DNA from: Deltaproteobacteria bacterium
Lineage (GTDB): Bacteria; Desulfobacterota; Binatia; UBA9968
Length of the DNA: 64,000 nt
Direction: 5' to 3'
Assembly (NCBI GenBank): GCA_016874755.1
Contig: VGTH01000030.1
Span: 1 to 64,000, forward strand
The translations under genes were made by a program, and so were the position numbers. Below the pieces are notes generated by a model. That model worked only from the letters and a program-made list of their open reading frames with translations, was not told the origin of the DNA and searched no databases. The stretch's first letter is position 1. Each line of letters starts with the position of its first letter. Shown here piece by piece: positions 1 to 64,000 of this stretch.

Positions 1-141
1 ACGAACAGCGGCGCTGACCAGTCGCCGGGTCACCCGCTCGATTATACCGCCCCAAACTGCCGCCCAGCATCCGCGTCTACGTATGTGCCGTTGACCGTCG
101 GTGCGGAACCTTAGAGCGGAGTTATGGATGGGCCGGCAGGC

Positions 142-179
142 TTGCAATCGTAACTGCCACTATGGTAGAAATTTTCTAC
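142..179 (+). promoter_or_regulatory. putative promoter and palindrome upstream of rimP
   Basis: A TTGCAA at 142-147 lies 18 bases before TAGAAA at 166-171, a weak sigma70-like pair. The second box overlaps a perfect inverted repeat, GTAGAAA (165-171) and TTTCTAC (173-179) around a single T. This may be an operator or a short RNA hairpin at the head of the rimP operon. Bases 1-141 hold no gene I can support. The promoter role is inference. Confidence 0.35.
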
Positions 180-183
180 ACTT

Positions 184-222
184 AGGAGGTTGACTCAAAG
201 TGGGCTCTGCCCGCTTTTTTTG
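184..222 (+). promoter_or_regulatory. rimP leader hairpin with T-tract (attenuator-like)
   Basis: A seven-pair stem (199-205 with 209-215, loop TCT) is followed by a run of T up to 221, the form of an intrinsic terminator, about 20 bases ahead of the rimP start. An isolated AGGAGG (184-189) with a TTG at 190 precedes it. A terminator-like hairpin in front of rimP-nusA fits known attenuation of this operon, in which NusA can feed back on its own expression. The regulatory role here is inferred. Confidence 0.5.
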
Positions 223-240
223 TTTCTAGGCTCAAAAAAC

Positions 241-708
241 ATGGACGCCACGCTCACCCGGATATGGGAACTGGCAGCTTCATTAGCCGAAACTGAAGGG
301 ATGGAGATCGTCGATATCGAGTTTCATCGCGACGGCAGGCGAAGCGGCCGGGTGTTGCGGCTCTATCTCGATAAGCCGGGCGGCGCCAACGTTGACGACT
401 TGAGTCGGATGAGCCGGCTCTTGAGCGAGCGGCTCGATGAAGCTGATTGCATCGAAGGCGCCTACACCTTGGAAGTGTCCTCGCCGGGCATCAACCGACC
501 ACTGCGCCGTCCGGAGCATTTCTCGCAATTTGTCGGTAAGCGTATTCGCGTGCGCACACGCGACATGATCGACGGCCGCCGTTCGTTCCTCGGCATCTTG
601 CAGGAAGCGGGGGCGGACAAGATCAAAGTCATGCAAGATCGAGTGGAGCACGAAATCCCCTTCGCGCAGATCGAAAAGTCAAATTATGAGCACGACTGGA
701 GCGCCTAG
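241..708 (+). CDS. rimP: ribosome maturation factor RimP
   Basis: RimP assists late assembly of the 30S ribosomal subunit in the cytoplasm. The 155-residue product has the family length, an N-terminal alpha/beta domain with the VDIEF strand and the SSPGINRPL motif near residues 80-88, then an SH3-like C-terminal domain. I chose the ATG at 241 because an upstream in-frame TTG at 190 would translate the leader hairpin. It is the first gene of the rimP-nusA-infB operon and ends one base before nusA. Identification rests on motif and gene order. Confidence 0.95.
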   Translation: MDATLTRIWELAASLAETEGMEIVDIEFHRDGRRSGRVLRLYLDKPGGANVDDLSRMSRLLSERLDEADCIEGAYTLEVSSPGINRPLRRPEHFSQFVGKRIRVRTRDMIDGRRSFLGILQEAGADKIKVMQDRVEHEIPFAQIEKSNYEHDWSA

Positions 709-709
709 T

Positions 710-2044
710 ATGCAGCAAGATCTCAATCGCGTCATCGAACAGGTCAGTAAAGAAAAGGGCATCGATAAATCGATCCTCATCAGTGCCCTGGAAAACGCTA
801 TGGTCTCGGCGGCCAAAAAAACCTTCGGCCACCAGCGCAAGATTGAGGCGCAGTTCAATCCCGAAATCGGCGAGGTCGAGCTGTTCGAAGCCAAGACGGT
901 GGTCGACACGGTGCAAGATGAGGCCACCGAGATCACGCTGGGCCAAGCGCGCGAGCTGCTCGACCCCGACGCCGAAGTCGGCGACGAGCTTTTGTCCAAG
1001 CTCGATTCGAGTATGTTTGGCCGTATCGCCGCTCAGGCGGCAAAGCAAAACATCGTGCAGAAAGTGCGCGACGCCGAGCGCGAGATTATTTACAACGAGT
1101 TTAAAGGCCGTGCCGGCCAATTGGTCAACGGCATCGTGCAGCGTTTCGAGAAGCGCAATATTATCGTCAACCTCGGCCGCACCGACGCGATCCTGCCGGA
1201 AAAAGAACAGGTGCCGCGTGAGCGCTACCGCCAGGGCGACCGCATTCGCGCGTACATCGTCAGCGTCGATAACACCAGCCGCGGGCCGCAGATCATTCTC
1301 TCGCGCACTCACCCCGGTATGTTGATTCAACTGTTTACCCAGGAAGTGCCGGAGATTTACGAAGCCATCGTCGAAGTCAAGGGCGCCGCGCGCGAGCCCG
1401 GCGGGCGGGCGAAAATCGCTGTGGTTTCCAATGACCCGGATGTCGATCCGGTGGGCGCCTGCGTCGGCATGAAGGGCACGCGCGTGCAGGCGGTGGTTCA
1501 GGAGCTGCGCGGTGAGAAGATCGATATCGTGCACTGGATTCCCGATCAGGCGGAATATGTCTGCCGTGCCTTGGCGCCGGCGAAGGTTTCAAAAATCATT
1601 ATCGACGACGAAGACCACAGCATGGAAGTGATTGTGCCCGACGACCAGCTCTCTTTGGCGATCGGCAAGAAGGGGCAGAACGTGCGGCTGGCCTCGCGGT
1701 TGACCAACTGGCGCATCGACGTGCGCAGCGAAGCGGAAGCTGAGGAAGAGACGCGCATCGCGCGCGCGTCGATCGGCGCGATTCCCGGCATCGGCGATTT
1801 TGCCGCCGAGCTGCTCTTCCAAGAGGGCTTCAAATCGGCCGAGGAAGTGGCAGCCAGCACGTTGGAAGAAATTATGGATGTGGAGGGCATCAGCCCGGAG
1901 AAGGCGGCGTCACTGCATAAATCGGCGCTGGAATATATCGCTGAGAAGCAGCGTAAAGAAGCCGAAGAGGAGGCGGCGCGGGCCGCGGCGGCTGAAGCCG
2001 CGAGCGCGGCGCCGGCCGAAGCTCCGGCGGAGGAGAAGCCGTAA
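710..2044 (+). CDS. nusA: transcription termination/antitermination factor NusA
   Basis: NusA binds RNA polymerase and nascent RNA and controls pausing, termination and antitermination. The 444 residues show the N-terminal RNA polymerase-binding domain (1-125), an S1 domain from about residue 137, two KH domains (GACVGMKGTRV near 249, SLAIGKKGQNVR near 314) and a helix-hairpin-helix segment with PGIG near 357. The C-terminus is a Glu/Ala-rich tail instead of the second acidic repeat found in enterobacteria. The ATG at 710 fits the family N-terminus; an in-frame ATG at 686 would overlap rimP. Confidence 0.96.
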   Translation: MQQDLNRVIEQVSKEKGIDKSILISALENAMVSAAKKTFGHQRKIEAQFNPEIGEVELFEAKTVVDTVQDEATEITLGQARELLDPDAEVGDELLSKLDSSMFGRIAAQAAKQNIVQKVRDAEREIIYNEFKGRAGQLVNGIVQRFEKRNIIVNLGRTDAILPEKEQVPRERYRQGDRIRAYIVSVDNTSRGPQIILSRTHPGMLIQLFTQEVPEIYEAIVEVKGAAREPGGRAKIAVVSNDPDVDPVGACVGMKGTRVQAVVQELRGEKIDIVHWIPDQAEYVCRALAPAKVSKIIIDDEDHSMEVIVPDDQLSLAIGKKGQNVRLASRLTNWRIDVRSEAEAEEETRIARASIGAIPGIGDFAAELLFQEGFKSAEEVAASTLEEIMDVEGISPEKAASLHKSALEYIAEKQRKEAEEEAARAAAAEAASAAPAEAPAEEKP

Positions 2045-2073
2045 CGCAGCGCGTCGTCGCCAAGAGTGGTCAT

Positions 2074-2331
2074 GTGCCGCTGCGCACTTGCTTGGGCTGC
2101 GGCCAGCGCGCCGCGCAGCAAGGCTTGATTCGCTTGACGGCGCGCGATGACGGGCGGCTTGAGATCGATTGTAGGGACCGCGTGGGACGCGGCGGTTACC
2201 TGCACGCAACGCCGTCCTGCTGGCAGGAGTTTTTGCGCAAGAAGAGTCACCACCGCGCGTTTCACATGGAGTTGAGCAAGCACGCCAAAGAAGCATTGAT
2301 TCAGGCGTTACAGGTAAGGGACCGGGAGTAA
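2074..2331 (+). CDS. ylxR: YlxR family RNA-binding protein
   Basis: Small basic protein of the YlxR/COG2740 family, usually found between nusA and infB; members bind RNA and one was named RnpM, a modulator of RNase P. The RTCLGCG motif at residues 4-10 is diagnostic. The start is a GTG at 2074, 29 bases after the nusA stop. An earlier non-canonical start inside the spacer cannot be excluded, because the preceding codons (SGH) also resemble the family. Confidence 0.85.
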   Translation: MPLRTCLGCGQRAAQQGLIRLTARDDGRLEIDCRDRVGRGGYLHATPSCWQEFLRKKSHHRAFHMELSKHAKEALIQALQVRDRE

Positions 2332-2337
2332 ACGAGT

Positions 2338-5184
2338 ATGGCAAAAATGCGAGTCCACCTGCTGGCAAAAGACTTAGGTGTCGAAACCAAAGATCTGGTC
2401 GCTCAGTTGGACAAATTGGGCATGCGCGGCCGCAAGTCGCAAAGCACGCTCGAGGACGATGAAGTCGCGCGTGTGCGCGCGGTTTTCGCCGCTTTGGAGA
2501 AGCCGCAGGTGCACGTCGGCGAAGAGAAGGTCGTCGCCGACCGGGTCGTCAAAACCGAAGACGAAAGTCACGGTGAAGTGCAGGCGCGCGAAACTGTGGT
2601 TGAGCGGCGCGTCGGCGTCGGCGTTATTCGCCGCCGCACCAAGCGCGAAGAGGTGCCGCAGGCCGAGGCGGTGGTTGCCGAAACCCAGCCGGTAGAGGAC
2701 GCAGTGCCAGCGCCGCTTGCAACGGAAACTCGGCCGGCGGTGGAAGTGATGGAGCCCGAGCACGAGGTTCCCGTCGAAATGACCGCGGAAGAGTTTGCCG
2801 CGGTCTTGCCTGAACAAGTGGCAGAACCTGAATTTGTCCCCGAGCCCGAGCCGATCGTTGAGTTGCCGGTGGAGGCGAGCGCTGTTGAGGCCGCCCCATT
2901 GGAGGCCAAGCAACAGGAAGCCGTTGAAGTAGCACCGGCTCAACAAGTAAAGCCGCAAGCAGCACCGCCGCCGCCCGCTGCAGCGCCTGCTCCAGCTACT
3001 GTGAGCGCCGCGCCGCGACCTGCGGCGCCGGCCAAAGATGCGCCACGCGGACCGGTGATCATCGGCCGTATCGATTTGCGGCGCACGGTAACGCCTGCGC
3101 CGCCACCGCCGGGACGGCGTCCCGCGCCAGGCGCAGGGCAGGCCCCCAATGGCACTGCAGGCGCATTGCGCGATGGTGCCGCACAACCGCCGGTAACCAC
3201 CGACGGCGATAAGCCTAAGTCCGGCCGGCATAAGAAACGCGTCGTTAAGAAGCAAGATGTGCTTGAGTTTCGTGAGAAGGAGTTGCGTGGCGGCGGCCGG
3301 GTGCCGAAAAAGAAACGAGCCTTGCCCGGCAAGGAGCAGCGTAAAACCGAAATCACGGTTCCCAAGGCGAGCAAGCGCGTTATCAAGATTTCCGAAGTCA
3401 TTACCGTCGGTGATTTGTCGCGTGAAATGGGCGTTAAAGCGGGCGAGGTCATCAAGAAGCTCATGAGCATGGGCATGATGGCGACCATCAACCAGGTGCT
3501 CGATGCTGACACGGCGACATTGATCGCGTCGGAGTTCGATCACGCGGTGGAAAACGTCGCCTTCGATGCCGACAGCGCCTTGGAAGTGGAGCATCAGGTC
3601 GAAGAAGAAGAGTCGGCCCTTGAGCCGCGGCCGCCGGTGGTGACGATCATGGGCCACGTCGACCACGGCAAAACTTCGTTACTCGATGCGATTCGCAGCA
3701 CCAACGTGACGGCTTCAGAGCATGGCGGCATTACCCAGCATATCGGTGCCTATCACGTGGCCGTCGAGGGCCGCAGTGTGACGTTCCTCGACACGCCGGG
3801 TCACGAAGCGTTTACGGCCATGCGCGCCCGCGGCGCAAAGGTTACCGACATCGTGGTGTTGGTTGTCGCTGCCGACGACGGTGTCATGCCGCAGACGATT
3901 GAAGCGATCAATCATGCGCGCGCCGCCGAGGTGCCAATCATCGTCGCGGTCAACAAGATTGACCGGCCCGATGCCAATCTCGAAAAAGTAAAGCGCGGTC
4001 TCGCCGAGCATGGCTTGGCGGCCGAAGACTGGGGCGGCGACACGGTGTTTGCACCGGTCTCAGCCAAAACCCAAGAGGGCATTCCGCATCTTCTAGAAAT
4101 GCTTTTGCTCCAGGCCGATATCCTGGAGCTGAAAGCCAACCCGGGCAAGCTCGCGCGCGGCACCATCGTCGAGGCCAAACTCGACCGCGGCCGCGGCCCA
4201 GTTGCCACCGTGCTCGTTCAAGAAGGCACGCTGCGCGTCGGCGACGCCTTTGTCTGCGGTGTGTTCCACGGCAAAGTGCGCGCCATGATCGACGATCATG
4301 GGCAAAAAGTCGAAGAAGCGCCGCCGGCGTTTCCGGTCGAGATTCTCGGTTTGCAGGGCGTGCCGCTGGCCGGCGATTCCTTTGTCGCCGTGGCCGACGA
4401 ATCGAAGGCGCGCCAGGTTGCCGAGTTCCGCCAGAGCAAACAGCGCGAAACCGAACTGGTCAAGACCAGCAAGGTCTCACTCGACGAGCTCTACGACCAG
4501 ATCAAGACCGGCGATGTCAAAGAGTTGCGCGTGGTGTTGAAAGGCGACGTGCAGGGCTCAGTAGAGGCGGTGACCGATGCGCTGACGCGTATGTCGACCG
4601 ACGAAGTCAAGCTGCGCGTTATTCACGGCTCGGTCGGTGGCATCACCGAGAGCGATATTTTGCTTGCCGCCGCATCCAATGCGGTGGTCATCGGCTTTAA
4701 CGTTCGCCCGGAATCGAAGGGCGCGGCATTGGCGGCCAAAGAGGGTGTCGATGTGCGGCTCTACACGATCATTTACGAGGCGGTGGCCGATGTGCGCGCC
4801 GCCATGGAAGGCTTGCTCGAACCGACTTTCCGCGAGCAGACCCATGGGCGGGTGGAAATTCGCCAGACCTTCAATATTCAAGGCGTTGGCACCATCGCCG
4901 GTTGTTATGTGAGCGAAGGCAAAATCACCCGCGGCAGCCAGGTGCGCTTGCTGCGCGATCAGGTGGTTGTGCACGAAGGCAAACTGGCCAGCCTCAAACG
5001 TTTCAAAGACGATGCGCGCGAAGTGGCGGCGGGGTACGAGTGCGGTCTTGGCCTCGAGGGCTTCCAGGATATCAAGCAGGGCGACGTCCTCGAAGCGTTT
5101 GAGCGCATCCCGGTCATTCGGCGCATTGCGCCCACGCCAACCGGACGTGAAGCGCAGCGGGCGACGGCCGCCGAGCAGCGCTAA
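2338..5184 (+). CDS. infB: translation initiation factor IF-2
   Basis: IF-2 is the GTPase that brings initiator tRNA to the 30S subunit and promotes subunit joining. The 948 residues show an IF2 N-terminal domain ([12 protein letters not shown]), a long Ala/Pro/Glu-rich linker (about 70-330), a second N-terminal module near 350, and the G domain with GHVDHGKT (about 439-446), DTPGH (about 485) and NKID (about 539). EF-Tu-like and C-terminal domains follow. It lies six bases after ylxR in the same operon. Confidence 0.97.
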
Positions 5185-5205
5185 TGCGGGCCGCAAGTAA
5201 AGCTG

Positions 5206-5493
5206 ATGGTCATCGGGGTGCTCAAGCTTAATTTGCTATTGCCGGAAAACCACTCGCTCAAAGGCAAGCGCGGCGTGTTAAAACGCATTCAGGCGCGGGT
5301 GGCCAACCAGTTCAACGTGTCAGTCACCGAGTGCGGCGAGCACGATCTTTGGCAAAGCGCCGTGCTCGGTTTCGCCCTGGCGGGTAGCAGCCGGCCGATC
5401 ATCGAAGCGACGTTGAATAAGATTGTCGACTTCGTCGATGATCTAGGCCTTGCCGAAGTGGGCGCCGCCGAAACCGACATTCTTTTCTGTTGA
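5206..5493 (+). CDS. ylxP: DUF503 family protein YlxP
   Basis: A 95-residue DUF503/YlxP protein with the typical beginning (VIGVLKLNLLLPENHSLKGKR) and the EHDLWQSAVLGFALAG segment. Family members sit between infB and rbfA in many bacteria. Their function is not firmly known, though a role linked to ribosome biogenesis is likely from context. It starts 21 bases after infB and ends 11 bases before rbfA. Confidence 0.9.
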   Translation: MVIGVLKLNLLLPENHSLKGKRGVLKRIQARVANQFNVSVTECGEHDLWQSAVLGFALAGSSRPIIEATLNKIVDFVDDLGLAEVGAAETDILFC

Positions 5494-5504
5494 ATTAACA
5501 ATCG

Positions 5505-5846
5505 ATGGATTACCAGCGCGCTGATCGAGTCGGCGATCTGCTCGTCGAGCTGATCGCCGAAGTACTGCGTGAAGAGTTGCGCGATCCGCGCATCGCCGGT
5601 GTCACGGTGACCGGCGCCAAGGTCAGCAAAGATTTGCGCCACGCGCGGATCTTTTTCAATCGCTTGGGTGGCCAAGGCGATCTTAAAGAAGCTTTAGCCG
5701 GGTTGAAGAGTGCCACGGGTTTCATCCGCTCGAAAGTCGCCAAGCAGCTGAAACTGAAATTTGTCCCGGCAATCGAGTTCACCTACGACGAATCCCAAGA
5801 TGAAGCGCAGCGGATCGATTCACTGTTGAAGCAAATTCGCTCATAA
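5505..5846 (+). CDS. rbfA: 30S ribosome-binding factor RbfA
   Basis: RbfA is a cold-shock-linked 30S maturation factor that binds near the 5-prime helix of 16S rRNA. The 113 residues have the family start (YQRADRVGDLLVELIAEVLREELRDPRI) and the single KH-like fold segment ending in FTYDESQDEAQRIDSLL. In this operon truB normally follows directly. Here 924 bases intervene. Confidence 0.95.
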   Translation: MDYQRADRVGDLLVELIAEVLREELRDPRIAGVTVTGAKVSKDLRHARIFFNRLGGQGDLKEALAGLKSATGFIRSKVAKQLKLKFVPAIEFTYDESQDEAQRIDSLLKQIRS

Positions 5847-6178
5847 TCCTTTGCCCGCAAGCTTGAGAGCCTTCGCTCCCAAAAAACTGCTGCGTTCCTG
5901 TTTTGTGTAAAAGTTTTTTACGAACTTGAACCGCGCGCAGTTTTGTCAAGTAGCTGGCATTACAACGAATTTTGCGAATATGTCGACGCGCTTCGGGTTA
6001 ATCCACAAGGCCGCGCAATCTGTAAGCTATGCTGATATTTCCCGATGCTGTTTGTTTAGCTAAGCAGTTGATTTTACTTGCAGGGAAAAACGGTCTGAAG
6101 TTTGCTTTGACGGGTTTAAAATTAGTCAACTGTTCCGCAACAGGGTAGCACAACAGCAGGTCTCGTTTAACCTGACCA
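5847..6178. other. AT-richer non-coding stretch between rbfA and the PEP-CTERM relic
   Basis: No open frame with recognisable product. The base composition is visibly AT-richer than the flanking operon, with several homopolymer runs and a small hairpin (GTAAAA at 5907-5912 with TTTTAC at 5916-5921). It is probably the promoter and 5-prime remains of the decayed gene that follows. Confidence 0.5.
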
Positions 6179-6625
6179 GTGTGCAGGTTCAGTTCGCGGT
6201 TTGTTTCCGACGCTACGGTCGGGCATGTGCTCAGCGGCAATGGCATCGTCTCGCAAACCTCACCGCAAACCTTTAGTGCCAGCTGCACGACAACCACCAA
6301 CTGTAATGCCAGCACCACCAATGGTAGCAATTTCAATGGAACAGCGGCGTTGGCACTGCCGCTCGCATCGTTTAGCGGCCCAGGCATCTTCAACCTTATC
6401 GCTACACTTAGCGGCGATGTCGTTCCCGAAACCATTCCTGACGCAGGACCGGTTTTTCCACTGAACACGGCCATCAATGGCACGCTCAGCGCAAGTTGGA
6501 ACGGTACGGTGTCGGTCGCCTACACCTATGATGCACCGACGGCGGGAGTCCCCGAGCCGGCGAGCCTCTAACTTCTTTCCGCCGGCCCGGGCGGTCTTAT
6601 GGGGCTCCAGATGCGCCGCCGATAG
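6135..6625 (+). pseudogene. decayed PEP-CTERM (choice-of-anchor type) protein
   Basis: The frame from 6179 to 6571 encodes a Ser/Thr/Asn-rich beta-strand protein ending in VPEPASL, the start of a PEP-CTERM sorting signal. A TAA at 6569-6571 cuts it there, but in the same frame beyond the stop the sequence reads LLSAGPGGLMGLQMRRR and then stops. This is the missing hydrophobic segment and basic tail. Upstream, a related segment (FNLTSVQVQFAV, near 6160-6200) is in another frame and no signal peptide is seen. PEP-CTERM proteins are normally anchored and cut by exosortase; none is encoded here. The gene appears broken by at least one frameshift and one nonsense change. Confidence 0.65.
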
Positions 6626-6770
6626 CAGGCTTGTTCGCGCAAAAGCGACCAACGAATTCTATCAGAGTATCTTCAACGCGCAGTTCCATCCTAGAGAACC
6701 TGCTTTGCCGTGGTGATTAGAAATTCTTTACGCGAAAGGTGTAGGGTGCTAGTCATCGTATTGGTTCACC

Positions 6771-7670
6771 ATGACTCAAAGCGGCATTCTACTCATCGAT
6801 AAAGTTGTCGGACCGTCCTCAGCGCAGGTCGTACATCGGGTCAAAAAATTGCTCGGTGTGAAAAAGATCGGTCATCTTGGCACGCTCGATCCGTTTGCTT
6901 CGGGGCTGCTGCTCCTGGGCGTGAACGAAGGCACCAAAATCGCCGATCTCTTTCTTGGCGGGGTCAAGAGCTACCGCGCGCTGATGGTTTTGGGTACCGA
7001 GACCGACACTCAGGATTGTACGGGTCGGGTATTAGCCGAGCGTCCTGTGCCGGATCTAAGCGCGCAAGAGATCGAGGCGCTTGAAAGAAAATTTACCGGT
7101 GAGCTTGAGCAGGTTCCGCCGATGTTCTCGGCGTTGAAAAAAGACGGCATGCGGCTCTACCAACTGGCCCGCGAGGGCAAAGAAGTGGACCGGGCAGCGC
7201 GCCAAATTACCATATCTTCATTGAGCTTGCGGCGCGCCGGCGCGACGGAGATCGAGTTCGACGTCAGCTGTTCGCGCGGTACCTACGTCCGGACCTTGGC
7301 ACACGACATGGGACAGGCGCTCGGTTGCGGTGCCCATCTGCGCGAACTGCGCCGGACCGCCTGTGAGCACTTAACGGTTGAGCAAGCGGTGACGGTCGAT
7401 CGATTGGAAGCGCTTTGTTCGAGCGGCACGGTGCCGCTGATCGGATTGTCGCAAGCGCTAGCGCATTTATCGGTGATTGTATGGGACAGCGCAACGTTGT
7501 CGAAGCTGCGCCAAGGGCAGCAAGACACTTTGCACAAGCTACCCCGGCCCGCTGATGGTGCAAGCTTCGTGCGGATTACCGATGGCCATGACACGCTGGT
7601 CGCGCTGGCGCAGTGGGGCACCGATGGCGGTATTGGCCGATGGCGCTTGGCGCGGGTATTCGCAGTCTAA
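6771..7670 (+). CDS. truB: tRNA pseudouridine(55) synthase TruB
   Basis: TruB converts U55 of the tRNA T-loop to pseudouridine. The 299 residues carry the family start (GILLIDKVVGPSSAQVV), the catalytic segment GHLGTLDPFASGLL with its Asp near residue 47, the SYRALMVLGTETDTQDCTG region and a C-terminal domain typical of bacterial TruB. Start ATG 6771; no strong ribosome binding site is visible. It is the last member of the rimP-nusA-infB group, separated from rbfA by the PEP-CTERM relic, so it may use its own promoter. Confidence 0.95.
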   Translation: MTQSGILLIDKVVGPSSAQVVHRVKKLLGVKKIGHLGTLDPFASGLLLLGVNEGTKIADLFLGGVKSYRALMVLGTETDTQDCTGRVLAERPVPDLSAQEIEALERKFTGELEQVPPMFSALKKDGMRLYQLAREGKEVDRAARQITISSLSLRRAGATEIEFDVSCSRGTYVRTLAHDMGQALGCGAHLRELRRTACEHLTVEQAVTVDRLEALCSSGTVPLIGLSQALAHLSVIVWDSATLSKLRQGQQDTLHKLPRPADGASFVRITDGHDTLVALAQWGTDGGIGRWRLARVFAV

Positions 7671-7697
7671 GATGCGGCACGCAGCGCGCAGGTTCGG

Positions 7698-7727
7698 TTG
7701 ACATTCCGGTGTCCAATCGGATAGCCT
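7698..7727 (+). promoter_or_regulatory. possible sigma70 promoter of pckG
   Basis: TTGACA at 7698-7703 is followed after 18 bases by TAGCCT (7722-7727), a full -35 match with a poor -10. It lies about 115 bases upstream of the pckG start, in the gap after truB. The role is inferred from position only. Confidence 0.35.
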
Positions 7728-7843
7728 ACGCAGACTGCTAGGACCCGGTCGCAGGCCGGCGTATGACCTCGAGTCGTCCATGAAGTCTTTGGATCTAACT
7801 CAGCAACCACCGAGAAGTTTGGAAAAGGGAGATAGTTTTGCTC

Positions 7844-9616
7844 ATGAGTAATTCATCTGGTACGGTACCTGCCAATCCGCACATCCAAAACTGGGTTAAA
7901 AGCATGGCTGCCATGTGTCAGCCCGACAATGTTTACTGGTGCGATGGATCGGAAGCCGAAAAGGAGAAACTCACACAGATCGCGGTGCAATGCGGCGATT
8001 TGATGCCGCTCAATCAGAAGGAATTACCGGGCTGTTATCTCCATCGAAGCGCGCTTAACGACGTGGCGCGCACGGAAAATCTGACGTTTGTTTGCACCGA
8101 GCGGCAGGAGGATGCCGGTCCCAATAACAACTGGATGGCGCCATCGGAATCCTACGATAAACTCTCGAAAATTTTCAGCGGCGCCATGCGCGGCCGAACG
8201 CTTTACGTGATCCCGTTCTTGATGGGGCCGCAGGGGTCGCCATTTAGCAAGGTCGGCATTCAAGTCACTGACAGCGTGTACGTCGTGCTCAACATGCGCA
8301 TGATGACGCGCATGGGCAAAGTCGCTCTCGATCATCTCGGCAACTCCGATGACTTTACGCGCTGCTTACATTCCAAAGCCGATCTCGATATGGAGCGGCG
8401 GTTTATCTGCCACTATCCCCAGGATAATACGATTTGGAGCGTCGGCTCCGGCTACGGCGGCAACGCGCTTCTAGCAAAGAAGTGTTTGGCGTTGCGTATC
8501 GCCAGCAAGCTCGGCCAAAAAGAAGGCTGGTTGGCCGAACATATGTTGATCGTTGGCATCGAAAGCCCCGAGGGCGAAGTTACCTATGTCTGCGGCGCGT
8601 TCCCGAGCGCCTGCGGCAAAACCAATCTCGCCATGCTGGTGCCGCCCGCCGGTATGAAAGGTTGGAAGATTCACACCGTCGGCGATGATATCGCTTGGCT
8701 GCGGGTTGGCTCGGACGGTCGGCTGTGGGCGATCAATCCGGAAGCCGGCTTCTTTGGCGTCGCTCCCGGCACTGGCTCTAATACCAATCCGAACGCCGTG
8801 GCCACGGTGAAAAACGACACGATCTTTACCAATGTGGCGCTGCGCTCCGACGGCACCGTCTGGTGGGAAGGCCACGACGATCCGACGCCGAACAACGCGC
8901 ATGATTGGCGCGGCAAAGCCTGGGACCCGGCGAGCGGACAACCGGCGGCCCATCCCAATGCGCGCTTCACAGTCTCGCTCAAGCAATGCCCGACCTACTC
9001 GTCCGAATGGGAGAAGCCCGAAGGTGTGCCGATCAGCGCCATGCTTTTTGGCGCGCGGCGCAACAAGCTCGTGCCGCTGGTTTATCAATCGTTCAATTGG
9101 CAGCACGGCACGTTCCTCGGTGCGACCCTGGCATCGGAGACGACGGCTGCAGCCACGGGCGCCGTCGGCGTTGTGCGCCGCGATCCAATGGCGATGCTGC
9201 CCTTCTGCGGCTACAACATGGGCGACTATTGGGGCCATTGGCTGTCGATGTCGAAGCGGGCGACCAACCCACCGAAGATTTTCCGCGTCAATTGGTTTCA
9301 GCGCAACGACCAAGGCAAGTTTATCTGGCCGGGGTTCGGCGAAAATCTGCGAGTGCTGCGCTGGGTGATTGAGCGTTGCAAGGGTGCCGGCGCCACCGAT
9401 GAGACGCCCATCGGCTACGTGCCCAAAGCGGCCGCGCTGAACGGCGATGGGTTGAATGTTTCTCAAAGCGACCTGAACCAGCTCGTCGCCATCGATCGCG
9501 ACGGCTGGAAAAACAATCTCAAGAGCCAAAGCGAATACTTTGACACCTACGGCGATCATTTGCCGGTCGGTATCAAAGAAGAACACAACTCCCTAGCCAA
9601 TCGCCTAAAGGGCTGA
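7844..9616 (+). CDS. pckG: phosphoenolpyruvate carboxykinase (GTP)
   Basis: Cytoplasmic enzyme that converts oxaloacetate and GTP to phosphoenolpyruvate, GDP and CO2, or the reverse, at the start of gluconeogenesis. The 590 residues contain the GTP-class P-loop (GAFPSACGKTNLAM, near 252), the early AGPNNNW segment, the GAR...PLVYQSF region and FRVNWFQRND near 480. An in-frame TTG at 7838 is nearer to the GGGAG (7827-7831), so the start may be six bases earlier. The nitrile hydratase genes begin 25 bases downstream on the same strand and may share its transcript. Confidence 0.95.
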   Translation: MSNSSGTVPANPHIQNWVKSMAAMCQPDNVYWCDGSEAEKEKLTQIAVQCGDLMPLNQKELPGCYLHRSALNDVARTENLTFVCTERQEDAGPNNNWMAPSESYDKLSKIFSGAMRGRTLYVIPFLMGPQGSPFSKVGIQVTDSVYVVLNMRMMTRMGKVALDHLGNSDDFTRCLHSKADLDMERRFICHYPQDNTIWSVGSGYGGNALLAKKCLALRIASKLGQKEGWLAEHMLIVGIESPEGEVTYVCGAFPSACGKTNLAMLVPPAGMKGWKIHTVGDDIAWLRVGSDGRLWAINPEAGFFGVAPGTGSNTNPNAVATVKNDTIFTNVALRSDGTVWWEGHDDPTPNNAHDWRGKAWDPASGQPAAHPNARFTVSLKQCPTYSSEWEKPEGVPISAMLFGARRNKLVPLVYQSFNWQHGTFLGATLASETTAAATGAVGVVRRDPMAMLPFCGYNMGDYWGHWLSMSKRATNPPKIFRVNWFQRNDQGKFIWPGFGENLRVLRWVIERCKGAGATDETPIGYVPKAAALNGDGLNVSQSDLNQLVAIDRDGWKNNLKSQSEYFDTYGDHLPVGIKEEHNSLANRLKG

Positions 9617-9641
9617 TCTAAGGGATCTCCAGGAGGTTCGA

Positions 9642-9953
9642 ATGGCACGAGGACATCATGATGTCGGTGGGTTGCCAGGCGCCGGGCCGATCGATCAGAG
9701 CCAGCACGAACTTGCCGACTGGGAAATTCTCGCAGACGCCGTCAACCAGGCGTTGGGCGCACGCGGTGTCAAGCGCACCGATGAGCTGCGCCGGCTGCGC
9801 GAGGAGATGGATGCGGCGGCCTATAAAAATTCTTCCTACTACGAGCGTTGGATTGCCAGCATCGAGGGCATCCTGATCGAAAAAAAAATCCTGACGCGCG
9901 CAGAAATTGACCGCAAAGTTGCCGAGTTCGAAAAAAAGTGGGGTGAGCCATGA
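9642..9953 (+). CDS. nitrile hydratase beta subunit, N-terminal half (split)
   Basis: A 103-residue protein matching only the N-terminal part of nitrile hydratase beta: the HDVGG motif at residues 6-10 and the YYERWIASIEGILIEKKILT helix. It has an AGGAGG eight bases before ATG 9642 and overlaps the next gene by four bases (ATGA). The beta-subunit C-terminal half is a separate gene. The same split is known for thiocyanate hydrolase (scnB, scnA, scnC), so the substrate could be a nitrile or thiocyanate. Confidence 0.85.
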   Translation: MARGHHDVGGLPGAGPIDQSQHELADWEILADAVNQALGARGVKRTDELRRLREEMDAAAYKNSSYYERWIASIEGILIEKKILTRAEIDRKVAEFEKKWGEP

Positions 9954-10252
9954 CCTTTGCACCGGCGACCGGCCGGTTTCGTCCTGGCGATCGCGTGAAG
10001 GTGCGCTTCGAAGATCGCCCGGGCCACATCCGCACGCCGTGGTACGTCCGCGGCAAGACTGGCTTTGTTGAACGGGTCTACGGTGATTTTCTCAATCCGG
10101 AATCGCTCGGCCACGGCGGCGATGGTTTGCCCAAGCGGACTCTGTATCTAATCGCGTTTGCGCAGTCCGACCTCTGGGAAGGGTATCGCCAAAATACACC
10201 GGACAAATTGCTGGTCGACATTTACGACCATTGGCTGGAAAAAGCCGCGTAG
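9950..10252 (+). CDS. nitrile hydratase beta subunit, C-terminal half (split)
   Basis: A 100-residue SH3-like domain protein equal to the C-terminal part of nitrile hydratase beta, with RFRPGDRVKVRFEDRPGHIR at the start, the YVRGKTGFVERV strand pair, and LYLIAF...DLWEGY before a short tail. The Arg-rich loops of this domain normally contact the metal site in the alpha subunit. It is translationally coupled to the preceding N-terminal half and followed 13 bases later by alpha. Confidence 0.85.
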   Translation: MTFAPATGRFRPGDRVKVRFEDRPGHIRTPWYVRGKTGFVERVYGDFLNPESLGHGGDGLPKRTLYLIAFAQSDLWEGYRQNTPDKLLVDIYDHWLEKAA

Positions 10253-10265
10253 GAGGTCTATCCCA

Positions 10266-10904
10266 ATGACTACGACAGCTACCCCCGCCGACGATCACGG
10301 CCATGACCATCCAAAACATGAATTGAGCGCCACCGCCAAAAGAATCTATGCGATCCGCGCGCTCTTGGTCGAGAAGGGTGTTATTAGCGAGAAAGACATT
10401 CAATGCCAGATCGAATATCAAGAGGCGCGCTCGCCGGTTAATGGTGCCAAGCTGGTGGCCCGTGCCTGGACCGACCCTGCGTTTAAGCAACGCTTCATCG
10501 CCGATCCGAAAGCGGCTTGCGCGGAAATGGGCATCGACGCCACTGCCATCAACGAATTTGTCGTTTTGGAAAACACCGAGAAGGTGCGACACATGGTGGT
10601 CTGCACCTTATGCTCGTGTTATCCCAGGCCCATACTCGGCCGCCCACCCGACTGGTACAAAAGCATGAACTATCGCCAGCGCTCAGTCGTCGATCCGCGC
10701 GGCGTGATGCGCGAGTTTGGTCTGGTCTTGCCGGACGATGTGCAGGTCCGGGTCCACGACAGCACGGCGGACATTCGCTACCTGGTATTACCGCTTCGTC
10801 CCAAAGGCACGGAAAAACTGAGCCAAGCGGAGTTGGAAAAGTTGGTGACCCGCGACAGCATGATCGGCGTGATGGACGCTTTGTCAGCAGTGCCCGCCGC
10901 CTAA
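10266..10904 (+). CDS. nitrile hydratase alpha subunit (cobalt type) or thiocyanate hydrolase gamma-like
   Basis: Metal-binding catalytic subunit that hydrates nitriles to amides; the close family member thiocyanate hydrolase gamma converts thiocyanate to carbonyl sulfide and ammonia. The claw motif is CTLCSC at residues 113-118. Thr after the first Cys marks the cobalt type, and the second and third Cys are normally oxidised. YPRPILGRPPDWYK and the end segment LVTRDSMIG are typical. A His-rich N-terminus (DDHGHDHPKH) may help metal loading. Start ATG 10266 follows TAGGAGG. No separate cobalt chaperone is seen nearby, but the N-terminal beta fragment is also homologous to such activators. Confidence 0.88.
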   Translation: MTTTATPADDHGHDHPKHELSATAKRIYAIRALLVEKGVISEKDIQCQIEYQEARSPVNGAKLVARAWTDPAFKQRFIADPKAACAEMGIDATAINEFVVLENTEKVRHMVVCTLCSCYPRPILGRPPDWYKSMNYRQRSVVDPRGVMREFGLVLPDDVQVRVHDSTADIRYLVLPLRPKGTEKLSQAELEKLVTRDSMIGVMDALSAVPAA

Positions 10905-10927
10905 GGCCCGGCGAGTAAATTTTTTTT
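10895..10927 (+). terminator. weak hairpin plus T-run after the nitrile hydratase operon
   Basis: CGCCG (10895-10899) pairs with CGGCG (10909-10913) around the alpha-subunit stop codon, and a run of T covers 10920-10927. The stem is short and the spacer A-rich, so termination efficiency is doubtful. The T-run is shared with the -35 box of the next promoter. Confidence 0.3.
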
Positions 10928-10954
10928 GACAGCGAATCGCAGCGCTCTTATAAT
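10926..10954 (+). promoter_or_regulatory. consensus sigma70 promoter
   Basis: TTGACA at 10926-10931 and TATAAT at 10949-10954 with a spacer of exactly 17 bases: a perfect match to the housekeeping consensus. It lies 50 bases ahead of the unknown gene at 11006 and reads toward it and the J-domain gene. Such exact matches are rare by chance in GC-rich DNA. Confidence 0.8.
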
Positions 10955-11005
10955 ACGACCTCGCTAGAGACTCTCAGGTCCGGCCGCAGTTGCTAGCCAA
11001 ATTGA

Positions 11006-11596
11006 GTGGAGACGGTCCGCCCGTGGCAGCCGTCAGGATGGGAGCCAAAGGATATTTGGCTCGAGGGTAGGATGGAACCCGCCCAGGAACTCAACGGGTT
11101 TTCGTGGAGGCATTCTCGCATGCCCGCTCTTTCTAACGCGCGAGCGCTGCGCGTTATCGGTCAAGACTTGGAAACACGCGGACTTAAAACGTTCGACATT
11201 CGCCGCCAGCGCGATCGTTTCGAGGTCCATTGCGGTTACCAAGCGCCGCCGGCGCCGACGCCGGTTTTGCTGGAATATTCCGCCGCCGACATCGATGAAT
11301 TGGAAAGCCGCGCTCAAAGCAACCGGCGTGATGCTACGGCGCCGCTCGATCTTCTTTCACTCTCCCAGATGCTGCGCTCTTTAGGCGGCTATTTCGACGG
11401 CAAGAATATCAACTTGGTGCGGATCTCCAATGTGGAAAGCGCTGGCGCCGAAGCCCGCTTCAAGATCGAAGGTGAGACCGAGCGTGGTGAGCGTCTCACC
11501 GACGAACGGAGCGCCTCGGCGATCTACGATATGGGCGTCAATATGTACAAGCAGCGGGGCCGAGCGACGGAACGCTATGCGCGCTGGCGGCGTTGA
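11006..11596 (+). CDS. hypothetical protein downstream of the consensus promoter
   Basis: I do not recognise this 196-residue protein. It is hydrophilic, without signal peptide or membrane segment. Three strand-rich portions are seen: RGLKTFDIRRQRDRFEVHCGYQ (about 58-80), a Ser/Leu helix LLSLSQMLRSLGGYFDGKN (about 113-131) that recurs in small soluble proteins, and a basic end (RATERYARWRR). The GTG at 11006 is used here; an ATG at 11072 behind GAGGG is an alternative that removes 22 residues. A J-domain gene follows 25 bases after it, so the two may form a two-gene operon under the consensus promoter. Confidence 0.65.
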   Translation: METVRPWQPSGWEPKDIWLEGRMEPAQELNGFSWRHSRMPALSNARALRVIGQDLETRGLKTFDIRRQRDRFEVHCGYQAPPAPTPVLLEYSAADIDELESRAQSNRRDATAPLDLLSLSQMLRSLGGYFDGKNINLVRISNVESAGAEARFKIEGETERGERLTDERSASAIYDMGVNMYKQRGRATERYARWRR

Positions 11597-11621
11597 GTCA
11601 GGGCACGGGGCACGGTGAGCA

Positions 11622-12098
11622 TTGGATAGCGACGCAAACTACTATTCGCTTTTGGGCGTGAAGCGCCGCGCGAGTGCTGACGACATCAAACGCGCCTATC
11701 GCAAACTCGTCTTTCAATACCATCCGGACCGCAACCCCGACGACGACGACGCGGCAGAAAAGTTAAAGCAGATCATGGAAGCCTATGACGTGCTTTCCAA
11801 CGACGAAAAGCGCGCCTCCTACGATCGCGCCAATTGGTCGGCCTTTCAGCAGGAGGAAGAAGAGGAGGCCAAGGAGGAAGCCGGCAGCAACGGTTATCGA
11901 TTCAACTACGAGTTTAAGCAAAAACTGGAGCCCGAACCGCGCTGCCCCAAATGCGCGGTAGTCGGGATCGAACATGTCATCGCGCGCAAAAGCAGCAGTG
12001 GCCCGGCGCGCGGCAAACAGTTTATCTCCAGCCCGTTTCAAGTGATCTTCTGCGACCAGTGCGGCCACGTCTACGGCGTGGCAGGCACCTCGGGTTAG
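11622..12098 (+). CDS. J-domain protein with C-terminal zinc-like Cys pairs
   Basis: A 158-residue DnaJ-type co-chaperone. Residues 5-70 form a complete J domain with the HPD motif ([10 protein letters not shown]) that stimulates the DnaK ATPase. An acidic, coiled stretch ([10 protein letters not shown]) follows, then CPKC near residue 109 and CDQCG near 146, which could bind one zinc ion. It lacks the Gly/Phe and substrate-binding domains of DnaJ, so it is a specialised J protein. The TTG at 11622 is the only suitable start. The nearest upstream gene is unknown, so the client is unknown. Confidence 0.8.
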
Positions 12099-12188
12099 GG
12101 GCAAAGAGCGAAGCGGTAAGAGCAAAGAGCACGAACTCCAGATGTGTATCTTACGCTTTGCACTTACCTCTTTGCCCTTCGCGCTTTA
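12098..12188. repeat. hairpin repeat of the CAAAGAG/CTCTTTG type between convergent genes
   Basis: Left arm GGGCAAAGAGCGAAGCG with a second GCAAAGAGC, right arm CTTTGC...CCTCTTTGCCCTTCGCGC. The arms pair over most of their length with a loop near 12140. It lies exactly between the convergent J-domain gene and the SDR, and may act as a two-way terminator. It looks like a variant of the GCAAAGGCGC repeat family seen elsewhere in this window. Confidence 0.6.
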
Positions 12189-12948
12189 GTGCATCACGCC
12201 GCCGCCCTCGACGACAAGTAGTTGCCCGGTGACAAAATCGCTGTCCGAGCTCGCCAAATAAAGCGCTGTGCCGACGATATCGGCAGGGGTTTCGACACGT
12301 TTGAAAGCACGCTTGCCGACGCTGCCTTCGCGCCGCGCTAATACTTCATCTGAGACATTTTCTTCGCTCATGGTCGAGCCCGGCGTCATGCAGTTGACGT
12401 TGATGCCGAACTCGCCCAGTTGGCGCGCCATTACGCGGGTCAACGCCACGACGCCGCCCTTGGCCGTCGTGTAGTGCGGCATGTTGCCCGAGCCGCTGAA
12501 GAACGTGCCCGAGGCGATGTTGATGATCTTGCCGCTCTTTTGCTGCTTCATGATCGGGATCACCGCCTTGGAACAAAGAAACACGCCTTTCAAATTGACT
12601 TCGATGACCCGGTCCCATTCGTCGAGCGCCAGCTCTTCCACCGGCCCCTTCCAGAGGTTCTGCGTGACGTAAATCGCCGCATTGTTGAGCAGCACGTCGA
12701 TGCGGCCAAATTTTTTTCACCGTCTCCTGCATCAGCCCTTGAATGTTGGGCAGCTTGGTAACATCTGTGGTGCGCGCCCAGGCTGAGCCGCCGGCATCCA
12801 GAATCGCTTTAGCGGTTGCTTCGCCGCCCGCCGCATCGATGTCGGCGATGACCACATGAGCCGCTTCTTCGGCGAAGCGGCGCGCGTAGGCCTTGCCGAT
12901 GCCGTGGGCGGCGCCGGTGATGATGGTCACTTTGTCTTTCAGTCGCAT
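12186..12948 (-). pseudogene. short-chain dehydrogenase, frameshifted
   Basis: The N-terminal part (from ATG 12948, behind GGAG) has the NAD(P) motif TGAAHGIG, and the C-terminal part has NNAA, the catalytic YTTAK and the end VVEGGGVMH, but they are in different frames. The switch is at a run of seven A on the coding strand (plus-strand T at 12711-12717). With six A the protein would read [15 protein letters not shown], the expected SDR sequence, and be about 253 residues long. It is either a real frameshift or a homopolymer error in the assembly. The gene is divergent from the GST gene. Confidence 0.8.
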
Positions 12949-13027
12949 GGGCATCTCCGTTGGCGATGGTCGCAATGATTCGCGGTCATGCTAGTGCAAG
13001 GCCGATGTTGATTCAACCGATAATGGT

Positions 13028-13083
13028 TTGACAGGCTGACCGGTCAGCGATTACTGTTGCCCTAGAATCAACTGACCGTTCAG
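13028..13083 (+). promoter_or_regulatory. promoter with two TetR-like operator palindromes before the GST gene
   Basis: TTGACA (13028-13033) is followed by a perfect palindrome GCTGACCGGTCAGC (13035-13048) lying in the spacer, then a weak TACTGT (13052-13057). A second copy differing at one base, CTGACCGTTCAG (13072-13083), overlaps the GST ribosome binding site. TGACCGGTCA-type sites are typical of TetR-family repressors. No tetR gene is present in the window, so the regulator is unlinked. Confidence 0.6.
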
Positions 13084-13096
13084 GAGGTGTTTCAAC

Positions 13097-13726
13097 ATGA
13101 TGACGCTTTATTTTAGTCCCGGCGCGTGCTCGCTGGCTTCGCACATCGGCCTCGAAGAAACCGGCGCGCCCTATGAGCTCAAGCCGGTGTTACTGGCCAA
13201 GGGTGAGCAGCGCACCGAGGCCTACCAGAAGATCAACCCGCGCGGCAAAGTGCCGGCGCTGAGCGTCGACGGAAAGGTGCTCGTAGAGAATACGGGCATT
13301 CTCACGTTTCTGGCGCAGAAGTTTCCCCAGAGCAAGCTGCTGCCCAGCGACGCCGCGGAGGCCGGTCGTTGCGTCGGCACCATGTGCTGGTTTTCCAGCG
13401 TGGTGCATCCGTCATACCAGCGCCTGCATCGCCCCGAGCGGTTCGCCGAAGGTGAAGCGGCCTACGCCGGCGTCAAGGAAAACGGCAAGAAAATGTTCTT
13501 CGCCAATCTGCAAGAGATCGATTCCATGATCCAGGGCAACGACTGGGTGATGGGCAAAGAGTTCACTGCGGCCGATCCCTACGCGCTGGTCTTTTATGGT
13601 TGGGCGGCGCGCAGCGGCTTGCCGGTACAAGATCTCAAGGCGTATAGCGCATGGCGCGAGCGCATGATGAATCGGCCGTCGGTGCGCAAAAGCGTTGAGC
13701 AAGAAGAAAAGGTCGCGGCTTCGTAG
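13097..13726 (+). CDS. glutathione S-transferase, beta-class type
   Basis: Cytoplasmic enzyme conjugating glutathione to electrophiles. The 209 residues have an N-terminal thioredoxin-like domain with SPGACSL at residues 7-13, whose Cys is the beta-class catalytic residue, the NPRGKVPAL cis-Pro loop and VENTGIL. An all-helical C-terminal domain follows. Strong GGAGG at 13083-13087; ATG 13097 is followed at once by a second ATG. The paired palindromes upstream suggest inducible control by a repressor responding to a xenobiotic or aromatic ligand. Confidence 0.9.
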   Translation: MMTLYFSPGACSLASHIGLEETGAPYELKPVLLAKGEQRTEAYQKINPRGKVPALSVDGKVLVENTGILTFLAQKFPQSKLLPSDAAEAGRCVGTMCWFSSVVHPSYQRLHRPERFAEGEAAYAGVKENGKKMFFANLQEIDSMIQGNDWVMGKEFTAADPYALVFYGWAARSGLPVQDLKAYSAWRERMMNRPSVRKSVEQEEKVAAS

Positions 13727-13846
13727 CGGAGATCGGGAGCGATGTCCGGTGCCGATGTCGAGCTCGCCGGGGGTTTTAAACGGCGCTTGTGACGTCGCAG
13801 GGAATCTGGTGTGTCGCGGAACTGAGGCGTAAGAGAAGGTAGGAGA

Positions 13847-14995
13847 ATGCGCACGATGCGAAATCGGCATCAACTGCTTGTTCTGAGCGCGGCACTGTGG
13901 TTAATCGGCCACTTCAATTGTCACCTCGACGCGGCGGTCAAAGCCGATGACCCGTGGGAACGCATTGTTGCCGCAGCGAAGAAAGAAGGGCAGCTCAACA
14001 CCTACGGGTTGCCCGATGTCACCCATCCCGCTATTGTCGAGGCGTTCAACAAGCGCTATCCGGAAATCAAAGTCGTCACGGTGTTGGGCCACACCGAGCT
14101 GATTCAGCGCATCATTGCCGAGCGGCGCGCCAACAAGTACGTCGGCGACGTCTTTGCATCGGGACCATCGATTCTGCGGCAAGCCTATGAGGCCAAGTAC
14201 CTGCAGCCGCTGCGGCCGATTCTCATGCTGCCCGAGGTTGTCGACACCACGAAATGGTACGGCGGCAAGCACCTCTGGAGCGATCCCGAGGAGAAGTACC
14301 TCCTGATCTTTGAGGGAACGCCCGGCTCTGCGAGTGTCGCGTACAACACCAGCAAACTCGCCAATGTCGAGGAGATTCAGTCGTACTGGGACATCGTCAA
14401 ACCGAAGTGGAAAGGTCAGATCGGCTTCTTCAACGATGGCGCCGGGGCGACGATCCCGACGCCGATGGTCGCGCTCTACTACCACGAGCAGATCGGCGCC
14501 AAGTTTCTCAAGACGCTCTTCGAAGACATGGAAATCGTCATCTCGCGGGACCGGCGCCAATCGACCGATTGGCTCGCCCGGGGGAGATACACGTTTTGTT
14601 TTCTTTGCCGCGGCATCGAAGAAGCGCAAAAAGTCGGCATCCCGGTGGAGGCTTTAACCGGAGATCAGATCAAAGAAGCCGGTGTACTGGGCAGCGGCAA
14701 CAGCAGCGTTTTAGGGTTCTTCGATAAGGCGCCGCACCCGAACGCGGCCATCGTGTTTATCAATTGGCTGCTCTCTCGTGAAGGGCAGTCGACTTGGCAG
14801 CGAGTGTTGAACAAGATCGTCGTCAGCGGGTCCGATTCCATGCGCATCGATATTCCCAAAGATGACGTGCTCCCGGGTTACCGCCGCAAGGAAGGCAAGC
14901 AGTACCAGATGATGGGCTATCTCGACCCTAAGCCGATGAGTAAATTTTATGCGGAACTCATTAGCAAAGCGGGGCAGGAAAAAGGCAAGCAGTAA
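13847..14995 (+). CDS. extracellular solute-binding protein (iron/AfuA-like type)
   Basis: Periplasmic binding protein of an ABC-type uptake system, 382 residues. An N-terminal signal segment (LLVLSAALWLIGHF) is followed by AAKKEGQLNTYG, the start typical of family-1 and Fe3+-type binding proteins, VIAERRANKYVGDVFASG and YNTSKL in the middle, and FINWLLSREGQ near the end. AGGAG precedes ATG 13847. No permease or ATPase genes are adjacent; the ligand is unknown. Confidence 0.8.
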   Translation: MRTMRNRHQLLVLSAALWLIGHFNCHLDAAVKADDPWERIVAAAKKEGQLNTYGLPDVTHPAIVEAFNKRYPEIKVVTVLGHTELIQRIIAERRANKYVGDVFASGPSILRQAYEAKYLQPLRPILMLPEVVDTTKWYGGKHLWSDPEEKYLLIFEGTPGSASVAYNTSKLANVEEIQSYWDIVKPKWKGQIGFFNDGAGATIPTPMVALYYHEQIGAKFLKTLFEDMEIVISRDRRQSTDWLARGRYTFCFLCRGIEEAQKVGIPVEALTGDQIKEAGVLGSGNSSVLGFFDKAPHPNAAIVFINWLLSREGQSTWQRVLNKIVVSGSDSMRIDIPKDDVLPGYRRKEGKQYQMMGYLDPKPMSKFYAELISKAGQEKGKQ

Positions 14996-15037
14996 AAGCG
15001 ACTTTTTTGCAAATAACCTGGATGGGCGAGGTCAGTC

Positions 15038-15115
15038 CCACTCTCTCCAAGGGGTGCCCAAGCACGCAACATCGATTCCCTTTGTCGAGCGCTCGAGACC
15101 CCTTGAGGAGGGGAA
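15038..15115. other. inverted repeat between convergent genes
   Basis: CAAGGGGT (near 15048) and ACCCCTTG (near 15098) are perfect complements about 42 bases apart, between the convergent binding-protein and amidohydrolase genes. It may be a weak two-way terminator. No gene is seen in 14996-15122. Confidence 0.3.
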
Positions 15116-15122
15116 ATATGAC

Positions 15123-16586
15123 TTACGCCCTCGCGGCCACCTTCGCTGTTCTATTTAGCCCCAGCTCCGCGGCCACGGCTTTCTCGACCACGGTGCCTTT
15201 GAAAAAGTTAGGGTTGTTGCGCGTGTGCAATGCCGCGGCGTTGGTGAAAATGAATTCCTTAAAATCTTCGTCGTTGATGCAGCCGTGCTCGACTAGCTCG
15301 TAAGCTTCAGGGATCACCTCGGCGAAGCTCGGCACGTCGAAGTGGGTGAAGTCGGAGCTAAACACCGGCCGCAGCCGCACGCCCATGCGCTTGTCGAAGG
15401 CCCACATGGTGGCGCGGTCGTCGGCCTCGCAGCCGAAGAAGAAGTTTTGATTGAAGACCTTGCGAATGTCCGCTTTGGAATTGACTCCTGTGGCCGCGAA
15501 ATCGTCGGTGACGAACTCGGCGCGGCTCAGCTCTTCAATGCTGCATTCCGGGCGAAAAACGTCGAGGCTGCCCATGATCGCCTCGGCGTTGTCTTTCAGC
15601 CGTTTGTCGCCGTATTGCTCGATGTACTTGTGCATGTCGGCGATGCTAGTGCTGCTGGGATACTGCAAGCCTTCGCGGCGGCGTTTTTCCCAATGCTCGA
15701 TCATGTCGAGGCACATCTGACAGGCCCAGCTGATGCCGCCTTCCATGAAACCAAAATTGAGATTAGGGTAGCGGTGCACCAGGCCGGCCAGGAAAACCGC
15801 TCGGGCAAAGGCATGGTTCGATTCGGCGAAGTGGCCGACGTGATTGAAGACGAAGTTGTTGATCGAAGCGCGGTCCATCCAGCGGCCGCTGCCTGAATGC
15901 TGCGTCACGGCGACGCCGAGCTCGGCGCAGCGCTTCCACACCGGTTCATAATCGTGGGGGCTGTCGAGGGCGATGGTGTCGATGTACCACGAGGCCTTTT
16001 TCGCATCGATGCCGTCGGCGGCGCTGGGAATCGGCCGCTCCTGGTTGCCGCGCAGCATTATCGCGCGATAGCCGCGCTGCACCACGGCGTATTCCAATTC
16101 TTCCAGAGCCTGCTGCGGTGTCTGGGATGGGATGATCGCCACCGGCGCGAATCTTTCGGTGTAGGGCGCGAACATATCGGCGGTCATCATATTGTAAGCG
16201 CGCGCCGAGGGCAGGAGCAGCTCGGTCTCGGACATGCCGTTGACGCTAAGCCCGAAGGTCGGATACATCAGCGCGAAATCGATGCCCAGCTCGGGCAACC
16301 GCTCGTTCAACAGTTTGGGCAGCAGCGCGGTGGCCTTGTCGTAGGTATCGGTCGTGATGCCCCACCAGATGGCGCGCCGGATGCGATTGTGTTGGCGCTC
16401 CTCGGGAGTCGCGCGATACCAGGCGTCGCGGCCGCGCCAGAGCCTGCGAATGTTGTCGACGGCTTTGGCACCGCCCACCTCGCGCAGATATTCAAGAAAA
16501 ACCGGAATCGGCTCCATCCAGTGACCATCACCGTCAATCACCGGATGTTTCAAGCTGTCATGAATTTCCACTGCTCGATGTGCCAT
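15123..16586 (-). CDS. amidohydrolase-2 family metal-dependent hydrolase
   Basis: A 487-residue protein of the amidohydrolase-2 (ACMSD-like) group. The first metal motif is replaced by DGDGHWMEP near residue 18, as in the common DxDxH variant; QHSGSGRW holds a later His, and FSSDFTHFD near 415 holds the metal Asp. Family members hydrolyse or decarboxylate cyclic or aromatic acids; the substrate is unknown. The ATG at 16586 follows GGGAGGAG. A shortened relative is at 18033-18525. Confidence 0.85.
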   Translation of the reverse strand: MAHRAVEIHDSLKHPVIDGDGHWMEPIPVFLEYLREVGGAKAVDNIRRLWRGRDAWYRATPEERQHNRIRRAIWWGITTDTYDKATALLPKLLNERLPELGIDFALMYPTFGLSVNGMSETELLLPSARAYNMMTADMFAPYTERFAPVAIIPSQTPQQALEELEYAVVQRGYRAIMLRGNQERPIPSAADGIDAKKASWYIDTIALDSPHDYEPVWKRCAELGVAVTQHSGSGRWMDRASINNFVFNHVGHFAESNHAFARAVFLAGLVHRYPNLNFGFMEGGISWACQMCLDMIEHWEKRRREGLQYPSSTSIADMHKYIEQYGDKRLKDNAEAIMGSLDVFRPECSIEELSRAEFVTDDFAATGVNSKADIRKVFNQNFFFGCEADDRATMWAFDKRMGVRLRPVFSSDFTHFDVPSFAEVIPEAYELVEHGCINDEDFKEFIFTNAAALHTRNNPNFFKGTVVEKAVAAELGLNRTAKVAARA

Positions 16587-16679
16587 GTCAGTTCTCCTCC
16601 CGCGAAGGAAATCGATTTTTTGCTCACGCTACCGCTAAGGCGGCGAGTCTGTCAATCGCATTTTCTTTGCCGACTTTCC

Positions 16680-16750
16680 TCTCGCAGAGGCGCAGAGAAC
16701 GCTGAGATCGGAATCCTTTAACTTTGCGTCCTTTGCGCCTTTGCGCGAGA
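16680..16750. repeat. hairpin repeat, GCGCAAAGGCGCAAAG family
   Basis: Left arm CTCGCAGAGGCGCAGAGAACG, right arm ACTTTGCGTCCTTTGCGCCTTTGCGCGAG. It lies between two genes transcribed leftward. Copies or half copies occur at 28091-28130, 35237-35311, 43150-43180 and 44072-44098. Confidence 0.7.
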
Positions 16751-16770
16751 TATTCCGAATGCCCCTAGTT

Positions 16771-17877
16771 TTACAACGTGAGCTTCTGCCGCTGGCCAGT
16801 CTCGGACGCGCGGACGATCGCATCCAGTGAACGGTGCCGGCGCACTGCGTGATCGAAGTCGGATTCGATCGGCGAGCCCGTGCGAATGCTCTCGGCAAAT
16901 TTCACCCACATCTGGCCGACGTCATAGGCTGCGCCGCCGGTGCGGACGGCTTCCGGCACGCATTTGAACTTCTCTGGAACGATCAAGTCTTGCAACGTCT
17001 TATCGTCTTTGTGTCCGCCCATGAGCTTGCGGCTCTTCTCTTCGCCGCCCTCGCCGCCGCCGATCATCATTAAGGTTCCCTCTTTGCCGTAAATCTCTAG
17101 GCGGTGGCCGCTGCCGAGATAAGGGTGAACGCCGCAGTAGGCGTTCACCACCGCCCCATTCGCCAATCGTCCTTGAACCGTGACGTTGTCAGGCGAAGTG
17201 ACTTCGACATATTTTTTCGTATCGGTTTCGAACCATTGCGGTACCTGGGTTGTCACCATGGCGGACAGTTCGCCAAGCTCGCCAACGACCATGCACATGG
17301 CGTCGAAGACATGGGCAAACGTGATCGTCAGTGTGTTGGCACCGAGCGTGACATCGCGCTGCCAGGTGCGGTCGGATGGGCGCGTCAACACGCCGCTGTT
17401 CATCAGCATCATGTTGACCGCGGTTATTTGACCGACATAGCCCTGCTGGATCAGCTCGCGCATGTACAGGTAGGAGGGTGCCGCGCGGCGCTGCAGCCCG
17501 ACCATCGTGCGGACGTTCTTCTTGCGCGCCAGCGCGGCGAGCTCTTCGGCTTCTTTGGTGTTGGCGCCAAGCGGCCATTCGCAAAAAACATGCTTGCCGG
17601 CTTCGAGTGCATTCTTGGTCAGTTGATAATGCGCCGGCACGCGCACCGCGACGACGACCGCTTCGACGCGCTTATCGGCATTCAATGCCGCGTCGCTGCC
17701 GTAGGCGCACTCGACGCCAAACTTTTGCGCAGCGGCTTGCGCGGTCTCCGCGTGCGCTGTGCACATGGCGAAGAGCTCAGTTTCGGGGATGCCCTGTAGC
17801 GCCGGCACATGGGCCCTTGGTCCCCAGCGGCCAGCAGCACCGATAAGACCTACACGTAATGGGTTGGATTGAGCCAT
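16771..17877 (-). CDS. Gfo/Idh/MocA family NAD(P)-dependent oxidoreductase
   Basis: A 368-residue dehydrogenase of unknown sugar-like or cyclic polyol substrate. The N-terminal Rossmann domain has GLIGAAGRWG at residues 10-19, and the usual EKP motif is CEWPLG near residue 98, with Trp in place of the catalytic-site Lys. The C-terminal alpha/beta domain is complete. AGGAG precedes ATG 17877. The Lys-to-Trp change suggests an altered active site; several members with CEWP exist, so it need not be inactive. Confidence 0.85.
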   Translation of the reverse strand: MAQSNPLRVGLIGAAGRWGPRAHVPALQGIPETELFAMCTAHAETAQAAAQKFGVECAYGSDAALNADKRVEAVVVAVRVPAHYQLTKNALEAGKHVFCEWPLGANTKEAEELAALARKKNVRTMVGLQRRAAPSYLYMRELIQQGYVGQITAVNMMLMNSGVLTRPSDRTWQRDVTLGANTLTITFAHVFDAMCMVVGELGELSAMVTTQVPQWFETDTKKYVEVTSPDNVTVQGRLANGAVVNAYCGVHPYLGSGHRLEIYGKEGTLMMIGGGEGGEEKSRKLMGGHKDDKTLQDLIVPEKFKCVPEAVRTGGAAYDVGQMWVKFAESIRTGSPIESDFDHAVRRHRSLDAIVRASETGQRQKLTL

Positions 17878-18032
17878 GGCATAGTCTCCTCGAATATAAT
17901 TTCACCGTTGCAACTCCGTTTGCGCCGACGCTATCGCTGCACCGATCAGCCGTCAACAAAAATCGCCGTGCGGGCTCGACATTGACGCGGCAAATAGCGC
18001 CGTGTTAAGCGGAAAACGAAAAGAGGCCTCCC

Positions 18033-18525
18033 ATGAGCATGCCGAACGTTAGTAATGTCAAAGTCATCGATGCCGATGGCCATGTGCGCGATCGCGATGG
18101 CGATGTGAGAAAGTTCATCGCCGAGCCCTATTGCCGGCGCCAGGGCGGGCTCTTGCCCAATGACGTTTGGGATTCGAGCATGTACGGTAAGCTCGGCTTG
18201 CGCGTCAACGACGTGGCGACGCGGCTCAGCGACATGGACAAGGAGGGCATCGACATCTCGGTTTTGTTTCCCACCAGCGGCTTTGGCGTCACCCACCTGC
18301 CCGAGCGCGACTACGCGACCGCCTATTGCCGCGGCTACAACGCTGCCTTATGTTTCAGATAAGATTGGTGAAGCGGTGATCCCGTTCGCCTCCGACTATC
18401 CGCACTGGGATGGCAACTCTCCCTACATGGTTTCCACTGTGCGCGAGCGAAATGATATAACAGAGACTCACAAGCAGAAGGTTCTACAAGACAACGCGAT
18501 CCGGCTTTACGGTTGGGATCGTTGA
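18033..18525 (+). pseudogene. amidohydrolase with internal deletion and frameshift
   Basis: Residues 1-105 from ATG 18033 match the N-terminus of amidohydrolase-2 proteins (VIDADGHVRDRDGD, then VLFPTSGFGVTHLPERDYATAYCRGYN) and stop at 18362. In another frame, from about 18347 to 18525, the C-terminus appears (SDKIGEAVIPFASDYPHWDG, then NAIRLYGWDR). Some 200 residues of the middle, including the metal-binding His, are missing. The junction is near 18345-18355. It is not expected to make a working enzyme. Confidence 0.8.
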
Positions 18526-18573
18526 GATCGATCGAAGCATTCACACAGAGTTCTTTAAGACTGGAGGTACGTG

Positions 18574-19332
18574 ATGCAGAACATCAAGCAAGTCAGTCGA
18601 CGAACCTGGTTGGCGCAGGTCGCTTTAGGCAGTTTTGCCGTTTGGAACGAGCTCAACTTTGGCTTCGGGCGCAAAGGATGGGGCGTCGCGTTAGGCAACC
18701 AAGATCTTGCTATCGGCGTCGCCCATGCGGCGCAGAAGTTGGCCGCCGCCGAGGCGCTGCAGGTCAATCTTGGTTTTGTCAACGCCTATGTTTTGGTGCG
18801 CGGCAAGGAGGCGGCGGTGGTCGACACCGGCACGCCCAACAATGGGTCGAAAATCGCCGATGTCGTGCGCAGCGCCGGACTCAGTTGGGATGCGGTGCAG
18901 CATGTGATCCTGACGCACTACCATCCCGATCATATCGGCAGCGTCGGAGAAGTGTTGACGGCGGCTCCCAAGGCGACGGCCTACGCCGGTGCCGCGGATA
19001 TTCCGCAAATCAAATCGCCGCGCCCAGTCAAAGCGGTCGGCGACAACGACGAAGTGTTCGGCCTGCGCATGATCGCCACGCCGGGCCACACACCTGGACA
19101 CATTTGCGTGTACGATCCGGTCGGTTCGCTGCTGGTCTTGGGTGACGCGATGAACAACATGGACAACAAGCTTGCCGGTCCCAATCCGCAGTACACCGCC
19201 GACATGGCGCAGGCGCACCAGAGTGTGAAGAAATTAGCGAAGCTCAAATTCGAGCGCGCCGTCTTCGGCGACGGCGAGCCGATCGACAAAGGTGCCGCGC
19301 AGGCGATCGCCAAGTTGGCGGGTGCCTTATAG
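18574..19332 (+). CDS. MBL-fold metallo-hydrolase with Tat-like signal
   Basis: A 252-residue metallo-beta-lactamase-fold protein. The zinc motif HYHPDH (near residue 112) is followed by GHTPGH (near 170) and the Asp of LGDAMNN. The N-terminus SRRTWLAQVALGSFAV resembles a twin-arginine signal, so export in folded form to the periplasm is likely. ATG 18574 is chosen because GGAGG at 18563-18567 is at better distance than to GTG 18571. The substrate is unknown. Confidence 0.85.
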   Translation: MQNIKQVSRRTWLAQVALGSFAVWNELNFGFGRKGWGVALGNQDLAIGVAHAAQKLAAAEALQVNLGFVNAYVLVRGKEAAVVDTGTPNNGSKIADVVRSAGLSWDAVQHVILTHYHPDHIGSVGEVLTAAPKATAYAGAADIPQIKSPRPVKAVGDNDEVFGLRMIATPGHTPGHICVYDPVGSLLVLGDAMNNMDNKLAGPNPQYTADMAQAHQSVKKLAKLKFERAVFGDGEPIDKGAAQAIAKLAGAL

Positions 19333-19407
19333 GTGCTTGCGCACGCGTTGCTTCATAAGGATTGCGGCCGGTGAAGGGCGCGTCAAGATAGTCAATGTTT
19401 CGATTCT

Positions 19408-19524
19408 GCGGAAAAACCCTAAGAATGCTTCGACGAGCTCAGCATGAACGGATTATTGCTGAACGATTTCAACTCCGATTCCGTTCGTCCTGCCTGTCGA
19501 AGGACTCCGAGAGGTTTTTCAGTA
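19408..19524 (+). repeat. 115-base dispersed hairpin repeat, copy 1
   Basis: Ends GAAAAACC (19411-19418) and GGTTTTTC (19513-19520) are perfect inverted repeats; inside, CTTCGACGAGCTCAGCATGAACGG and CCGTTCGTCC...GTCGAAG pair imperfectly. A closely similar copy in opposite orientation lies at 20413-20530 beyond the SDR gene, and a third at 46912-47027. The remaining parts of the gap 19333-19583 hold no gene. Confidence 0.8.
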
Positions 19525-19583
19525 GAATCATGTTTCAAAGTCTGACCCCGGATATTTTGATCTCTGCGTTGGCAGCGAGAATA

Positions 19584-20372
19584 TCACCGGTTGAAGGTCA
19601 TGACCCCGCGGCCGGCGTCGGTGTGTAGCACGGTCCCCGTCATGGTTTTCGACTGAGACGACGCGAGTAGCACATAGGCTGACGCATGGTCTTCGGGAGC
19701 GATGTTGATATCGAGTATGTTATTGGCGACTCCAGCACTACGGCCCGCACCGAACGCAGTAACTGAAGCTTGATTATTGCCCACTAGCGACGGCGCGGTT
19801 CTGAGATTGGTCGCGGTACCGGAAGGAGCAACACCGTTGACTCGGATGTCCGGGGCCAGCTCGTTAGCCAGTTGACGCATCATTCCTAACGCAGCGTGCT
19901 TGGAAGCGACATAGAGCACCCCGCCACCGACATAGAAAGACGAAGTGGAGAGCGTAAAAACCATGCGGCCTTTGGTTTTTTTGAGCTCCGGCAAGGCGGC
20001 TTTGGCGCCGAGCAGGTAGCCTTTGATATTAACGCCAAAAACTTCATCGTAGCCTTGCTCGATTTCTTCATCCGACAGGCCCTCGAGTTTGCGGCGCCCG
20101 TCGTGAATGCCGGCGTTGCCGACGAAAACCGACAGCTTGCCGAAGTTGGCGACGGCCGCGGCGACCGCATTGCGGTTGTCTTCGAGTTTTCGTACGTCAC
20201 CCTGGACGACCACGACTTCGCTGCGCTCTTGCTTGAGTGTCTTCAAGCGCTCTTCGGACAGGTCGAAGGCCACGACTTTGGCTCCTTCTTCAACGAAGCG
20301 ATGCACAATGCCTTTGCCGATCCCCGACCCTGCGCCAGTAATCACGGCAACTTCGTTCTCAAGCCATTGCAT
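19584..20372 (-). CDS. cis-dihydrodiol dehydrogenase-like SDR (BphB/HcaB type)
   Basis: Short-chain dehydrogenase of 262 residues whose sequence follows the cis-2,3-dihydrodiol dehydrogenase pattern: MQWLENEVAVITGAGSGIG at the start, GDVRKLEDNRNAV, VGNAGIHD, DEVFGVNIKGYLLGAKAALP, and YVASKHA with catalytic Tyr and Lys. Such enzymes re-aromatise the cis-diol made by a ring-hydroxylating dioxygenase to a catechol with NAD+. The dioxygenase subunits lie directly upstream on the same strand. GGAGAT precedes ATG 20372. The gene is bracketed by inverted copies of the 115-base repeat. Confidence 0.85.
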   Translation of the reverse strand: MQWLENEVAVITGAGSGIGKGIVHRFVEEGAKVVAFDLSEERLKTLKQERSEVVVVQGDVRKLEDNRNAVAAAVANFGKLSVFVGNAGIHDGRRKLEGLSDEEIEQGYDEVFGVNIKGYLLGAKAALPELKKTKGRMVFTLSTSSFYVGGGVLYVASKHAALGMMRQLANELAPDIRVNGVAPSGTATNLRTAPSLVGNNQASVTAFGAGRSAGVANNILDINIAPEDHASAYVLLASSQSKTMTGTVLHTDAGRGVMTFNR

Positions 20373-20412
20373 TGGGGTATCTCCTCTAGATAAACGGCAG
20401 ATGCTAGCAGGC

Positions 20413-20530
20413 TACTGAAAAACTCCTCGGAGCCCTTCGACAGGCAGGGCGAACCGATCGGAGGTTGAAATCGTTGAGAAGAATCCGTTCATGCTGAGAT
20501 TGTCGAAGCATTCTTACGACTTTTTCAGCA
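20413..20530 (-). repeat. 115-base dispersed hairpin repeat, copy 2 (inverted)
   Basis: The reverse complement matches copy 1 nearly base for base: TAAGAATGCTTCGAC, CTCAGCATGAACGGATT, CGATTTCAAC, CCTGCCTGTCGAAG, TTTTTCAGTAG. Ends CTGAAAAA (20415-20422) and TTTTTCAG (20521-20528) are perfect inverted repeats. It ends six bases from the stop of the dioxygenase beta gene. Confidence 0.8.
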
Positions 20531-20535
20531 ATTTG

Positions 20536-21048
20536 CTAGAAAAACACACTCAAGTTCGCCGATGACAGTACCGCCTGGTCGAGCAGGATGGTGCGCCGGG
20601 CGATCTTCCATTTGCCGTCCACTTTGCGCAGCACATCGTCGCGTGTGCCGACGAACAAGTCTTGGCTATGTTCGAGCTGGGTCCGATAGATCAAAAAATT
20701 CGAGTGAGCCGATACCTCAGACTCGGTTTGACTCTGCTCGACTTGCACGTTGGTAATGAGGTGGCGAGTGCGGGAGGGCGGGACTTCTGCCCATGCCAGG
20801 CCGGTGGCCAATCTCGCTACCCGGGTGTGCAGCGTCTCTTTGGTCTCTTCAAACAGCGCCAGCTCGCCGGGCTTGGAGACGCCATCCGTTGGGCTCGTCG
20901 TATCTAGCGGATTGTACCGGTCCGGCATCCAGTAGACGACGTCATCGGTGAAAAGATCGAGCCATGCAAAAAATGACCGGTCGTCCAAAAGCCGCGCTTC
21001 CTGGACGAGGAAATCATGAATCTCATGCCAAAGATCGTGGTGATTCAC
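20536..21048 (-). CDS. ring-hydroxylating dioxygenase beta subunit
   Basis: Small structural subunit (170 residues, SnoaL-like cone fold) of an aromatic-ring dioxygenase. It shows EARLLDDRSFFAWLDLFTDDVVYWMP near the start, RTRHLITNVQV in the middle and TRDDVLRKVDGKWKIARRTILLDQ near the end, all family hallmarks. It begins ten bases after the alpha-subunit stop, so both are co-translated. Electron-transfer ferredoxin and reductase genes are not seen nearby. Confidence 0.92.
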   Translation of the reverse strand: MNHHDLWHEIHDFLVQEARLLDDRSFFAWLDLFTDDVVYWMPDRYNPLDTTSPTDGVSKPGELALFEETKETLHTRVARLATGLAWAEVPPSRTRHLITNVQVEQSQTESEVSAHSNFLIYRTQLEHSQDLFVGTRDDVLRKVDGKWKIARRTILLDQAVLSSANLSVFF

Positions 21049-21058
21049 AGGTGCGCCG

Positions 21059-22300
21059 TCAGTAGTATTTGCTCTGGAGGTCTACTTGCGACCAGTCGTT
21101 GGCCTTCATCATCATTTCCCAGCGGGCGTAAAAAGCCCGCAGCCGCCGGCCACCGCCGATGTGTCCCGCCTTGTCCTCGTGTCCGAGATGCGCCTGCACG
21201 TTTTGTGGGTAGCGCCGCGCGACCAAGCCACGCGCTGTATCGGTGCACTGGATCCAGTTATTCATATCGTCCTGTTCCAGGTTGCCGGCCGGGCCGAAGG
21301 TTTGGGTCAGATGGAGACGTATGGCTTCCTTGACCTCGGCCGGCGCTTCCTTGTCGACCACGCAATAGGACCAAATCTCGGTCTTGTCCGGGCCCTTGGG
21401 GTGCCAGACGCGGATCATGTGACGAGTGAAGTTCGGCGATGCGTTGGGGAAAATAGTCGTGACTAAACCCGGTCGATTCGCTAGCTCAGGGCCAATGCGT
21501 TCGACCAGCTCATCGAAATGCTTCAAGTGGTAGTCACGGATGATGCCCTCCGCGACGCGTGCCATCCGGCCATCGCTGGCATCAGGGCCGTCGTCATTGG
21601 TGCGCGCGTAATAACGCTTGTCGACGGTCACACGCCGCACCGACATGTGAGTAATCGTATGATGGCCGTCGTCGCCGATAAAGTTGTCGGCGGCGTATTT
21701 CCAGTTGGCGTTCATGACCCATTTGTGGACACCGCCGATTACTTCAGTGCCGCCGGCCCGGCGGTCGAACATGATGCCGAGTTCTTTGTCTTGGCCGGCG
21801 AGGTATTCGAGAAGGGGCGGTGCCTTTGGATCGAAGGTGGCAAAAATGAGGCCGTTGAAATGATCAAGCTGGGCCACCGGGACGAGTCCCCACTGATTCG
21901 GATCTAACTGCCCGAAGTAGATCTCCTTCATGCCGGGGACGCCGGTAAGCCGCCCCCCGGTGTCGAACGTCCAGCCATGGTAGGTGCACATGAAGTCTTT
22001 GGCATTGCCGCGGTCGGCGCGGCACACCCGATTGCCGCGGTGCCGGCACATGTTCAAGAACGCACGGATCTTGCCGTCCGAATCTCGGCAGAGCAAGATC
22101 GAATCTTCTCCCATGTAGGTGGTGATGAAATCGTTTGGATTGGGCAGTTGACTCTCGTGCCCGAGATAGAGCCAACAGCGCGCAAAGATTTGCTCCAGCT
22201 CCTGTTGGTAAATCTCCTGGGAGGAAAAAATCTGGCGGTCGAGGAGCCCGCGCTCGGGATCGACGAACCGATTCATCTGATTGACCGTCGGTGTGTTCAT
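21059..22300 (-). CDS. ring-hydroxylating dioxygenase alpha subunit (Rieske)
   Basis: Catalytic subunit that inserts O2 into an aromatic ring to give a cis-dihydrodiol. In 413 residues the Rieske ligands are C85, H87, C105 and H108 (CRHRGNRVC ... CTYHGW), and the mononuclear iron site is N206-x3-D210 with H213 and H218 and an Asp near 343. The ATG at 22300 follows GGAG at good distance; longer in-frame starts cover a non-conserved stretch. Operon with the beta subunit and probably the dihydrodiol dehydrogenase. The natural ring substrate cannot be told from sequence. Confidence 0.93.
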
Positions 22301-22440
22301 CGCATTTTCTCCAATGAACGGTTTGTGCATATCAATGTTTCTTCGATCAGTCAAAATCAACAGCGTAAGCGAGAAAAGCCTCAGATCGAAGCGCCCAGTC
22401 TTTGGCACGACTCGGAAACTTTCAGATTGATGCCAACGCG

Positions 22441-22587
22441 ACGCTCTATCGGCGGGCCGACTCCTGGTACATGGGCCCGATTCCCGGTAAGCCGCGCCTG
22501 TTTATGCCCTACATCGGCGGCGTGGGAAAATATCGGCGTATCTGTGAAGACGTCGTTGCGCAAGGCTACAAGGGATTTCGCTTGCAA
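22441..22587 (+). pseudogene. C-terminal remnant of a Baeyer-Villiger-type monooxygenase
   Basis: The frame reads [20 protein letters not shown] followed by PYIGGVGKYRRICEDVVAQGYKGF, clearly matching the last 50 residues of the complete monooxygenase at 25876-27570, but on the opposite strand and with a two-residue gap. No other part of the gene is present. It sits between the dioxygenase alpha start and the LLM oxidoreductase end. Nucleotide similarity is only around four fifths, so it is a relic of a diverged paralog, not a recent copy. Confidence 0.8.
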
Positions 22588-22620
22588 GCCACAAATGGGG
22601 CGCATCGATGCAATCTAGAC

Positions 22621-23586
22621 TCAACGGAAGCGCGGCAGCAGCTCCTTGCTGATTAACTCCAGGCTCTCTTCGAAGCGGTCGTATTGCAGGCGCAGGTCGA
22701 AGACCAGTTGTTCGACGCCGCGGGCGCAGAATTTCTCGATCTCGGCGGCGCAGTCGTCGGGGTTGCCGACGATCAGCAGTCCTTCCAAATCTTCGATGGT
22801 TTGAAACTTGCCGGACGGCGGCCTGATCCAGTGGCTGGCGCCTTCCGAGCTTTCGGCAAGGGCTTCGACGTTGATCGAATCGCGCGCCTTCTTCCGATCG
22901 AGCTCGATGCGGGTGATCGGGATGTTGCCCAAGATAATTTTTCGGTCGGTTAATTGCCTTAGGTATTTCACCCGATCATCAAAAGTTGTCATCGGCACGC
23001 GGCCCGGCAGCCAGCCGTCGCAGTATTCTGCTGCGCGCCGGATCGCCGCGCGGGTGCTGCCGCCGCAGAAAAACGGAATCGGCTCCACCGGTTTGGGCTC
23101 GATGGTGACGTTGTCGCAAGAAAATACTTTGCCTTGGTAGCTGACGTTGTCCTCGCGCCAGATGCGCCGGCAGATTTCGATCGTCTCGCGCATGATGTCG
23201 ACGCGGTCCTCCATGCGCATGCCGACGGTGGCGAGCTCGGCGGGGTTGAAGCCCAAACCGATGCCGGCGATGACGCGGCCGCCGGCGACGTAGGAAAGGC
23301 TCGCCAAGTCTTGGCTTAGTTTTAGCGGCCAGCGCAGCGGCACGAGCACGGCGGTGCCGAGTTTGATTTTCTTGGTCACGGCCGCGATGGCGGAAAGCGT
23401 TACCAGAGGTTCGACGAAGCGCAGGCCGGCGCGCTCCATGCTGTGCGGGTTCCAGATCAAATGGTCGCGCACCCAGATGGAGTCAAACCCCAGCTCCTCG
23501 CACATGCGGCCGCCGTCGACGATGCGCGCTGGCGAGCACTCTTTGCCGAAGTGGGGCAGTAAAACGCCAAACTCAATTCTTGCCAT
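22621..23586 (-). CDS. LLM-class flavin or F420-dependent oxidoreductase
   Basis: Luciferase-like TIM-barrel oxidoreductase of 321 residues: EFGVLLPHFG start, GFDSIWVRDHL, KLGTAVLVPLRWP, and GRVIAGIGLGFNPAEL are typical of the F420-dependent and FMN-dependent LLM groups. The SRPBCC-like partner or flavin reductase is not adjacent. It lies 17 bases after a cupin gene on the same strand and next to the Rieske operon, suggesting a role in oxidising an organic substrate. Cofactor choice is uncertain. Confidence 0.88.
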   Translation of the reverse strand: MARIEFGVLLPHFGKECSPARIVDGGRMCEELGFDSIWVRDHLIWNPHSMERAGLRFVEPLVTLSAIAAVTKKIKLGTAVLVPLRWPLKLSQDLASLSYVAGGRVIAGIGLGFNPAELATVGMRMEDRVDIMRETIEICRRIWREDNVSYQGKVFSCDNVTIEPKPVEPIPFFCGGSTRAAIRRAAEYCDGWLPGRVPMTTFDDRVKYLRQLTDRKIILGNIPITRIELDRKKARDSINVEALAESSEGASHWIRPPSGKFQTIEDLEGLLIVGNPDDCAAEIEKFCARGVEQLVFDLRLQYDRFEESLELISKELLPRFR

Positions 23587-23603
23587 GGGTGTTGTCCGAG
23601 AAA

Positions 23604-23993
23604 CTAATCGCGCGGCGCGTTTTCCGAGTCGTCGACGATGTGAAAGTCTTCGCCCGCCGGCGCGTAGATTTCCAGAACCCGCGCGACGGTGTCGCCGCAG
23701 TTGCCGGCTTGATGGCGCACGCCGGGTGGGATGAACGCCACTTCGCCTGGGCCGAGGCGGATTTTCTTGCCTTCGACGATGGCTTCGACCTGACCTTCGA
23801 GAACGACATAAATGTTCTCGGCTTTGGCGTGATAGTGCGTCGGGCCGGGCCCGGAGTTGACGTTGATTAAGTTTATATGCACGTCGACGTTCTTGGCGCC
23901 GTCGGCTTCGTCGACCAAGCGCAGCGCTTTGCCGCGATCCCAGCGCATAAGCTTGATTGGCGCGTCTTCGATGCGCATGACTTTTACCGGCAT
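23604..23993 (-). CDS. cupin-2 domain protein
   Basis: A 129-residue single-domain cupin. Motif 1 is GPTHYHAKAENIYVVLEG (two His and a Glu as metal ligands) and motif 2 is PPGVRHQAGN with the last His. Members of this size act as isomerases, dioxygenases or small-molecule sensors. It shares strand and probably transcript with the LLM oxidoreductase. Function unknown. Confidence 0.82.
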   Translation of the reverse strand: MPVKVMRIEDAPIKLMRWDRGKALRLVDEADGAKNVDVHINLINVNSGPGPTHYHAKAENIYVVLEGQVEAIVEGKKIRLGPGEVAFIPPGVRHQAGNCGDTVARVLEIYAPAGEDFHIVDDSENAPRD

Positions 23994-24095
23994 GATTTCA
24001 CCTCCGATGGGTAGCGTTCTATTGCCGTATATGGGTATTTCGCGGTTCTAGCAACAGCAGATTTGCACTTTTCATTTCCAGCGTGGTAGTCGCTA

Positions 24096-25022
24096 GTGAA
24101 AGATATGGAGACACTCAGACTCATCCAGTTTCGCGCCGCCTACAATCTGCCGATTCATGCGGCGGTTGAGCAGGGGATTTTTGCGCGCCATGGGCTCGCG
24201 CTCGAGATCGCATACACGCCGGGCTCCGCTTTTGTTTGCCGGGCGCTGAAAGACGGCGGCGCCGATATCGGCTTCACCGCGGCCGATGATATCATCGCCG
24301 ATGTCGAAGCCGATCGGCGTTCCGATCTATTCATGTTCATGGGCCTGCACGGCGGTTTATTTACCTTGGTTAGCGCGCCGAACGTAAACACCGTGGAAGC
24401 GCTCGCCAATTCCACCATCGGCGTCGACGCGAAGAACACCGGCTTTGTCTTGGTGCTAGAGAAATTTCTCAATGACAGAGGGTTGCCGCGCGGCCGTTAC
24501 GATCTGATCGAAATTGGCGGGTGGGAACGGCGCTACACCGCACTATCTGAAGGAAAGATCAGTGCAACGCTATTGACTGAACCTTTCCTCAGCAACGCCT
24601 TGGCAGCGGGCTGCCACTTGCTGGCGCGCGATCTTGAAATGATCCCGGCTTATCAAGGCACGGTGGGCGCGGCCAGCCGGGCTTGGGCCGAGCGGCATAG
24701 AGATCTCTTGTTGCGCTTCATGCGCGGCTATGTCGAGGCAACACAATGGTGTTTCGAGCGCGCTCATCACGAGGCGTGCCTTGCCATCCTTGGCCGCCAC
24801 AGCGGTGTTACAGGAAGCGCGGCGGACAAAACGTTGGAGGCCTTGCTGCATCCGCAGCGTGGGCTTTATCCGAAAGCCGAGCTGAACATCGCCGGCGTGC
24901 GCGCCGCCATGGCGTTGCGAGCGGAGCTTGGCTACTTGTCGCAACCAATACCGCGAGCTAAAAAATATTGCGATCTTTCGTATTACCAAGAGGCACTGTC
25001 GAAGGTCGATGCTAGTGATTGA
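24096..25022 (+). CDS. NMT1/SsuA-like protein without signal peptide
   Basis: A 308-residue protein with the fold of NMT1/THI5-like binding proteins: FRAAYNLPIHAAVEQGIFARHGL at the start, ADIGFTAADDIIAD near 60, and ALSEGKISATLLTEPF near 150. No hydrophobic leader is present at GTG 24096 or at ATG 24105, and no membrane anchor follows, so it appears cytoplasmic. It could be a sensor or enzyme, or the signal peptide has been lost. It ends overlapping the convergent deaminase gene by 11 bases. Confidence 0.75.
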   Translation: MKDMETLRLIQFRAAYNLPIHAAVEQGIFARHGLALEIAYTPGSAFVCRALKDGGADIGFTAADDIIADVEADRRSDLFMFMGLHGGLFTLVSAPNVNTVEALANSTIGVDAKNTGFVLVLEKFLNDRGLPRGRYDLIEIGGWERRYTALSEGKISATLLTEPFLSNALAAGCHLLARDLEMIPAYQGTVGAASRAWAERHRDLLLRFMRGYVEATQWCFERAHHEACLAILGRHSGVTGSAADKTLEALLHPQRGLYPKAELNIAGVRAAMALRAELGYLSQPIPRAKKYCDLSYYQEALSKVDASD

Positions 25023-25494
25023 TCACAGCCGGCAAAGCTTTCTTAAAAACCTCTTCGGCCTCCTGCTCGAGGATCGGGCCGAACACGTCCACGTGCCGTT
25101 GCCCCTTAGCCAACAGTTCGGAGCAATGCTCGGAAAGGTATTCGGCTTGGTTCTGCGTTAAGGCCTGCAGCCGCTCTTGGCTTAAGCCATACACGACCCG
25201 ACCCACTCGGCTCCAGTAGATGGCGCCCGCGCACATGGGGCAGGGTTCGGCGCTCGTATAAAGGGTCGAATGAGACAAAAGCCCTGGTGAAAAACGCTGG
25301 GTGGCGTCTCGCAGCAAGTTTGTTTCCGCGTGACTGGTGCAATCGTGGGTTTTGCCTTGGGTGCATTCGGCTTCGCCAAGGATCCACCCTCGGCTGCTGA
25401 CTAAGACAGCGCCGAACGGAGGGCTGCCATGTTCGCGGGCGCGGTCGGCGATCATGATGGCGTAACGCAGGTAACGCAAATCAGATCCGGTCAT
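25012..25494 (-). CDS. nucleoside/cytidine deaminase-fold protein
   Basis: A 160-residue zinc deaminase of the CMP/dCMP deaminase fold. Catalytic zinc residues are HAE (TSHAETNLL near residue 55) and PCPMC (near 84). The length and YGLSQERL segment resemble guanine deaminase or tRNA-adenosine deaminase relatives, but the EYLSEHCSELLAKGQRHVDVFGP tail is more like guanine deaminases and small-molecule deaminases. The substrate is not assigned. Confidence 0.85.
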   Translation of the reverse strand: MTGSDLRYLRYAIMIADRAREHGSPPFGAVLVSSRGWILGEAECTQGKTHDCTSHAETNLLRDATQRFSPGLLSHSTLYTSAEPCPMCAGAIYWSRVGRVVYGLSQERLQALTQNQAEYLSEHCSELLAKGQRHVDVFGPILEQEAEEVFKKALPAVINH

Positions 25495-25618
25495 AAAGCA
25501 CCTCCGAATGTCCTTTCAGGTTGTGCCTAGCTGTTGGATTTCCGTAGCGTTGAAGCTTGCCGCAGCAAAGCTTCAATTCACTTTTTACACCACAGGGCAG
25601 CCTGGCTGCAAACAGTCT
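25495..25618. other. gap between deaminase gene and signal-peptide relic
   Basis: No coding sequence recognised. The stretch holds the deaminase ribosome binding site (reverse strand, near 25500) and otherwise no clear signal. Confidence 0.4.
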
Positions 25619-25738
25619 TTACCTCCCATGCTTGCGCGCAAGGGGCGCCCATTGGCCTGACCCCTGAGCCCGCGCCCATCCAGGCAGCAAGAATGGGATC
25701 GACAATATCGATGCGAAAATTGCGGTGAGAAATCTCAT
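25619..25738 (-). pseudogene. signal-peptide-only relic of a binding protein
   Basis: A 39-codon frame starting MRFLTAIFASILSIPFLLPG and continuing WARAQG has a complete, convincing Sec signal peptide, but ends 17 residues after the AxAQ cleavage site with no mature domain. The leader is of the type seen on the window's solute-binding proteins. It is probably a truncated relic. It could also be a real small exported peptide; nothing decides this. Confidence 0.4.
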
Positions 25739-25812
25739 AGGCTGCTCTTGAAACTTGCAACGAACGGACAAATGGACTGCATTTATAGAAATCGACATGG
25801 GGTTTCCTATCC

Positions 25813-25904
25813 CCTCGCCCTTTGCGAGGGTGAGGGCAGACTCGAAGCACACCGGAACCGAGCCACGATGTACGCTCATCTCAGTCCTCTCCCAGAGGGC
25901 GAGG
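25813..25904. repeat. REP-like inverted repeat CCTCGCCCT/AGGGCGAGG
   Basis: CCTCGCCCT (25813-25821) and AGGGCGAGG (25896-25904) are perfect complements at the ends of a 92-base unit with an inner CCCTTTGCGAGGG hairpin. The right end supplies the last codons and stop of the monooxygenase gene on the reverse strand. Confidence 0.65.
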
Positions 25905-27570
25905 AAGCAAGTACTTCGCTCGATGCGGTTGAAGTACTGCGTTGCTCGGTTGCGCACTGTGCATGAAAATGAAATCCCTTATATCCCTGCGCGACAACCT
26001 CTTCGCAGATTCTCCGATACTTTCCGACACCGCCGATGTAGGGCATGAAGAGACGCGGCTTGCCGGGAATGTTGGCGCCCATGTACCAGGAGTCGGCGTA
26101 TGGGAAGAGCGTTTTGCTCGCTGCGTCTTGGACGAAGTCGACCCAGTTGTTCTCGGCGTCGAGCTCCGGCTCGATCACCTCGAAGCCATGTTCTCGCATA
26201 TGCAGCAGCGCGTCGGTAACAAAGTCGACATGCTGCTCAATGGAAGTGATCATGTTGCTTTTGACCGAAGGGCTGCCAGGTCCGGTGATGGTGAACAGGT
26301 TGGGAAAAGCCTCTGACATGATACCTAAATAGCTGCGCGGCCCGGCGCGCCATTTCTCCTTGAGCGCAAGCGCGTTGCGGCCGCGGATGTCGATCCTAAA
26401 AAGTGTCCCGGTCATGGCATCGAAACCGGTAGCAAAGATGACACTATCGAACTGGAACTCGCGGCTGTTGGCCACCAGACCGGTTGGCGTGAACCGTTCG
26501 ATACCGGCACCGCTGATGTCGACCAGCTCGACGTTGTCGCGATTGAAAGTGTTGTGATAGTCGGAGTCGACGCACAGCCGTTTGCCGCCGATGGGAAAAC
26601 TTTTCGGCGCCAGCAATTCAGCGGTCTTCGGATCCTTGACGATCGAGCGAACCTGGCTGCGGACAAATTCCGCCATGGTTTCGTTCGCCTCGTTGCTGGT
26701 CAGAATGTCGGTGAAGGACCTGAGAAACTGCAGCCCGCCGATCTCCCAACGCTTCCGATAAATGGCTTGGCGCTCCTCATCACTTACTTTGAGAGCTGCT
26801 AGGTCGTTGGGTTTACTCATGCTGCCGCTGTTGGTGTAGCGCATCTCGGCGCGCCGGGCGCGATAGTTGGCCTTCCATTCCTGCTCATACTCCGGAGTCA
26901 TCGAAAAATTCCGCGACGGTACGGAATAATGTGCTGTGCGCTGGAAAACCGTCAGGTGAGCCGCCTGCTCGGCGAGAATGGGAATGGATTGAATACCGGA
27001 AGAACCCGTGCCGATCACAGCGATGCGCTGGCCAGTGAAGTCGACTTTGCGATGCGGCCATTGACCGGTGTGGTAGGTATTGCCGCGATAGTCCGGGAGG
27101 CCAGGGATCTCCGGCGTTTGCGCGGTGGAGATGCAACCTGTCGCTATGATCAAGAAACGCGCGGAGACCCGTTCGCCCTTGTCAGTCTCGATGGCCCAGC
27201 AGCGCGCGGGTTCGTTGAAATGCGCCGCGGTGACGGTTGTGTTGAAATCGATGTGCTTACGCAGATCGAACCGGTCGGCGACGTGATTCAGGTAGGCCAA
27301 AATGTCTGGCTGAGCTGAGAATTTCTCGGGCCAGCGCCATTCCTGCTGCAGCGTTTCGTCGAAGGAATAGGAGTACTGCATGCTCTCGACGTCGCAGCGC
27401 GCGCCGGGATAGCGGTTCCAGTACCAGGTGCCGCCGACGTTGCCGCCGCGCTCGAACATCCGCGTGGAAAACCCGTGGCCGCGCAGGCGATGGAGCTGGT
27501 AGAGCCCGGCAAACCCCGCGCCGACGACCACCGCATCGACGGAATGATGAATGTTTTCAGGTTCGGACAT
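25876..27570 (-). CDS. FAD-dependent Baeyer-Villiger-type monooxygenase
   Basis: Flavoprotein of about 564 residues that inserts one oxygen atom beside a ketone using NADPH and O2. It has the FAD motif GAGFAG near residue 18, the second GTGSSG dinucleotide motif, and the BVMO fingerprint YRGNTYHTGQWP. DSWYMGANIPGKP near the C-terminus is typical of the cyclohexanone/steroid group. The final 20 or so residues (RSTSTASSEVLASSPSGRG) come from the REP-like repeat and are not family sequence. ATG 27570 gives the family N-terminus; an ATG at 27606 adds twelve residues. A remnant of a paralog is at 22441. Confidence 0.9.
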   Translation of the reverse strand: MSEPENIHHSVDAVVVGAGFAGLYQLHRLRGHGFSTRMFERGGNVGGTWYWNRYPGARCDVESMQYSYSFDETLQQEWRWPEKFSAQPDILAYLNHVADRFDLRKHIDFNTTVTAAHFNEPARCWAIETDKGERVSARFLIIATGCISTAQTPEIPGLPDYRGNTYHTGQWPHRKVDFTGQRIAVIGTGSSGIQSIPILAEQAAHLTVFQRTAHYSVPSRNFSMTPEYEQEWKANYRARRAEMRYTNSGSMSKPNDLAALKVSDEERQAIYRKRWEIGGLQFLRSFTDILTSNEANETMAEFVRSQVRSIVKDPKTAELLAPKSFPIGGKRLCVDSDYHNTFNRDNVELVDISGAGIERFTPTGLVANSREFQFDSVIFATGFDAMTGTLFRIDIRGRNALALKEKWRAGPRSYLGIMSEAFPNLFTITGPGSPSVKSNMITSIEQHVDFVTDALLHMREHGFEVIEPELDAENNWVDFVQDAASKTLFPYADSWYMGANIPGKPRLFMPYIGGVGKYRRICEEVVAQGYKGFHFHAQCATEQRSTSTASSEVLASSPSGRGLR

Positions 27571-27734
27571 CTGCCTGGGCTCTCGACGTTGGCGTCCTCC
27601 GATCATCGCGCCAACGGACTGTCTTCGTCAAGCAAAAATTACCGGCGCGTGTGCCTATGGGTTACTTGACGGACCAGTCCCAGCGTTGCTAATGACTAAA
27701 CCAGAGAGAACTGTTCCACTGGAGGTAGCTCACG

Positions 27735-28079
27735 ATGGCTTTGGTACGATGCGTGACAGAAATGGGGATGGGAGTTGACGTGCACGGGTTGAATTATACC
27801 GAGGCCGCTAAGAGAGCGGTCTTCGATGCAATTCATCATAGCAGCTTGGGTTTTCCCAAGTTGGTCGGCAAGACCGCCGACGACATGCATGTCGAAGTGA
27901 CCATCGGTGTGCCGAAGCCCGACGCAGTCGACAAGCAGGCCGTGCTCGCGACGCTGCCGCATGGCGGCGGCCGCATCAACGTCGTGCAAGGCGGGCTGCA
28001 GGTACTCAACGAGTCGGGCAAAGACGGCTGGTTGATTGCTAATGCGATTATCCTGGTAAGTATCGACGATGGGAAATAG
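27735..28079 (+). CDS. Lin0512 family protein
   Basis: A 114-residue member of the conserved Lin0512 family: MGMGVDVHGLNYTEAAKRAV at the start, VTIGVPKPDAVD in the middle and the PHGGGRINVVQGGLQ loop. The role of the family is unknown; its fold resembles small oligomeric alpha/beta proteins. GGAGG at 27720-27724 precedes ATG 27735. It is the first gene rightward of a divergent spacer with the monooxygenase and probably co-transcribed with the bicupin. Confidence 0.8.
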   Translation: MALVRCVTEMGMGVDVHGLNYTEAAKRAVFDAIHHSSLGFPKLVGKTADDMHVEVTIGVPKPDAVDKQAVLATLPHGGGRINVVQGGLQVLNESGKDGWLIANAIILVSIDDGK

Positions 28080-28090
28080 CTCCCGGCTTA

Positions 28091-28132
28091 TCTCCCGCAG
28101 AGACGCAAAGGCGCAAAGTTCGGAAAAAGGAG
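28091..28132 (+). repeat. half copy of the GCGCAAAGGCGC repeat supplying a ribosome binding site
   Basis: TCTCCCGCAGAGACGCAAAG, then GCGCAAAGTTCGG, then AAAAAGGAG. Only the left arm of the repeat is present. Its A-rich loop part gives the AAGGAG (28127-28132) used by the bicupin start at 28142. Confidence 0.6.
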
Positions 28133-28141
28133 ACTCTAAGA

Positions 28142-29293
28142 ATGGCCACGGCAAATTTTGAAGTTACCACCAACCCTTATCAGGGCGACGAGAAGCGCAA
28201 CGAGGTCAAAGCCTTTACCTACGACCACTGGATGGAGTCGGTGGGTATTCCGATTCATCGCGGCTTTTTCATCCAAGATTTGCGCACGGTGGAGCTTGGT
28301 TGGTGGGACGAGCGGCAATGCAATGCGGCGTTTATTCAGCTCACCGGGCAGGAGGGCATTACTTCGGCGATCGTTATGGAGATCGCGCCGGGAAAATCGC
28401 TGCCACCGGTGAAGTTTGCGCTTGACGAAATCGTTTACGTGCTGCAGGGGCGCGGCATCAGCACGGTTTGGCGCGCCGACAATATGCCGAAGAAAACTTT
28501 TGAATGGCAAGATCGCAGCCTGTTCCACGTGCCGTCTAACTGCTATTTGCAGATGACCAACATGCGCGGCGATAAGCCGGTGCGCATCCTGCGCTATAGT
28601 TATCTGCCGTTGGCGACGTCGCTGGTGACGGAGCCGCAATTCTATTTCAACAATCCTTTCGTGAGTGCCGGCGCCTCGGCGCCCGAAGCGGAGACCTATT
28701 CGGAGGCCAAGCTGGTCGAGAACGGCGACCCAGCGCTGGCCTGGGGCAGCAGCCGCGTCTATTGGTATGGTAATTTTTTCCCCGACATGGCCGCCTGGGA
28801 TAAATTGACGACCAACTCACGCGGCGGCATGAGCGTCATTATCATGTTTCCCAACTCAGAGATGTCCTGCCACATGTCGGTGTTTCCGACGCGCACGTAC
28901 AAGAAAGCCCATCGCCATGGCCCGGGGCGCGTGATCGTCATTCCGGCAGGTGAAGGCTACTCGGTGCTGTGGGAAGAGGGCCAAGAAAAAATCGTCGCGC
29001 CCTGGCACGAGGGCAGCATGTTCGTGCCGCCCAACAAATGGTTCCACCAACACTTCAACGCCGGCGGCACGCCGGCGCGTTATCTGGCGCTGCATCCGCC
29101 GCGGCAGTTTCGCGGCCACGCCGAGAAGATCGAAGACCGCGCCAAGGACATGATCGAATATATTGACGAGGATCCGTGGATTCGCCAGAAGTTCGAAGGC
29201 GAGTTGGGCAAGCGCGGCTTGAGCACGCTGATGCCGCCCGAGGCCTACACCGTCAAAAGTTACGAATGGCACCCGGGGAAGAAGTCGTTGTAG
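28142..29293 (+). CDS. bicupin protein, paralog A
   Basis: A 383-residue protein with two cupin domains. The first barrel (about 60-160) has PPVKFALDEIVYVLQGRG; the second (about 240-330) has KAHRHGPGRVIVIPAGEG and FHQHFNAGGTPARYLAL. Histidines in the second barrel could hold a metal; the first lacks the usual HxH, so probably only one site is active. It resembles gentisate-dioxygenase-like bicupins of unknown function. A clear paralog is at 32268-33401, sharing WFHQHFN, the HPP/YGS region and the EDPWIRQKFE/EDPYIRKHYE tail. Convergent with the AsmA gene. Confidence 0.75.
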   Translation: MATANFEVTTNPYQGDEKRNEVKAFTYDHWMESVGIPIHRGFFIQDLRTVELGWWDERQCNAAFIQLTGQEGITSAIVMEIAPGKSLPPVKFALDEIVYVLQGRGISTVWRADNMPKKTFEWQDRSLFHVPSNCYLQMTNMRGDKPVRILRYSYLPLATSLVTEPQFYFNNPFVSAGASAPEAETYSEAKLVENGDPALAWGSSRVYWYGNFFPDMAAWDKLTTNSRGGMSVIIMFPNSEMSCHMSVFPTRTYKKAHRHGPGRVIVIPAGEGYSVLWEEGQEKIVAPWHEGSMFVPPNKWFHQHFNAGGTPARYLALHPPRQFRGHAEKIEDRAKDMIEYIDEDPWIRQKFEGELGKRGLSTLMPPEAYTVKSYEWHPGKKSL

Positions 29294-29301
29294 GCGGCGC
29301 G

Positions 29302-30816
29302 TTATCTGAAGAATTTTTTCAGGAAAGTGCCGAGCCGCTTCTCGACGGCTTGTGCCGGCGTGTTTTGGGCGACTTTGGTCATGTCGACGTCGACGTTGGG
29401 GTTTTCCAACGGACCGCGCACTTTAAGCGGCACGACTAATTGGCCCTGGGCATTCTTGAATAACGCCGCGGTGCGGCCGCGGATGTTGCGCGCTGCCGGC
29501 GTCGCGAGCAGTTTGGTCTCCAGCACCATGTCAAGTGTGGGTTGATCGAGCGTCAGGGTGCCGTTGCCGTTCACTTCCACTTGCGTGTTGGTCAAGGAAA
29601 TTCTCTTGAAATCGGCGCTGCCGCCGGCGATGGCAAACTCACTCTCAAGATTCTTGAAGGTGGTGGCTTGCTTTCCCTGTTCTTTAGAAAGACCGATCAA
29701 CCCCGTGGCCTGCTGAACTTTCTTGATCAGATTCACGTTGGTCAGCTCGCCATCGCGGGCGGCCACTTTGCCGTTGCCTTGTAGGCGGCGCGTCGCGGAA
29801 CCGGCTCCGAGCGGCAGCTTGATCGTGACGTCGCCGGTCAGGTTGCCCTTGAGAGCGCGCTTGCCATTGACTTTGACGTCGATCAAATGGCCGCGCGCTT
29901 CGGTGACCAGTTGGTTCGACGGACCGCTCACCGACAGCGCAAGGCTCATGGGACCGGAGACTTCCGTCGCTTTGGGCGCCAAGCCGAACACGGAGAGCAG
30001 CTCGAACACCGGCTTGGCGTCGATGCGCTCGCTATGCGATTTCAAATTCACCCGCGGCGTCGTCGAAAGATGGCTGACGTTGCCTTCGATGGGTAACTGT
30101 AGGTCGAGTACTTTCAAACGATTGTTAGTGAAAGTCAGCGTCGCCTGATCTTCGCGGTAGTCGAGCTGTCCCTCCAGCGTTACGCGCCGCAAGCCGGGGT
30201 AGTTGAACGCGGCCCGGTAAGGAAACGGCTGATCTTCGGCATACTCTTCCAAAGAAAGTTCAATGTTGTCGATGCGCACCGGCTTTTGCCCGACGGTCTG
30301 CAAATTCAACTGGCCGTTGTCGATGCGCATGCGCACCGGCAGCACCAAGGGAATATATGTCCCCTCGGCGGGTTTGCTCGGCGCCGCTTTGGCCTTGCGC
30401 GGGGCGCTCTTGGCGACCGGAAGTTTCTTGCCGGCCAAGTCGGCATAGTTGAAGCTGCCATCGGCGCGCTTGAGCAGATTGATCGTCGGGTTTTTGAGAA
30501 CCAACTCGGTGACTTCGAAGCGGCCGCGGATGAGCGGCCAAAGCCGCAAGCGCAGCTGCAGCTGATCGGTGGCAAAGAACGTGTTGTTGGGAAACGCCGG
30601 ACCGTCGGAGACTTTCAGATTGGCGAGCCGTATCGACGGCGCGGGAACCAAGCCAAGCCGCACTTCGCCAACCTCGACGCGCCGCCCGAGGGCGTCTTCC
30701 ACAAGTGGCAGATAGGTGTTTTTGAAAACGCCGAGGTCGACAAATAAGGGAACCGCCAGAACGATTCCAGCCAGTGAAACAAACAGGGCCAGGCCGATCC
30801 ACCAAGCTTTCTTCAT
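29302..30816 (-). CDS. AsmA family envelope protein
   Basis: A 504-residue AsmA-like protein with one N-terminal membrane helix (WWIGLALFVSLAGIVLAVPLF) and a long beta-strand-rich periplasmic part. It has the AsmA beginning DALGRRVEVGEVRL and the late RGRTAALFKNAQGQLVVPLKVRGPLENPNVDVD segment. AsmA-like proteins are linked to phospholipid transport between membranes. The start at 30816 removes a poorly conserved 18-codon extension. Its stop lies nine bases from that of the convergent bicupin gene. Confidence 0.88.
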   Translation of the reverse strand: MKKAWWIGLALFVSLAGIVLAVPLFVDLGVFKNTYLPLVEDALGRRVEVGEVRLGLVPAPSIRLANLKVSDGPAFPNNTFFATDQLQLRLRLWPLIRGRFEVTELVLKNPTINLLKRADGSFNYADLAGKKLPVAKSAPRKAKAAPSKPAEGTYIPLVLPVRMRIDNGQLNLQTVGQKPVRIDNIELSLEEYAEDQPFPYRAAFNYPGLRRVTLEGQLDYREDQATLTFTNNRLKVLDLQLPIEGNVSHLSTTPRVNLKSHSERIDAKPVFELLSVFGLAPKATEVSGPMSLALSVSGPSNQLVTEARGHLIDVKVNGKRALKGNLTGDVTIKLPLGAGSATRRLQGNGKVAARDGELTNVNLIKKVQQATGLIGLSKEQGKQATTFKNLESEFAIAGGSADFKRISLTNTQVEVNGNGTLTLDQPTLDMVLETKLLATPAARNIRGRTAALFKNAQGQLVVPLKVRGPLENPNVDVDMTKVAQNTPAQAVEKRLGTFLKKFFR

Positions 30817-30977
30817 CGGCGCGCGCTCCGGCGTAGTTGCAACCAAGGGGCATGAGCGACAGGGAGCCAAGCCTGTGTCATGTCGTGAACCATGGCTATT
30901 AAAGTGTATATCCCCGGCCAGGGGGTTGCAATGTTAGAGTCAAATGCGAGCGCGAACCCCTGCGATAGGCAGCGAGC

Positions 30978-31127
30978 TCAACGCGCCAACATCACGCCGA
31001 AAAGGAATCGTGGCTGATTGAAGATTCCAAGCAAGATCACCCCGATCCCATAGCGCCGCAGCGCCGCCTTTGCCTCGATTCCAAGCCGTTTGATGAGTTC
31101 GGTCGCTTGGTGCTCTGTCAAACTCAT
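30978..31127 (-). CDS. small hydrophobic-segment protein downstream of Bug gene
   Basis: A 49-codon frame starting MSLTEHQATELIKRLGIEAK has an amphipathic helix followed by a hydrophobic stretch (YGIGVILLGIFNQPRFLFGV). It starts 14 bases after the stop of the binding-protein gene on the same strand, with no clear ribosome binding site, so translation would depend on coupling. It could be a tiny membrane protein or a truncated gene. Codon pattern looks coding, but I do not recognise it. Confidence 0.4.
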   Translation of the reverse strand: MSLTEHQATELIKRLGIEAKAALRRYGIGVILLGIFNQPRFLFGVMLAR

Positions 31128-31141
31128 AGGAGCGGTGCGTC

Positions 31142-32197
31142 TTATTCGGACAATTTTTTGACGCGTTCGACGACGTCTTTGGGCTGCCCCATGACATCGC
31201 GTATCTGTGCTTCAACTTCTGTGCCGCTCAGGATTTCGAGATCGAGACGGCTTTTCTTGGCCTCTTCGATGACCGCGGGATCTTTGAGCGTTTTGGCGAT
31301 CGCCTCGCGCAGCAGCGCGACGCGATCGGCCGGCGTGCCGGGAGTCGTCATGATCGGTCGGCCCAACGTCGCCGACACCAGCATGGCGCGCGCCACGCTG
31401 CGGCTGAAGTTGGACGTCTTGCGTTTGTCCATGAGTTCGAGCAGTGTCGGCGCGTCGAGGAGGCGCGGGTCCTTCTTGTTTTCGGTTTGCACGATGTGGC
31501 GGTCGAAGCCGGTCTTGTGCCAGGTAAAATAGGGCTCGCGCGCAAAGTGCGTGGTGATGCCGTTGCCGCGGCATTGGATTTCGCCTTTCTCCAGGGCGAG
31601 ATCGATCTCGACGCCGCCCGGGTAGCCGCGCACTTCTTGGAGTTTGGCGCCCAGAGTCTCTTCTAGAATAGCGGCGAGGATCGAGGTCAAATCCGAGGTG
31701 CCGGTGGCGCCGCACTTGGGCGCCTCTTTGGCGTTCATGATGTCTTCAATCGATTTCCACGGCGCGTCCGCCCTCATGTAGAGCACGAGATCGCGCTGGT
31801 CGACGCTGCCGAGCCAGTGGAGCTTGCGCACGTCGAAGGTCGCTTCTTTGCGGCCGAGCATTTGATCGAGATAGATGCCGCTGCCGGGCATGCCGAGGGT
31901 GAGGCCGTCCGGTTTGGCAACGCCGTAGACGTAATTGGTCGATGTCAGCGAGCCGGCGCCGGGCATGTTTTGCACGAGAATGTTCGGATTGCCAGGGAGA
32001 TAGCGCCCCATGTGGCGCGCCAGCAGCTGCGCGTATTGATCGTAGAGGCCGCCGGAAGTGAAGCCGACGATGATGCGAATAGTTTTGTCTTTGTAGAAGG
32101 GGGCTGTTTGCGCCGCCAGTGATGTCGCGGCGCCGAGTTGTAACAAAGCCAGGGCGATGGCGAGCGCAAAACGATGAATTCGCGGATTCTTGATCAT
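31142..32197 (-). CDS. Bug/TctC-type tripartite tricarboxylate binding protein
   Basis: Periplasmic receptor of 351 residues in the Bug family. A signal peptide (FALAIALALLQLGAATSLAAQ) leads to YKDKTIRIIVGFTSGGLYDQYAQLLARHMGRY and IPGNP-like LPGNPNILVQNMPGAGS, the family core that binds carboxylates through water and backbone contacts. TctA and TctB membrane partners are absent here, as is common for this family. GAGGGG precedes ATG 32197. The bicupin gene lies upstream on the same strand, 70 bases away. Confidence 0.9.
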   Translation of the reverse strand: MIKNPRIHRFALAIALALLQLGAATSLAAQTAPFYKDKTIRIIVGFTSGGLYDQYAQLLARHMGRYLPGNPNILVQNMPGAGSLTSTNYVYGVAKPDGLTLGMPGSGIYLDQMLGRKEATFDVRKLHWLGSVDQRDLVLYMRADAPWKSIEDIMNAKEAPKCGATGTSDLTSILAAILEETLGAKLQEVRGYPGGVEIDLALEKGEIQCRGNGITTHFAREPYFTWHKTGFDRHIVQTENKKDPRLLDAPTLLELMDKRKTSNFSRSVARAMLVSATLGRPIMTTPGTPADRVALLREAIAKTLKDPAVIEEAKKSRLDLEILSGTEVEAQIRDVMGQPKDVVERVKKLSE

Positions 32198-32224
32198 ATG
32201 GATTCCCCTCAAAATACTGGCGCA

Positions 32225-32256
32225 CCGTTCAAACCGCGGTTGAACGGTTTGAACGG
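32225..32256. promoter_or_regulatory. perfect 12-base inverted repeat between bicupin and Bug genes
   Basis: CCGTTCAAACCG (32225-32236) and CGGTTTGAACGG (32245-32256) are exact complements with an 8-base loop that itself contains part of a competing partner (TTGAACGG, 32240-32247). There is no T-run after it on the transcribed strand, so it may be an RNA processing or stability hairpin or an operator, not a terminator. Confidence 0.5.
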
Positions 32257-32267
32257 CTGGAACCTGG

Positions 32268-33401
32268 TCACGATGGGAGCGCCGGCATCTGCGATTTCAC
32301 GCCCCGTTTGGCGCATTCGTCTTCGTAGTGCTTGCGAATGTAGGGGTCTTCGTCGGCGTACTCGATCAGCGTGCCGCCTTGTTTGACATCGATATAGACG
32401 CCGTCTTCGCTGCGTTTGTCGGCGATTTTAAAACCGATGGGATGGATGCGGCTGCCGTAGCGCAAAGCTAAATGGCGCGCCGGCTCGGCGCCGGTGTTGA
32501 AGTGTTGATGAAACCAGCCGCCGCCGGGGCAGTAGACGCTGCCGGCTTTCCATTTTACTTCGACGACATCGTCGCCGCGGCTCGCTGCGAACGGGTGCGT
32601 GCCTAGTTCTTTGTTCCACAGCAGGACGTAGCCCGATGATTGCAAGCCAAGCAGAATCGCACCGGCGCCGTGGTAGTGCGCTTTGTGATAGCGCGCCGCC
32701 GGCCAGGTGGCGAGATGGCCGATCAAACTATTGCCGGAGATTTCAAACTGGGTGATGCCGACGCCGGCGCCTTTGACTTCGCGCTTGTCGACGTTGGCGG
32801 TCTGAATGTCGGCGATGAAGTTGGTCTCCCAAATATGCTGCATGCCTTGTTCATAGCGTTTCAGCCCTTGATTAAAATATTCGTCGCCGCCCGAGTAGCG
32901 ATCGGTGAAGTTGTAGGGGCAGTTAAAAATAAACTCTTCGTTGTGAATGATGTCGAAGGCCAGCGGCGCGTTGGTGACGGCCAAAAACTTCACCGGTGTG
33001 CGTGCGCCGTTGATCAGGCGATGCCAGGTGTTCATCGGCGGTGCGAACAGACTCCAGGGTCCCCATTCGAAGGCCTGCTTCTTGCCGCCGTCTTGCCAGA
33101 CTTCGGTGGCGCCGTTGCCTTCGAGTATGACGATGACTTCTTCGTAGAAATGTTTCTCCGGACTAAGCGCGCCGCCAGCGGGAATCTCGCCGACGTACAT
33201 GCCGGTGACCCCTTCCATGCCATAAAGGTTCAAAAACGCCGCCTTGCCGCCGGTGCGCTGCCACGGCGCGGTAGCGACCTCACGGACGTCTTCGATGCCA
33301 AAGCCGTCAACGACGGGAATGCCTTGCTTTCTCATCCACTTGAAATAGGTCGTTTTCTCAAACGCCGCCATCAACATTTTGATCCGTTCATCGTTGGCCA
33401 T
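32268..33401 (-). CDS. bicupin protein, paralog B
   Basis: A 377-residue two-barrel cupin, paralogous to the protein at 28142-29293. The first barrel has GALSPEKHFYEEVIVILEGN; the second has HKAHYHGAGAILLGLQSSG and GGWFHQHFNTGAEPARHLAL, giving a His-rich site in the second barrel. The start at 33401 follows AGAGAGG. It probably shares a transcript with the Bug-type binding protein downstream. Cupins of this kind often cleave aromatic or phenolic acids with O2, but the function here is not assignable. Confidence 0.75.
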   Translation of the reverse strand: MANDERIKMLMAAFEKTTYFKWMRKQGIPVVDGFGIEDVREVATAPWQRTGGKAAFLNLYGMEGVTGMYVGEIPAGGALSPEKHFYEEVIVILEGNGATEVWQDGGKKQAFEWGPWSLFAPPMNTWHRLINGARTPVKFLAVTNAPLAFDIIHNEEFIFNCPYNFTDRYSGGDEYFNQGLKRYEQGMQHIWETNFIADIQTANVDKREVKGAGVGITQFEISGNSLIGHLATWPAARYHKAHYHGAGAILLGLQSSGYVLLWNKELGTHPFAASRGDDVVEVKWKAGSVYCPGGGWFHQHFNTGAEPARHLALRYGSRIHPIGFKIADKRSEDGVYIDVKQGGTLIEYADEDPYIRKHYEDECAKRGVKSQMPALPS

Positions 33402-33477
33402 TGGAAAAAATCCTCTCTGAACCGACAAATTGAGCGAGATGTATCACAATCGCGCGATTTTTTGGAAAATTTCATTG

Positions 33478-33560
33478 CACCAAGAAGGCACGAAGAACAC
33501 GAAGTTCGGAGAAGAAGATTTTCTTTTTCTTCCCTTCGTGACCTTCGTGTCTTCGTGGTG
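33478..33560. repeat. hairpin repeat, CACGAAG/CTTCGTG family, copy 1
   Basis: Left arm CACCAAGAAGGCACGAAGAA then CACGAAG, A/T-rich loop, right arm CTTCGTGACCTTCGTGTCTT then CGTGGTG. The arms carry 8-9 base periodic units and fold back on each other. It lies between two leftward genes. Further copies are at 36509-36594 and 58391-58455. Confidence 0.8.
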
Positions 33561-33570
33561 AGTTGTCTTG

Positions 33571-34422
33571 TCAGATTCCCATATTATCTTCCGGCTTGCC
33601 GCGCCGTTCTTTATCGCGCGGAATGCCGCGCCAGTCGCTGCCCGACATCCAGAACTCCGTCAGGCTGCCAAACGTGCCGAGGGGAATCGCAATTGCCATG
33701 ATGAAATACCAGGCGCCGTTGCTGATCGGCCCGAGCATGGCCATCAATGTGATGACAAGCTTTGCCGTGGCGCCGCCGAAGACCGAACCCATCAGTAGAC
33801 GCAGGCGGCGCTCGACGCCGTATTGGGTGGCGTAAACGCCCCAAAGCCCGCCGATGAAGAAAGCCAAGAAGGGGCCGAGGAAGACGGCAAAGATCGGACC
33901 GGCGCCGGCGCCGCGCAGTGACGCCGCTTCGAGTTTTTCTTCGTCGGAAACCGCATCGCCGCGCAGGAGCCGAAACAGATAATGCACCGCGCCATGAATG
34001 CCCAGGTCCGGCCGCAAGCCGTCGGCATACATGACGTACTGGGCGCGCAGTTTTTCGCTGGTTCTTGGTTGTGGCAATAAACTGTGCAGCGCCGTGCCGG
34101 CGTGCAAGCTAACGAGATGTTCTTGGCGCGCGACCACGAACAAGAGGGTCGCCTGCCTCTCGTCATCGCTCAAAGGCAGCTTGGCAAAGGCGGTGCGCGC
34201 GAGGTCGTTAACGTCGTGGCCGTCCAGCTTCTTGACGGTAAGGACGACGACTTGCTTGGCTGTTTCAGTTTTGAAGCGATGTAAGCGCGTGTTGAGATCT
34301 TCAATGCTTGCCGGCGGAAAAAGCCCGGCGAGATCATTGACCGAGGTGTTGAGAGCCGGCAGCTCCACCGCTCGTGCATAGCCGCAAAAAGCAAAGCAGA
34401 GCAGCAGAAAGAAAATTTTCAT
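33571..34422 (-). CDS. TPM-domain (YgcG-like) membrane protein
   Basis: A 283-residue envelope protein. A signal peptide (FFLLLCFAFCGYARA) is followed by the TPM/Psb32-type domain (VNDLAGLFPPASIEDLNTRL, then QVVVLTVKKL and DDERQATLLFVVARQEH), about residues 20-150. Two C-terminal membrane segments sit near 175-200 and 215-240. TPM proteins are linked to membrane protein assembly or repair. It overlaps the ferritin-like gene upstream by four bases, indicating an operon. Confidence 0.82.
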   Translation of the reverse strand: MKIFFLLLCFAFCGYARAVELPALNTSVNDLAGLFPPASIEDLNTRLHRFKTETAKQVVVLTVKKLDGHDVNDLARTAFAKLPLSDDERQATLLFVVARQEHLVSLHAGTALHSLLPQPRTSEKLRAQYVMYADGLRPDLGIHGAVHYLFRLLRGDAVSDEEKLEAASLRGAGAGPIFAVFLGPFLAFFIGGLWGVYATQYGVERRLRLLMGSVFGGATAKLVITLMAMLGPISNGAWYFIMAIAIPLGTFGSLTEFWMSGSDWRGIPRDKERRGKPEDNMGI

Positions 34423-35213
34423 CGTGCCGGCAATGATCGTTGCGCGTTTTGATCGAGAACCGCCAATTGCCGAGCGCGGAGCGGAAAGCCAAATTGCTCG
34501 TTGCGCATGCGCAGCCGTTGATTGGAAACTTCACCGATGATCTGCGCGGCGCGCTCAAAGGACTCGCGGTCGGTTAACAAGGATGCAAGCGCGTTGCCGC
34601 CGGAGTCTTTGTGGCCGACTTCGTCGAGCAAAATCTCGTGAAAGACTTTGGCGATCTTGCCTTCGATGCCGTGTTTCTTGAGCTTGCTGCAAACCAGGTA
34701 CAAAGCGCCGCCGCCGCCTTCGGTCAGAGTGATGGCGGCGCGCTCGAGGTTTTCGTCCTTGCGATGAATCTCCTTGGAGCGAACTCGGCCCGAGCCGTGC
34801 AACAGCGTGGCGTAGCTTTTCGAATATTTTGCTCTGACTTTGGCGAGCTTTTTATCTTCCGGCAGCCAGGTGAGGTCCTTGGGATGAACTGTTTTGCCGG
34901 TGATCTCCTGCAGCAAATCCATCACCAGCTGCGCGTGCTTGGTTTCGTCCGCGAGCTTTTCGGTGAGCTCGGCGTAGGCATGGCGCTCGACGCCCTTGCC
35001 GATTTTGGGATAAAGCGCCGCCAGCGCATCGAGAATCGGCTTGATCGCCGAGTATTCTTTGAATCCTTGCGCTTTCAGCCAGCGCACATGATCGGTCGGC
35101 TTGCGCGGCTTCTTGAAAAACGCCGCGATCACGGCGCGCTCGCCATCGGCGTAGGCGCGGGCAAGCGAAGTGAGTTTTTTTGCGTAGGCATTCACAGGAC
35201 TATCTGTCTCCAC
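34419..35213 (-). CDS. ferritin-like diiron-fold protein
   Basis: A protein of about 264 residues with two ExxH helices expected of ferritin-like folds: ADETKHAQL near residue 83 and ILLDEVGHKD near 203. The intervening helices hold further Glu (HAYAELTEK, ENLERAAITL). It is probably a metal-carboxylate four-helix protein of unknown activity. The start is unclear: an ATG at 35354 would translate the whole repeat at 35237-35311, so the GTG at 35213 or 35195 is more likely. Neither has a good ribosome binding site. Confidence 0.6.
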   Translation of the reverse strand: METDSPVNAYAKKLTSLARAYADGERAVIAAFFKKPRKPTDHVRWLKAQGFKEYSAIKPILDALAALYPKIGKGVERHAYAELTEKLADETKHAQLVMDLLQEITGKTVHPKDLTWLPEDKKLAKVRAKYSKSYATLLHGSGRVRSKEIHRKDENLERAAITLTEGGGGALYLVCSKLKKHGIEGKIAKVFHEILLDEVGHKDSGGNALASLLTDRESFERAAQIIGEVSNQRLRMRNEQFGFPLRARQLAVLDQNAQRSLPAR

Positions 35214-35236
35214 GAAGGTCACGAAGAGAAGATTGT

Positions 35237-35311
35237 CCTCGCGCAAAGGCGCAAAGGACGCAAAGTTCGGAAAACGCCTTTTCTCTGCGCCCTCTGCGTC
35301 TCTGCGCGAGG
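35237..35311. repeat. hairpin repeat, GCGCAAAGGCGCAAAG family (complete)
   Basis: CCTCGCGCAAAGGCGCAAAG then GACGCAAAG form the left arm, an AAAACGCCTTTTCTC loop follows, and TCTGCGCCCTCTGCGTCTCT then GCGCGAGG form the right arm. Outer nine bases CCTCGCGCA and TGCGCGAGG are exact complements. A CACGAAGGTCACGAAG half unit of the other family abuts it at 35211-35227. Confidence 0.8.
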
Positions 35312-35320
35312 CATTCCGAA

Positions 35321-35836
35321 TCATTTCGGCGGCGCCGGAATCACCGTGCCGCATTTTTTACACGTGCGCAGCTTCTCGTCGCTGGAAAATATCTGATACA
35401 CCTGCCCCACCGGGTCGGCGCGGTAGTCGCCGACTTCGGCCGACGTCTCATAGACTTTGTCGCCGCACTTGTTGCAGTACCATTTGAAATAATCGATCTC
35501 GCCGGCTTTGCGCTTGCGCTCGAAGACGATGAACCATGAGTTGGGTTCCAATCGCGGCGAGTGCGGCACGCCGGCGGGGCAGAGCAAGATCTGCCCGGCT
35601 TCAATGTCGGCGGTGTGTTCTTTGCCATTCTCATCGCGATAAACCAGATGCTGCACACCGGTCACTTGCAGCGTGACCTCGTCGGCGGGATCGACGTGAA
35701 AATCCCAGCGCTCCTTACGCCCGCTGCTGAGAAACGCGATGGATTCGGAATCTTGCCAAAGCACACGGCGGGTTTTGCCTTCGGCTTTGACCGCTTCGAT
35801 GACACCGTTGAGATCGATGGGAATGAGTTTTTCCAT
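35321..35836 (-). CDS. 3-hydroxyanthranilate 3,4-dioxygenase-like cupin
   Basis: A 171-residue cupin close to 3-hydroxyanthranilate 3,4-dioxygenase, which opens the ring in tryptophan or nitrobenzoate breakdown. The iron ligands H47, E53 and H92 and the substrate Arg R43 are in place (RWDFHVDPADE; VPHSPR). The C-terminus has CNKCGD and CKKCG, the rubredoxin-like second metal site of bacterial enzymes. Strong GGAGG before ATG 35836. Spacing after H92 is one residue shorter than usual, so the substrate could be a related aminophenol. Confidence 0.82.
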   Translation of the reverse strand: MEKLIPIDLNGVIEAVKAEGKTRRVLWQDSESIAFLSSGRKERWDFHVDPADEVTLQVTGVQHLVYRDENGKEHTADIEAGQILLCPAGVPHSPRLEPNSWFIVFERKRKAGEIDYFKWYCNKCGDKVYETSAEVGDYRADPVGQVYQIFSSDEKLRTCKKCGTVIPAPPK

Positions 35837-35961
35837 GACGCCTCCCGTGTGGCGAATATAGCGCGAGCGAAAGCGCCGGAGCAAGGTTTGTTGTAAATAG
35901 GATTGCAAATGACCACACACAAAGTAGGGTGGACGGATACGCTGTACGAAAGAGCGTGCGA

Positions 35962-36411
35962 ATGCTTTCCCGAGTAATTTCGATGGCGGTGATTACTGTT
36001 TGCCTATTGGCTGGCGGTTCCATTCTCTTCCGCAGCCAGCGAGGCAAACCGATTCTTCAACCCGATCTTGCCGAGCTGCGCTTTTTTGAAACGTGGCGCG
36101 CGGGGCAATCGGACCGACGGCTTCTGGGGCGTTGGTTGGGTAGCGCTCTGCCGGTTCTCTGGGTGGCGGTTACGAAAGATTCATTGGAAGTCGGGCCGCG
36201 TTTTCCGCTCAACCTGCTGTTTGTCGCAGAAGCTTTCGGCTGGGATCACAGTGTGCCGGGACGGTCGATCGTGGACATTCGTGAGACTTCTCGCCTCGGC
36301 GCCGTCGCGATTCGCTACCGGCACCGGACTGGAGATTTAGAATTGCTGAAATTGTCCGTGCATGATCGCGCCGCGTTGGTCACGGCACTGCGGGCGATTC
36401 AGCTGAGTTGA
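35962..36411 (+). CDS. hypothetical membrane-anchored protein
   Basis: About 149 residues (160 if the GTG at 35929 is used). One N-terminal hydrophobic helix (VISMAVITVCLLAGGSILF) precedes a soluble part containing LPVLWVAVTKDSLEVGPRFP and LKLSVHDRAALVTAL, which looks like a small PH-like strand pattern. I do not recognise the family. It stands alone between divergent and convergent neighbours; no clear ribosome binding site. Confidence 0.55.
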   Translation: MLSRVISMAVITVCLLAGGSILFRSQRGKPILQPDLAELRFFETWRAGQSDRRLLGRWLGSALPVLWVAVTKDSLEVGPRFPLNLLFVAEAFGWDHSVPGRSIVDIRETSRLGAVAIRYRHRTGDLELLKLSVHDRAALVTALRAIQLS

Positions 36412-36508
36412 GATGGGTTTCGGCCCCCGCATCGCCTGAACCCGTACCCTTATAGTTGAAAATTTGCGCGGCTTGCGAAGACTTGTCAAATACAAGAATT
36501 CTATCTCG

Positions 36509-36594
36509 CACCACGAAGCACCCGAAGGTCACGAAGTTCGGAAAAGATATTTTTTTCTTCTCTTACCTTCGTGGTCTTCGTGGCCTTCGTGGTG
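36509..36594. repeat. hairpin repeat, CACGAAG/CTTCGTG family, copy 2
   Basis: CACCACGAAGCACCCGAAGG then TCACGAAG, loop with seven T, and ACCTTCGTGGTCTTCGTGGC then CTTCGTGGTG. It is almost fully self-complementary. It lies in the gap 36412-36672 between convergent genes, which holds no other feature. Confidence 0.8.
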
Positions 36595-36672
36595 AATATT
36601 CCCCCTTCAAACCTTTGCGCCTTAGGGTAATCGTTTTACGCGCGTCGAAAAAACGACGGGCTGGCAAACTGC

Positions 36673-38913
<2,241 letters not shown>

Positions 38914-38917
38914 TGCC

Positions 38918-39298
38918 TTAGTTCTCGACTAGGAACTCGTCGAGATTGTCGACCATCCGTTCGACGGCTTGACGAACTAAAATAAAGTGTTGTTCGAGTT
39001 GCGCCACTTGATCCGAAAGCGAGGCTGCCTCGCCGGCACGGCCGGCAACTTCGAGCGCTTTGGACATCGCCTCGAGCTCGGTGGCACCGACGTGGGTGCA
39101 GCTGGATTTCAACGTGTGCGCCTCGTGGGTGAGGGCGCGATGATCGTTGGCGCCGACGGCGAGGCGCATTCTTTCGACCCGGCCGGGCGCGTCGCTGAGA
39201 AAGTCATCGGCCAGGCCGAGCAGCAGATCGACGTCGAAATCGGCGATCCACTTGCGCGCCTTGGTGCGCAGTTGTGCGGCGACTTCGCAGTATTCCAT
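38918..39298 (-). CDS. Hpt domain phosphotransfer protein
   Basis: A 126-residue histidine phosphotransfer protein. [12 protein letters not shown] with H61 as the phosphorylated residue is the Hpt signature. It passes phosphate between the receiver domains of the downstream hybrid kinase and an unknown final regulator. It ends four bases before the kinase start. Confidence 0.9.
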
Positions 39299-39538
39299 TT
39301 GCTTTTACGTATTCTCTTGTTGTGCGCGACCTAATAGTTACCGAACGCACACGAGCTTCATGTTCTAGATCGGCAAGTCACCGAGGGTCTTAGATATTCA
39401 TGGCACGCTGCGACCGCTCCCGTGTCAAACCTGGTGACGCGAGGTTTTCTTGACGCTGCAGCGGCTGCAGTGATAGGAATGGCGCAACTAGAACGGCGGG
39501 AGCGATCGGCGCAACGTTCTCAAGAAAAGGAGAAAGTT

Positions 39539-40330
39539 ATGGCTGAACGGGTTTGGGACAAGTTTTTGACGGAGCAGGACAAGGCTACCTTGGTAGGCAA
39601 AGGCGAGCGCCGAATCGGTTTCGGTGAGCGGCCGGCGCTGCTCTTGATCGATCTTTACCGTTGGGTTTTTGGCGATAAGCCCGAGGCGGTAACCGACGCG
39701 ATCAAAACCTGGCCGGGCAGCTGCGGGCTGTCGGGTTGGAACGCGCTGCCGCATATACAGAAACTACTCGCCAAGTGCCGCGAGGTGGGCATCCCGATTA
39801 TTCACGTAACGGGTATGGATGGCGTCGCCGTCGAGCCCTGGGCGTTTCGCCGCGACACCAAGAAACGCGCCACCATGAGCGCCGAAGAGCTCGACCGTTT
39901 CCGCCGCCGCTACGACATCGTCGACGAAGTAAAGCCGATTCCCGGCGAGACGGTTTTCAAAAAAGTTTCACCGAGCGCCTTCTGGGGCACGCCGCTCGTC
40001 GGCCATCTTAATTTTCTCGGCGTCGATACGATCATCACCTGCGGTGAGAGCACGAGCGGCTGCGTGCGCGCCAGCGTGGTCGATGGCACGACCAATCGCC
40101 TGCGCATGGTCGTCGCCGAAGAATGTGTTTTCGACCGCCACGAGGCCTGCCACGCGATCAACCTGTTCGACATGAACCAAAAATACGCCGATGTGCTGCC
40201 GCTGGACGACATCATCAAATATCTCGATGCCTGGCGCGCCGAGAAAGCCGGCCAGGTGGGTTACGCCAACAATAGCGTGGAGTATTTAAAAGATTTGGCG
40301 ATCGGCGAGACGTATAAGGGGCTGCGCTAG
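39539..40330 (+). CDS. isochorismatase-like cysteine hydrolase
   Basis: A 263-residue cysteine hydrolase of the isochorismatase fold with the expected triad: D38 in LLLIDLY, Lys at 141 or 142 (FKKVSPSAFWGT) and C175 in STSGCVRAS. The length and motif pattern match N-carbamoylsarcosine amidase and maleamate amidohydrolase relatives, so an amide or ureido substrate is likely. AGGAG lies before ATG 39539; an earlier frame start at 39422 adds a non-conserved extension. Confidence 0.85.
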   Translation: MAERVWDKFLTEQDKATLVGKGERRIGFGERPALLLIDLYRWVFGDKPEAVTDAIKTWPGSCGLSGWNALPHIQKLLAKCREVGIPIIHVTGMDGVAVEPWAFRRDTKKRATMSAEELDRFRRRYDIVDEVKPIPGETVFKKVSPSAFWGTPLVGHLNFLGVDTIITCGESTSGCVRASVVDGTTNRLRMVVAEECVFDRHEACHAINLFDMNQKYADVLPLDDIIKYLDAWRAEKAGQVGYANNSVEYLKDLAIGETYKGLR

Positions 40331-40340
40331 GAAGCGCAGC

Positions 40341-40424
40341 CTTCAACATTCAAGGTTCGGATTCGCTCGGTTCTGCGGAAAACCGAGCTTTCAACCTTGA
40401 ACCTTGAACGTTGAACCTTGAACG
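40341..40424. repeat. hairpin repeat with TTGAACCTTGAAC units
   Basis: CAACATTCAAGGTT pairs with AACCTTGAACGTTG with one mismatch, and inside GCTCGGTT pairs exactly with AACCGAGC. Tandem AACCTTGAAC units extend the right arm. It lies between convergent genes and provides the stop and final codons of the MFS gene. Confidence 0.7.
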
Positions 40425-41593
40425 GGCGGCGTCGGTCGGCGCCGGAGGCCCCACCAAGTGAGCGTCAGCACGATCACGGAGCTGAGCGCCATCATCTGAA
40501 ATCCTTGCTCGTACCCTAGCGATTCGATCAAAACACCGCAAACCAGCGGGCCGATCATCTGCCCCAGCGAAGTCGACGCGCGCGAAAGGCCAAGGGCGAG
40601 CCCCTTGGCAGCCGGCGGCGCGCATTGGAGCGCGAAGGTTGTCGATCCGACATTGCTGAAGCCGAATCCCATGGTCATCACCGCCAGCGGCAAAAGTAGC
40701 GTCAGAAAAGTGTTGCCGTAGACTTGTACGAGAAACATCGGGATTCCCAGGACGACGCCGAGCAAAATTACCCGCGATGCTTTGATGCGGTCGGCGAGCA
40801 AGCCGCCGGTGAAGCGGCCCAAGGTATCTGTCAGCCGCGAGAATGCCACCATCGTGCCGACAACCTCGAGACCGATGCCGCGCTGGTTGACGGCGAGAAA
40901 GGGAAAGGCCACGCGGGTGACGCCAACAAGAAAAAAGAACGACTGACAGATCGCCAGGCAGGACGCAAGAAATGGCGGCTGCTTGACGAGATTCAACCCT
41001 TCACGCCACAAGGTCGTCGACGCGTCGATCGCGGTCTTGCGGTAGCGATGGGCGCCGCCGAGTAGCACGAGTATCAATCCCAGAACTTCCGGTAAGGCGT
41101 AGAGCAGGAACAGCGCCTGAGAGCCTAGCCATTTGCCGACAAAACCTCCCAGCAGCGGGCCGAGTGTAAAGCCGATGCCCAAGGCCGATGCCATCTGGCC
41201 TTGAACTTTTCCCTGTTGCTCCGGCGCGGATTGGTCGAAGCCGATTTTCCTCAGCGACAGCGCAAACATCGCCTCGGTGAGGCCGTAAACGGCAAAAACG
41301 AAAAGAAACACCGGCATGCTGTCGAGAAACAGATAGCCGATCACGCTCATCAAGAAGCCGATGCTCACCGCGGCGATCAGCAGTGTGCCCGAGCTGAAAT
41401 AGGTCGCCATCACCCCGGAGAAAAGGTCGGAACAGACGCGACCGACACCGTTGGCGACCAGAGGGATGCCGGCCAGGGCGATCGAATAGCCTTGTTCTTT
41501 CATAAAGAACGGCGCGAGCATGGCAGCGCCGGAGGAGCCCGCGGTTTGACAAACCGCGGCGGTAACGTAGTAAGCGATCGGCGAGAGTTTCAT
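40391..41593 (-). CDS. MFS transporter, YbfB/UMF-like exporter
   Basis: A 400-residue major facilitator with about twelve membrane helices; GAAMLAPFFMKEQGYSI near the start and LLADRIKASRV between helices are typical. Substrate unknown. ATG 41593 is chosen since upstream codons belong to the repeat at 41646-41732. The last residues (VQGSTFKVQG) are repeat-derived. It is divergent from the rhodanese gene. Confidence 0.85.
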   Translation of the reverse strand: MKLSPIAYYVTAAVCQTAGSSGAAMLAPFFMKEQGYSIALAGIPLVANGVGRVCSDLFSGVMATYFSSGTLLIAAVSIGFLMSVIGYLFLDSMPVFLFVFAVYGLTEAMFALSLRKIGFDQSAPEQQGKVQGQMASALGIGFTLGPLLGGFVGKWLGSQALFLLYALPEVLGLILVLLGGAHRYRKTAIDASTTLWREGLNLVKQPPFLASCLAICQSFFFLVGVTRVAFPFLAVNQRGIGLEVVGTMVAFSRLTDTLGRFTGGLLADRIKASRVILLGVVLGIPMFLVQVYGNTFLTLLLPLAVMTMGFGFSNVGSTTFALQCAPPAAKGLALGLSRASTSLGQMIGPLVCGVLIESLGYEQGFQMMALSSVIVLTLTWWGLRRRPTPPVQGSTFKVQG

Positions 41594-41645
41594 CGCGCCG
41601 AAGTATAGCAGTGGAAATTGGGCGCGCCTACAGAGGGCGCCCAAA

Positions 41646-41732
41646 GTTGTCATTCCGAGGCTTTGCCGAGAATCTCCTCGTCGAATCCGGCTCAGGGGAC
41701 GAGATGCCTCGCGCGGCGCTCGGGATGACAAC
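41646..41732. repeat. inverted repeat GTTGTCATTCCGAG/CTCGGGATGACAAC
   Basis: An 87-base unit whose 14-base ends are complementary with one mismatch. It sits in the divergent spacer between the MFS and rhodanese genes. A related unit with GTCATCCTGAG ends is at 48124-48209. Such units resemble small non-autonomous mobile elements or terminator cassettes. Confidence 0.7.
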
Positions 41733-41794
41733 AATCATGTAGACAGCTCCGAGCGAGGTTGATAAAACGGCAACCGTAGGGAAGGAGCCTGTGC

Positions 41795-42103
41795 ATGGAG
41801 ATTCCGCAGATCCAAATCCAAGACGCCAAGAAAAAGCTCGACGAGAAGACCTGTTTGTTCGTCGATATCCGCGATCCCGGTTCTTACCAGTCCGCGCATA
41901 TTCCCGGCGCGATACATCTGAGCGACGGCAACGTGCAGGAGTTTTTGCAGCAGACCGATAAAGAAAAGCCGGTGGTGGTCTATTGCTATCACGGCAACAG
42001 CAGCATGGGCGCGACGGCCTATTTCATGGAGAACGGCTTCAAGAACGTTTGCAGCATGGCCGGCGGCTTTGAGGCGTGGCGGCAGGTGTATGAGTCGGAA
42101 TAG
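41795..42103 (+). CDS. glpE: thiosulfate sulfurtransferase GlpE-like rhodanese
   Basis: A 102-residue single-domain rhodanese that transfers sulfur from thiosulfate to thiol acceptors or cyanide. The active loop CYHGNS (64-69) is the GlpE form, with C64 carrying the persulfide. FVDIRDPGSYQSAHIPGA is the conserved start. Good ribosome binding site (AAGGAG) before ATG 41795. Confidence 0.88.
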   Translation: MEIPQIQIQDAKKKLDEKTCLFVDIRDPGSYQSAHIPGAIHLSDGNVQEFLQQTDKEKPVVVYCYHGNSSMGATAYFMENGFKNVCSMAGGFEAWRQVYESE

Positions 42104-42104
42104 G

Positions 42105-42170
42105 GGTTTCGGGTTTCGAGTTTTGGGTTTCGTGTTCCAACCCGAAACTCGGAACGCGAAACTCGAAACG
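42105..42170. repeat. hairpin repeat with GTTTCGGGTTTCGAG units
   Basis: GGTTTCGGGTTTCGAGTTTT, then GGGTTTCG, loop GTGTTCCAA, then CCCGAAACTCGGAACGCGAA and ACTCGAAAC. The arms have a short periodic unit and are complementary. It lies between the rhodanese gene and the NHL protein, both rightward. Confidence 0.7.
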
Positions 42171-42199
42171 GCTTCGACCGAAGGGAGAAATTTACGTCG

Positions 42200-43147
42200 G
42201 TGATATTAGGCAGCGGCGATTACCGCTATGAAGTGATCGAGAGCTGGGGCAAGCTGCCGGACGGTTGGCACTTCAAAGAAGTTGCGGCGGTGGGCGTCGA
42301 TAATCACGACAACGTCTATTGCTTTACCCGCGGCATTCATCCGGTGATTGTTTTCGACAAGAACGGCAACTTTGTGCGCTCGTGGGGCGAGGGGACGTTT
42401 AAGCGCGCCCACGGCGTGACCATGGCACCGGACGACACTATCTTTCTGACCGACGATGGCGATCATACGGTGCGCAAGTGCACGTTTGACGGCGAAGTCC
42501 TGATGACGCTGGGCATTCCCGGCAAGCCGGCGACCTATCAAGGCGGCGAGCCTTTCAACCGCTGCACCCACGTGGCGTTTTCGCCGCGCGGTGATATCTA
42601 CGTCTCCGACGGCTATGGCAACTCGCGGGTGCACAAATATTCGCCCGACGGAAAGTTACTATTGTCGTGGGGCGAGTCCGGCTCCGATCCCGGGCAGTTC
42701 AACATCGTGCACAATATCTGCACCGACAAAGACGGCTGGGTTTACGTTGCCGATCGCGAGAACAATCGCGTGCAAGTGTTTGATGGCAACGGCAAGTACG
42801 AAACCCAGTGGAACAACATGCACCGGCCCTGCGCGCTCTACATGGATACGACCAAGCAAGAACCGATCTGCTACATCGGTGAGCTGGGACCGGGCTTGGG
42901 TGTGAACATGGAAGCGCCCAATCTCGGCAACCGGGTCGACATTTACGATAAACGCGGCAAGCGGCTGGCGCGCCTGGGTGACATTCGCGGCGGCGAAAAA
43001 CCGGGCCAGTTCATCGCGCCGCATGGCATCGCGCTCAGCGCCGGCGGCGACATCTTTGTCGCGGAGGTGTCGTGGACCATCATGGGTCAGCGCCTGCAGC
43101 CGCCGCGCGAGCTGCGCAGTCTGCAGAAATTGAAAAAGTTAAGTTAA
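42200..43147 (+). CDS. NHL-repeat beta-propeller protein
   Basis: A 315-residue six-bladed propeller related to peptidyl-alpha-hydroxyglycine lyases and NHL proteins. Blade motifs recur: VFDKNGNFVRSWGEG, PDDTIFLTDDGDHTVRKC, PRGDIYVSDGYGNSRVHKYS, KDGWVYVADRENNRVQVFD. No signal peptide is seen, so it is likely cytoplasmic. The enzyme role is uncertain. Start GTG 42200 behind GGGAG. Confidence 0.8.
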   Translation: MILGSGDYRYEVIESWGKLPDGWHFKEVAAVGVDNHDNVYCFTRGIHPVIVFDKNGNFVRSWGEGTFKRAHGVTMAPDDTIFLTDDGDHTVRKCTFDGEVLMTLGIPGKPATYQGGEPFNRCTHVAFSPRGDIYVSDGYGNSRVHKYSPDGKLLLSWGESGSDPGQFNIVHNICTDKDGWVYVADRENNRVQVFDGNGKYETQWNNMHRPCALYMDTTKQEPICYIGELGPGLGVNMEAPNLGNRVDIYDKRGKRLARLGDIRGGEKPGQFIAPHGIALSAGGDIFVAEVSWTIMGQRLQPPRELRSLQKLKKLS

Positions 43148-43149
43148 GA

Positions 43150-43180
43150 ATATCTCGCGCAGAGGCGCGGAGGCCGCAGA
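43150..43180. repeat. half copy of GCGCAGAGGCGC repeat
   Basis: ATCTCGCGCAGAGGCGCGGA then GGCCGCAGAGG: one arm only of the GCGCAAAGGCGC family. A GTAGGGGCAGGTTTGCAACC fragment of another family follows at 43193-43212. Confidence 0.5.
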
Positions 43181-43247
43181 GGATTTTGATTCGTAGGGGC
43201 AGGTTTGCAACCCGCCCGCGTTCCGCGTGTCAGAAAGGAGCTGCCGT

Positions 43248-44060
43248 ATGCAAAGCAACGTCACACAACAACGCGTGCCGGTGCATGGCGATCAGGGCCA
43301 CTGGGTGCACGTGAGCGAGAGCCCGCGTCATGTGCGGGTGTTCCTCGGCGGGGAGACGATTGCCAGCAGCAAGCGCGCCAAACTCGTGCGCGAGGCGGAA
43401 GTTTTGCCCTGTTATTACTTTCCCAAGGAAGATGTGCGGACCGAACTGCTATCGCTGGCCACCGAGATTAGTGAGTGCCCGCACAAGGGCACGGCAAACT
43501 ACTATTCGATTCGCGCCGGCAGCAAAGTCGAAGAAGCCGGGGCATGGAGTTACCGAAATCCGTCGCCGGCTGCGAGCGCTATCAAAGATCATTTTGCTTT
43601 CGTTTGGCCCAAGATGGACAAGTGGATGGAAGAAGAGGAAGAACTTTACATCCACGCCCGCGACCCGTACAAGCGGGTCGATGCGATTCCGAGCGCGCGC
43701 CATGTGCGCGTCGTGATCGACGGCCAGACCGTCGCCGAAACGCGCCGGCCGTGCCTGGTTTTCGAGACTAACCATCCGGTGCGCTACTACATTCCGCAGG
43801 GCGACGTGCGGATGGATTTGCTGATTCGGTCTGCGACCAAATCGCGCTGTCCGTACAAAGGACCGGCGTCCTATTGGTCGGTGCAGCTTGGCAACGAGAC
43901 CTTCAACGATCTTGTCTGGGGCTATCTAGACACCATTCCAGAGTGTCCCAAGATCAAAGGGCTCGTCTGCTTCTGGCATGAGCGCGGCTGCGATATTTAC
44001 GTCGATGGTGAGTTGGTGGCGCAGCCACAAAATAAATGGGCGCGGCCGCTGCGGAGCTGA
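43248..44060 (+). CDS. tandem DUF427 domain protein
   Basis: A 270-residue protein made of two DUF427 domains. Both show the pattern RHVRVFxxGxTxAxS/T and a YYxPxxDVRxxLL loop: first domain around 15-125, second 140-255. Each domain has the CPYKGxAxYWS-like segment (ECPHKGTANYYSI; RCPYKGPASYWSV). The function of DUF427 is unknown. GGAG before ATG 43248. Confidence 0.85.
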   Translation: MQSNVTQQRVPVHGDQGHWVHVSESPRHVRVFLGGETIASSKRAKLVREAEVLPCYYFPKEDVRTELLSLATEISECPHKGTANYYSIRAGSKVEEAGAWSYRNPSPAASAIKDHFAFVWPKMDKWMEEEEELYIHARDPYKRVDAIPSARHVRVVIDGQTVAETRRPCLVFETNHPVRYYIPQGDVRMDLLIRSATKSRCPYKGPASYWSVQLGNETFNDLVWGYLDTIPECPKIKGLVCFWHERGCDIYVDGELVAQPQNKWARPLRS

Positions 44061-44071
44061 TCGGCATAGCC

Positions 44072-44098
44072 GCAAAAAACGCAGAGAACGCAAAGGGG
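44072..44098. repeat. half copy of GCAAAGGCGC-type repeat
   Basis: GCCGCAAAAAACGCAGAGAA then CGCAAAGG: a degenerate single arm of the repeat family in the short spacer before the alcohol dehydrogenase. Confidence 0.4.
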
Positions 44099-44141
44099 TG
44101 TGACCGTAGCGGCGCGATTCATCGCGCCCGACCTCGCAACA

Positions 44142-45110
44142 ATGAAAGCCCTGCACTGGAACGGCAAAACACTGGCGCTGGAATCTTCCTATCCGACGCC
44201 ATCTTCCATCCTCGATCCTTCATTCTCGTCATCAACAGCCCTCGTCAAAGTCCACCTCTCGGGCATCTGCTCCACCGATTTGCAAATCTTCAAAGGCTAC
44301 ATGGGCTTCACCGGTGTGCCCGGCCACGAGTTCGTCGGCACAGTGAGCGAGGGACCGAAAGATTGGCTCGGCAAGCGCGTCGTCGGTGAAATCAATTTCG
44401 CCTGCGGCCGCTGCGATTACTGCGCGCGCGACCTGGGGCGCCATTGCCCGACGCGCAGCGTTATGGGCATTCTCAACGCCGACGGGGCTTATGCGGAATA
44501 TGTCTCGGTGCCGCTGAGCAATCTTCATGTTGTGCCCGATGGCGTTGTCGACGAAGATGCGGTGTTCACCGAGCCCTTGGCTGCGGCGTTTGAAATCTTG
44601 ACGCAAGTGCAGGTCGATCACGGTCATGAAGTTCTAGTCATTGGCGACGGTAAGCTCGCGAACCTCTGTGCCCAGGTCCTGGCACGCACCGGCGCCAAGA
44701 TAACTGCGCTTGGCAAGCACGAGGACAAACTCAAGTTGATTAAGCCAGCCGGCGTGCGGACGCTTCTCTTGAAGGATTGGCAAACACGCCAGTTCGAAAT
44801 GGTCGTCGAAGCCAGCGGTTCAGCATCCGGTTTGGAACTGGCGCTCGCAGCGACTCGGCCGCGCGGCACGCTCGTGCTCAAAAGCACGATTGCCGGCGCC
44901 CATCAGGTCTCGCTGGCACCCGTCGTCATCAACGAGATCAATCTAATCGGCTCGCGCTGCGGGCCGTTTTCCGACGCATTAGCAGCTTTAGCGAAGCGCC
45001 AGGTATCGATAACGCCGTTGATCGAGAAAATTTTCCCGTTGGCGGATGGCGTTGACGCAGTGGCGAGCGCTTCCCGGCCCGGTGCGCGCAAGATATTGCT
45101 GCGGCCTTGA
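44142..45110 (+). CDS. zinc-dependent medium-chain alcohol dehydrogenase family protein
   Basis: A 322-residue MDR protein. The GHEFVGTV motif (about 63) and the structural zinc loop CGRCDYCARDLGRHC are present; a Rossmann core VIGDGKLANLC follows. It is similar to threonine and galactitol dehydrogenases, substrate unknown. The ATG at 44142 gives the family start MKALHWNGK; an upstream in-frame GTG adds fourteen unlike residues. Confidence 0.88.
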   Translation: MKALHWNGKTLALESSYPTPSSILDPSFSSSTALVKVHLSGICSTDLQIFKGYMGFTGVPGHEFVGTVSEGPKDWLGKRVVGEINFACGRCDYCARDLGRHCPTRSVMGILNADGAYAEYVSVPLSNLHVVPDGVVDEDAVFTEPLAAAFEILTQVQVDHGHEVLVIGDGKLANLCAQVLARTGAKITALGKHEDKLKLIKPAGVRTLLLKDWQTRQFEMVVEASGSASGLELALAATRPRGTLVLKSTIAGAHQVSLAPVVINEINLIGSRCGPFSDALAALAKRQVSITPLIEKIFPLADGVDAVASASRPGARKILLRP

Positions 45111-45182
45111 ACCAAGACCGGAAAATCTGATAGAGGAAAATTCACTCAAAATCGTGCGAAAAAGATTCCTAGGAGGTTTGTA

Positions 45183-45902
45183 ATGGACGTTACAAATTCA
45201 ACCGTTCAACTAAACACGTCGGACGGCAAGATGGAGGCCTATGTTGCCCAGCCCAAAGACGGCGGCAGCTATCCAGGCGTTGTGGTCATTCAAGAGGCGT
45301 TCGGTGTTAACGAACACATGAAGAAGGTTACCGATCGCATCGCCGCTGAAGGTTACGTGGCGATCTGCCCGGATATCTATCATCGTGAAAGCGAGCGCGT
45401 GATTCCGTTTTCCGACATGCAGAAGGCGATCGCGACTTTGCAGCGCGTGCAAGACCCGAAGGCCATGGAAGACGTCGGCGCGGCGATTGCTCAACTGAAA
45501 TCGCAGAGCAACGTTAAAGCCGGCTCCCTGGGCGTCATCGGCTTCTGTATGGGTGGTCGTTTGACCTATTTGACCGCGGCGCACCACGCCAATGACGTAA
45601 AATGCGCGGTGCCCTATTATGGTGGCGGCATTCCGATGGGCAACCCGAGCCCGCTCGCGCGCACCGGTGAGATCAAGTGCCCGATGTATCTGTTCTTCGG
45701 CGCCAAGGACCAGCTGATTCCGATGGATCAAGTGGGACAGATCAATACTGAGCTGACCTCGAAGAAGGTTGCGTTCCAGATGAAAATCTATCCGGACGCG
45801 GGCCATGGCTTTTTCTGCGACGAGCGCGGCAGCTACAATGAAAAAGCGGCCACCGATGCGTGGGACAAGACCAAATCGTTCTTCGCCCAACATCTGAAAT
45901 AG
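45183..45902 (+). CDS. dienelactone hydrolase family protein
   Basis: A 239-residue alpha/beta hydrolase of the DLH family. The nucleophile C122 lies in GFCMGG, with Asp near 172 (GAKDQLIP) and His in DAGHGFF near 204. In aromatic degradation DLH opens dienelactones to maleylacetate; many members have other ester substrates. TAGGAGG precedes ATG 45183. A strong terminator follows the gene. Confidence 0.9.
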   Translation: MDVTNSTVQLNTSDGKMEAYVAQPKDGGSYPGVVVIQEAFGVNEHMKKVTDRIAAEGYVAICPDIYHRESERVIPFSDMQKAIATLQRVQDPKAMEDVGAAIAQLKSQSNVKAGSLGVIGFCMGGRLTYLTAAHHANDVKCAVPYYGGGIPMGNPSPLARTGEIKCPMYLFFGAKDQLIPMDQVGQINTELTSKKVAFQMKIYPDAGHGFFCDERGSYNEKAATDAWDKTKSFFAQHLK

Positions 45903-45922
45903 TTCGATCTAAAGTTAGCATC

Positions 45923-45961
45923 AGGGAGAGGAGGAGCGTGTGCTTTCCCTCTCCCTTTTTT
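45923..45961 (+). terminator. rho-independent terminator after dienelactone hydrolase gene
   Basis: AGGGAGAGG (45923-45931) pairs fully with CCTCTCCCT (45948-45956), followed by T at 45956-45961. The stem is nine perfect pairs, with a 16-base loop. Confidence 0.85.
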
Positions 45962-45994
45962 GTGTCGGCAAAACATTTCCGCTAAAGTGACTTC

Positions 45995-46876
45995 ATGGCG
46001 CAACGAAAATCAGCGACGGGTGCCAAGGTAGGCCTGGTGCAGATGAGCACGGGCGACAACCTCGACGCCAATCTGGCCAAGGCTGTTAACCGGATCGAAG
46101 CCGCGGCGCGCAAAGGGGCGCAGATTGTTTGTCTGCAGGAACTATTTCGCTCGCGCTATTTTTGCCAGAGCGAGGATCATCGCAAGTTCGCGCTTGCCGA
46201 GCCGATTCCCGGGCCGAGCACTGAGGTTTTGAGCGATGTGGCGCGGCGCGAAAATGTCGTGATCGTCGCGTCGCTGTTCGAGCGGCGCGCCGCCGGCATC
46301 TATCACAACACGGCGGTGGTGCTCGACGCCGATGGTTCTGTCGCCGGCAAATATCGCAAGATGCACATCCCCGACGATCCGCTTTATTACGAGAAGTTCT
46401 ATTTCACGCCGGGCGATTTGGGCTTCCCGAGTTTTCAGACGCGCTACGCCAAGATCGCCGTGCTGGTCTGCTGGGACCAATGGTTCCCCGAAGGCGCGCG
46501 GCTGGCGGCGCTGTCCGGCGCGCAGATCTTGTTCTATCCCACGGCGATTGGCTGGATTCCCAACGAGCCTAAGTCCGTGGCGCTCAACCAGCGCAACGGC
46601 TGGGAGTTGATCCAGCGTTCACACGCGGTGGCCAACGGTGTTTTCGTTGCGTCGGTCAATCGCGTCGGCAACGAAGGCAAGATCAAATTCTGGGGCAACT
46701 CGTTTGTCGCCGGCCCGTTTGGTGAGATCGTCGCGCGCGCCAAGGGCGAGAAAGACGAAATTGTCGTCGCCGACTGCGATCTGGCGAAGATCGAAGAGAC
46801 GCGGCAAGCGTGGCCGTTTCTGCGCGATCGGCGCATCGATGCCTACGGCTCTTTATTAAGCCGCGCCATCGACTGA
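45995..46876 (+). CDS. aguB: N-carbamoylputrescine amidase
   Basis: Nitrilase-superfamily enzyme (293 residues) that cleaves N-carbamoylputrescine to putrescine, ammonia and CO2. The catalytic triad is E49, K122 and C159 (LQELF; KYRKMHIP; VCWDQWFPE). The partner agmatine deiminase gene follows, together forming the two-step route from agmatine to putrescine. Confidence 0.92.
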   Translation: MAQRKSATGAKVGLVQMSTGDNLDANLAKAVNRIEAAARKGAQIVCLQELFRSRYFCQSEDHRKFALAEPIPGPSTEVLSDVARRENVVIVASLFERRAAGIYHNTAVVLDADGSVAGKYRKMHIPDDPLYYEKFYFTPGDLGFPSFQTRYAKIAVLVCWDQWFPEGARLAALSGAQILFYPTAIGWIPNEPKSVALNQRNGWELIQRSHAVANGVFVASVNRVGNEGKIKFWGNSFVAGPFGEIVARAKGEKDEIVVADCDLAKIEETRQAWPFLRDRRIDAYGSLLSRAID

Positions 46877-46911
46877 CAACGGTAAAAACATTTGAGAAAA
46901 TAGGAGGCTCC

Positions 46912-47027
46912 ACTGAAAGCCCATTCGGAGTCCTTCGAGGAGATCAGGACGAACGGAATCGGAGTCGCGCCGGTTCGCGAAAAGGTCCGGTCATGCTGAG
47001 CTTGTCGAAGCATTCCGGGGTTTGCGA
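46912..47027 (-). repeat. 115-base dispersed hairpin repeat, copy 3
   Basis: Same orientation as copy 2: CATTCGGAGTCCTTCGAGGA then GATCAGGACGAACGGAATCG, then CCGGTCATGCTGAGCTTGTC and GAAGCATTCC. It is more diverged than copies 1 and 2. It separates a TAGGAGG (46901-46907) from the aguA start. Confidence 0.7.
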
Positions 47028-47047
47028 ATAGACTCAAGTTGAAACCT

Positions 47048-48112
47048 ATGGCCCACGCTCCTCCTCGCTCCACTACGCCAGCAGCGCTTGGCTATGCGAT
47101 GCCCGCCGAATGGGCGCCGCACCGCGCCACATGGCTTTCGTGGCCGCACAATCTGGACACCTGGCCGACGTATTTGGAGCGAGTCCGAGAAATCTGGATT
47201 CAGATGATCTGCGCTCTCGCGCCGGGCGAGCAAGTCTATCTGCTGGTCAACGACGAATCGGTGGAGCAGGAAGTGCGTAGCCGTTTGCGTGCGGCGAAGG
47301 CGGCGATGGCGAACGTTACGTTCTTGCGCTTTCCCACCGTCGACGTTTGGATGCGCGACTACGGCCCGACCTTTGTCACGCGCAGTTCCCAAGACGCTCC
47401 GCTGGCCTTCAACGACTGGATCTTCAACGGCTGGGGCGGGAAGTACAAAGCTTACGAAGAAGATGACCGCATCGCGCGCGACATCGCCGCATTGCTGAAG
47501 GTGCCAGTTTTCGACCACAAGCTGATCCTCGAAGGCGGTTCGATCGAAGTGAACGGTGCCGGCACTTGTTTGACGACCGAGCAATGTCTGCTCAACAAGA
47601 ATCGCAATCCGCATCTAAGCCGCAGCGAGCTTGAGACGTTTCTCGAAGGTACGCTGGGAGTAAAACAGGTGATCTGGCTGGGCGAGGGCATTGTCGGCGA
47701 CGACACAGACGGCCACATCGACGACATCGCCCGCTTCGTCGATGCGCGCACGGTGGTTGCTATTCTGGAAAGCGATGCCAAAGACGATAATTATCATTTT
47801 TTGCAGGACAACGGTGAGCGGTTGCAGCGCGCGCGCGATCTCGATGGCGGCAAGTTCAATCTCATCACCTTGCCCTGTCCGCGACCGGTTTATTACGAGG
47901 ACGTTCGATTGCCCGCCAGCTATGCAAATTTTTATATTGGCAACGAAGTTGTCCTCGTGCCGATCTTCGACGATCCGAACGATAAGGCGGCGCTCGGCAC
48001 GCTGCAGGATTGTTTTCCAAAAAGGAGAGTCATCGGCCTGCGCTGCAACGAAGTTGTCGCCGGACTAGGCGCGATCCACTGTGTGACGCAGCAGGAGCCG
48101 GCGGTGCTCTAG
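47048..48112 (+). CDS. aguA: agmatine deiminase
   Basis: Converts agmatine to N-carbamoylputrescine and ammonia, the substrate of aguB. The guanidine-modifying fold has FPTVDVWMRDYGPTF, EGGSIEVNG, GDDTDGHIDD and the nucleophilic Cys in GAIHCVTQQEP ten residues before the end, all hallmarks of the family. The ATG at 47048 or a TTG at 47039 must be used, and neither has a ribosome binding site; a TAGGAGG lies 140 bases upstream beyond the repeat. Confidence 0.92.
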   Translation: MAHAPPRSTTPAALGYAMPAEWAPHRATWLSWPHNLDTWPTYLERVREIWIQMICALAPGEQVYLLVNDESVEQEVRSRLRAAKAAMANVTFLRFPTVDVWMRDYGPTFVTRSSQDAPLAFNDWIFNGWGGKYKAYEEDDRIARDIAALLKVPVFDHKLILEGGSIEVNGAGTCLTTEQCLLNKNRNPHLSRSELETFLEGTLGVKQVIWLGEGIVGDDTDGHIDDIARFVDARTVVAILESDAKDDNYHFLQDNGERLQRARDLDGGKFNLITLPCPRPVYYEDVRLPASYANFYIGNEVVLVPIFDDPNDKAALGTLQDCFPKRRVIGLRCNEVVAGLGAIHCVTQQEPAVL

Positions 48113-48123
48113 CCAAGCCTTAG

Positions 48124-48209
48124 TGTCATCCTGAGCGCCAGCGAAGGATCTGCTTTTCGCGCACCTGCAGGAAGCAGATTCTTCGCCGTTGGCTCATCAG
48201 AATGACAAC
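48124..48209. repeat. inverted repeat TGTCATCCTGA/TCAGAATGACA
   Basis: An 86-base unit with complementary 11-base ends (one mismatch) and an inner AGCGAAGGATCTGC/GCAGATTCTTCGC hairpin. Related to the unit at 41646-41732. It lies after the aguA stop and before the truncated flavoprotein. Confidence 0.7.
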
Positions 48210-48272
48210 TCCATGCAATTCAGAAGTCCGTAGGGTGCGCCGTGCGCACCGCTGCCGTGGCTTTTGGCGATT

Positions 48273-48500
48273 CTACACTGTTGGCGGCAAGATCCCGGCG
48301 ATCACCCGGGCGCTGAGCCAGTCGCGCGCCGCTTCCCACAACGCCTTCGATTTGAACGCCCCTTGCAGACCGTAGCCAAGAAAGTTGCCGCCGTCGACGA
48401 GGACGACTCGCATGCCGCGAGTGGCCGCGCTCATGGCGGCGGCCATGCCGCCGGGCCCGCCGCCAAGGATCGCAACGTCAAAGTGGCTCGGTTCCGCCAT
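48273..48500 (-). pseudogene. N-terminal fragment of FAD-disulfide oxidoreductase-like protein
   Basis: A 75-residue frame with a complete FAD-binding start (FDVAILGGGPGGMAAAMSAA, then VVLVDGG) and NFLGYGLQGAFKSKALWEAA, a loop near the place of the redox disulfide in lipoamide-dehydrogenase-type enzymes. It then stops after ILPPTV. The remaining 380 or more residues are missing, and the sequence after the stop is repeat material. It cannot be a working enzyme. Confidence 0.7.
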
Positions 48501-48561
48501 AGAATTTATGCCGAGATTTATTTCGCTCGTCGGAAGCGCACGCCCGGAGCCGCGGTTCGCC

Positions 48562-48888
48562 TTAGTAGTGCAGGAGTTCGATGGTGAGTGCGTACATGCC
48601 GGCAGCGGCCAGGCACCCGTAGACCGCGCCGGTAATCTTGAAGGCGCGAATCGTGAGTTTGCGACGCCGGTGACGCAAAGCGAAAATGCACACCAGCAGC
48701 ATGCAAGCGATGCCCTTCCAGTACAACAATCCCCACAAAGCGCCCCACTCAATGATCGCCATGCGGACGATGGGATTGGCCTCCGGCACGCCGCGCGACA
48801 AAACGTGATAGGTGAATAGCCCGTCGAAAATCTGCAGTAAAATGTTCAAGACAAAATAGCCGGTGTGCAGTGGAAGCAACGGTGCCAT
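48562..48888 (-). CDS. DUF5658-like small membrane protein
   Basis: A 108-residue protein with about four membrane helices (FVLNILLQIFDGLFTYHVL; GALWGLLYWKGIACMLLVCI; AVYGCLAAAGMYALTIEL). GVPEANPIVRMAI is a typical DUF5658 motif. Function unknown. It is divergent from the MFS gene that follows. Confidence 0.7.
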   Translation of the reverse strand: MAPLLPLHTGYFVLNILLQIFDGLFTYHVLSRGVPEANPIVRMAIIEWGALWGLLYWKGIACMLLVCIFALRHRRRKLTIRAFKITGAVYGCLAAAGMYALTIELLHY

Positions 48889-49020
48889 TTGGTTGATTTA
48901 CGGTTTACAACTTGTGGTGTCAAGAGAGGCTGCACGCCGCAATGGTAGACCTGCGCAAAAATCGCGTGATATGGAAGAAACTCGTGAAGTAAATATGCTG
49001 TCTTTAGATCGGATGGCGGC

Positions 49021-50331
49021 GTGACGCCGAAAAACCTAGAAGAGGACGCGCCACCGCGGCGTGCCGGCGCGAGTGAATCACGCACCGCGACCAGCGGTGC
49101 GCGGGCCGTTTTACTGCGCCTGCGCGCGCTCGAAGCGCTTGGTTACCGGGAATTTCGCTTGCTTTGGTCGGGCCATGTGTTTGTGTCCATGGCGTTCTGG
49201 ATGGACCAGGTGACGCGGGGGTGGCTGATCTATGAAATCACCAATTCGACCGTTCAGTTGGGCATGGTGCGCGGCGTCCAAGCGATTCCGATTTTTCTTT
49301 TGTCGCCGATAGCGGGCAGTATCGCCGATCGCTATTCGCGCAAGTTGCAGATCATTTCGACACAAGTTGCCAACGGTGTCCTTTACGCCATTCTCGCGTT
49401 CCTGGTGATCGTGGGCCAAGTCCAACCTTGGCATGTTTATGTGACCGCCGTGTTGGTGGCGATCAGCGACACGTTTCATCAACCGGCGCGCGCGGCGATT
49501 ATCGCCGACGCGGTGCCGCGCGATCGGCTGGCCAATGCCATTGGGCTCAATTCGATGATCTTCAATGTGGCGCGCAGCACCGGGCCGGCACTGGCCGGGG
49601 TGTTGATCGCCAGTGTTGGCACCGGCTGCGCGTTTGGCGTTCAAGCGGGCTTCTATTTTCTTGCGACCTTCTGGACTACGCGCCTGCGTGCCGGCAGGAC
49701 GGAGGCAGGCACAACTACGGCACAGCGGGAGTCGCTGCGTCGGAACATTGTCGAGGGGTGGAAGTTTAGTTGGCGCAACGAGACGGTGCGCACGGGCTTA
49801 CTCGTTGTCATGTTGGCGTCGCTGTTCATTGTGCCGTTCGTCACATTATTACCGGTGTTCGCCCGCGATATTCTCAAAGTCGGAGCCACTGGGCAGGGTT
49901 TGTTATTAACTACCATGGGCATCGGCGCGCTGGGCAGCGCGCTGGCGATCGCCAGCTTCGGCGATCGCATGCCGCGCGGTTTGTTCATGCTCGGCGGCCT
50001 CGCCGTCTACGGCCTCAGCGTGGCGGGCTTTGCGCTGTCGCCGTGGTTCGGCGTGTCGTTGGCACTGATGGTGATCGTCGGCTTTACCAACGTCTGTTCT
50101 CACGCGCTGGTGCAGACGGTGATTCAGACGTATTCGCCGTCAGAATTTCGCGACCGTGTGGTATCGCTTTTTCAACAGAGCCAGGTGGTCATGACGGTTG
50201 GCAGCATGATCATCGGTTCCCTGGCTGCTTTCTGCGGCGCCACTTGGGCCACAGCGCTGATGGCCGGAGCCGGCATCCTGTCGGTGTTGGCGATTCACTG
50301 GACGCTCCCGCGGGCGTGGAAAATTACCTGA
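49021..50331 (+). CDS. MFS transporter, EntS/DHA3-like
   Basis: A 436-residue transporter of the MFS-3/enterobactin-exporter-like branch. It has a long hydrophilic N-terminus, then RLLWSGHVFVSMAFWMDQVT, the loop GSIADRYSRK and twelve helices. Substrate unknown. Start GTG 49021 with weak ribosome binding site; a start nearer LRLRALEALGYREF is possible. Upstream 48889-49020 is a divergent promoter region. Confidence 0.82.
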   Translation: MTPKNLEEDAPPRRAGASESRTATSGARAVLLRLRALEALGYREFRLLWSGHVFVSMAFWMDQVTRGWLIYEITNSTVQLGMVRGVQAIPIFLLSPIAGSIADRYSRKLQIISTQVANGVLYAILAFLVIVGQVQPWHVYVTAVLVAISDTFHQPARAAIIADAVPRDRLANAIGLNSMIFNVARSTGPALAGVLIASVGTGCAFGVQAGFYFLATFWTTRLRAGRTEAGTTTAQRESLRRNIVEGWKFSWRNETVRTGLLVVMLASLFIVPFVTLLPVFARDILKVGATGQGLLLTTMGIGALGSALAIASFGDRMPRGLFMLGGLAVYGLSVAGFALSPWFGVSLALMVIVGFTNVCSHALVQTVIQTYSPSEFRDRVVSLFQQSQVVMTVGSMIIGSLAAFCGATWATALMAGAGILSVLAIHWTLPRAWKIT

Positions 50332-50399
50332 CTCCCCATCTTGACAGAGTTGTCGCTGTTCATTACGGGTGGGGTGACTTGTTTGTCGTTGGAGGCAAT

Positions 50400-51389
50400 G
50401 TGAAGTTTAGCTTGCTGTTATTCCTCTTAGTTGTTGCTTTACCAGCCGTCAACTATGCCGCGGAGTTCAACCTCAAACTACCGCTAGGCTTGCAAGAACA
50501 GGCGGCCTACATTCCCGACGATAATCCGATCACCAAAGAAAAAGTCGAACTCGGTAAAATGTTTTTTTGGGACAAGCGCTGGTCGCGCAACGGCACGATA
50601 GCCTGCGTGACTTGCCATTTGCCCGAGCATGGTTGGGCTGACCCACGGCAATTTTCCGTGCGCTTTGACGGCAACCCTACGCTGCGCCATTCGCCGACGC
50701 TGGTCAATCGCCTGTTTAGCGATGTGCAGCAGTGGGCGCGCGCGCGCACTTCGCTTGAAGACCAGGCGATGAAAGCCTCGGACCAATCGCCCGATCTCTT
50801 GGTGAAAAATCTCGGCGCCATCCCAGAGTATCAAGAGCGCCCTCGTAAAGTCTTCGGCACCGATTTGAATCCCGAGGGGGTTGCCAAAGCGATCTCCGCT
50901 TATGAACGGATGATCCTTTCGGGGAATTCTCCCTATGACCGTTTCCAGGCCGGGGATAAAAAAGAGCTGTCTCCCGCCGCGCAGCGCGGCATGGCGCTAT
51001 TCAAGGGCAAAGCGAACTGCCAGCCGTGCCACGCGGGTTTCAATTTCACCGACGAGGGCTACCACAACCTGGGCGTCGGCATTGAGCAGGAAAAGACTGA
51101 TTGGGGGCTGTTTACCACGACCAAAGTGGAATCGGACCGCGGCAAGTTCAAAACTCCAACCCTGCGTGACGTGGCGCCGCGGCCGCCGTACATGCATGAT
51201 GGCAGCATCAAGACTCTCGAAGAGGTCATCGCATTCTACAATCAGGGCGGTAAGAAAAATCCATGGCTTTCGGAGACGATCCGGCCACTGAACTTGACTG
51301 CCGCGGAGCAGAAAGATCTGATCGAGTTTTTGAAATCGCTGACGGGAGTCGTGGATCCGGAGATCTCCAGTCCGCCGCGGCTGCCGTAG
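50400..51389 (+). CDS. di-heme cytochrome c peroxidase family protein
   Basis: A 329-residue periplasmic enzyme of the CcpA/MauG group, which reduce H2O2 or oxidise protein residues. It has a signal peptide (FSLLLFLLVVALPAVNYAA), the heme sites CVTCH (C69, C72, H73) and CQPCH near 200, and MHDGS near the end. The GTG at 50400 follows GGAGG; the frame is open much further upstream but that part overlaps the MFS gene. Electron donor unknown. Confidence 0.88.
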   Translation: MKFSLLLFLLVVALPAVNYAAEFNLKLPLGLQEQAAYIPDDNPITKEKVELGKMFFWDKRWSRNGTIACVTCHLPEHGWADPRQFSVRFDGNPTLRHSPTLVNRLFSDVQQWARARTSLEDQAMKASDQSPDLLVKNLGAIPEYQERPRKVFGTDLNPEGVAKAISAYERMILSGNSPYDRFQAGDKKELSPAAQRGMALFKGKANCQPCHAGFNFTDEGYHNLGVGIEQEKTDWGLFTTTKVESDRGKFKTPTLRDVAPRPPYMHDGSIKTLEEVIAFYNQGGKKNPWLSETIRPLNLTAAEQKDLIEFLKSLTGVVDPEISSPPRLP

Positions 51390-51391
51390 GG

Positions 51392-51441
51392 CGTCCTTCG
51401 ATTCGCCCCTTCGGGGCTACTCAGGATGAACGGCGTTTTTT
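51392..51441 (+). terminator. hairpin and T-run after the peroxidase gene
   Basis: GCCCC-TTC-GGGGC (51405-51417) followed by ACTCAGGATGAACGGCG and six T (51436-51441). The distance between stem and T-run is long unless an outer pairing forms. The TCAGGATGAACGG part is like the 115-base repeat. Confidence 0.4.
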
Positions 51442-51474
51442 GAGCTAGAGAATTTTCTACATAGAGGTGCGTTG

Positions 51475-52455
51475 ATGGAAGCAACTGGAAATTTGCCCGT
51501 CGTTAATTGTTTGGGCGCGCCGTGGCCCGAGGATTTGTCGGCCGCGTTTATCGATCGTATGCACAAGCAAGGCATTCGAGTCGCCGGCTGCACGGCCAAC
51601 GAGACTTGGGACGACACGATGGAGAGCCTCGAGAACTTCGAGGTCGTCAAGGCGGTGGTGCGCGATCATCCCAAGGCTTATCTCATTCGCAACGCCGAGG
51701 ATCTCGACCGCCCGGAGAATCGCGACAAAGTAGGCGTGCTACTCGGCCTGCAGAATCCAAAAGCCTTGAGCGATAGTTTGAATTTTCTCGAAGCCTTCTA
51801 CGATCTCGGTCTGCGCTGCTTGTCCTTGGCCTTTAGCGAGAACAGCTACTACGGTTGCGGCCATGCTTGTGAGGTCGACACCGGGTTGACGACACTCGGC
51901 CGGCGAGCGATCAAGCGGATGAATCAACTGGGGATCATCGTCGATCTTTCCCACTCCGGCGATCGCACCGCGCAAGAGGCTTTGGATCTCTCCGAGCAGC
52001 CGGTGATCTTCAGCCACTCGACCAGCCGGACATTATTCAAGCGGCCGCGCAGCGCGCCCGATCCGTTGATCGTCGCCGCGGCCAAAAAGGGCGGCGTGAT
52101 TTGCCAGGACGTGCGGGTTAACACGAGCGTCGCCGACTACGTCGACTGGGTCGACTATTGCGTAAAGCTGGTTGGCATCGATCACGTCGGCGTCTCGGCG
52201 CAGGACGATTTCCATCGCTCTTACAAAGACACCAAGCGGATTGCTCCCTACGTGCCCAACTATGAGAAGGAGCTGAAAAACCGCGACTGGAGCGAAGACC
52301 GCAGCTATCGCCGCCCGGGTATTGGCGCCGGTCTGCTCGATCCGGAGAATCTGCCGGTGGAATTGAAGCGCCGCGGCTATTCCGACACCGACGCGGGAAA
52401 GATTCTCGGCGGCAATATTCTGCGCGTGCTCCGCGCGGTATTGCCGAAACATTGA
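51475..52455 (+). CDS. peptidase M19 (membrane dipeptidase)-like protein lacking metal ligands
   Basis: A 326-residue protein of the renal dipeptidase fold. IVDLSHSGDRT, PVIFSHSTSR and GIDHVGVSAQDDF show two His and an Asp of the zinc site. However the N-terminal HxD pair is absent (VVNCLGAPWPEDL in its place), and the bridging Glu position reads LLGLQNPKAL with Gln. It may have lost dipeptidase activity or use one metal. ATG 51475 follows GAGGTG. Confidence 0.8.
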   Translation: MEATGNLPVVNCLGAPWPEDLSAAFIDRMHKQGIRVAGCTANETWDDTMESLENFEVVKAVVRDHPKAYLIRNAEDLDRPENRDKVGVLLGLQNPKALSDSLNFLEAFYDLGLRCLSLAFSENSYYGCGHACEVDTGLTTLGRRAIKRMNQLGIIVDLSHSGDRTAQEALDLSEQPVIFSHSTSRTLFKRPRSAPDPLIVAAAKKGGVICQDVRVNTSVADYVDWVDYCVKLVGIDHVGVSAQDDFHRSYKDTKRIAPYVPNYEKELKNRDWSEDRSYRRPGIGAGLLDPENLPVELKRRGYSDTDAGKILGGNILRVLRAVLPKH

Positions 52456-52856
52456 GCCGATTGAATCTTGCCTGGAGCCGGGATGCGAACTCCGATCTCT
52501 AGCCCGGATTATTCATCGCTGCGGCGCGATCGAAGTGAAACTCTTCCGGAGCGAAGGCAACAGACATCCGCTTCGACGCCGCCTTGTAGAGGCGACCGGC
52601 GTCGCCCTGCTCTGCGAATCGCAGTGAAAAGGTCGAAGAGATGCCCAGCATCGGCGAATTAAACCGAACGATTTGCGCTGATGCCTTCGCTCCTCCAGAG
52701 TTCCACTTCGATCGACACAGTGTCATGGGTTTTGCCGGTCGCATGAATAATTCGGGCTAGGTTCAAATCTCAAAGCTCTTCTCGCTGCCGATCTTGCACT
52801 TGCTCAGCGATTGCGTCAGATTTTTCTTTAAAGCCGAAGAAGGTTGATCATCCTCG
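52456..52856. other. intergenic stretch with one doubtful reverse frame
   Basis: No confident gene. A reverse-strand frame (52499-52744, 81 codons) ends RMSVAFAPEEFHFDRAAAMN. This could be the end of a lost protein, for example a TOBE-like C-terminus, but I cannot support a family. No hairpin repeat is obvious. Confidence 0.35.
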
Positions 52857-53801
52857 ATGGAGTCTCCAGATAACTCTCCTGTTGTCGGTGTGCGGGCGGT
52901 CACGAAGCGGTTCGGCAGCCGTTCGGTCGTCGATGGTGTCGACCTGCAAGTCCCGCCGCATACTTGTTTCGGTCTGTTGGGGCCCAACGGCGCCGGCAAG
53001 ACGACTACCCTGCGCATGATTTATGGCGTGACGGCGCCGACCAGCGGGACTATTCATGTTTTTGGGTTGGATATTGCCAAAGAGTTGCGCGCGATTCGCA
53101 AGCGTCTCGGTGTAACCCTGCAACAAAATGTCTTGGTTGACGCGCTCTCGCCCCTAGAAAATCTGCGGGTATTTGGCCGCTATCATCTTTTACGCGAGCC
53201 GGACTTGTCGAGCCGCGCTGGGGAGTTGCTTGATTTCCTTGAGCTGCGTTCGCACGCCAACGTGCCAGTGCGGCAGTTGTCGGGCGGGTTTCAGCGGCGG
53301 CTGGCGATTGCCCAGTCCCTGATCAACGGTCCGGATTTATTGATTCTCGACGAGCCGACGACCGGGCTCGATCCTGCGGTCAGGCTCGCCCTCTGGTCGC
53401 GCATCCGCGAGCTGCGCGCCACAGGAACCACGGTGCTTGTTACGACGCATTACATGGACGAAGCGCAGCGGCTATGCGATCGGGTGGCAATCATGGCGGC
53501 GGGAAAAATGATCGGCCAGGGAGCGCCGGCAGAGCTGATCGAGACGCGCCTGGCGGCGGAAACGGTCGAGTTCGACGCGACGCCGCATGAAGAAGAATCG
53601 CTTTTGGACGGCGCCGCGTATTCGCAAAAACGCCTGCGCGCCGGCAAGCGCCTGATGGTCTACCTCAATGACGCCACGCCGCTGATCGATCATATTCGCC
53701 GCCACGACCAAGGCGACCGCCGGTCATTGATCGTGCGGCCGACCAATTTGGAAGATGTTTTTCTTTCGCTCACCGGCACCGGTCTGGAGAATAATCCATG
53801 A
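52857..53801 (+). CDS. ABC exporter ATP-binding protein (NodI/DrrA type)
   Basis: A 314-residue ATPase that drives an ABC-2 exporter. Walker A GPNGAGKTTT (about 43), signature LSGGFQRRL (about 141), Walker B LLILDEPTTGLDP and the switch His in TTHYMDE are intact. The C-terminal 80 residues are of DrrA/NodI style. It overlaps the permease gene by four bases (ATGA). Confidence 0.92.
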   Translation: MESPDNSPVVGVRAVTKRFGSRSVVDGVDLQVPPHTCFGLLGPNGAGKTTTLRMIYGVTAPTSGTIHVFGLDIAKELRAIRKRLGVTLQQNVLVDALSPLENLRVFGRYHLLREPDLSSRAGELLDFLELRSHANVPVRQLSGGFQRRLAIAQSLINGPDLLILDEPTTGLDPAVRLALWSRIRELRATGTTVLVTTHYMDEAQRLCDRVAIMAAGKMIGQGAPAELIETRLAAETVEFDATPHEEESLLDGAAYSQKRLRAGKRLMVYLNDATPLIDHIRRHDQGDRRSLIVRPTNLEDVFLSLTGTGLENNP

Positions 53802-54565
53802 GCCTCTCGCTGCCTTACGCGCTGTCGGTCTGGCGCCGCAACGCGGCGATGTACAAGCGGACCTGGAAGTGGAATATTTTGCCGAATTTTTTCGAGCCGG
53901 TGTTCTATCTTTTTTCGATCGGCCTCGGCGTCGGCGCCTACGTCTCACAGATGGGGGGTATGAGCTACATCCAGTTTCTCGCGCCAGGGTTAGTTTGCGT
54001 CGCGGCGATGAATGGCGCCAGTTTCGAGGTGACTTACAATATTTTTGTGCGACTGACGTTTGAGAAATCCTACGACGCGATGCTGACAACGCCGATCGAG
54101 CCCGACGATGTACTAGCAGGCGAAGTGCTGTGGGCGGTAACGCGGGCCTGCATCTACGGCGGCTGTTTCTTCATCGTCCTGGCCCTGTTCGGTTTGACGC
54201 CGTGGCCGTCGTCATTGCTGGCTCTGTTCGTCATTCCGATCGCCGGCTTGCTGTTCGCCGCCATCGGCATTGTCTTTTCGCTGCGCATTCCCAACATCGA
54301 CATGTTCAGTTTCTACTTCACTTTGTTCGTGACGCCGCTGTTCTTGTTTTCCGACGTTTTCTTTCCTCTCAAGGAAAGACTCTCGGGCGTGTGGCTGTGG
54401 GTGGCCGAAATATTGCCATTGCTCCACCCGGTGCGCCTAGCGCGCGCGGCGTTTAGCGGTCAGTGGTCGCTTGTGGTTTTGTGGGATTTGGTTTACACGC
54501 TGGGCTTGTCGGCGCTGCTGCTCTGGTGGGGGCGCTACAGCGTGCGGCGAAGACTCACCAATTAG
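53798..54565 (+). CDS. ABC-2 type permease (NodJ/DrrB type)
   Basis: A 255-residue inner-membrane protein with about six helices and the conserved ends LAPGLVCVAAMNGASFEVTY and LSGVWLWVAEILPLLHPVRL of the NodJ group. With the preceding ATPase it makes a complete two-gene exporter for a lipid, glycan or drug-like compound; the substrate is not predictable. Confidence 0.9.
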   Translation: MSLSLPYALSVWRRNAAMYKRTWKWNILPNFFEPVFYLFSIGLGVGAYVSQMGGMSYIQFLAPGLVCVAAMNGASFEVTYNIFVRLTFEKSYDAMLTTPIEPDDVLAGEVLWAVTRACIYGGCFFIVLALFGLTPWPSSLLALFVIPIAGLLFAAIGIVFSLRIPNIDMFSFYFTLFVTPLFLFSDVFFPLKERLSGVWLWVAEILPLLHPVRLARAAFSGQWSLVVLWDLVYTLGLSALLLWWGRYSVRRRLTN

Positions 54566-54604
54566 CGAAGTCAGAACCGACCGTTCGGTCCGATCCGTCA
54601 TGCC

Positions 54605-55642
54605 TCACCACTTCTTGCCCGGCACTTCACCGCCCCAGAGGTCTTTCAAAAAGCCGCTCTTTTCCAGATGTTCGGCGTAGCTGTTGTCGTAGGTTTCGTT
54701 GGCTTTGCGACGCACTTGGGCCCCCGCCTGACGGGCCGCCTCAATTGTCTCAACCACGCGAGAAACCGGCACCGTGACGCGCCGGTTGACCAGCTGTTTG
54801 GCGTAAGCGTCGTAGGCGGCTTGTAGCGACTCGGAATCTTTGAGCGCTAAAACTTTACCCACCGAGGCTTTCGCCCGTTCGGGATTTTTCTCGACGAAGT
54901 GGATCGCCTCGGCCATGGCGGCGGTGAATCGCTGCACCGCCTCCGGCCGTTCCTTGAGCAGGCGCTGGTTGGTGAACAGGCTACTGTAGATTGCCGGCAG
55001 GTTGAGATCGTCGAGTTGATAGATCACGTTCAAGCCGTCGCGCTTGGCGCGAGCGTCGAGTGGCGCTGTGACCATGGTGGCGTGCCCCAGGTCCTGCAAC
55101 AAAGCGTTGTAGACTTCGGTTTGGCCGGCGCCGCCGATGTGGCGAATGCTCAAGTCGTTGGCGCTGAAATTGAGCCGCTTCATTAAAACTCTGATCAGCG
55201 TGTCCGGCGTGCCGCCGGGACGGGTGGCGATGAAAATCTTCCCCTTCAGGTCTTCAATGCGGCGGATCTCTTTGCGCGCGATCATGACCCAGGGCAAGCC
55301 GACGAGCGGCGAGGCGATCATCTTGGCTTCGGCGCCGGCGGCGAGGCTGGGAATGATGGCATCTGCGGTGCAATACAGAAACTGGAGTTCGTTGGAGGCC
55401 AGCGCCGCCACCGAAACACCGGCGCCGCGCACCAGCAGAAACTCGACTTTGAGGCCGTACTTTTCGAACAAACGGTTGTCAATGGCAGTGTAGAGATGCA
55501 TGAAGCCGCCGCTGATGGCGCAGGTGGCGACCCGAACTGGGATGGGGGCTTCCCCTGGTTTTGCGAGATACGGATTAGCTGAGGCCAAGGCGGCGTCAAA
55601 CGCCAACCATAGTAATGCGAGCGAGCGACCAAATTTGTTCAC
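54605..55642 (-). CDS. NMT1-type ABC substrate-binding protein
   Basis: A 345-residue periplasmic binding protein with signal peptide (LALLWLAFDAALASA). VRVATCAISGGFMHLYTAIDNRLFEKYGLKVEF and FIATRPGGTPDTLIRVLM are typical of NMT1/THI5 and SsuA-type receptors. It starts 13 bases after the Bug-type gene in a leftward operon. Ligand unknown; no permease nearby. Confidence 0.88.
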   Translation of the reverse strand: MNKFGRSLALLWLAFDAALASANPYLAKPGEAPIPVRVATCAISGGFMHLYTAIDNRLFEKYGLKVEFLLVRGAGVSVAALASNELQFLYCTADAIIPSLAAGAEAKMIASPLVGLPWVMIARKEIRRIEDLKGKIFIATRPGGTPDTLIRVLMKRLNFSANDLSIRHIGGAGQTEVYNALLQDLGHATMVTAPLDARAKRDGLNVIYQLDDLNLPAIYSSLFTNQRLLKERPEAVQRFTAAMAEAIHFVEKNPERAKASVGKVLALKDSESLQAAYDAYAKQLVNRRVTVPVSRVVETIEAARQAGAQVRRKANETYDNSYAEHLEKSGFLKDLWGGEVPGKKW

Positions 55643-55655
55643 AGCCGATTCCAGT

Positions 55656-56672
55656 CTACTTTAGGATTTCTTTAAGCTTGTCGACCAAAGGTTGTTCTAG
55701 TCTGAAGATGCTCTTCACTTCGTTTTCAATCTCCGTCCCGGAAATGGGGTTGATATCCAGCCGCGCGCGCTGGGCGTCGGCGAGAAACTCCGCATCTTTC
55801 AAAGTCGCGTCGAACGCGTTGCGCAGCAGCGCTGCCCGGTCCTTTGGCGTGCGCGGCGGCAGCGCGTAGACCCGATTGGTGACGCCGTTGACCACTGCCT
55901 GGGTGCGAATCAGCCGGCGCGCTTCGTCAGTCTTCGCGAGATCGTAAGCGACCGGAATATTTTTCGGCACTTCGGGATGGGCCTTCACGGTCGCTTGCAG
56001 CACGATGGTCACTTCGCCTTTTTCCATTTCGTTGGGCCAAGTCGATTTGAACGACTCCCAGGAGTTGGAAATCCCCTGCACCTCGCCGGCGTTGAAGGCC
56101 AGACGGATCGGTCCGGTGCCTTTGTAGCCGGTGACCAACTGGAGCGGCAAGCCGAGGGTGGCCTTGAGGACTTTAGGCAGGTCATCGGTGCCGCCGCCGG
56201 GGGATACGCCGCCGAACTTGATCACTGTGCCCGACCGCATCCACTGCTCCAAGCTGGTGATGCCGGTTGACTTCGCCAGGCCGATCATGAAATTGTCCTG
56301 CGCCGGCGCGCCCAAGTATTCGAACTTAACGCCGTCGAAATCCACTCCCGGCGCGCCGAAGCGTTGATGCATAACCAGGCCGCCGACGAAGTTGCCGATG
56401 GTGAGGCCGTCGGGCTTGGCGACTTTGTAGAGATGATTGGTGGCCAACAAACTCGCGGCGCCCGGCATGTTGTCGACTAGCACGGCTGGGTTGCCGGGGA
56501 TGTGCTTGCCGATGTGGCGCGCGATCAAACGCGAGTAGGTGTCGAAGCCACCGCCGGGGGCGAGGCCGACGATGATGCGCACGGTTTTGCCGCGATAAAA
56601 GTTTTCCTGGGCGAGGGAACTGCCCCAACTGAGAAAAATCGCCAGCGTGGAAAACAGCGTGATGCGGATCAT
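55656..56672 (-). CDS. Bug/TctC-type tripartite tricarboxylate binding protein
   Basis: A 338-residue receptor with signal peptide (LFSTLAIFLSWGSSLAQ) and FYRGKTVRIIVGLAPGGGFD, IPGNPAVLVDNMPGAAS. It is a paralog of the protein at 31142-32197. GGAGG before ATG 56672. The operon context (two NMT1-type receptors and a VOC protein) is unusual for a Bug protein. Confidence 0.9.
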   Translation of the reverse strand: MIRITLFSTLAIFLSWGSSLAQENFYRGKTVRIIVGLAPGGGFDTYSRLIARHIGKHIPGNPAVLVDNMPGAASLLATNHLYKVAKPDGLTIGNFVGGLVMHQRFGAPGVDFDGVKFEYLGAPAQDNFMIGLAKSTGITSLEQWMRSGTVIKFGGVSPGGGTDDLPKVLKATLGLPLQLVTGYKGTGPIRLAFNAGEVQGISNSWESFKSTWPNEMEKGEVTIVLQATVKAHPEVPKNIPVAYDLAKTDEARRLIRTQAVVNGVTNRVYALPPRTPKDRAALLRNAFDATLKDAEFLADAQRARLDINPISGTEIENEVKSIFRLEQPLVDKLKEILK

Positions 56673-56768
56673 CTCTCGTCCTCCGAACGGCTCCGATAGT
56701 ATGACAATCTTCCGTTGGCCCTGAGTTGGTCCAGCAAGCCGTATCGAAGGGCCAAACATTTCTAGACT

Positions 56769-57161
56769 CTATTTCGCCCCCGCCCACCCGGCGTTGGAAA
56801 TATCGATCACCTGATCGTCCGGGCCTACGCATTTTACTTCGAAGTAAGATTGCGGTTTCGCCGGATCGCCGTGATGCACTTCGTTGCGTTCGCTCAAGGC
56901 TTTGCCGCCGAGGCTTTTTACCCTATCAACGAACGCGTCGACGTCGTCGACCTGAAAGCCAATGTGGTCGACGCCGAGCTTCATCGTCTCACCTTCGACC
57001 ACGCCGCGAAAACTCAGGATCGCGATGTTTAAGCTGCCATCGGTCAGATAAATACCGCTTTGACCGAGGCCGACCTGTTCCAGGCCAAAGGCTTCTTTGT
57101 AGAATTGCGCGGTCTTCTCGACGTCGTGGGTGCGGATCGCGATATGCTTGATTTTTGCCAC
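56769..57161 (-). CDS. VOC/glyoxalase family protein
   Basis: A 130-residue vicinal-oxygen-chelate protein with two beta-alpha-beta modules. IKHIAIRTHDVEKTAQFYKEAFGL and LGVDHIGFQVDDVDAFVDRV carry His residues, and QSYFEVKCVGPDDQVIDIS holds the last Glu. Members act as glyoxalases, epimerases or dioxygenases. The GTG start at 57161 follows TAGGAGG, much better than the upstream frame start. It follows a binding-protein gene by 11 bases. Confidence 0.85.
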   Translation of the reverse strand: MAKIKHIAIRTHDVEKTAQFYKEAFGLEQVGLGQSGIYLTDGSLNIAILSFRGVVEGETMKLGVDHIGFQVDDVDAFVDRVKSLGGKALSERNEVHHGDPAKPQSYFEVKCVGPDDQVIDISNAGWAGAK

Positions 57162-57172
57162 GAGAAAACCTC

Positions 57173-58120
57173 CTATTTTTGCGCCAAGGCTTCTTTGAGA
57201 AAGCGCCAATCCATGATTTTGTCTTCGCTGATCTCCTCGGTGATTTTTAGCTGCTCGCGCGCCAAACGGATCTCGGTGTCCATGGTGGCCTTGGCCACAC
57301 CGCCGTCAGGGTTAAGCGACACCATCGAGTAATCGTAGATCTTCAGCGCTGCGCCCGCGCTAACGTTGAGATAGTCGCGCATGATCGCCAGGGTCTCCGG
57401 TTTGTTGTTTCTAACGAAGCGTATCCCTTTGAGCGTGGAGCGGATAGCCCGGACGATCTGGGTCGGGTTCTTGCGGATTTTATCCATCGATACGCCGAAC
57501 CCGCCAAGGCGGGTGTGGACCACGTCGCCGAAATACAGCATCGGGACCAGGCCAAGCTTTTCCGCCTTTTCGAGATACGCGACGTCCAACGGGGTGCCGT
57601 CCACGATGCCCGCGGCAAGAGCGGCGAGCCGGTCGCCGGAACCGCCAATGGCCAGCGTAATCACGTCGCGTTCGGGATTCATGCCGGCCTGGGCGAGGGC
57701 TTCGCGTAAGATAGTATGCGGTGCCGAGCCGAGGCCGCTGAGGCCGATCTTCTTGCCCTTGAAGTCGGTGATTTTCTTGAAATTAGGCTTGGCGACCAAG
57801 ACATGCAGCGGTCGATCGAACCAGCCCATGACGCCTTTGACCGGCAGGCCTTGGATCGATGCGCGAGCAATGAGACCGCTAACGGTCGAGTAATCCAACT
57901 CGTTTGCGATCAGCGCCGCCGCATGCAGATTGGTGCGGATAACCACCTTGCGCACTTCGAGACCCTCGTCTTTGTAGAACCCCTTGCGCTGGGCGATTTC
58001 GACCGGGATCTCGTACAGTCCCGGAGTTGAAATGCCAATGTGAATAACTTCGGCGCTCGCCAACTGCGGCGAAACTAAAACCAAGGCGGCACAAAGCATT
58101 ATAAACCGGTGTATGAGCAT
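57173..58120 (-). CDS. NMT1-type ABC substrate-binding protein
   Basis: A 315-residue periplasmic receptor with signal peptide (FIMLCAALVLVSPQLASA). HIGISTPGLYEIPVEIAQRKGFYKDEGL and KIGLSGLGSAPHTILREAL are the family features. It is first in a leftward operon of four: this gene, the VOC gene, the Bug receptor and a second NMT1-type receptor. ATG 58120 follows GGGGGAG. Confidence 0.88.
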   Translation of the reverse strand: MLIHRFIMLCAALVLVSPQLASAEVIHIGISTPGLYEIPVEIAQRKGFYKDEGLEVRKVVIRTNLHAAALIANELDYSTVSGLIARASIQGLPVKGVMGWFDRPLHVLVAKPNFKKITDFKGKKIGLSGLGSAPHTILREALAQAGMNPERDVITLAIGGSGDRLAALAAGIVDGTPLDVAYLEKAEKLGLVPMLYFGDVVHTRLGGFGVSMDKIRKNPTQIVRAIRSTLKGIRFVRNNKPETLAIMRDYLNVSAGAALKIYDYSMVSLNPDGGVAKATMDTEIRLAREQLKITEEISEDKIMDWRFLKEALAQK

Positions 58121-58390
58121 CAAAAATCTCCCCCAGTTGAAAGCCTCGCGAGCTTACTCCGGATGCGCGAATTTGGCAATTCGAGCTTAACCCGAATGGG
58201 GGCGTTGACTTCGAATCCTGCTTTTGAGAAGAAAATCACGCGTTCACAGCGAAACAGCTACTCAGGAGGAGACAACTGGCAGTTTGTCGTGCGCCGCTAT
58301 TGCGGCCTGTGGGGGCCGGGGTACCTGAGGTCGGATTCGGCGAATCTAATCGCACAGAGTGCAAGGACGCAGAACTCGGGAAGGACCTTT
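58121..58390. other. intergenic stretch upstream of the binding-protein operon
   Basis: No coding sequence recognised. It holds the leftward operon's ribosome binding site at the left edge and an isolated GGAGGAG (near 58265) reading right with no gene behind it. Confidence 0.4.
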
Positions 58391-58455
58391 CACCACGGAG
58401 GCACGAAGTTCACAAAGATAAGAGAAATGTTTCCGAACTTCGCGTCTTCGTGGTG
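58391..58455. repeat. hairpin repeat, CACGAAG/CTTCGTG family, copy 3 (shortened)
   Basis: CACCACGGAGGCACGAAGTT then CACAAAG, loop, GAACTTCGCGTCTTCGTGGTG. It is shorter and less regular than copies 1 and 2 and abuts the 3-prime end of the molybdoenzyme gene. A GCAAGGACGCAGAACTCGGG piece of the other family precedes it. Confidence 0.65.
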
Positions 58456-58462
58456 AAGCTCT

Positions 58463-60754
58463 TTAGCGCCGATGCGCCAAAATTGCCTTGCGTAATGCGG
58501 CTACAACCTTATCCGGGCGCATCGGCAAGTCTCGCACGCGGGCGCCGCTCAACGCGTTGGCAACCGCGTTGCCAATCGCCGGTGCCATCGGTGGCAGTGC
58601 CGCTTCGCCCATGCCTTTGGCGCCGAAGGGGCCGTCGGGGTGAGGGTTTTCTACCAGCACTGAGTGAAATTCTTCTGGGTGATCGCCGAGCGACGGCAGC
58701 AGGTAATCCATGAAAGAGCTGTTGATTGGCTGGCCGTTGTCGAAGCGCATCTCTTCGAAGAGCGCTGAGCCCATGCCGGCCAGCGCCGAGCCTTCGTTTT
58801 GTAAGTTGCATTGGCGCGGATGGATCGCTTTGCCGACGTCGACAGCGGAAACAACGCGCAGCACGCGCACTTTGCCGGTTTCGGTGTCGACTTCAACTTC
58901 GGCGCCGGAGGCTGCGTAGAACCAAAAGACCGAGTTTTTGCCGCGGCCGGTTTTCTCGTTCACGCCGCCTTCGGTGCGCAGCATGAAGCTGCCGAACATG
59001 CTGCCGCTGGCTTCGCCGTACTTGGCGCGAAACAGCTGGGGGATCGTCAGCGATTTTTCTGGGACGCCTTTGACACGCACGGCGCCGTCGATCGTTTCTA
59101 AATCTTCTTCGCGGGCTTCGAGCTGCTTGGCGGCGACTTCGAAGAGCTGGGCGCGAATCTGCGCGGCGGATTTCTGCACGGCTTGCCCCATGTGAAAAGT
59201 GGTGCGGCTCGAGCTCGTGGCCTTATCGTACGGCGTGAAGTCGCTGTCTGGGAAACTGACGCTGACACGCTCCATCGGCAAGCCCAACTCGTCGCCGACG
59301 ATCTGCGCTAAACAAGTGCGCGCGCCTTGGCCCATGTCGACACTGCTGGTCAGCACCACTGCCGAGCCGTCGCCGTTTAAGCGGATGCTCGCCGCCGAGG
59401 TGCTTGGTGTCGAGGTGCTTTTTATCGCCACGGCCAAGCCTTTGGCGCGGACAACCGGACTGCCATTCTGCGCCGGATGCAATTCTGCTTTGCCGCGCCA
59501 GTCGAGCGCTTGGGCGACTTGTTTGACGCAGTCGGAGATGCCGACGGAAATCATCGGTTCGTCGGTGATGAAGCGGTCGCCTTCTTTGAGCAGATTTTTC
59601 AAGCGCAGCTCGACCGGGTCCATGTCCAAACGGCGGGCGATCTCGTCGACCATCGATTCATAGGCCCAGCAGACGTGCGAAGCGCCGACGCCGCGATAGG
59701 GCCCGGCCGGCGGCAGATTGGTGTAGACCGCATAGCTGGTTAGGTCGCGGTTGGGAATATTGTACGGGCCGGCGGCGATATAGCAGCCATTTTTCGAATT
59801 GGCCGGTCCGGAGAGCGCATAGGCACCCATCTCGTAATAGACATCGGCCTTGCAAGCGGTGATACGACCGTCGCGCTTGAAACCCATTTTCATCGTGATC
59901 GCCGCGCCGAAGCGGCGCCCGGTGAGAAATACTTCGTCGCGGGTCAAGATCCAGCGCGCCGGACGGCGCGCTTTTTTTGCCAGCAGCGCGACCACCGGTT
60001 CGACGCGCGCGTGATTTTTACCACCGTAGCCGCCGCCGACGAAGGGCACGATCACGCGCACCTGGGTGAGCGGCAGTTTGAAGACCTTTGCGATCTGTTC
60101 CTGCAGCGGTGACGGTGTCTGACAGGGCGTGTGGACGACAAGCTTGCCGCCGGGTTCCCAGTAGGCGCTAACGACGTGCAGCTCGATATGGCCGTGCTGC
60201 ACCGGCGGCACGCTGTAGCTATGCTCGACGATTTCATCAGCGTCGCGAAAGCCAGCTTCGGCATCGCCGCTTTCGACGTGATAGCGGCCATGAATGTTAC
60301 CGCCGGCGTTTTTGTCGACATGTTTTTGGTGAATGATCGGCGCATCGGGTCTGGCGCTCGCGAGAATGTCGGTAACGGCGGGCAGCTCGTCATATTCGAC
60401 ATCGATCAGCGCGGCGGCGGCTTCGGCGATCGCTTCACTTTCCGCCGCCACCGCGGCGACGATGTCGCCGACGTAATGCACTTTGTCGATGGCGACCACC
60501 GGCTGGTCTTCGACGCCGGTGCCGTAGCGCGGATTGAGGCCGGCGAGATCGTCGCGGGTGACGATTGCAGCCACCCCCGGCAAAGACCGCGCTTTGCTGG
60601 CGTCGACGCGCACGAGTCTCGCGTGGGCGTAGGGGCTGCGCAGTGCTTTGACGGCGAGCAGGCCGGGGAAGTCCAAGTCGGCGACATAGTTAATCGCGCC
60701 GCTCACCTTGGCGACGCCGCCGACCATGGGAACATTGGTGCCGACGAGTTTCAT
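58463..60754 (-). CDS. xanthine dehydrogenase family molybdopterin-binding subunit
   Basis: A 763-residue large subunit binding the molybdenum cofactor. It has KVSGAINYVADLDFPGLLAVKALRSPYAHA at the start, PYRGVGASHVCWAYE in the middle, and GMGEAALPPMAP near the end with the catalytic Glu. In this family a [2Fe-2S] and usually an FAD subunit are needed, but neither gene is adjacent. GGAGG precedes ATG 60754; a longer frame start overlaps the GST gene. Substrate unknown. Confidence 0.9.
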   Translation of the reverse strand: MKLVGTNVPMVGGVAKVSGAINYVADLDFPGLLAVKALRSPYAHARLVRVDASKARSLPGVAAIVTRDDLAGLNPRYGTGVEDQPVVAIDKVHYVGDIVAAVAAESEAIAEAAAALIDVEYDELPAVTDILASARPDAPIIHQKHVDKNAGGNIHGRYHVESGDAEAGFRDADEIVEHSYSVPPVQHGHIELHVVSAYWEPGGKLVVHTPCQTPSPLQEQIAKVFKLPLTQVRVIVPFVGGGYGGKNHARVEPVVALLAKKARRPARWILTRDEVFLTGRRFGAAITMKMGFKRDGRITACKADVYYEMGAYALSGPANSKNGCYIAAGPYNIPNRDLTSYAVYTNLPPAGPYRGVGASHVCWAYESMVDEIARRLDMDPVELRLKNLLKEGDRFITDEPMISVGISDCVKQVAQALDWRGKAELHPAQNGSPVVRAKGLAVAIKSTSTPSTSAASIRLNGDGSAVVLTSSVDMGQGARTCLAQIVGDELGLPMERVSVSFPDSDFTPYDKATSSSRTTFHMGQAVQKSAAQIRAQLFEVAAKQLEAREEDLETIDGAVRVKGVPEKSLTIPQLFRAKYGEASGSMFGSFMLRTEGGVNEKTGRGKNSVFWFYAASGAEVEVDTETGKVRVLRVVSAVDVGKAIHPRQCNLQNEGSALAGMGSALFEEMRFDNGQPINSSFMDYLLPSLGDHPEEFHSVLVENPHPDGPFGAKGMGEAALPPMAPAIGNAVANALSGARVRDLPMRPDKVVAALRKAILAHRR

Positions 60755-60792
60755 AGGTGTGCCTCCGTGGCCGCTGCGATGGGCGCGGCGGA

Positions 60793-61596
60793 TCAGCTCC
60801 GGCGCGTGGAGTCTGCGATAATGGCTTTCACACGCGCTTGCACTTCGCGGCCTTTCTCTCTCATGAGCTGCTCGTAGGCGTCGTTGCGCCAACGATCGAA
60901 AGCTTCGACGTAGCCGTGCCGCTCGCGCAGCCGCTCGTACCAGGCGGGAATATGCGGCCGGCCTTCCCCAAAAAACTGCAATTGCAAATGATCGAGGCGA
61001 GTGATGTAGGGCGCGTAGCCGATATCGGCGAGGGAAAATTCTTTGCCGCTGAGCCAGCTGTTTCGACTCAACGCCTCTTCCATGTCGCCGAGCAGTTTAT
61101 CGAAGCGCTTGGCAGCATCGATGAAAAAATGCTCCTCGACACCTTTGGTGATGTTCTCCCAACTTTGCTCACGCCGTTTTGCATCGGGCATGTTGCGATG
61201 AAACTCTTCTAGGCGCTCTTTACCCCAGGCGAGCTTTTGATGGCGAAAGGCCATGCCGTTGCTGAGCGTGCTGGTGGCAGCGTGCACCCCTTCGTCCAAC
61301 TGCTTGGTCCAAAGGCGCATGCGCGCCCGCTCGTCAGCCGCTTTGGGCCGCAATGGCGGCTCGGGATAGGCATCGTCGAGATATTCGCAGATGACGGTCG
61401 ACTCGACGATGACTTTGCCGTCGTCAACGATGGTCGGCACCACCGCGTTGGGATTGAGCTTTAGATATTCCGGCTTCTGCTGATCGCCGGCGCGCAGATC
61501 GAGATGGTGGTTCTCCCACGGCAGACTTTTCTCTGCGAGCGTCATGCGCACCTTCTGCGCGCACACCGACATGTCGTTATGGTAAAGCGCAATCAT
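60793..61596 (-). CDS. glutathione S-transferase family protein
   Basis: A 267-residue GST. The thioredoxin-like part has YHNDMSVCAQKVRM, with Ser9/Cys11 as candidate catalytic residues, and LNPNAVVPTIV, then VIVESTVICEYLDDAY. The C-terminal helical domain is longer than usual (about 185 residues). It lies 38 bases upstream of the molybdoenzyme gene on the same strand. Confidence 0.87.
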   Translation of the reverse strand: MIALYHNDMSVCAQKVRMTLAEKSLPWENHHLDLRAGDQQKPEYLKLNPNAVVPTIVDDGKVIVESTVICEYLDDAYPEPPLRPKAADERARMRLWTKQLDEGVHAATSTLSNGMAFRHQKLAWGKERLEEFHRNMPDAKRREQSWENITKGVEEHFFIDAAKRFDKLLGDMEEALSRNSWLSGKEFSLADIGYAPYITRLDHLQLQFFGEGRPHIPAWYERLRERHGYVEAFDRWRNDAYEQLMREKGREVQARVKAIIADSTRRS

Positions 61597-61623
61597 TTAA
61601 AGAACCTGCACGAACAAGGCGCA

Positions 61624-61682
61624 TGTAGGGGCGACCCTTGTGGTCGCCCATTCGAAGGGCAGGCACAAGGCCTGCCCCTACA
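61624..61682. repeat. inverted repeat TGTAGGGGC/GCCCCTACA
   Basis: A 59-base unit with perfect nine-base ends and two inner hairpins: GGCGACC...GGTCGCC and GGGCAGGC...GCCTGCCC. It lies between the binding-protein and GST genes, both leftward. A partial copy is at 43193-43212. Confidence 0.8.
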
Positions 61683-61698
61683 CGTCGCGTTGTATTGT

Positions 61699-62685
61699 TC
61701 ATTTTCCCAGTGTCTCCAGCGCCTTGTCGTAGAAGCGCGCGTCGATATATTTTTCGGCTTTGACCTGGCCGGGTTTCATCAGGCCGGCGGTCTCGCGCAG
61801 CTCGATGACGCTGCGGATACCGGCGGCGTCGATGCGGCTGCGCGGCGTCAAACCCATGTTGGGATCCAAGGCCTGGCGGTACATTCCTTCGGCGCGGCCC
61901 TTGTTGTTCTTGGTTTCCACCAGCAAGCCTTTGATGACTTCATCCTTGTTCTTCGGGTCCTGAATAAAATCCGTGGCGCGGATCATGGCGCGGTTGAAGC
62001 GCACCAAGAGGTCGTCATTGGTGCGCGCCCAGTCGCGCCGGGTAGCGCCCAGGCCGCGGGCGTAGTTTTCGACATGGTCTCTGGCTTCGGTGAGGATCTT
62101 AAAGCCGCGCTTTTTGATCTCGTCATCGGCCATGCTCATCATCGCAGCGACGGCATCGCCCCGGCTCATGGCGTCGGCTCGCGCCGTGGTGTTGCCGAAG
62201 GATTTCACCTGATAATCGCGTTTCCATTCCAGGCCGTACTTTTTTAGGATCGCCATGGCGACCACGGCGTAACCCGTGGTCACCGCGTCGGCGGCCAAAA
62301 GCTTGCCTTTCAGATCCTTGTAGTCGTTGATGCTCGGCACGACGACGAGTTTCTGGTCGACGCCCTGGCTGCCGCCTAGAAAGATAATAAAATCGTTTTT
62401 CTGCGGGTCTTCACCTTGGCCTTCGGCCCAGGCAATGACATTATCGGCGTTATTGAGAATTAGATCATAGTTGCCTTTGATCAAGTTGCGCAAAAGCGAC
62501 GGCGAGTCGGTGACCGTGCTGATCTCGACCCGGATGTTTTGCTGCCAGAGAAAGTTCTTCTGTTCGGCGGTGACGATCGCCGCATCCTTGTTGAACAGTC
62601 CGATGCGGATTAGATCCTGTGCCATAACGATAGTCGGCAGCAGCGTGAGCACAGCGGCTGCCATAACCTCCTTGATTGGTTTCAA
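61699..62685 (-). CDS. NMT1-type ABC substrate-binding protein
   Basis: A 328-residue periplasmic receptor with signal peptide (VMAAAVLTLLPTIVMA). It starts with LIRIGLFNKDAAIVTAEQKNFLWQQ and includes GNYDLILNNADNVIAWAEGQ and LKGKLLAADAVTTGYAVVAM, typical of NMT1-type receptors. No permease or ATPase is adjacent; the ligand is unknown. Divergent from the cyclodeaminase gene. Confidence 0.86.
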   Translation of the reverse strand: MKPIKEVMAAAVLTLLPTIVMAQDLIRIGLFNKDAAIVTAEQKNFLWQQNIRVEISTVTDSPSLLRNLIKGNYDLILNNADNVIAWAEGQGEDPQKNDFIIFLGGSQGVDQKLVVVPSINDYKDLKGKLLAADAVTTGYAVVAMAILKKYGLEWKRDYQVKSFGNTTARADAMSRGDAVAAMMSMADDEIKKRGFKILTEARDHVENYARGLGATRRDWARTNDDLLVRFNRAMIRATDFIQDPKNKDEVIKGLLVETKNNKGRAEGMYRQALDPNMGLTPRSRIDAAGIRSVIELRETAGLMKPGQVKAEKYIDARFYDKALETLGK

Positions 62686-62785
62686 GAATAATTTTCCTCC
62701 CGGCGCAATCTCTCACTTTAGTTGTACCCTTGTCAATTTGTCCCGCGCGGTCTTTTTCTATAAGTTGCCGCTACGAGGTGGATGA

Positions 62786-63757
62786 ATGCCGCTGATTTTG
62801 AGTGAGAGCGATCTCGCGCCGCTGCTAGATGATGCAGGCGCCATGGACCAGTTGCTGCCGCTGATTGAAGCGTCCATGGCCGACTACAATTCTGGCAAAG
62901 TCTCTGGCCAGGTCCGTCTGGAAACTAGTCTGCTTGATAGCAAGAAAAAATATCGTATCACAACCTCCGCGGTGCCAGGCGCGGGGCAGGGGATGCGCGT
63001 CAGTGGGCTGTTTCGCGGCGCAAAGAATGCCTATTTCATTTTTCTCTTCGACGGTGAGAGTGGCGATCTGCTGGCGCTTGTTGCCGGGCGCAGCTTGAAC
63101 GTCTGGCGCACTGGGGCGCCGGCCGGAGTGGCGTGTAAATATCTAGCACCGAAAAATGCCGATGCTTTGGGTCTCATTGGCAGTGGTCGCCAAGCGCTGG
63201 GCCAAGCCCTTGCAATCCGCCGCGGCGTGCCTGGGCTCAAGAAAATAAAAGTGTTCAGCACGACAAAGGACCATCGCGGTGCTTTTGCTAAGAGAATGAG
63301 CCAGTGGCTTGGTGTTGATGTCGAAGCCGTTGAGAGTCCGCGCGCCGCGGTGGAGAACATGCCAATGGTCAGTTTGGCCACGAGCTCACGCTCGACGGTG
63401 ATCGAGCCCCAGTGGATTGTTCCAGGCGCATTGGTGATTTCGATCACCAGCGGTCAACTGCCGCGCCAAACCGTGCTGGGTTCGCGCGTCATCGTCTCAT
63501 GGCTGGAAGAGGTGCTCGGTGGCGAAGCGCCGCGCCAGCCCTATATGGCGATGATCGCAGACGGCAGTTGGTCGGCGGAGAAGATTGTCGGTGAGTTGGG
63601 CGATGTGATTGTAGGAAAGGTTCCTGCGCGCGCGACAGAAGGGGAGACGGTGCTTTTTGAATCGGCGGGTATGTCCGTGTGGGATACGGTCACAACCGCG
63701 TGGGCCTACCGCTGGGCGGCGGCCAACCGCATAGGGAGGGATTTTTCACTCGATTGA
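62786..63757 (+). CDS. ornithine cyclodeaminase/mu-crystallin family protein
   Basis: A 323-residue NAD(P)-dependent enzyme of the OCD family, which deaminates ornithine to proline or reduces imino acids and ketimines. The Rossmann part has LGLIGSGRQALGQALAI; KVFSTTKDHRGAFAKRM follows. The N-terminal part has RLETSLLD and GMRVSGLF. The substrate is not assigned, as most family members do not act on ornithine. Confidence 0.87.
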   Translation: MPLILSESDLAPLLDDAGAMDQLLPLIEASMADYNSGKVSGQVRLETSLLDSKKKYRITTSAVPGAGQGMRVSGLFRGAKNAYFIFLFDGESGDLLALVAGRSLNVWRTGAPAGVACKYLAPKNADALGLIGSGRQALGQALAIRRGVPGLKKIKVFSTTKDHRGAFAKRMSQWLGVDVEAVESPRAAVENMPMVSLATSSRSTVIEPQWIVPGALVISITSGQLPRQTVLGSRVIVSWLEEVLGGEAPRQPYMAMIADGSWSAEKIVGELGDVIVGKVPARATEGETVLFESAGMSVWDTVTTAWAYRWAAANRIGRDFSLD

Positions 63758-63786
63758 AGCACAAGTTCTGAGGGAGAAGAACTACA

Positions 63787-64000
63787 ATGTTACAGCGCAC
63801 CATGGAGTTGGCAAAAATTGTTCTACCCAATACGAGAGAGCAGGAGTACGAAGACCGGCGACGCAAACGGCAGATGGAAGTCAGCTTGATCATCGAGAAC
63901 CTCCAGCGATTTTTACAAGCCTCGCCGAGCGCGAAAAACCGCAAGCTCAATATCTTGGAATTTGGCAGCGGCGACGGTTTCCAGATCCCTTACTTGAAAA
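63787..64000 (+). CDS. SAM-dependent methyltransferase, partial (runs off the window)
   Basis: The first 71 codons of a gene starting ATG 63787 behind GGGAG. After a charged helical start (REQEYEDRRRKRQMEVSLII), motif I of class-I methyltransferases appears (ILEFGSGDGFQIPYL). The rest lies beyond the window. It follows the cyclodeaminase by 29 bases, so co-transcription is likely. Confidence 0.75.
   Translation, partial: MLQRTMELAKIVLPNTREQEYEDRRRKRQMEVSLIIENLQRFLQASPSAKNRKLNILEFGSGDGFQIPYLK

Follow-up and report, generated by a model that had tools for sequence, protein, structure and literature searches.

A palindrome pair at a glutathione S-transferase promoter of an uncultured Binatia bacterium as a possible lineage-specific operator of TetR type

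The window analyzed here, the first 64,000 nucleotides of contig VGTH01000030.1 (assembly GCA_016874755.1), belongs to an uncultured bacterium of the class Binatia and contains a glutathione S-transferase (GST) gene whose promoter carries two related palindromes (Table 1). The NCBIfam GstA model scores the GST product at 114 bits, below the model's cut-off of 198. The short-chain dehydrogenase gene that lies upstream is interrupted by a frameshift in a run of T near position 12713, which may be an assembly error or the mark of a pseudogene. Elsewhere in the window, genes for the beta N-terminal, beta C-terminal, and alpha portions of nitrile hydratase stand in a row (9642-10904), with beta present as two separate ORFs, and another perfect 14-bp palindrome, TTACTTCGAAGTAA (56834-56847), is found just upstream of minus-strand ORFs ending at 56759 and 56832. 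The window proteins scanned included one hybrid histidine kinase and no DNA-binding transcription regulator, in agreement with the initial annotation, which had stated that the regulator is not encoded nearby.

Table 1. Features of the GST promoter region, in window coordinates.
Feature	Position	Strand	Remarks
Short-chain dehydrogenase, divergent, upstream neighbor of GST	12186..12950	-	two overlapping frames; the C-terminal one matches adh_short_C2
-35 element TTGACA	13028..13033	+	most of the family's GST orthologues keep it at this position
Site 1, GCTGACCGGTCAGC in promoter spacer	13035..13048		perfect 14-bp palindrome; its exact 12-mer occurs once in the genome (5.56 Mb)
-10 element TACTGT, 18 bp from -35	13052..13057	+	aligns with the orthologues' conserved TACTCT
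Site 2, CTGACCGTTCAG, in predicted 5' untranslated region	13072..13083		differs from site 1 by one mismatch; its GAC and TCAG come from the inherited leader
Shine-Dalgarno AGGAGG	13082..13087	+	kept in nearly all orthologues
Glutathione S-transferase, closest to GstA (beta) type	13097..13726	+	Pfam GST_N and GST_C

The arrangement originally described, a perfect palindrome between -35 and -10 followed by a one-mismatch copy 36 bases downstream, is present: site 1 lies inside the 18-bp spacer, and the 12-mer of site 2 follows at a centre-to-centre distance of 36 bp, or 3.4 helical turns. Site 2 had also been said to cover the ribosome binding site, but it overlaps the first two bases of AGGAGG alone. 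Because GST orthologues (69-78% identity, mostly from the same family) share TTGACA and TACTCT separated by an 18-bp spacer, followed by a leader of the type TTCAATTCGACAACTCAGGAGGTGTT, site 1 really does sit in a promoter spacer, and the earlier placement of the sites at a GST promoter is borne out. The palindromes themselves were not found in the twelve orthologous upstream regions on which this reading is based, two of which come from the same genus (the aligned set also had a wrong stretch, L018, and a mostly coding one, L023). Orthologue spacers read, for example, TAATAGCTCGTTAGCGCA, with no palindrome in any of them, and the sequence at the position of site 2 is TCGACAACTCAG or similar. 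Seven of the 12 letters of site 2, namely the retained GAC and TCAG, match the orthologues' leader; with these held fixed, a random fill of the remainder comes within one mismatch with a probability of 0.016.

The suggestion that the sites belong to a wider regulon did not survive a scan of the genome. The exact 12-mer has a single occurrence in 5.56 Mb, one-mismatch sites number 11 as compared to 13 for the reversed control and are nearly all inside ORFs, and no second promoter carrying the site was found, so a genome-wide regulon was rejected. The core TGACCGGTCA has ten genomic copies versus five for the control, and the nine besides site 1 all lie inside ORFs. Core copies within genes and no matching regulator, the outcome that the initial annotation took to speak against an operator, is thus largely what is seen for the single site, but not for the pair, which is unique: among 148 genomes of the class it was present in the window's own and absent from the 147 others. 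Seven of 25 family genomes carry the exact 12-mer, and none of the six matches outside the window's genome lies at a GST gene or a TetR gene. TTGACA followed by TGACCGGTCA within 30 bp was matched 6 times in 143 class genomes versus once for the reversed control, with 4 of the 6 matches inside ORFs. A literature search for the 12-mer found no paper.

Four TetR genes were identified in the window's genome (contigs C8, C26, C32, and C49). These four are its only TetR_N genes in 5.56 Mb; the other genomes of the family have zero to seven, and many other families of the class have far more TetR-like matches. The initial annotation had suggested a search for a TetR gene whose own promoter carries the site, but none of the four has the 12-mer upstream within two mismatches. 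Three of them (C26, C32, and C49) have candidate operators of their own that differ from the GST sites, and they were therefore rejected as the cognate regulator: the C26 gene has orthologues in the family whose promoters contain sites like AGTAAGTAAATGCTAACTAA, the C32 gene has TGTATAATTATACA upstream, and the C49 gene is described below. Upstream of the fourth, the family-wide C8 gene, no fitting palindrome was found; its product is a possible regulator of GST. A LacI-family operator was also rejected, as a search with PF00356 found no LacI regulator gene in the genome.

Palindromes resembling the GST sites do precede TetR genes in related genomes. In one genome of the same class (G038; L132, reverse complement 1525-1552), a TetR gene is preceded, at a distance of 44 bp, by the 28-bp perfect palindrome AAACGGAACTGACCGGTCAGTTCCGTTT, whose core is exactly the site 1 12-mer, CTGACCGGTCAG. 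Two genomes of the window's family have ACTGACCGGTCGGT adjoining the -10 element of a TetR gene, and in another family ACTGACCGGTTGGT is located between the -35 and -10 elements of two TetR genes. Site 1 agrees with the G038, ACTGACCGGTCGGT, and ACTGACCGGTTGGT sites at 10-12 of 14 positions (10-11 of 14 for the ACTGACCGGTCGGT and ACTGACCGGTTGGT groups). From their place and symmetry, we infer that these sites are operators, and with an identical 12-mer core before one TetR gene and similar sites before others, to call the GST palindromes TetR-type operator sequences, as was done at the outset, is a fair reading. An orthologue of the G038 TetR was not found in the window's genome, in which the best match shows 31% identity over 96 residues.

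A further group of TetR genes in the window's family, which was not found in the window's own genome, is preceded by paired TGAAC-N4-GTTCA-like candidate operators. In each of the eight promoters that were measured (L071, L072, L075, L077, L081, L082, L089, and L093), the spacing of the two is exactly 20 bp, and such a conserved pair is what a selected pair looks like. The spacing at the GST promoter, by comparison, is off helical phase, which speaks against side-by-side cooperativity, and the cooperative action first proposed for the two sites is not supported.

The window's genome also encodes a TetR protein beside another GST. On contig C49 (L095 6640-8495), a gene for an AcuR-like TetR is followed by a GST gene and then by a GFA-like gene; ACCAACTGGTTGGT precedes the TetR gene and recurs just before the Shine-Dalgarno sequence of this GST. 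The consensus ACYRACYGGTYRGT, which was built from relatives of the C49 TetR, has exactly two matches in the genome, both at this operon. Judged by its gene order and candidate sites, the locus is a self-contained TetR-GST unit. In two genomes of another family (L100 and L101), a TetR-GST pair at 56-59% identity is accompanied by a similar site.

Of the explanations considered, each weighted by our own judgment rather than by calculation, we tentatively prefer that the palindrome pair is a lineage-specific operator of the ordinary TetR kind, although we put this slightly below an even chance. A dimeric TetR-type repressor would bind site 1 and block or exclude RNA polymerase; site 2, about 8 to 20 bases after the predicted transcription start, would add a weaker binding site on the DNA and impede promoter escape; and a ligand, perhaps an electrophile handled by the GST, would release the repressor. 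Since TetR proteins recognize double-stranded DNA, any effect of site 2 would be on transcription only, and repression of the start of translation, which had been proposed in addition, is neither expected nor supported. The location of the palindrome exactly between conserved -35 and -10 elements argues for an operator, as do the palindromic site before the Shine-Dalgarno sequence of another GST of the genome, beside a TetR gene, the shared G038 core, the ACTGACCGGTCGGT and ACTGACCGGTTGGT sites of TetR genes, the excess of TTGACA followed by TGACCGGTCA, and the absence of LacI regulators. Against it are the four TetR genes lacking the site upstream, three of them with different candidate operators, as well as the lack of a second promoter with the site, the orthologues without palindromes, and the 36-bp spacing. 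A more specific form of this explanation, in which one Binatia lineage newly gained a TetR-type operator pair in an old, conserved GST promoter, under a regulator such as the C8 TetR that does not control its own gene through that site, is in our judgment unlikely.

Nearly as likely as a TetR-type operator is coincidence: the GST promoter would be an ordinary one in which drift made a 14-bp palindrome, and the second copy would be mostly inherited leader (GAC...TCAGGAGG) with few letters changed. Perfect palindromes of at least 14 bp number 9 in the window against a mean of 7.4 in Markov-1 simulations, and a single palindrome is therefore nothing remarkable. Palindromes accompanied by a one-mismatch copy no more than 100 bp away arose in 44 of 600 simulated windows (about 7%), or in 12 of 600 when the core had to contain at least four A/T; at the former rate the pair is unusual for one window, yet a few pairs of this kind, most of them within genes, are to be expected in a genome this large. 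The leader letters already present in site 2, with the probability of 0.016 for the remainder, fit this account, as does the failure to find conservation, a regulon, or a cognate regulator in searches of the genome and the class. Against coincidence, the palindrome occupies one of the few spacer positions at which an operator would act, the pair falls in a promoter and not in the coding majority, and the core is identical to that of the palindrome before the G038 TetR gene.

Two other readings would assign the sites to different regulators. The absence of a fitting site upstream of all four TetR genes, and the fact that a palindrome with no gap is not diagnostic of any one family, could indicate operators of a regulator from another dimeric helix-turn-helix family (e.g., MarR, GntR, or ArsR) whose gene lies elsewhere in the genome; this is improbable given that the LacI family is absent and that the closest regulator-linked sites in related genomes precede TetR genes, TetR promoters being the only ones examined. 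Alternatively, the AcuR-like C49 TetR might also control the window GST: among the genome's TetR proteins it is the one linked to a GST, searches of the other family genomes, which likewise lack the palindrome pair, gave no close homologue of it, and its distant relatives carry ACTGACCGGTTGGT in their promoters. We regard this as very improbable, because the two genomic occurrences of its own site, ACCAACTGGTTGGT, are both at its own operon, and this site shares only 7 of 14 positions with each of the window sites.

Should the sites of the preferred, TetR-type reading be functional, they would illustrate on a small scale how control of a detoxification gene is rewired in an uncultured family that has few TetR regulators. 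If they are not, the case shows the frequency with which chance yields operator-like pairs when raw sequence is scanned, and how the promoters of orthologues separate inherited letters from new ones.

According to a survey of Streptomyces (PMC3511530), TetR regulators mostly control divergent neighbors at distances below 200 bp, and this makes an orphan site such as the present one less likely a priori. The GST promoter resembles the tetR-tetA paradigm (PMC3511530) in having two palindromes of roughly 15 bp per promoter region, with a TetR-type core; unlike the paradigm, no adjacent regulator gene was found at the window GST. With the C49 operon it shares a palindromic site just before a GST Shine-Dalgarno sequence and a candidate operator of the same general class, whereas the C49 regulator is encoded in the operon itself and its site differs at half of the 14 positions. 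The palindrome before the G038 TetR gene extends to 28 bp while that of the window GST stops at 14 bp, but the 12-bp core is identical in the two.
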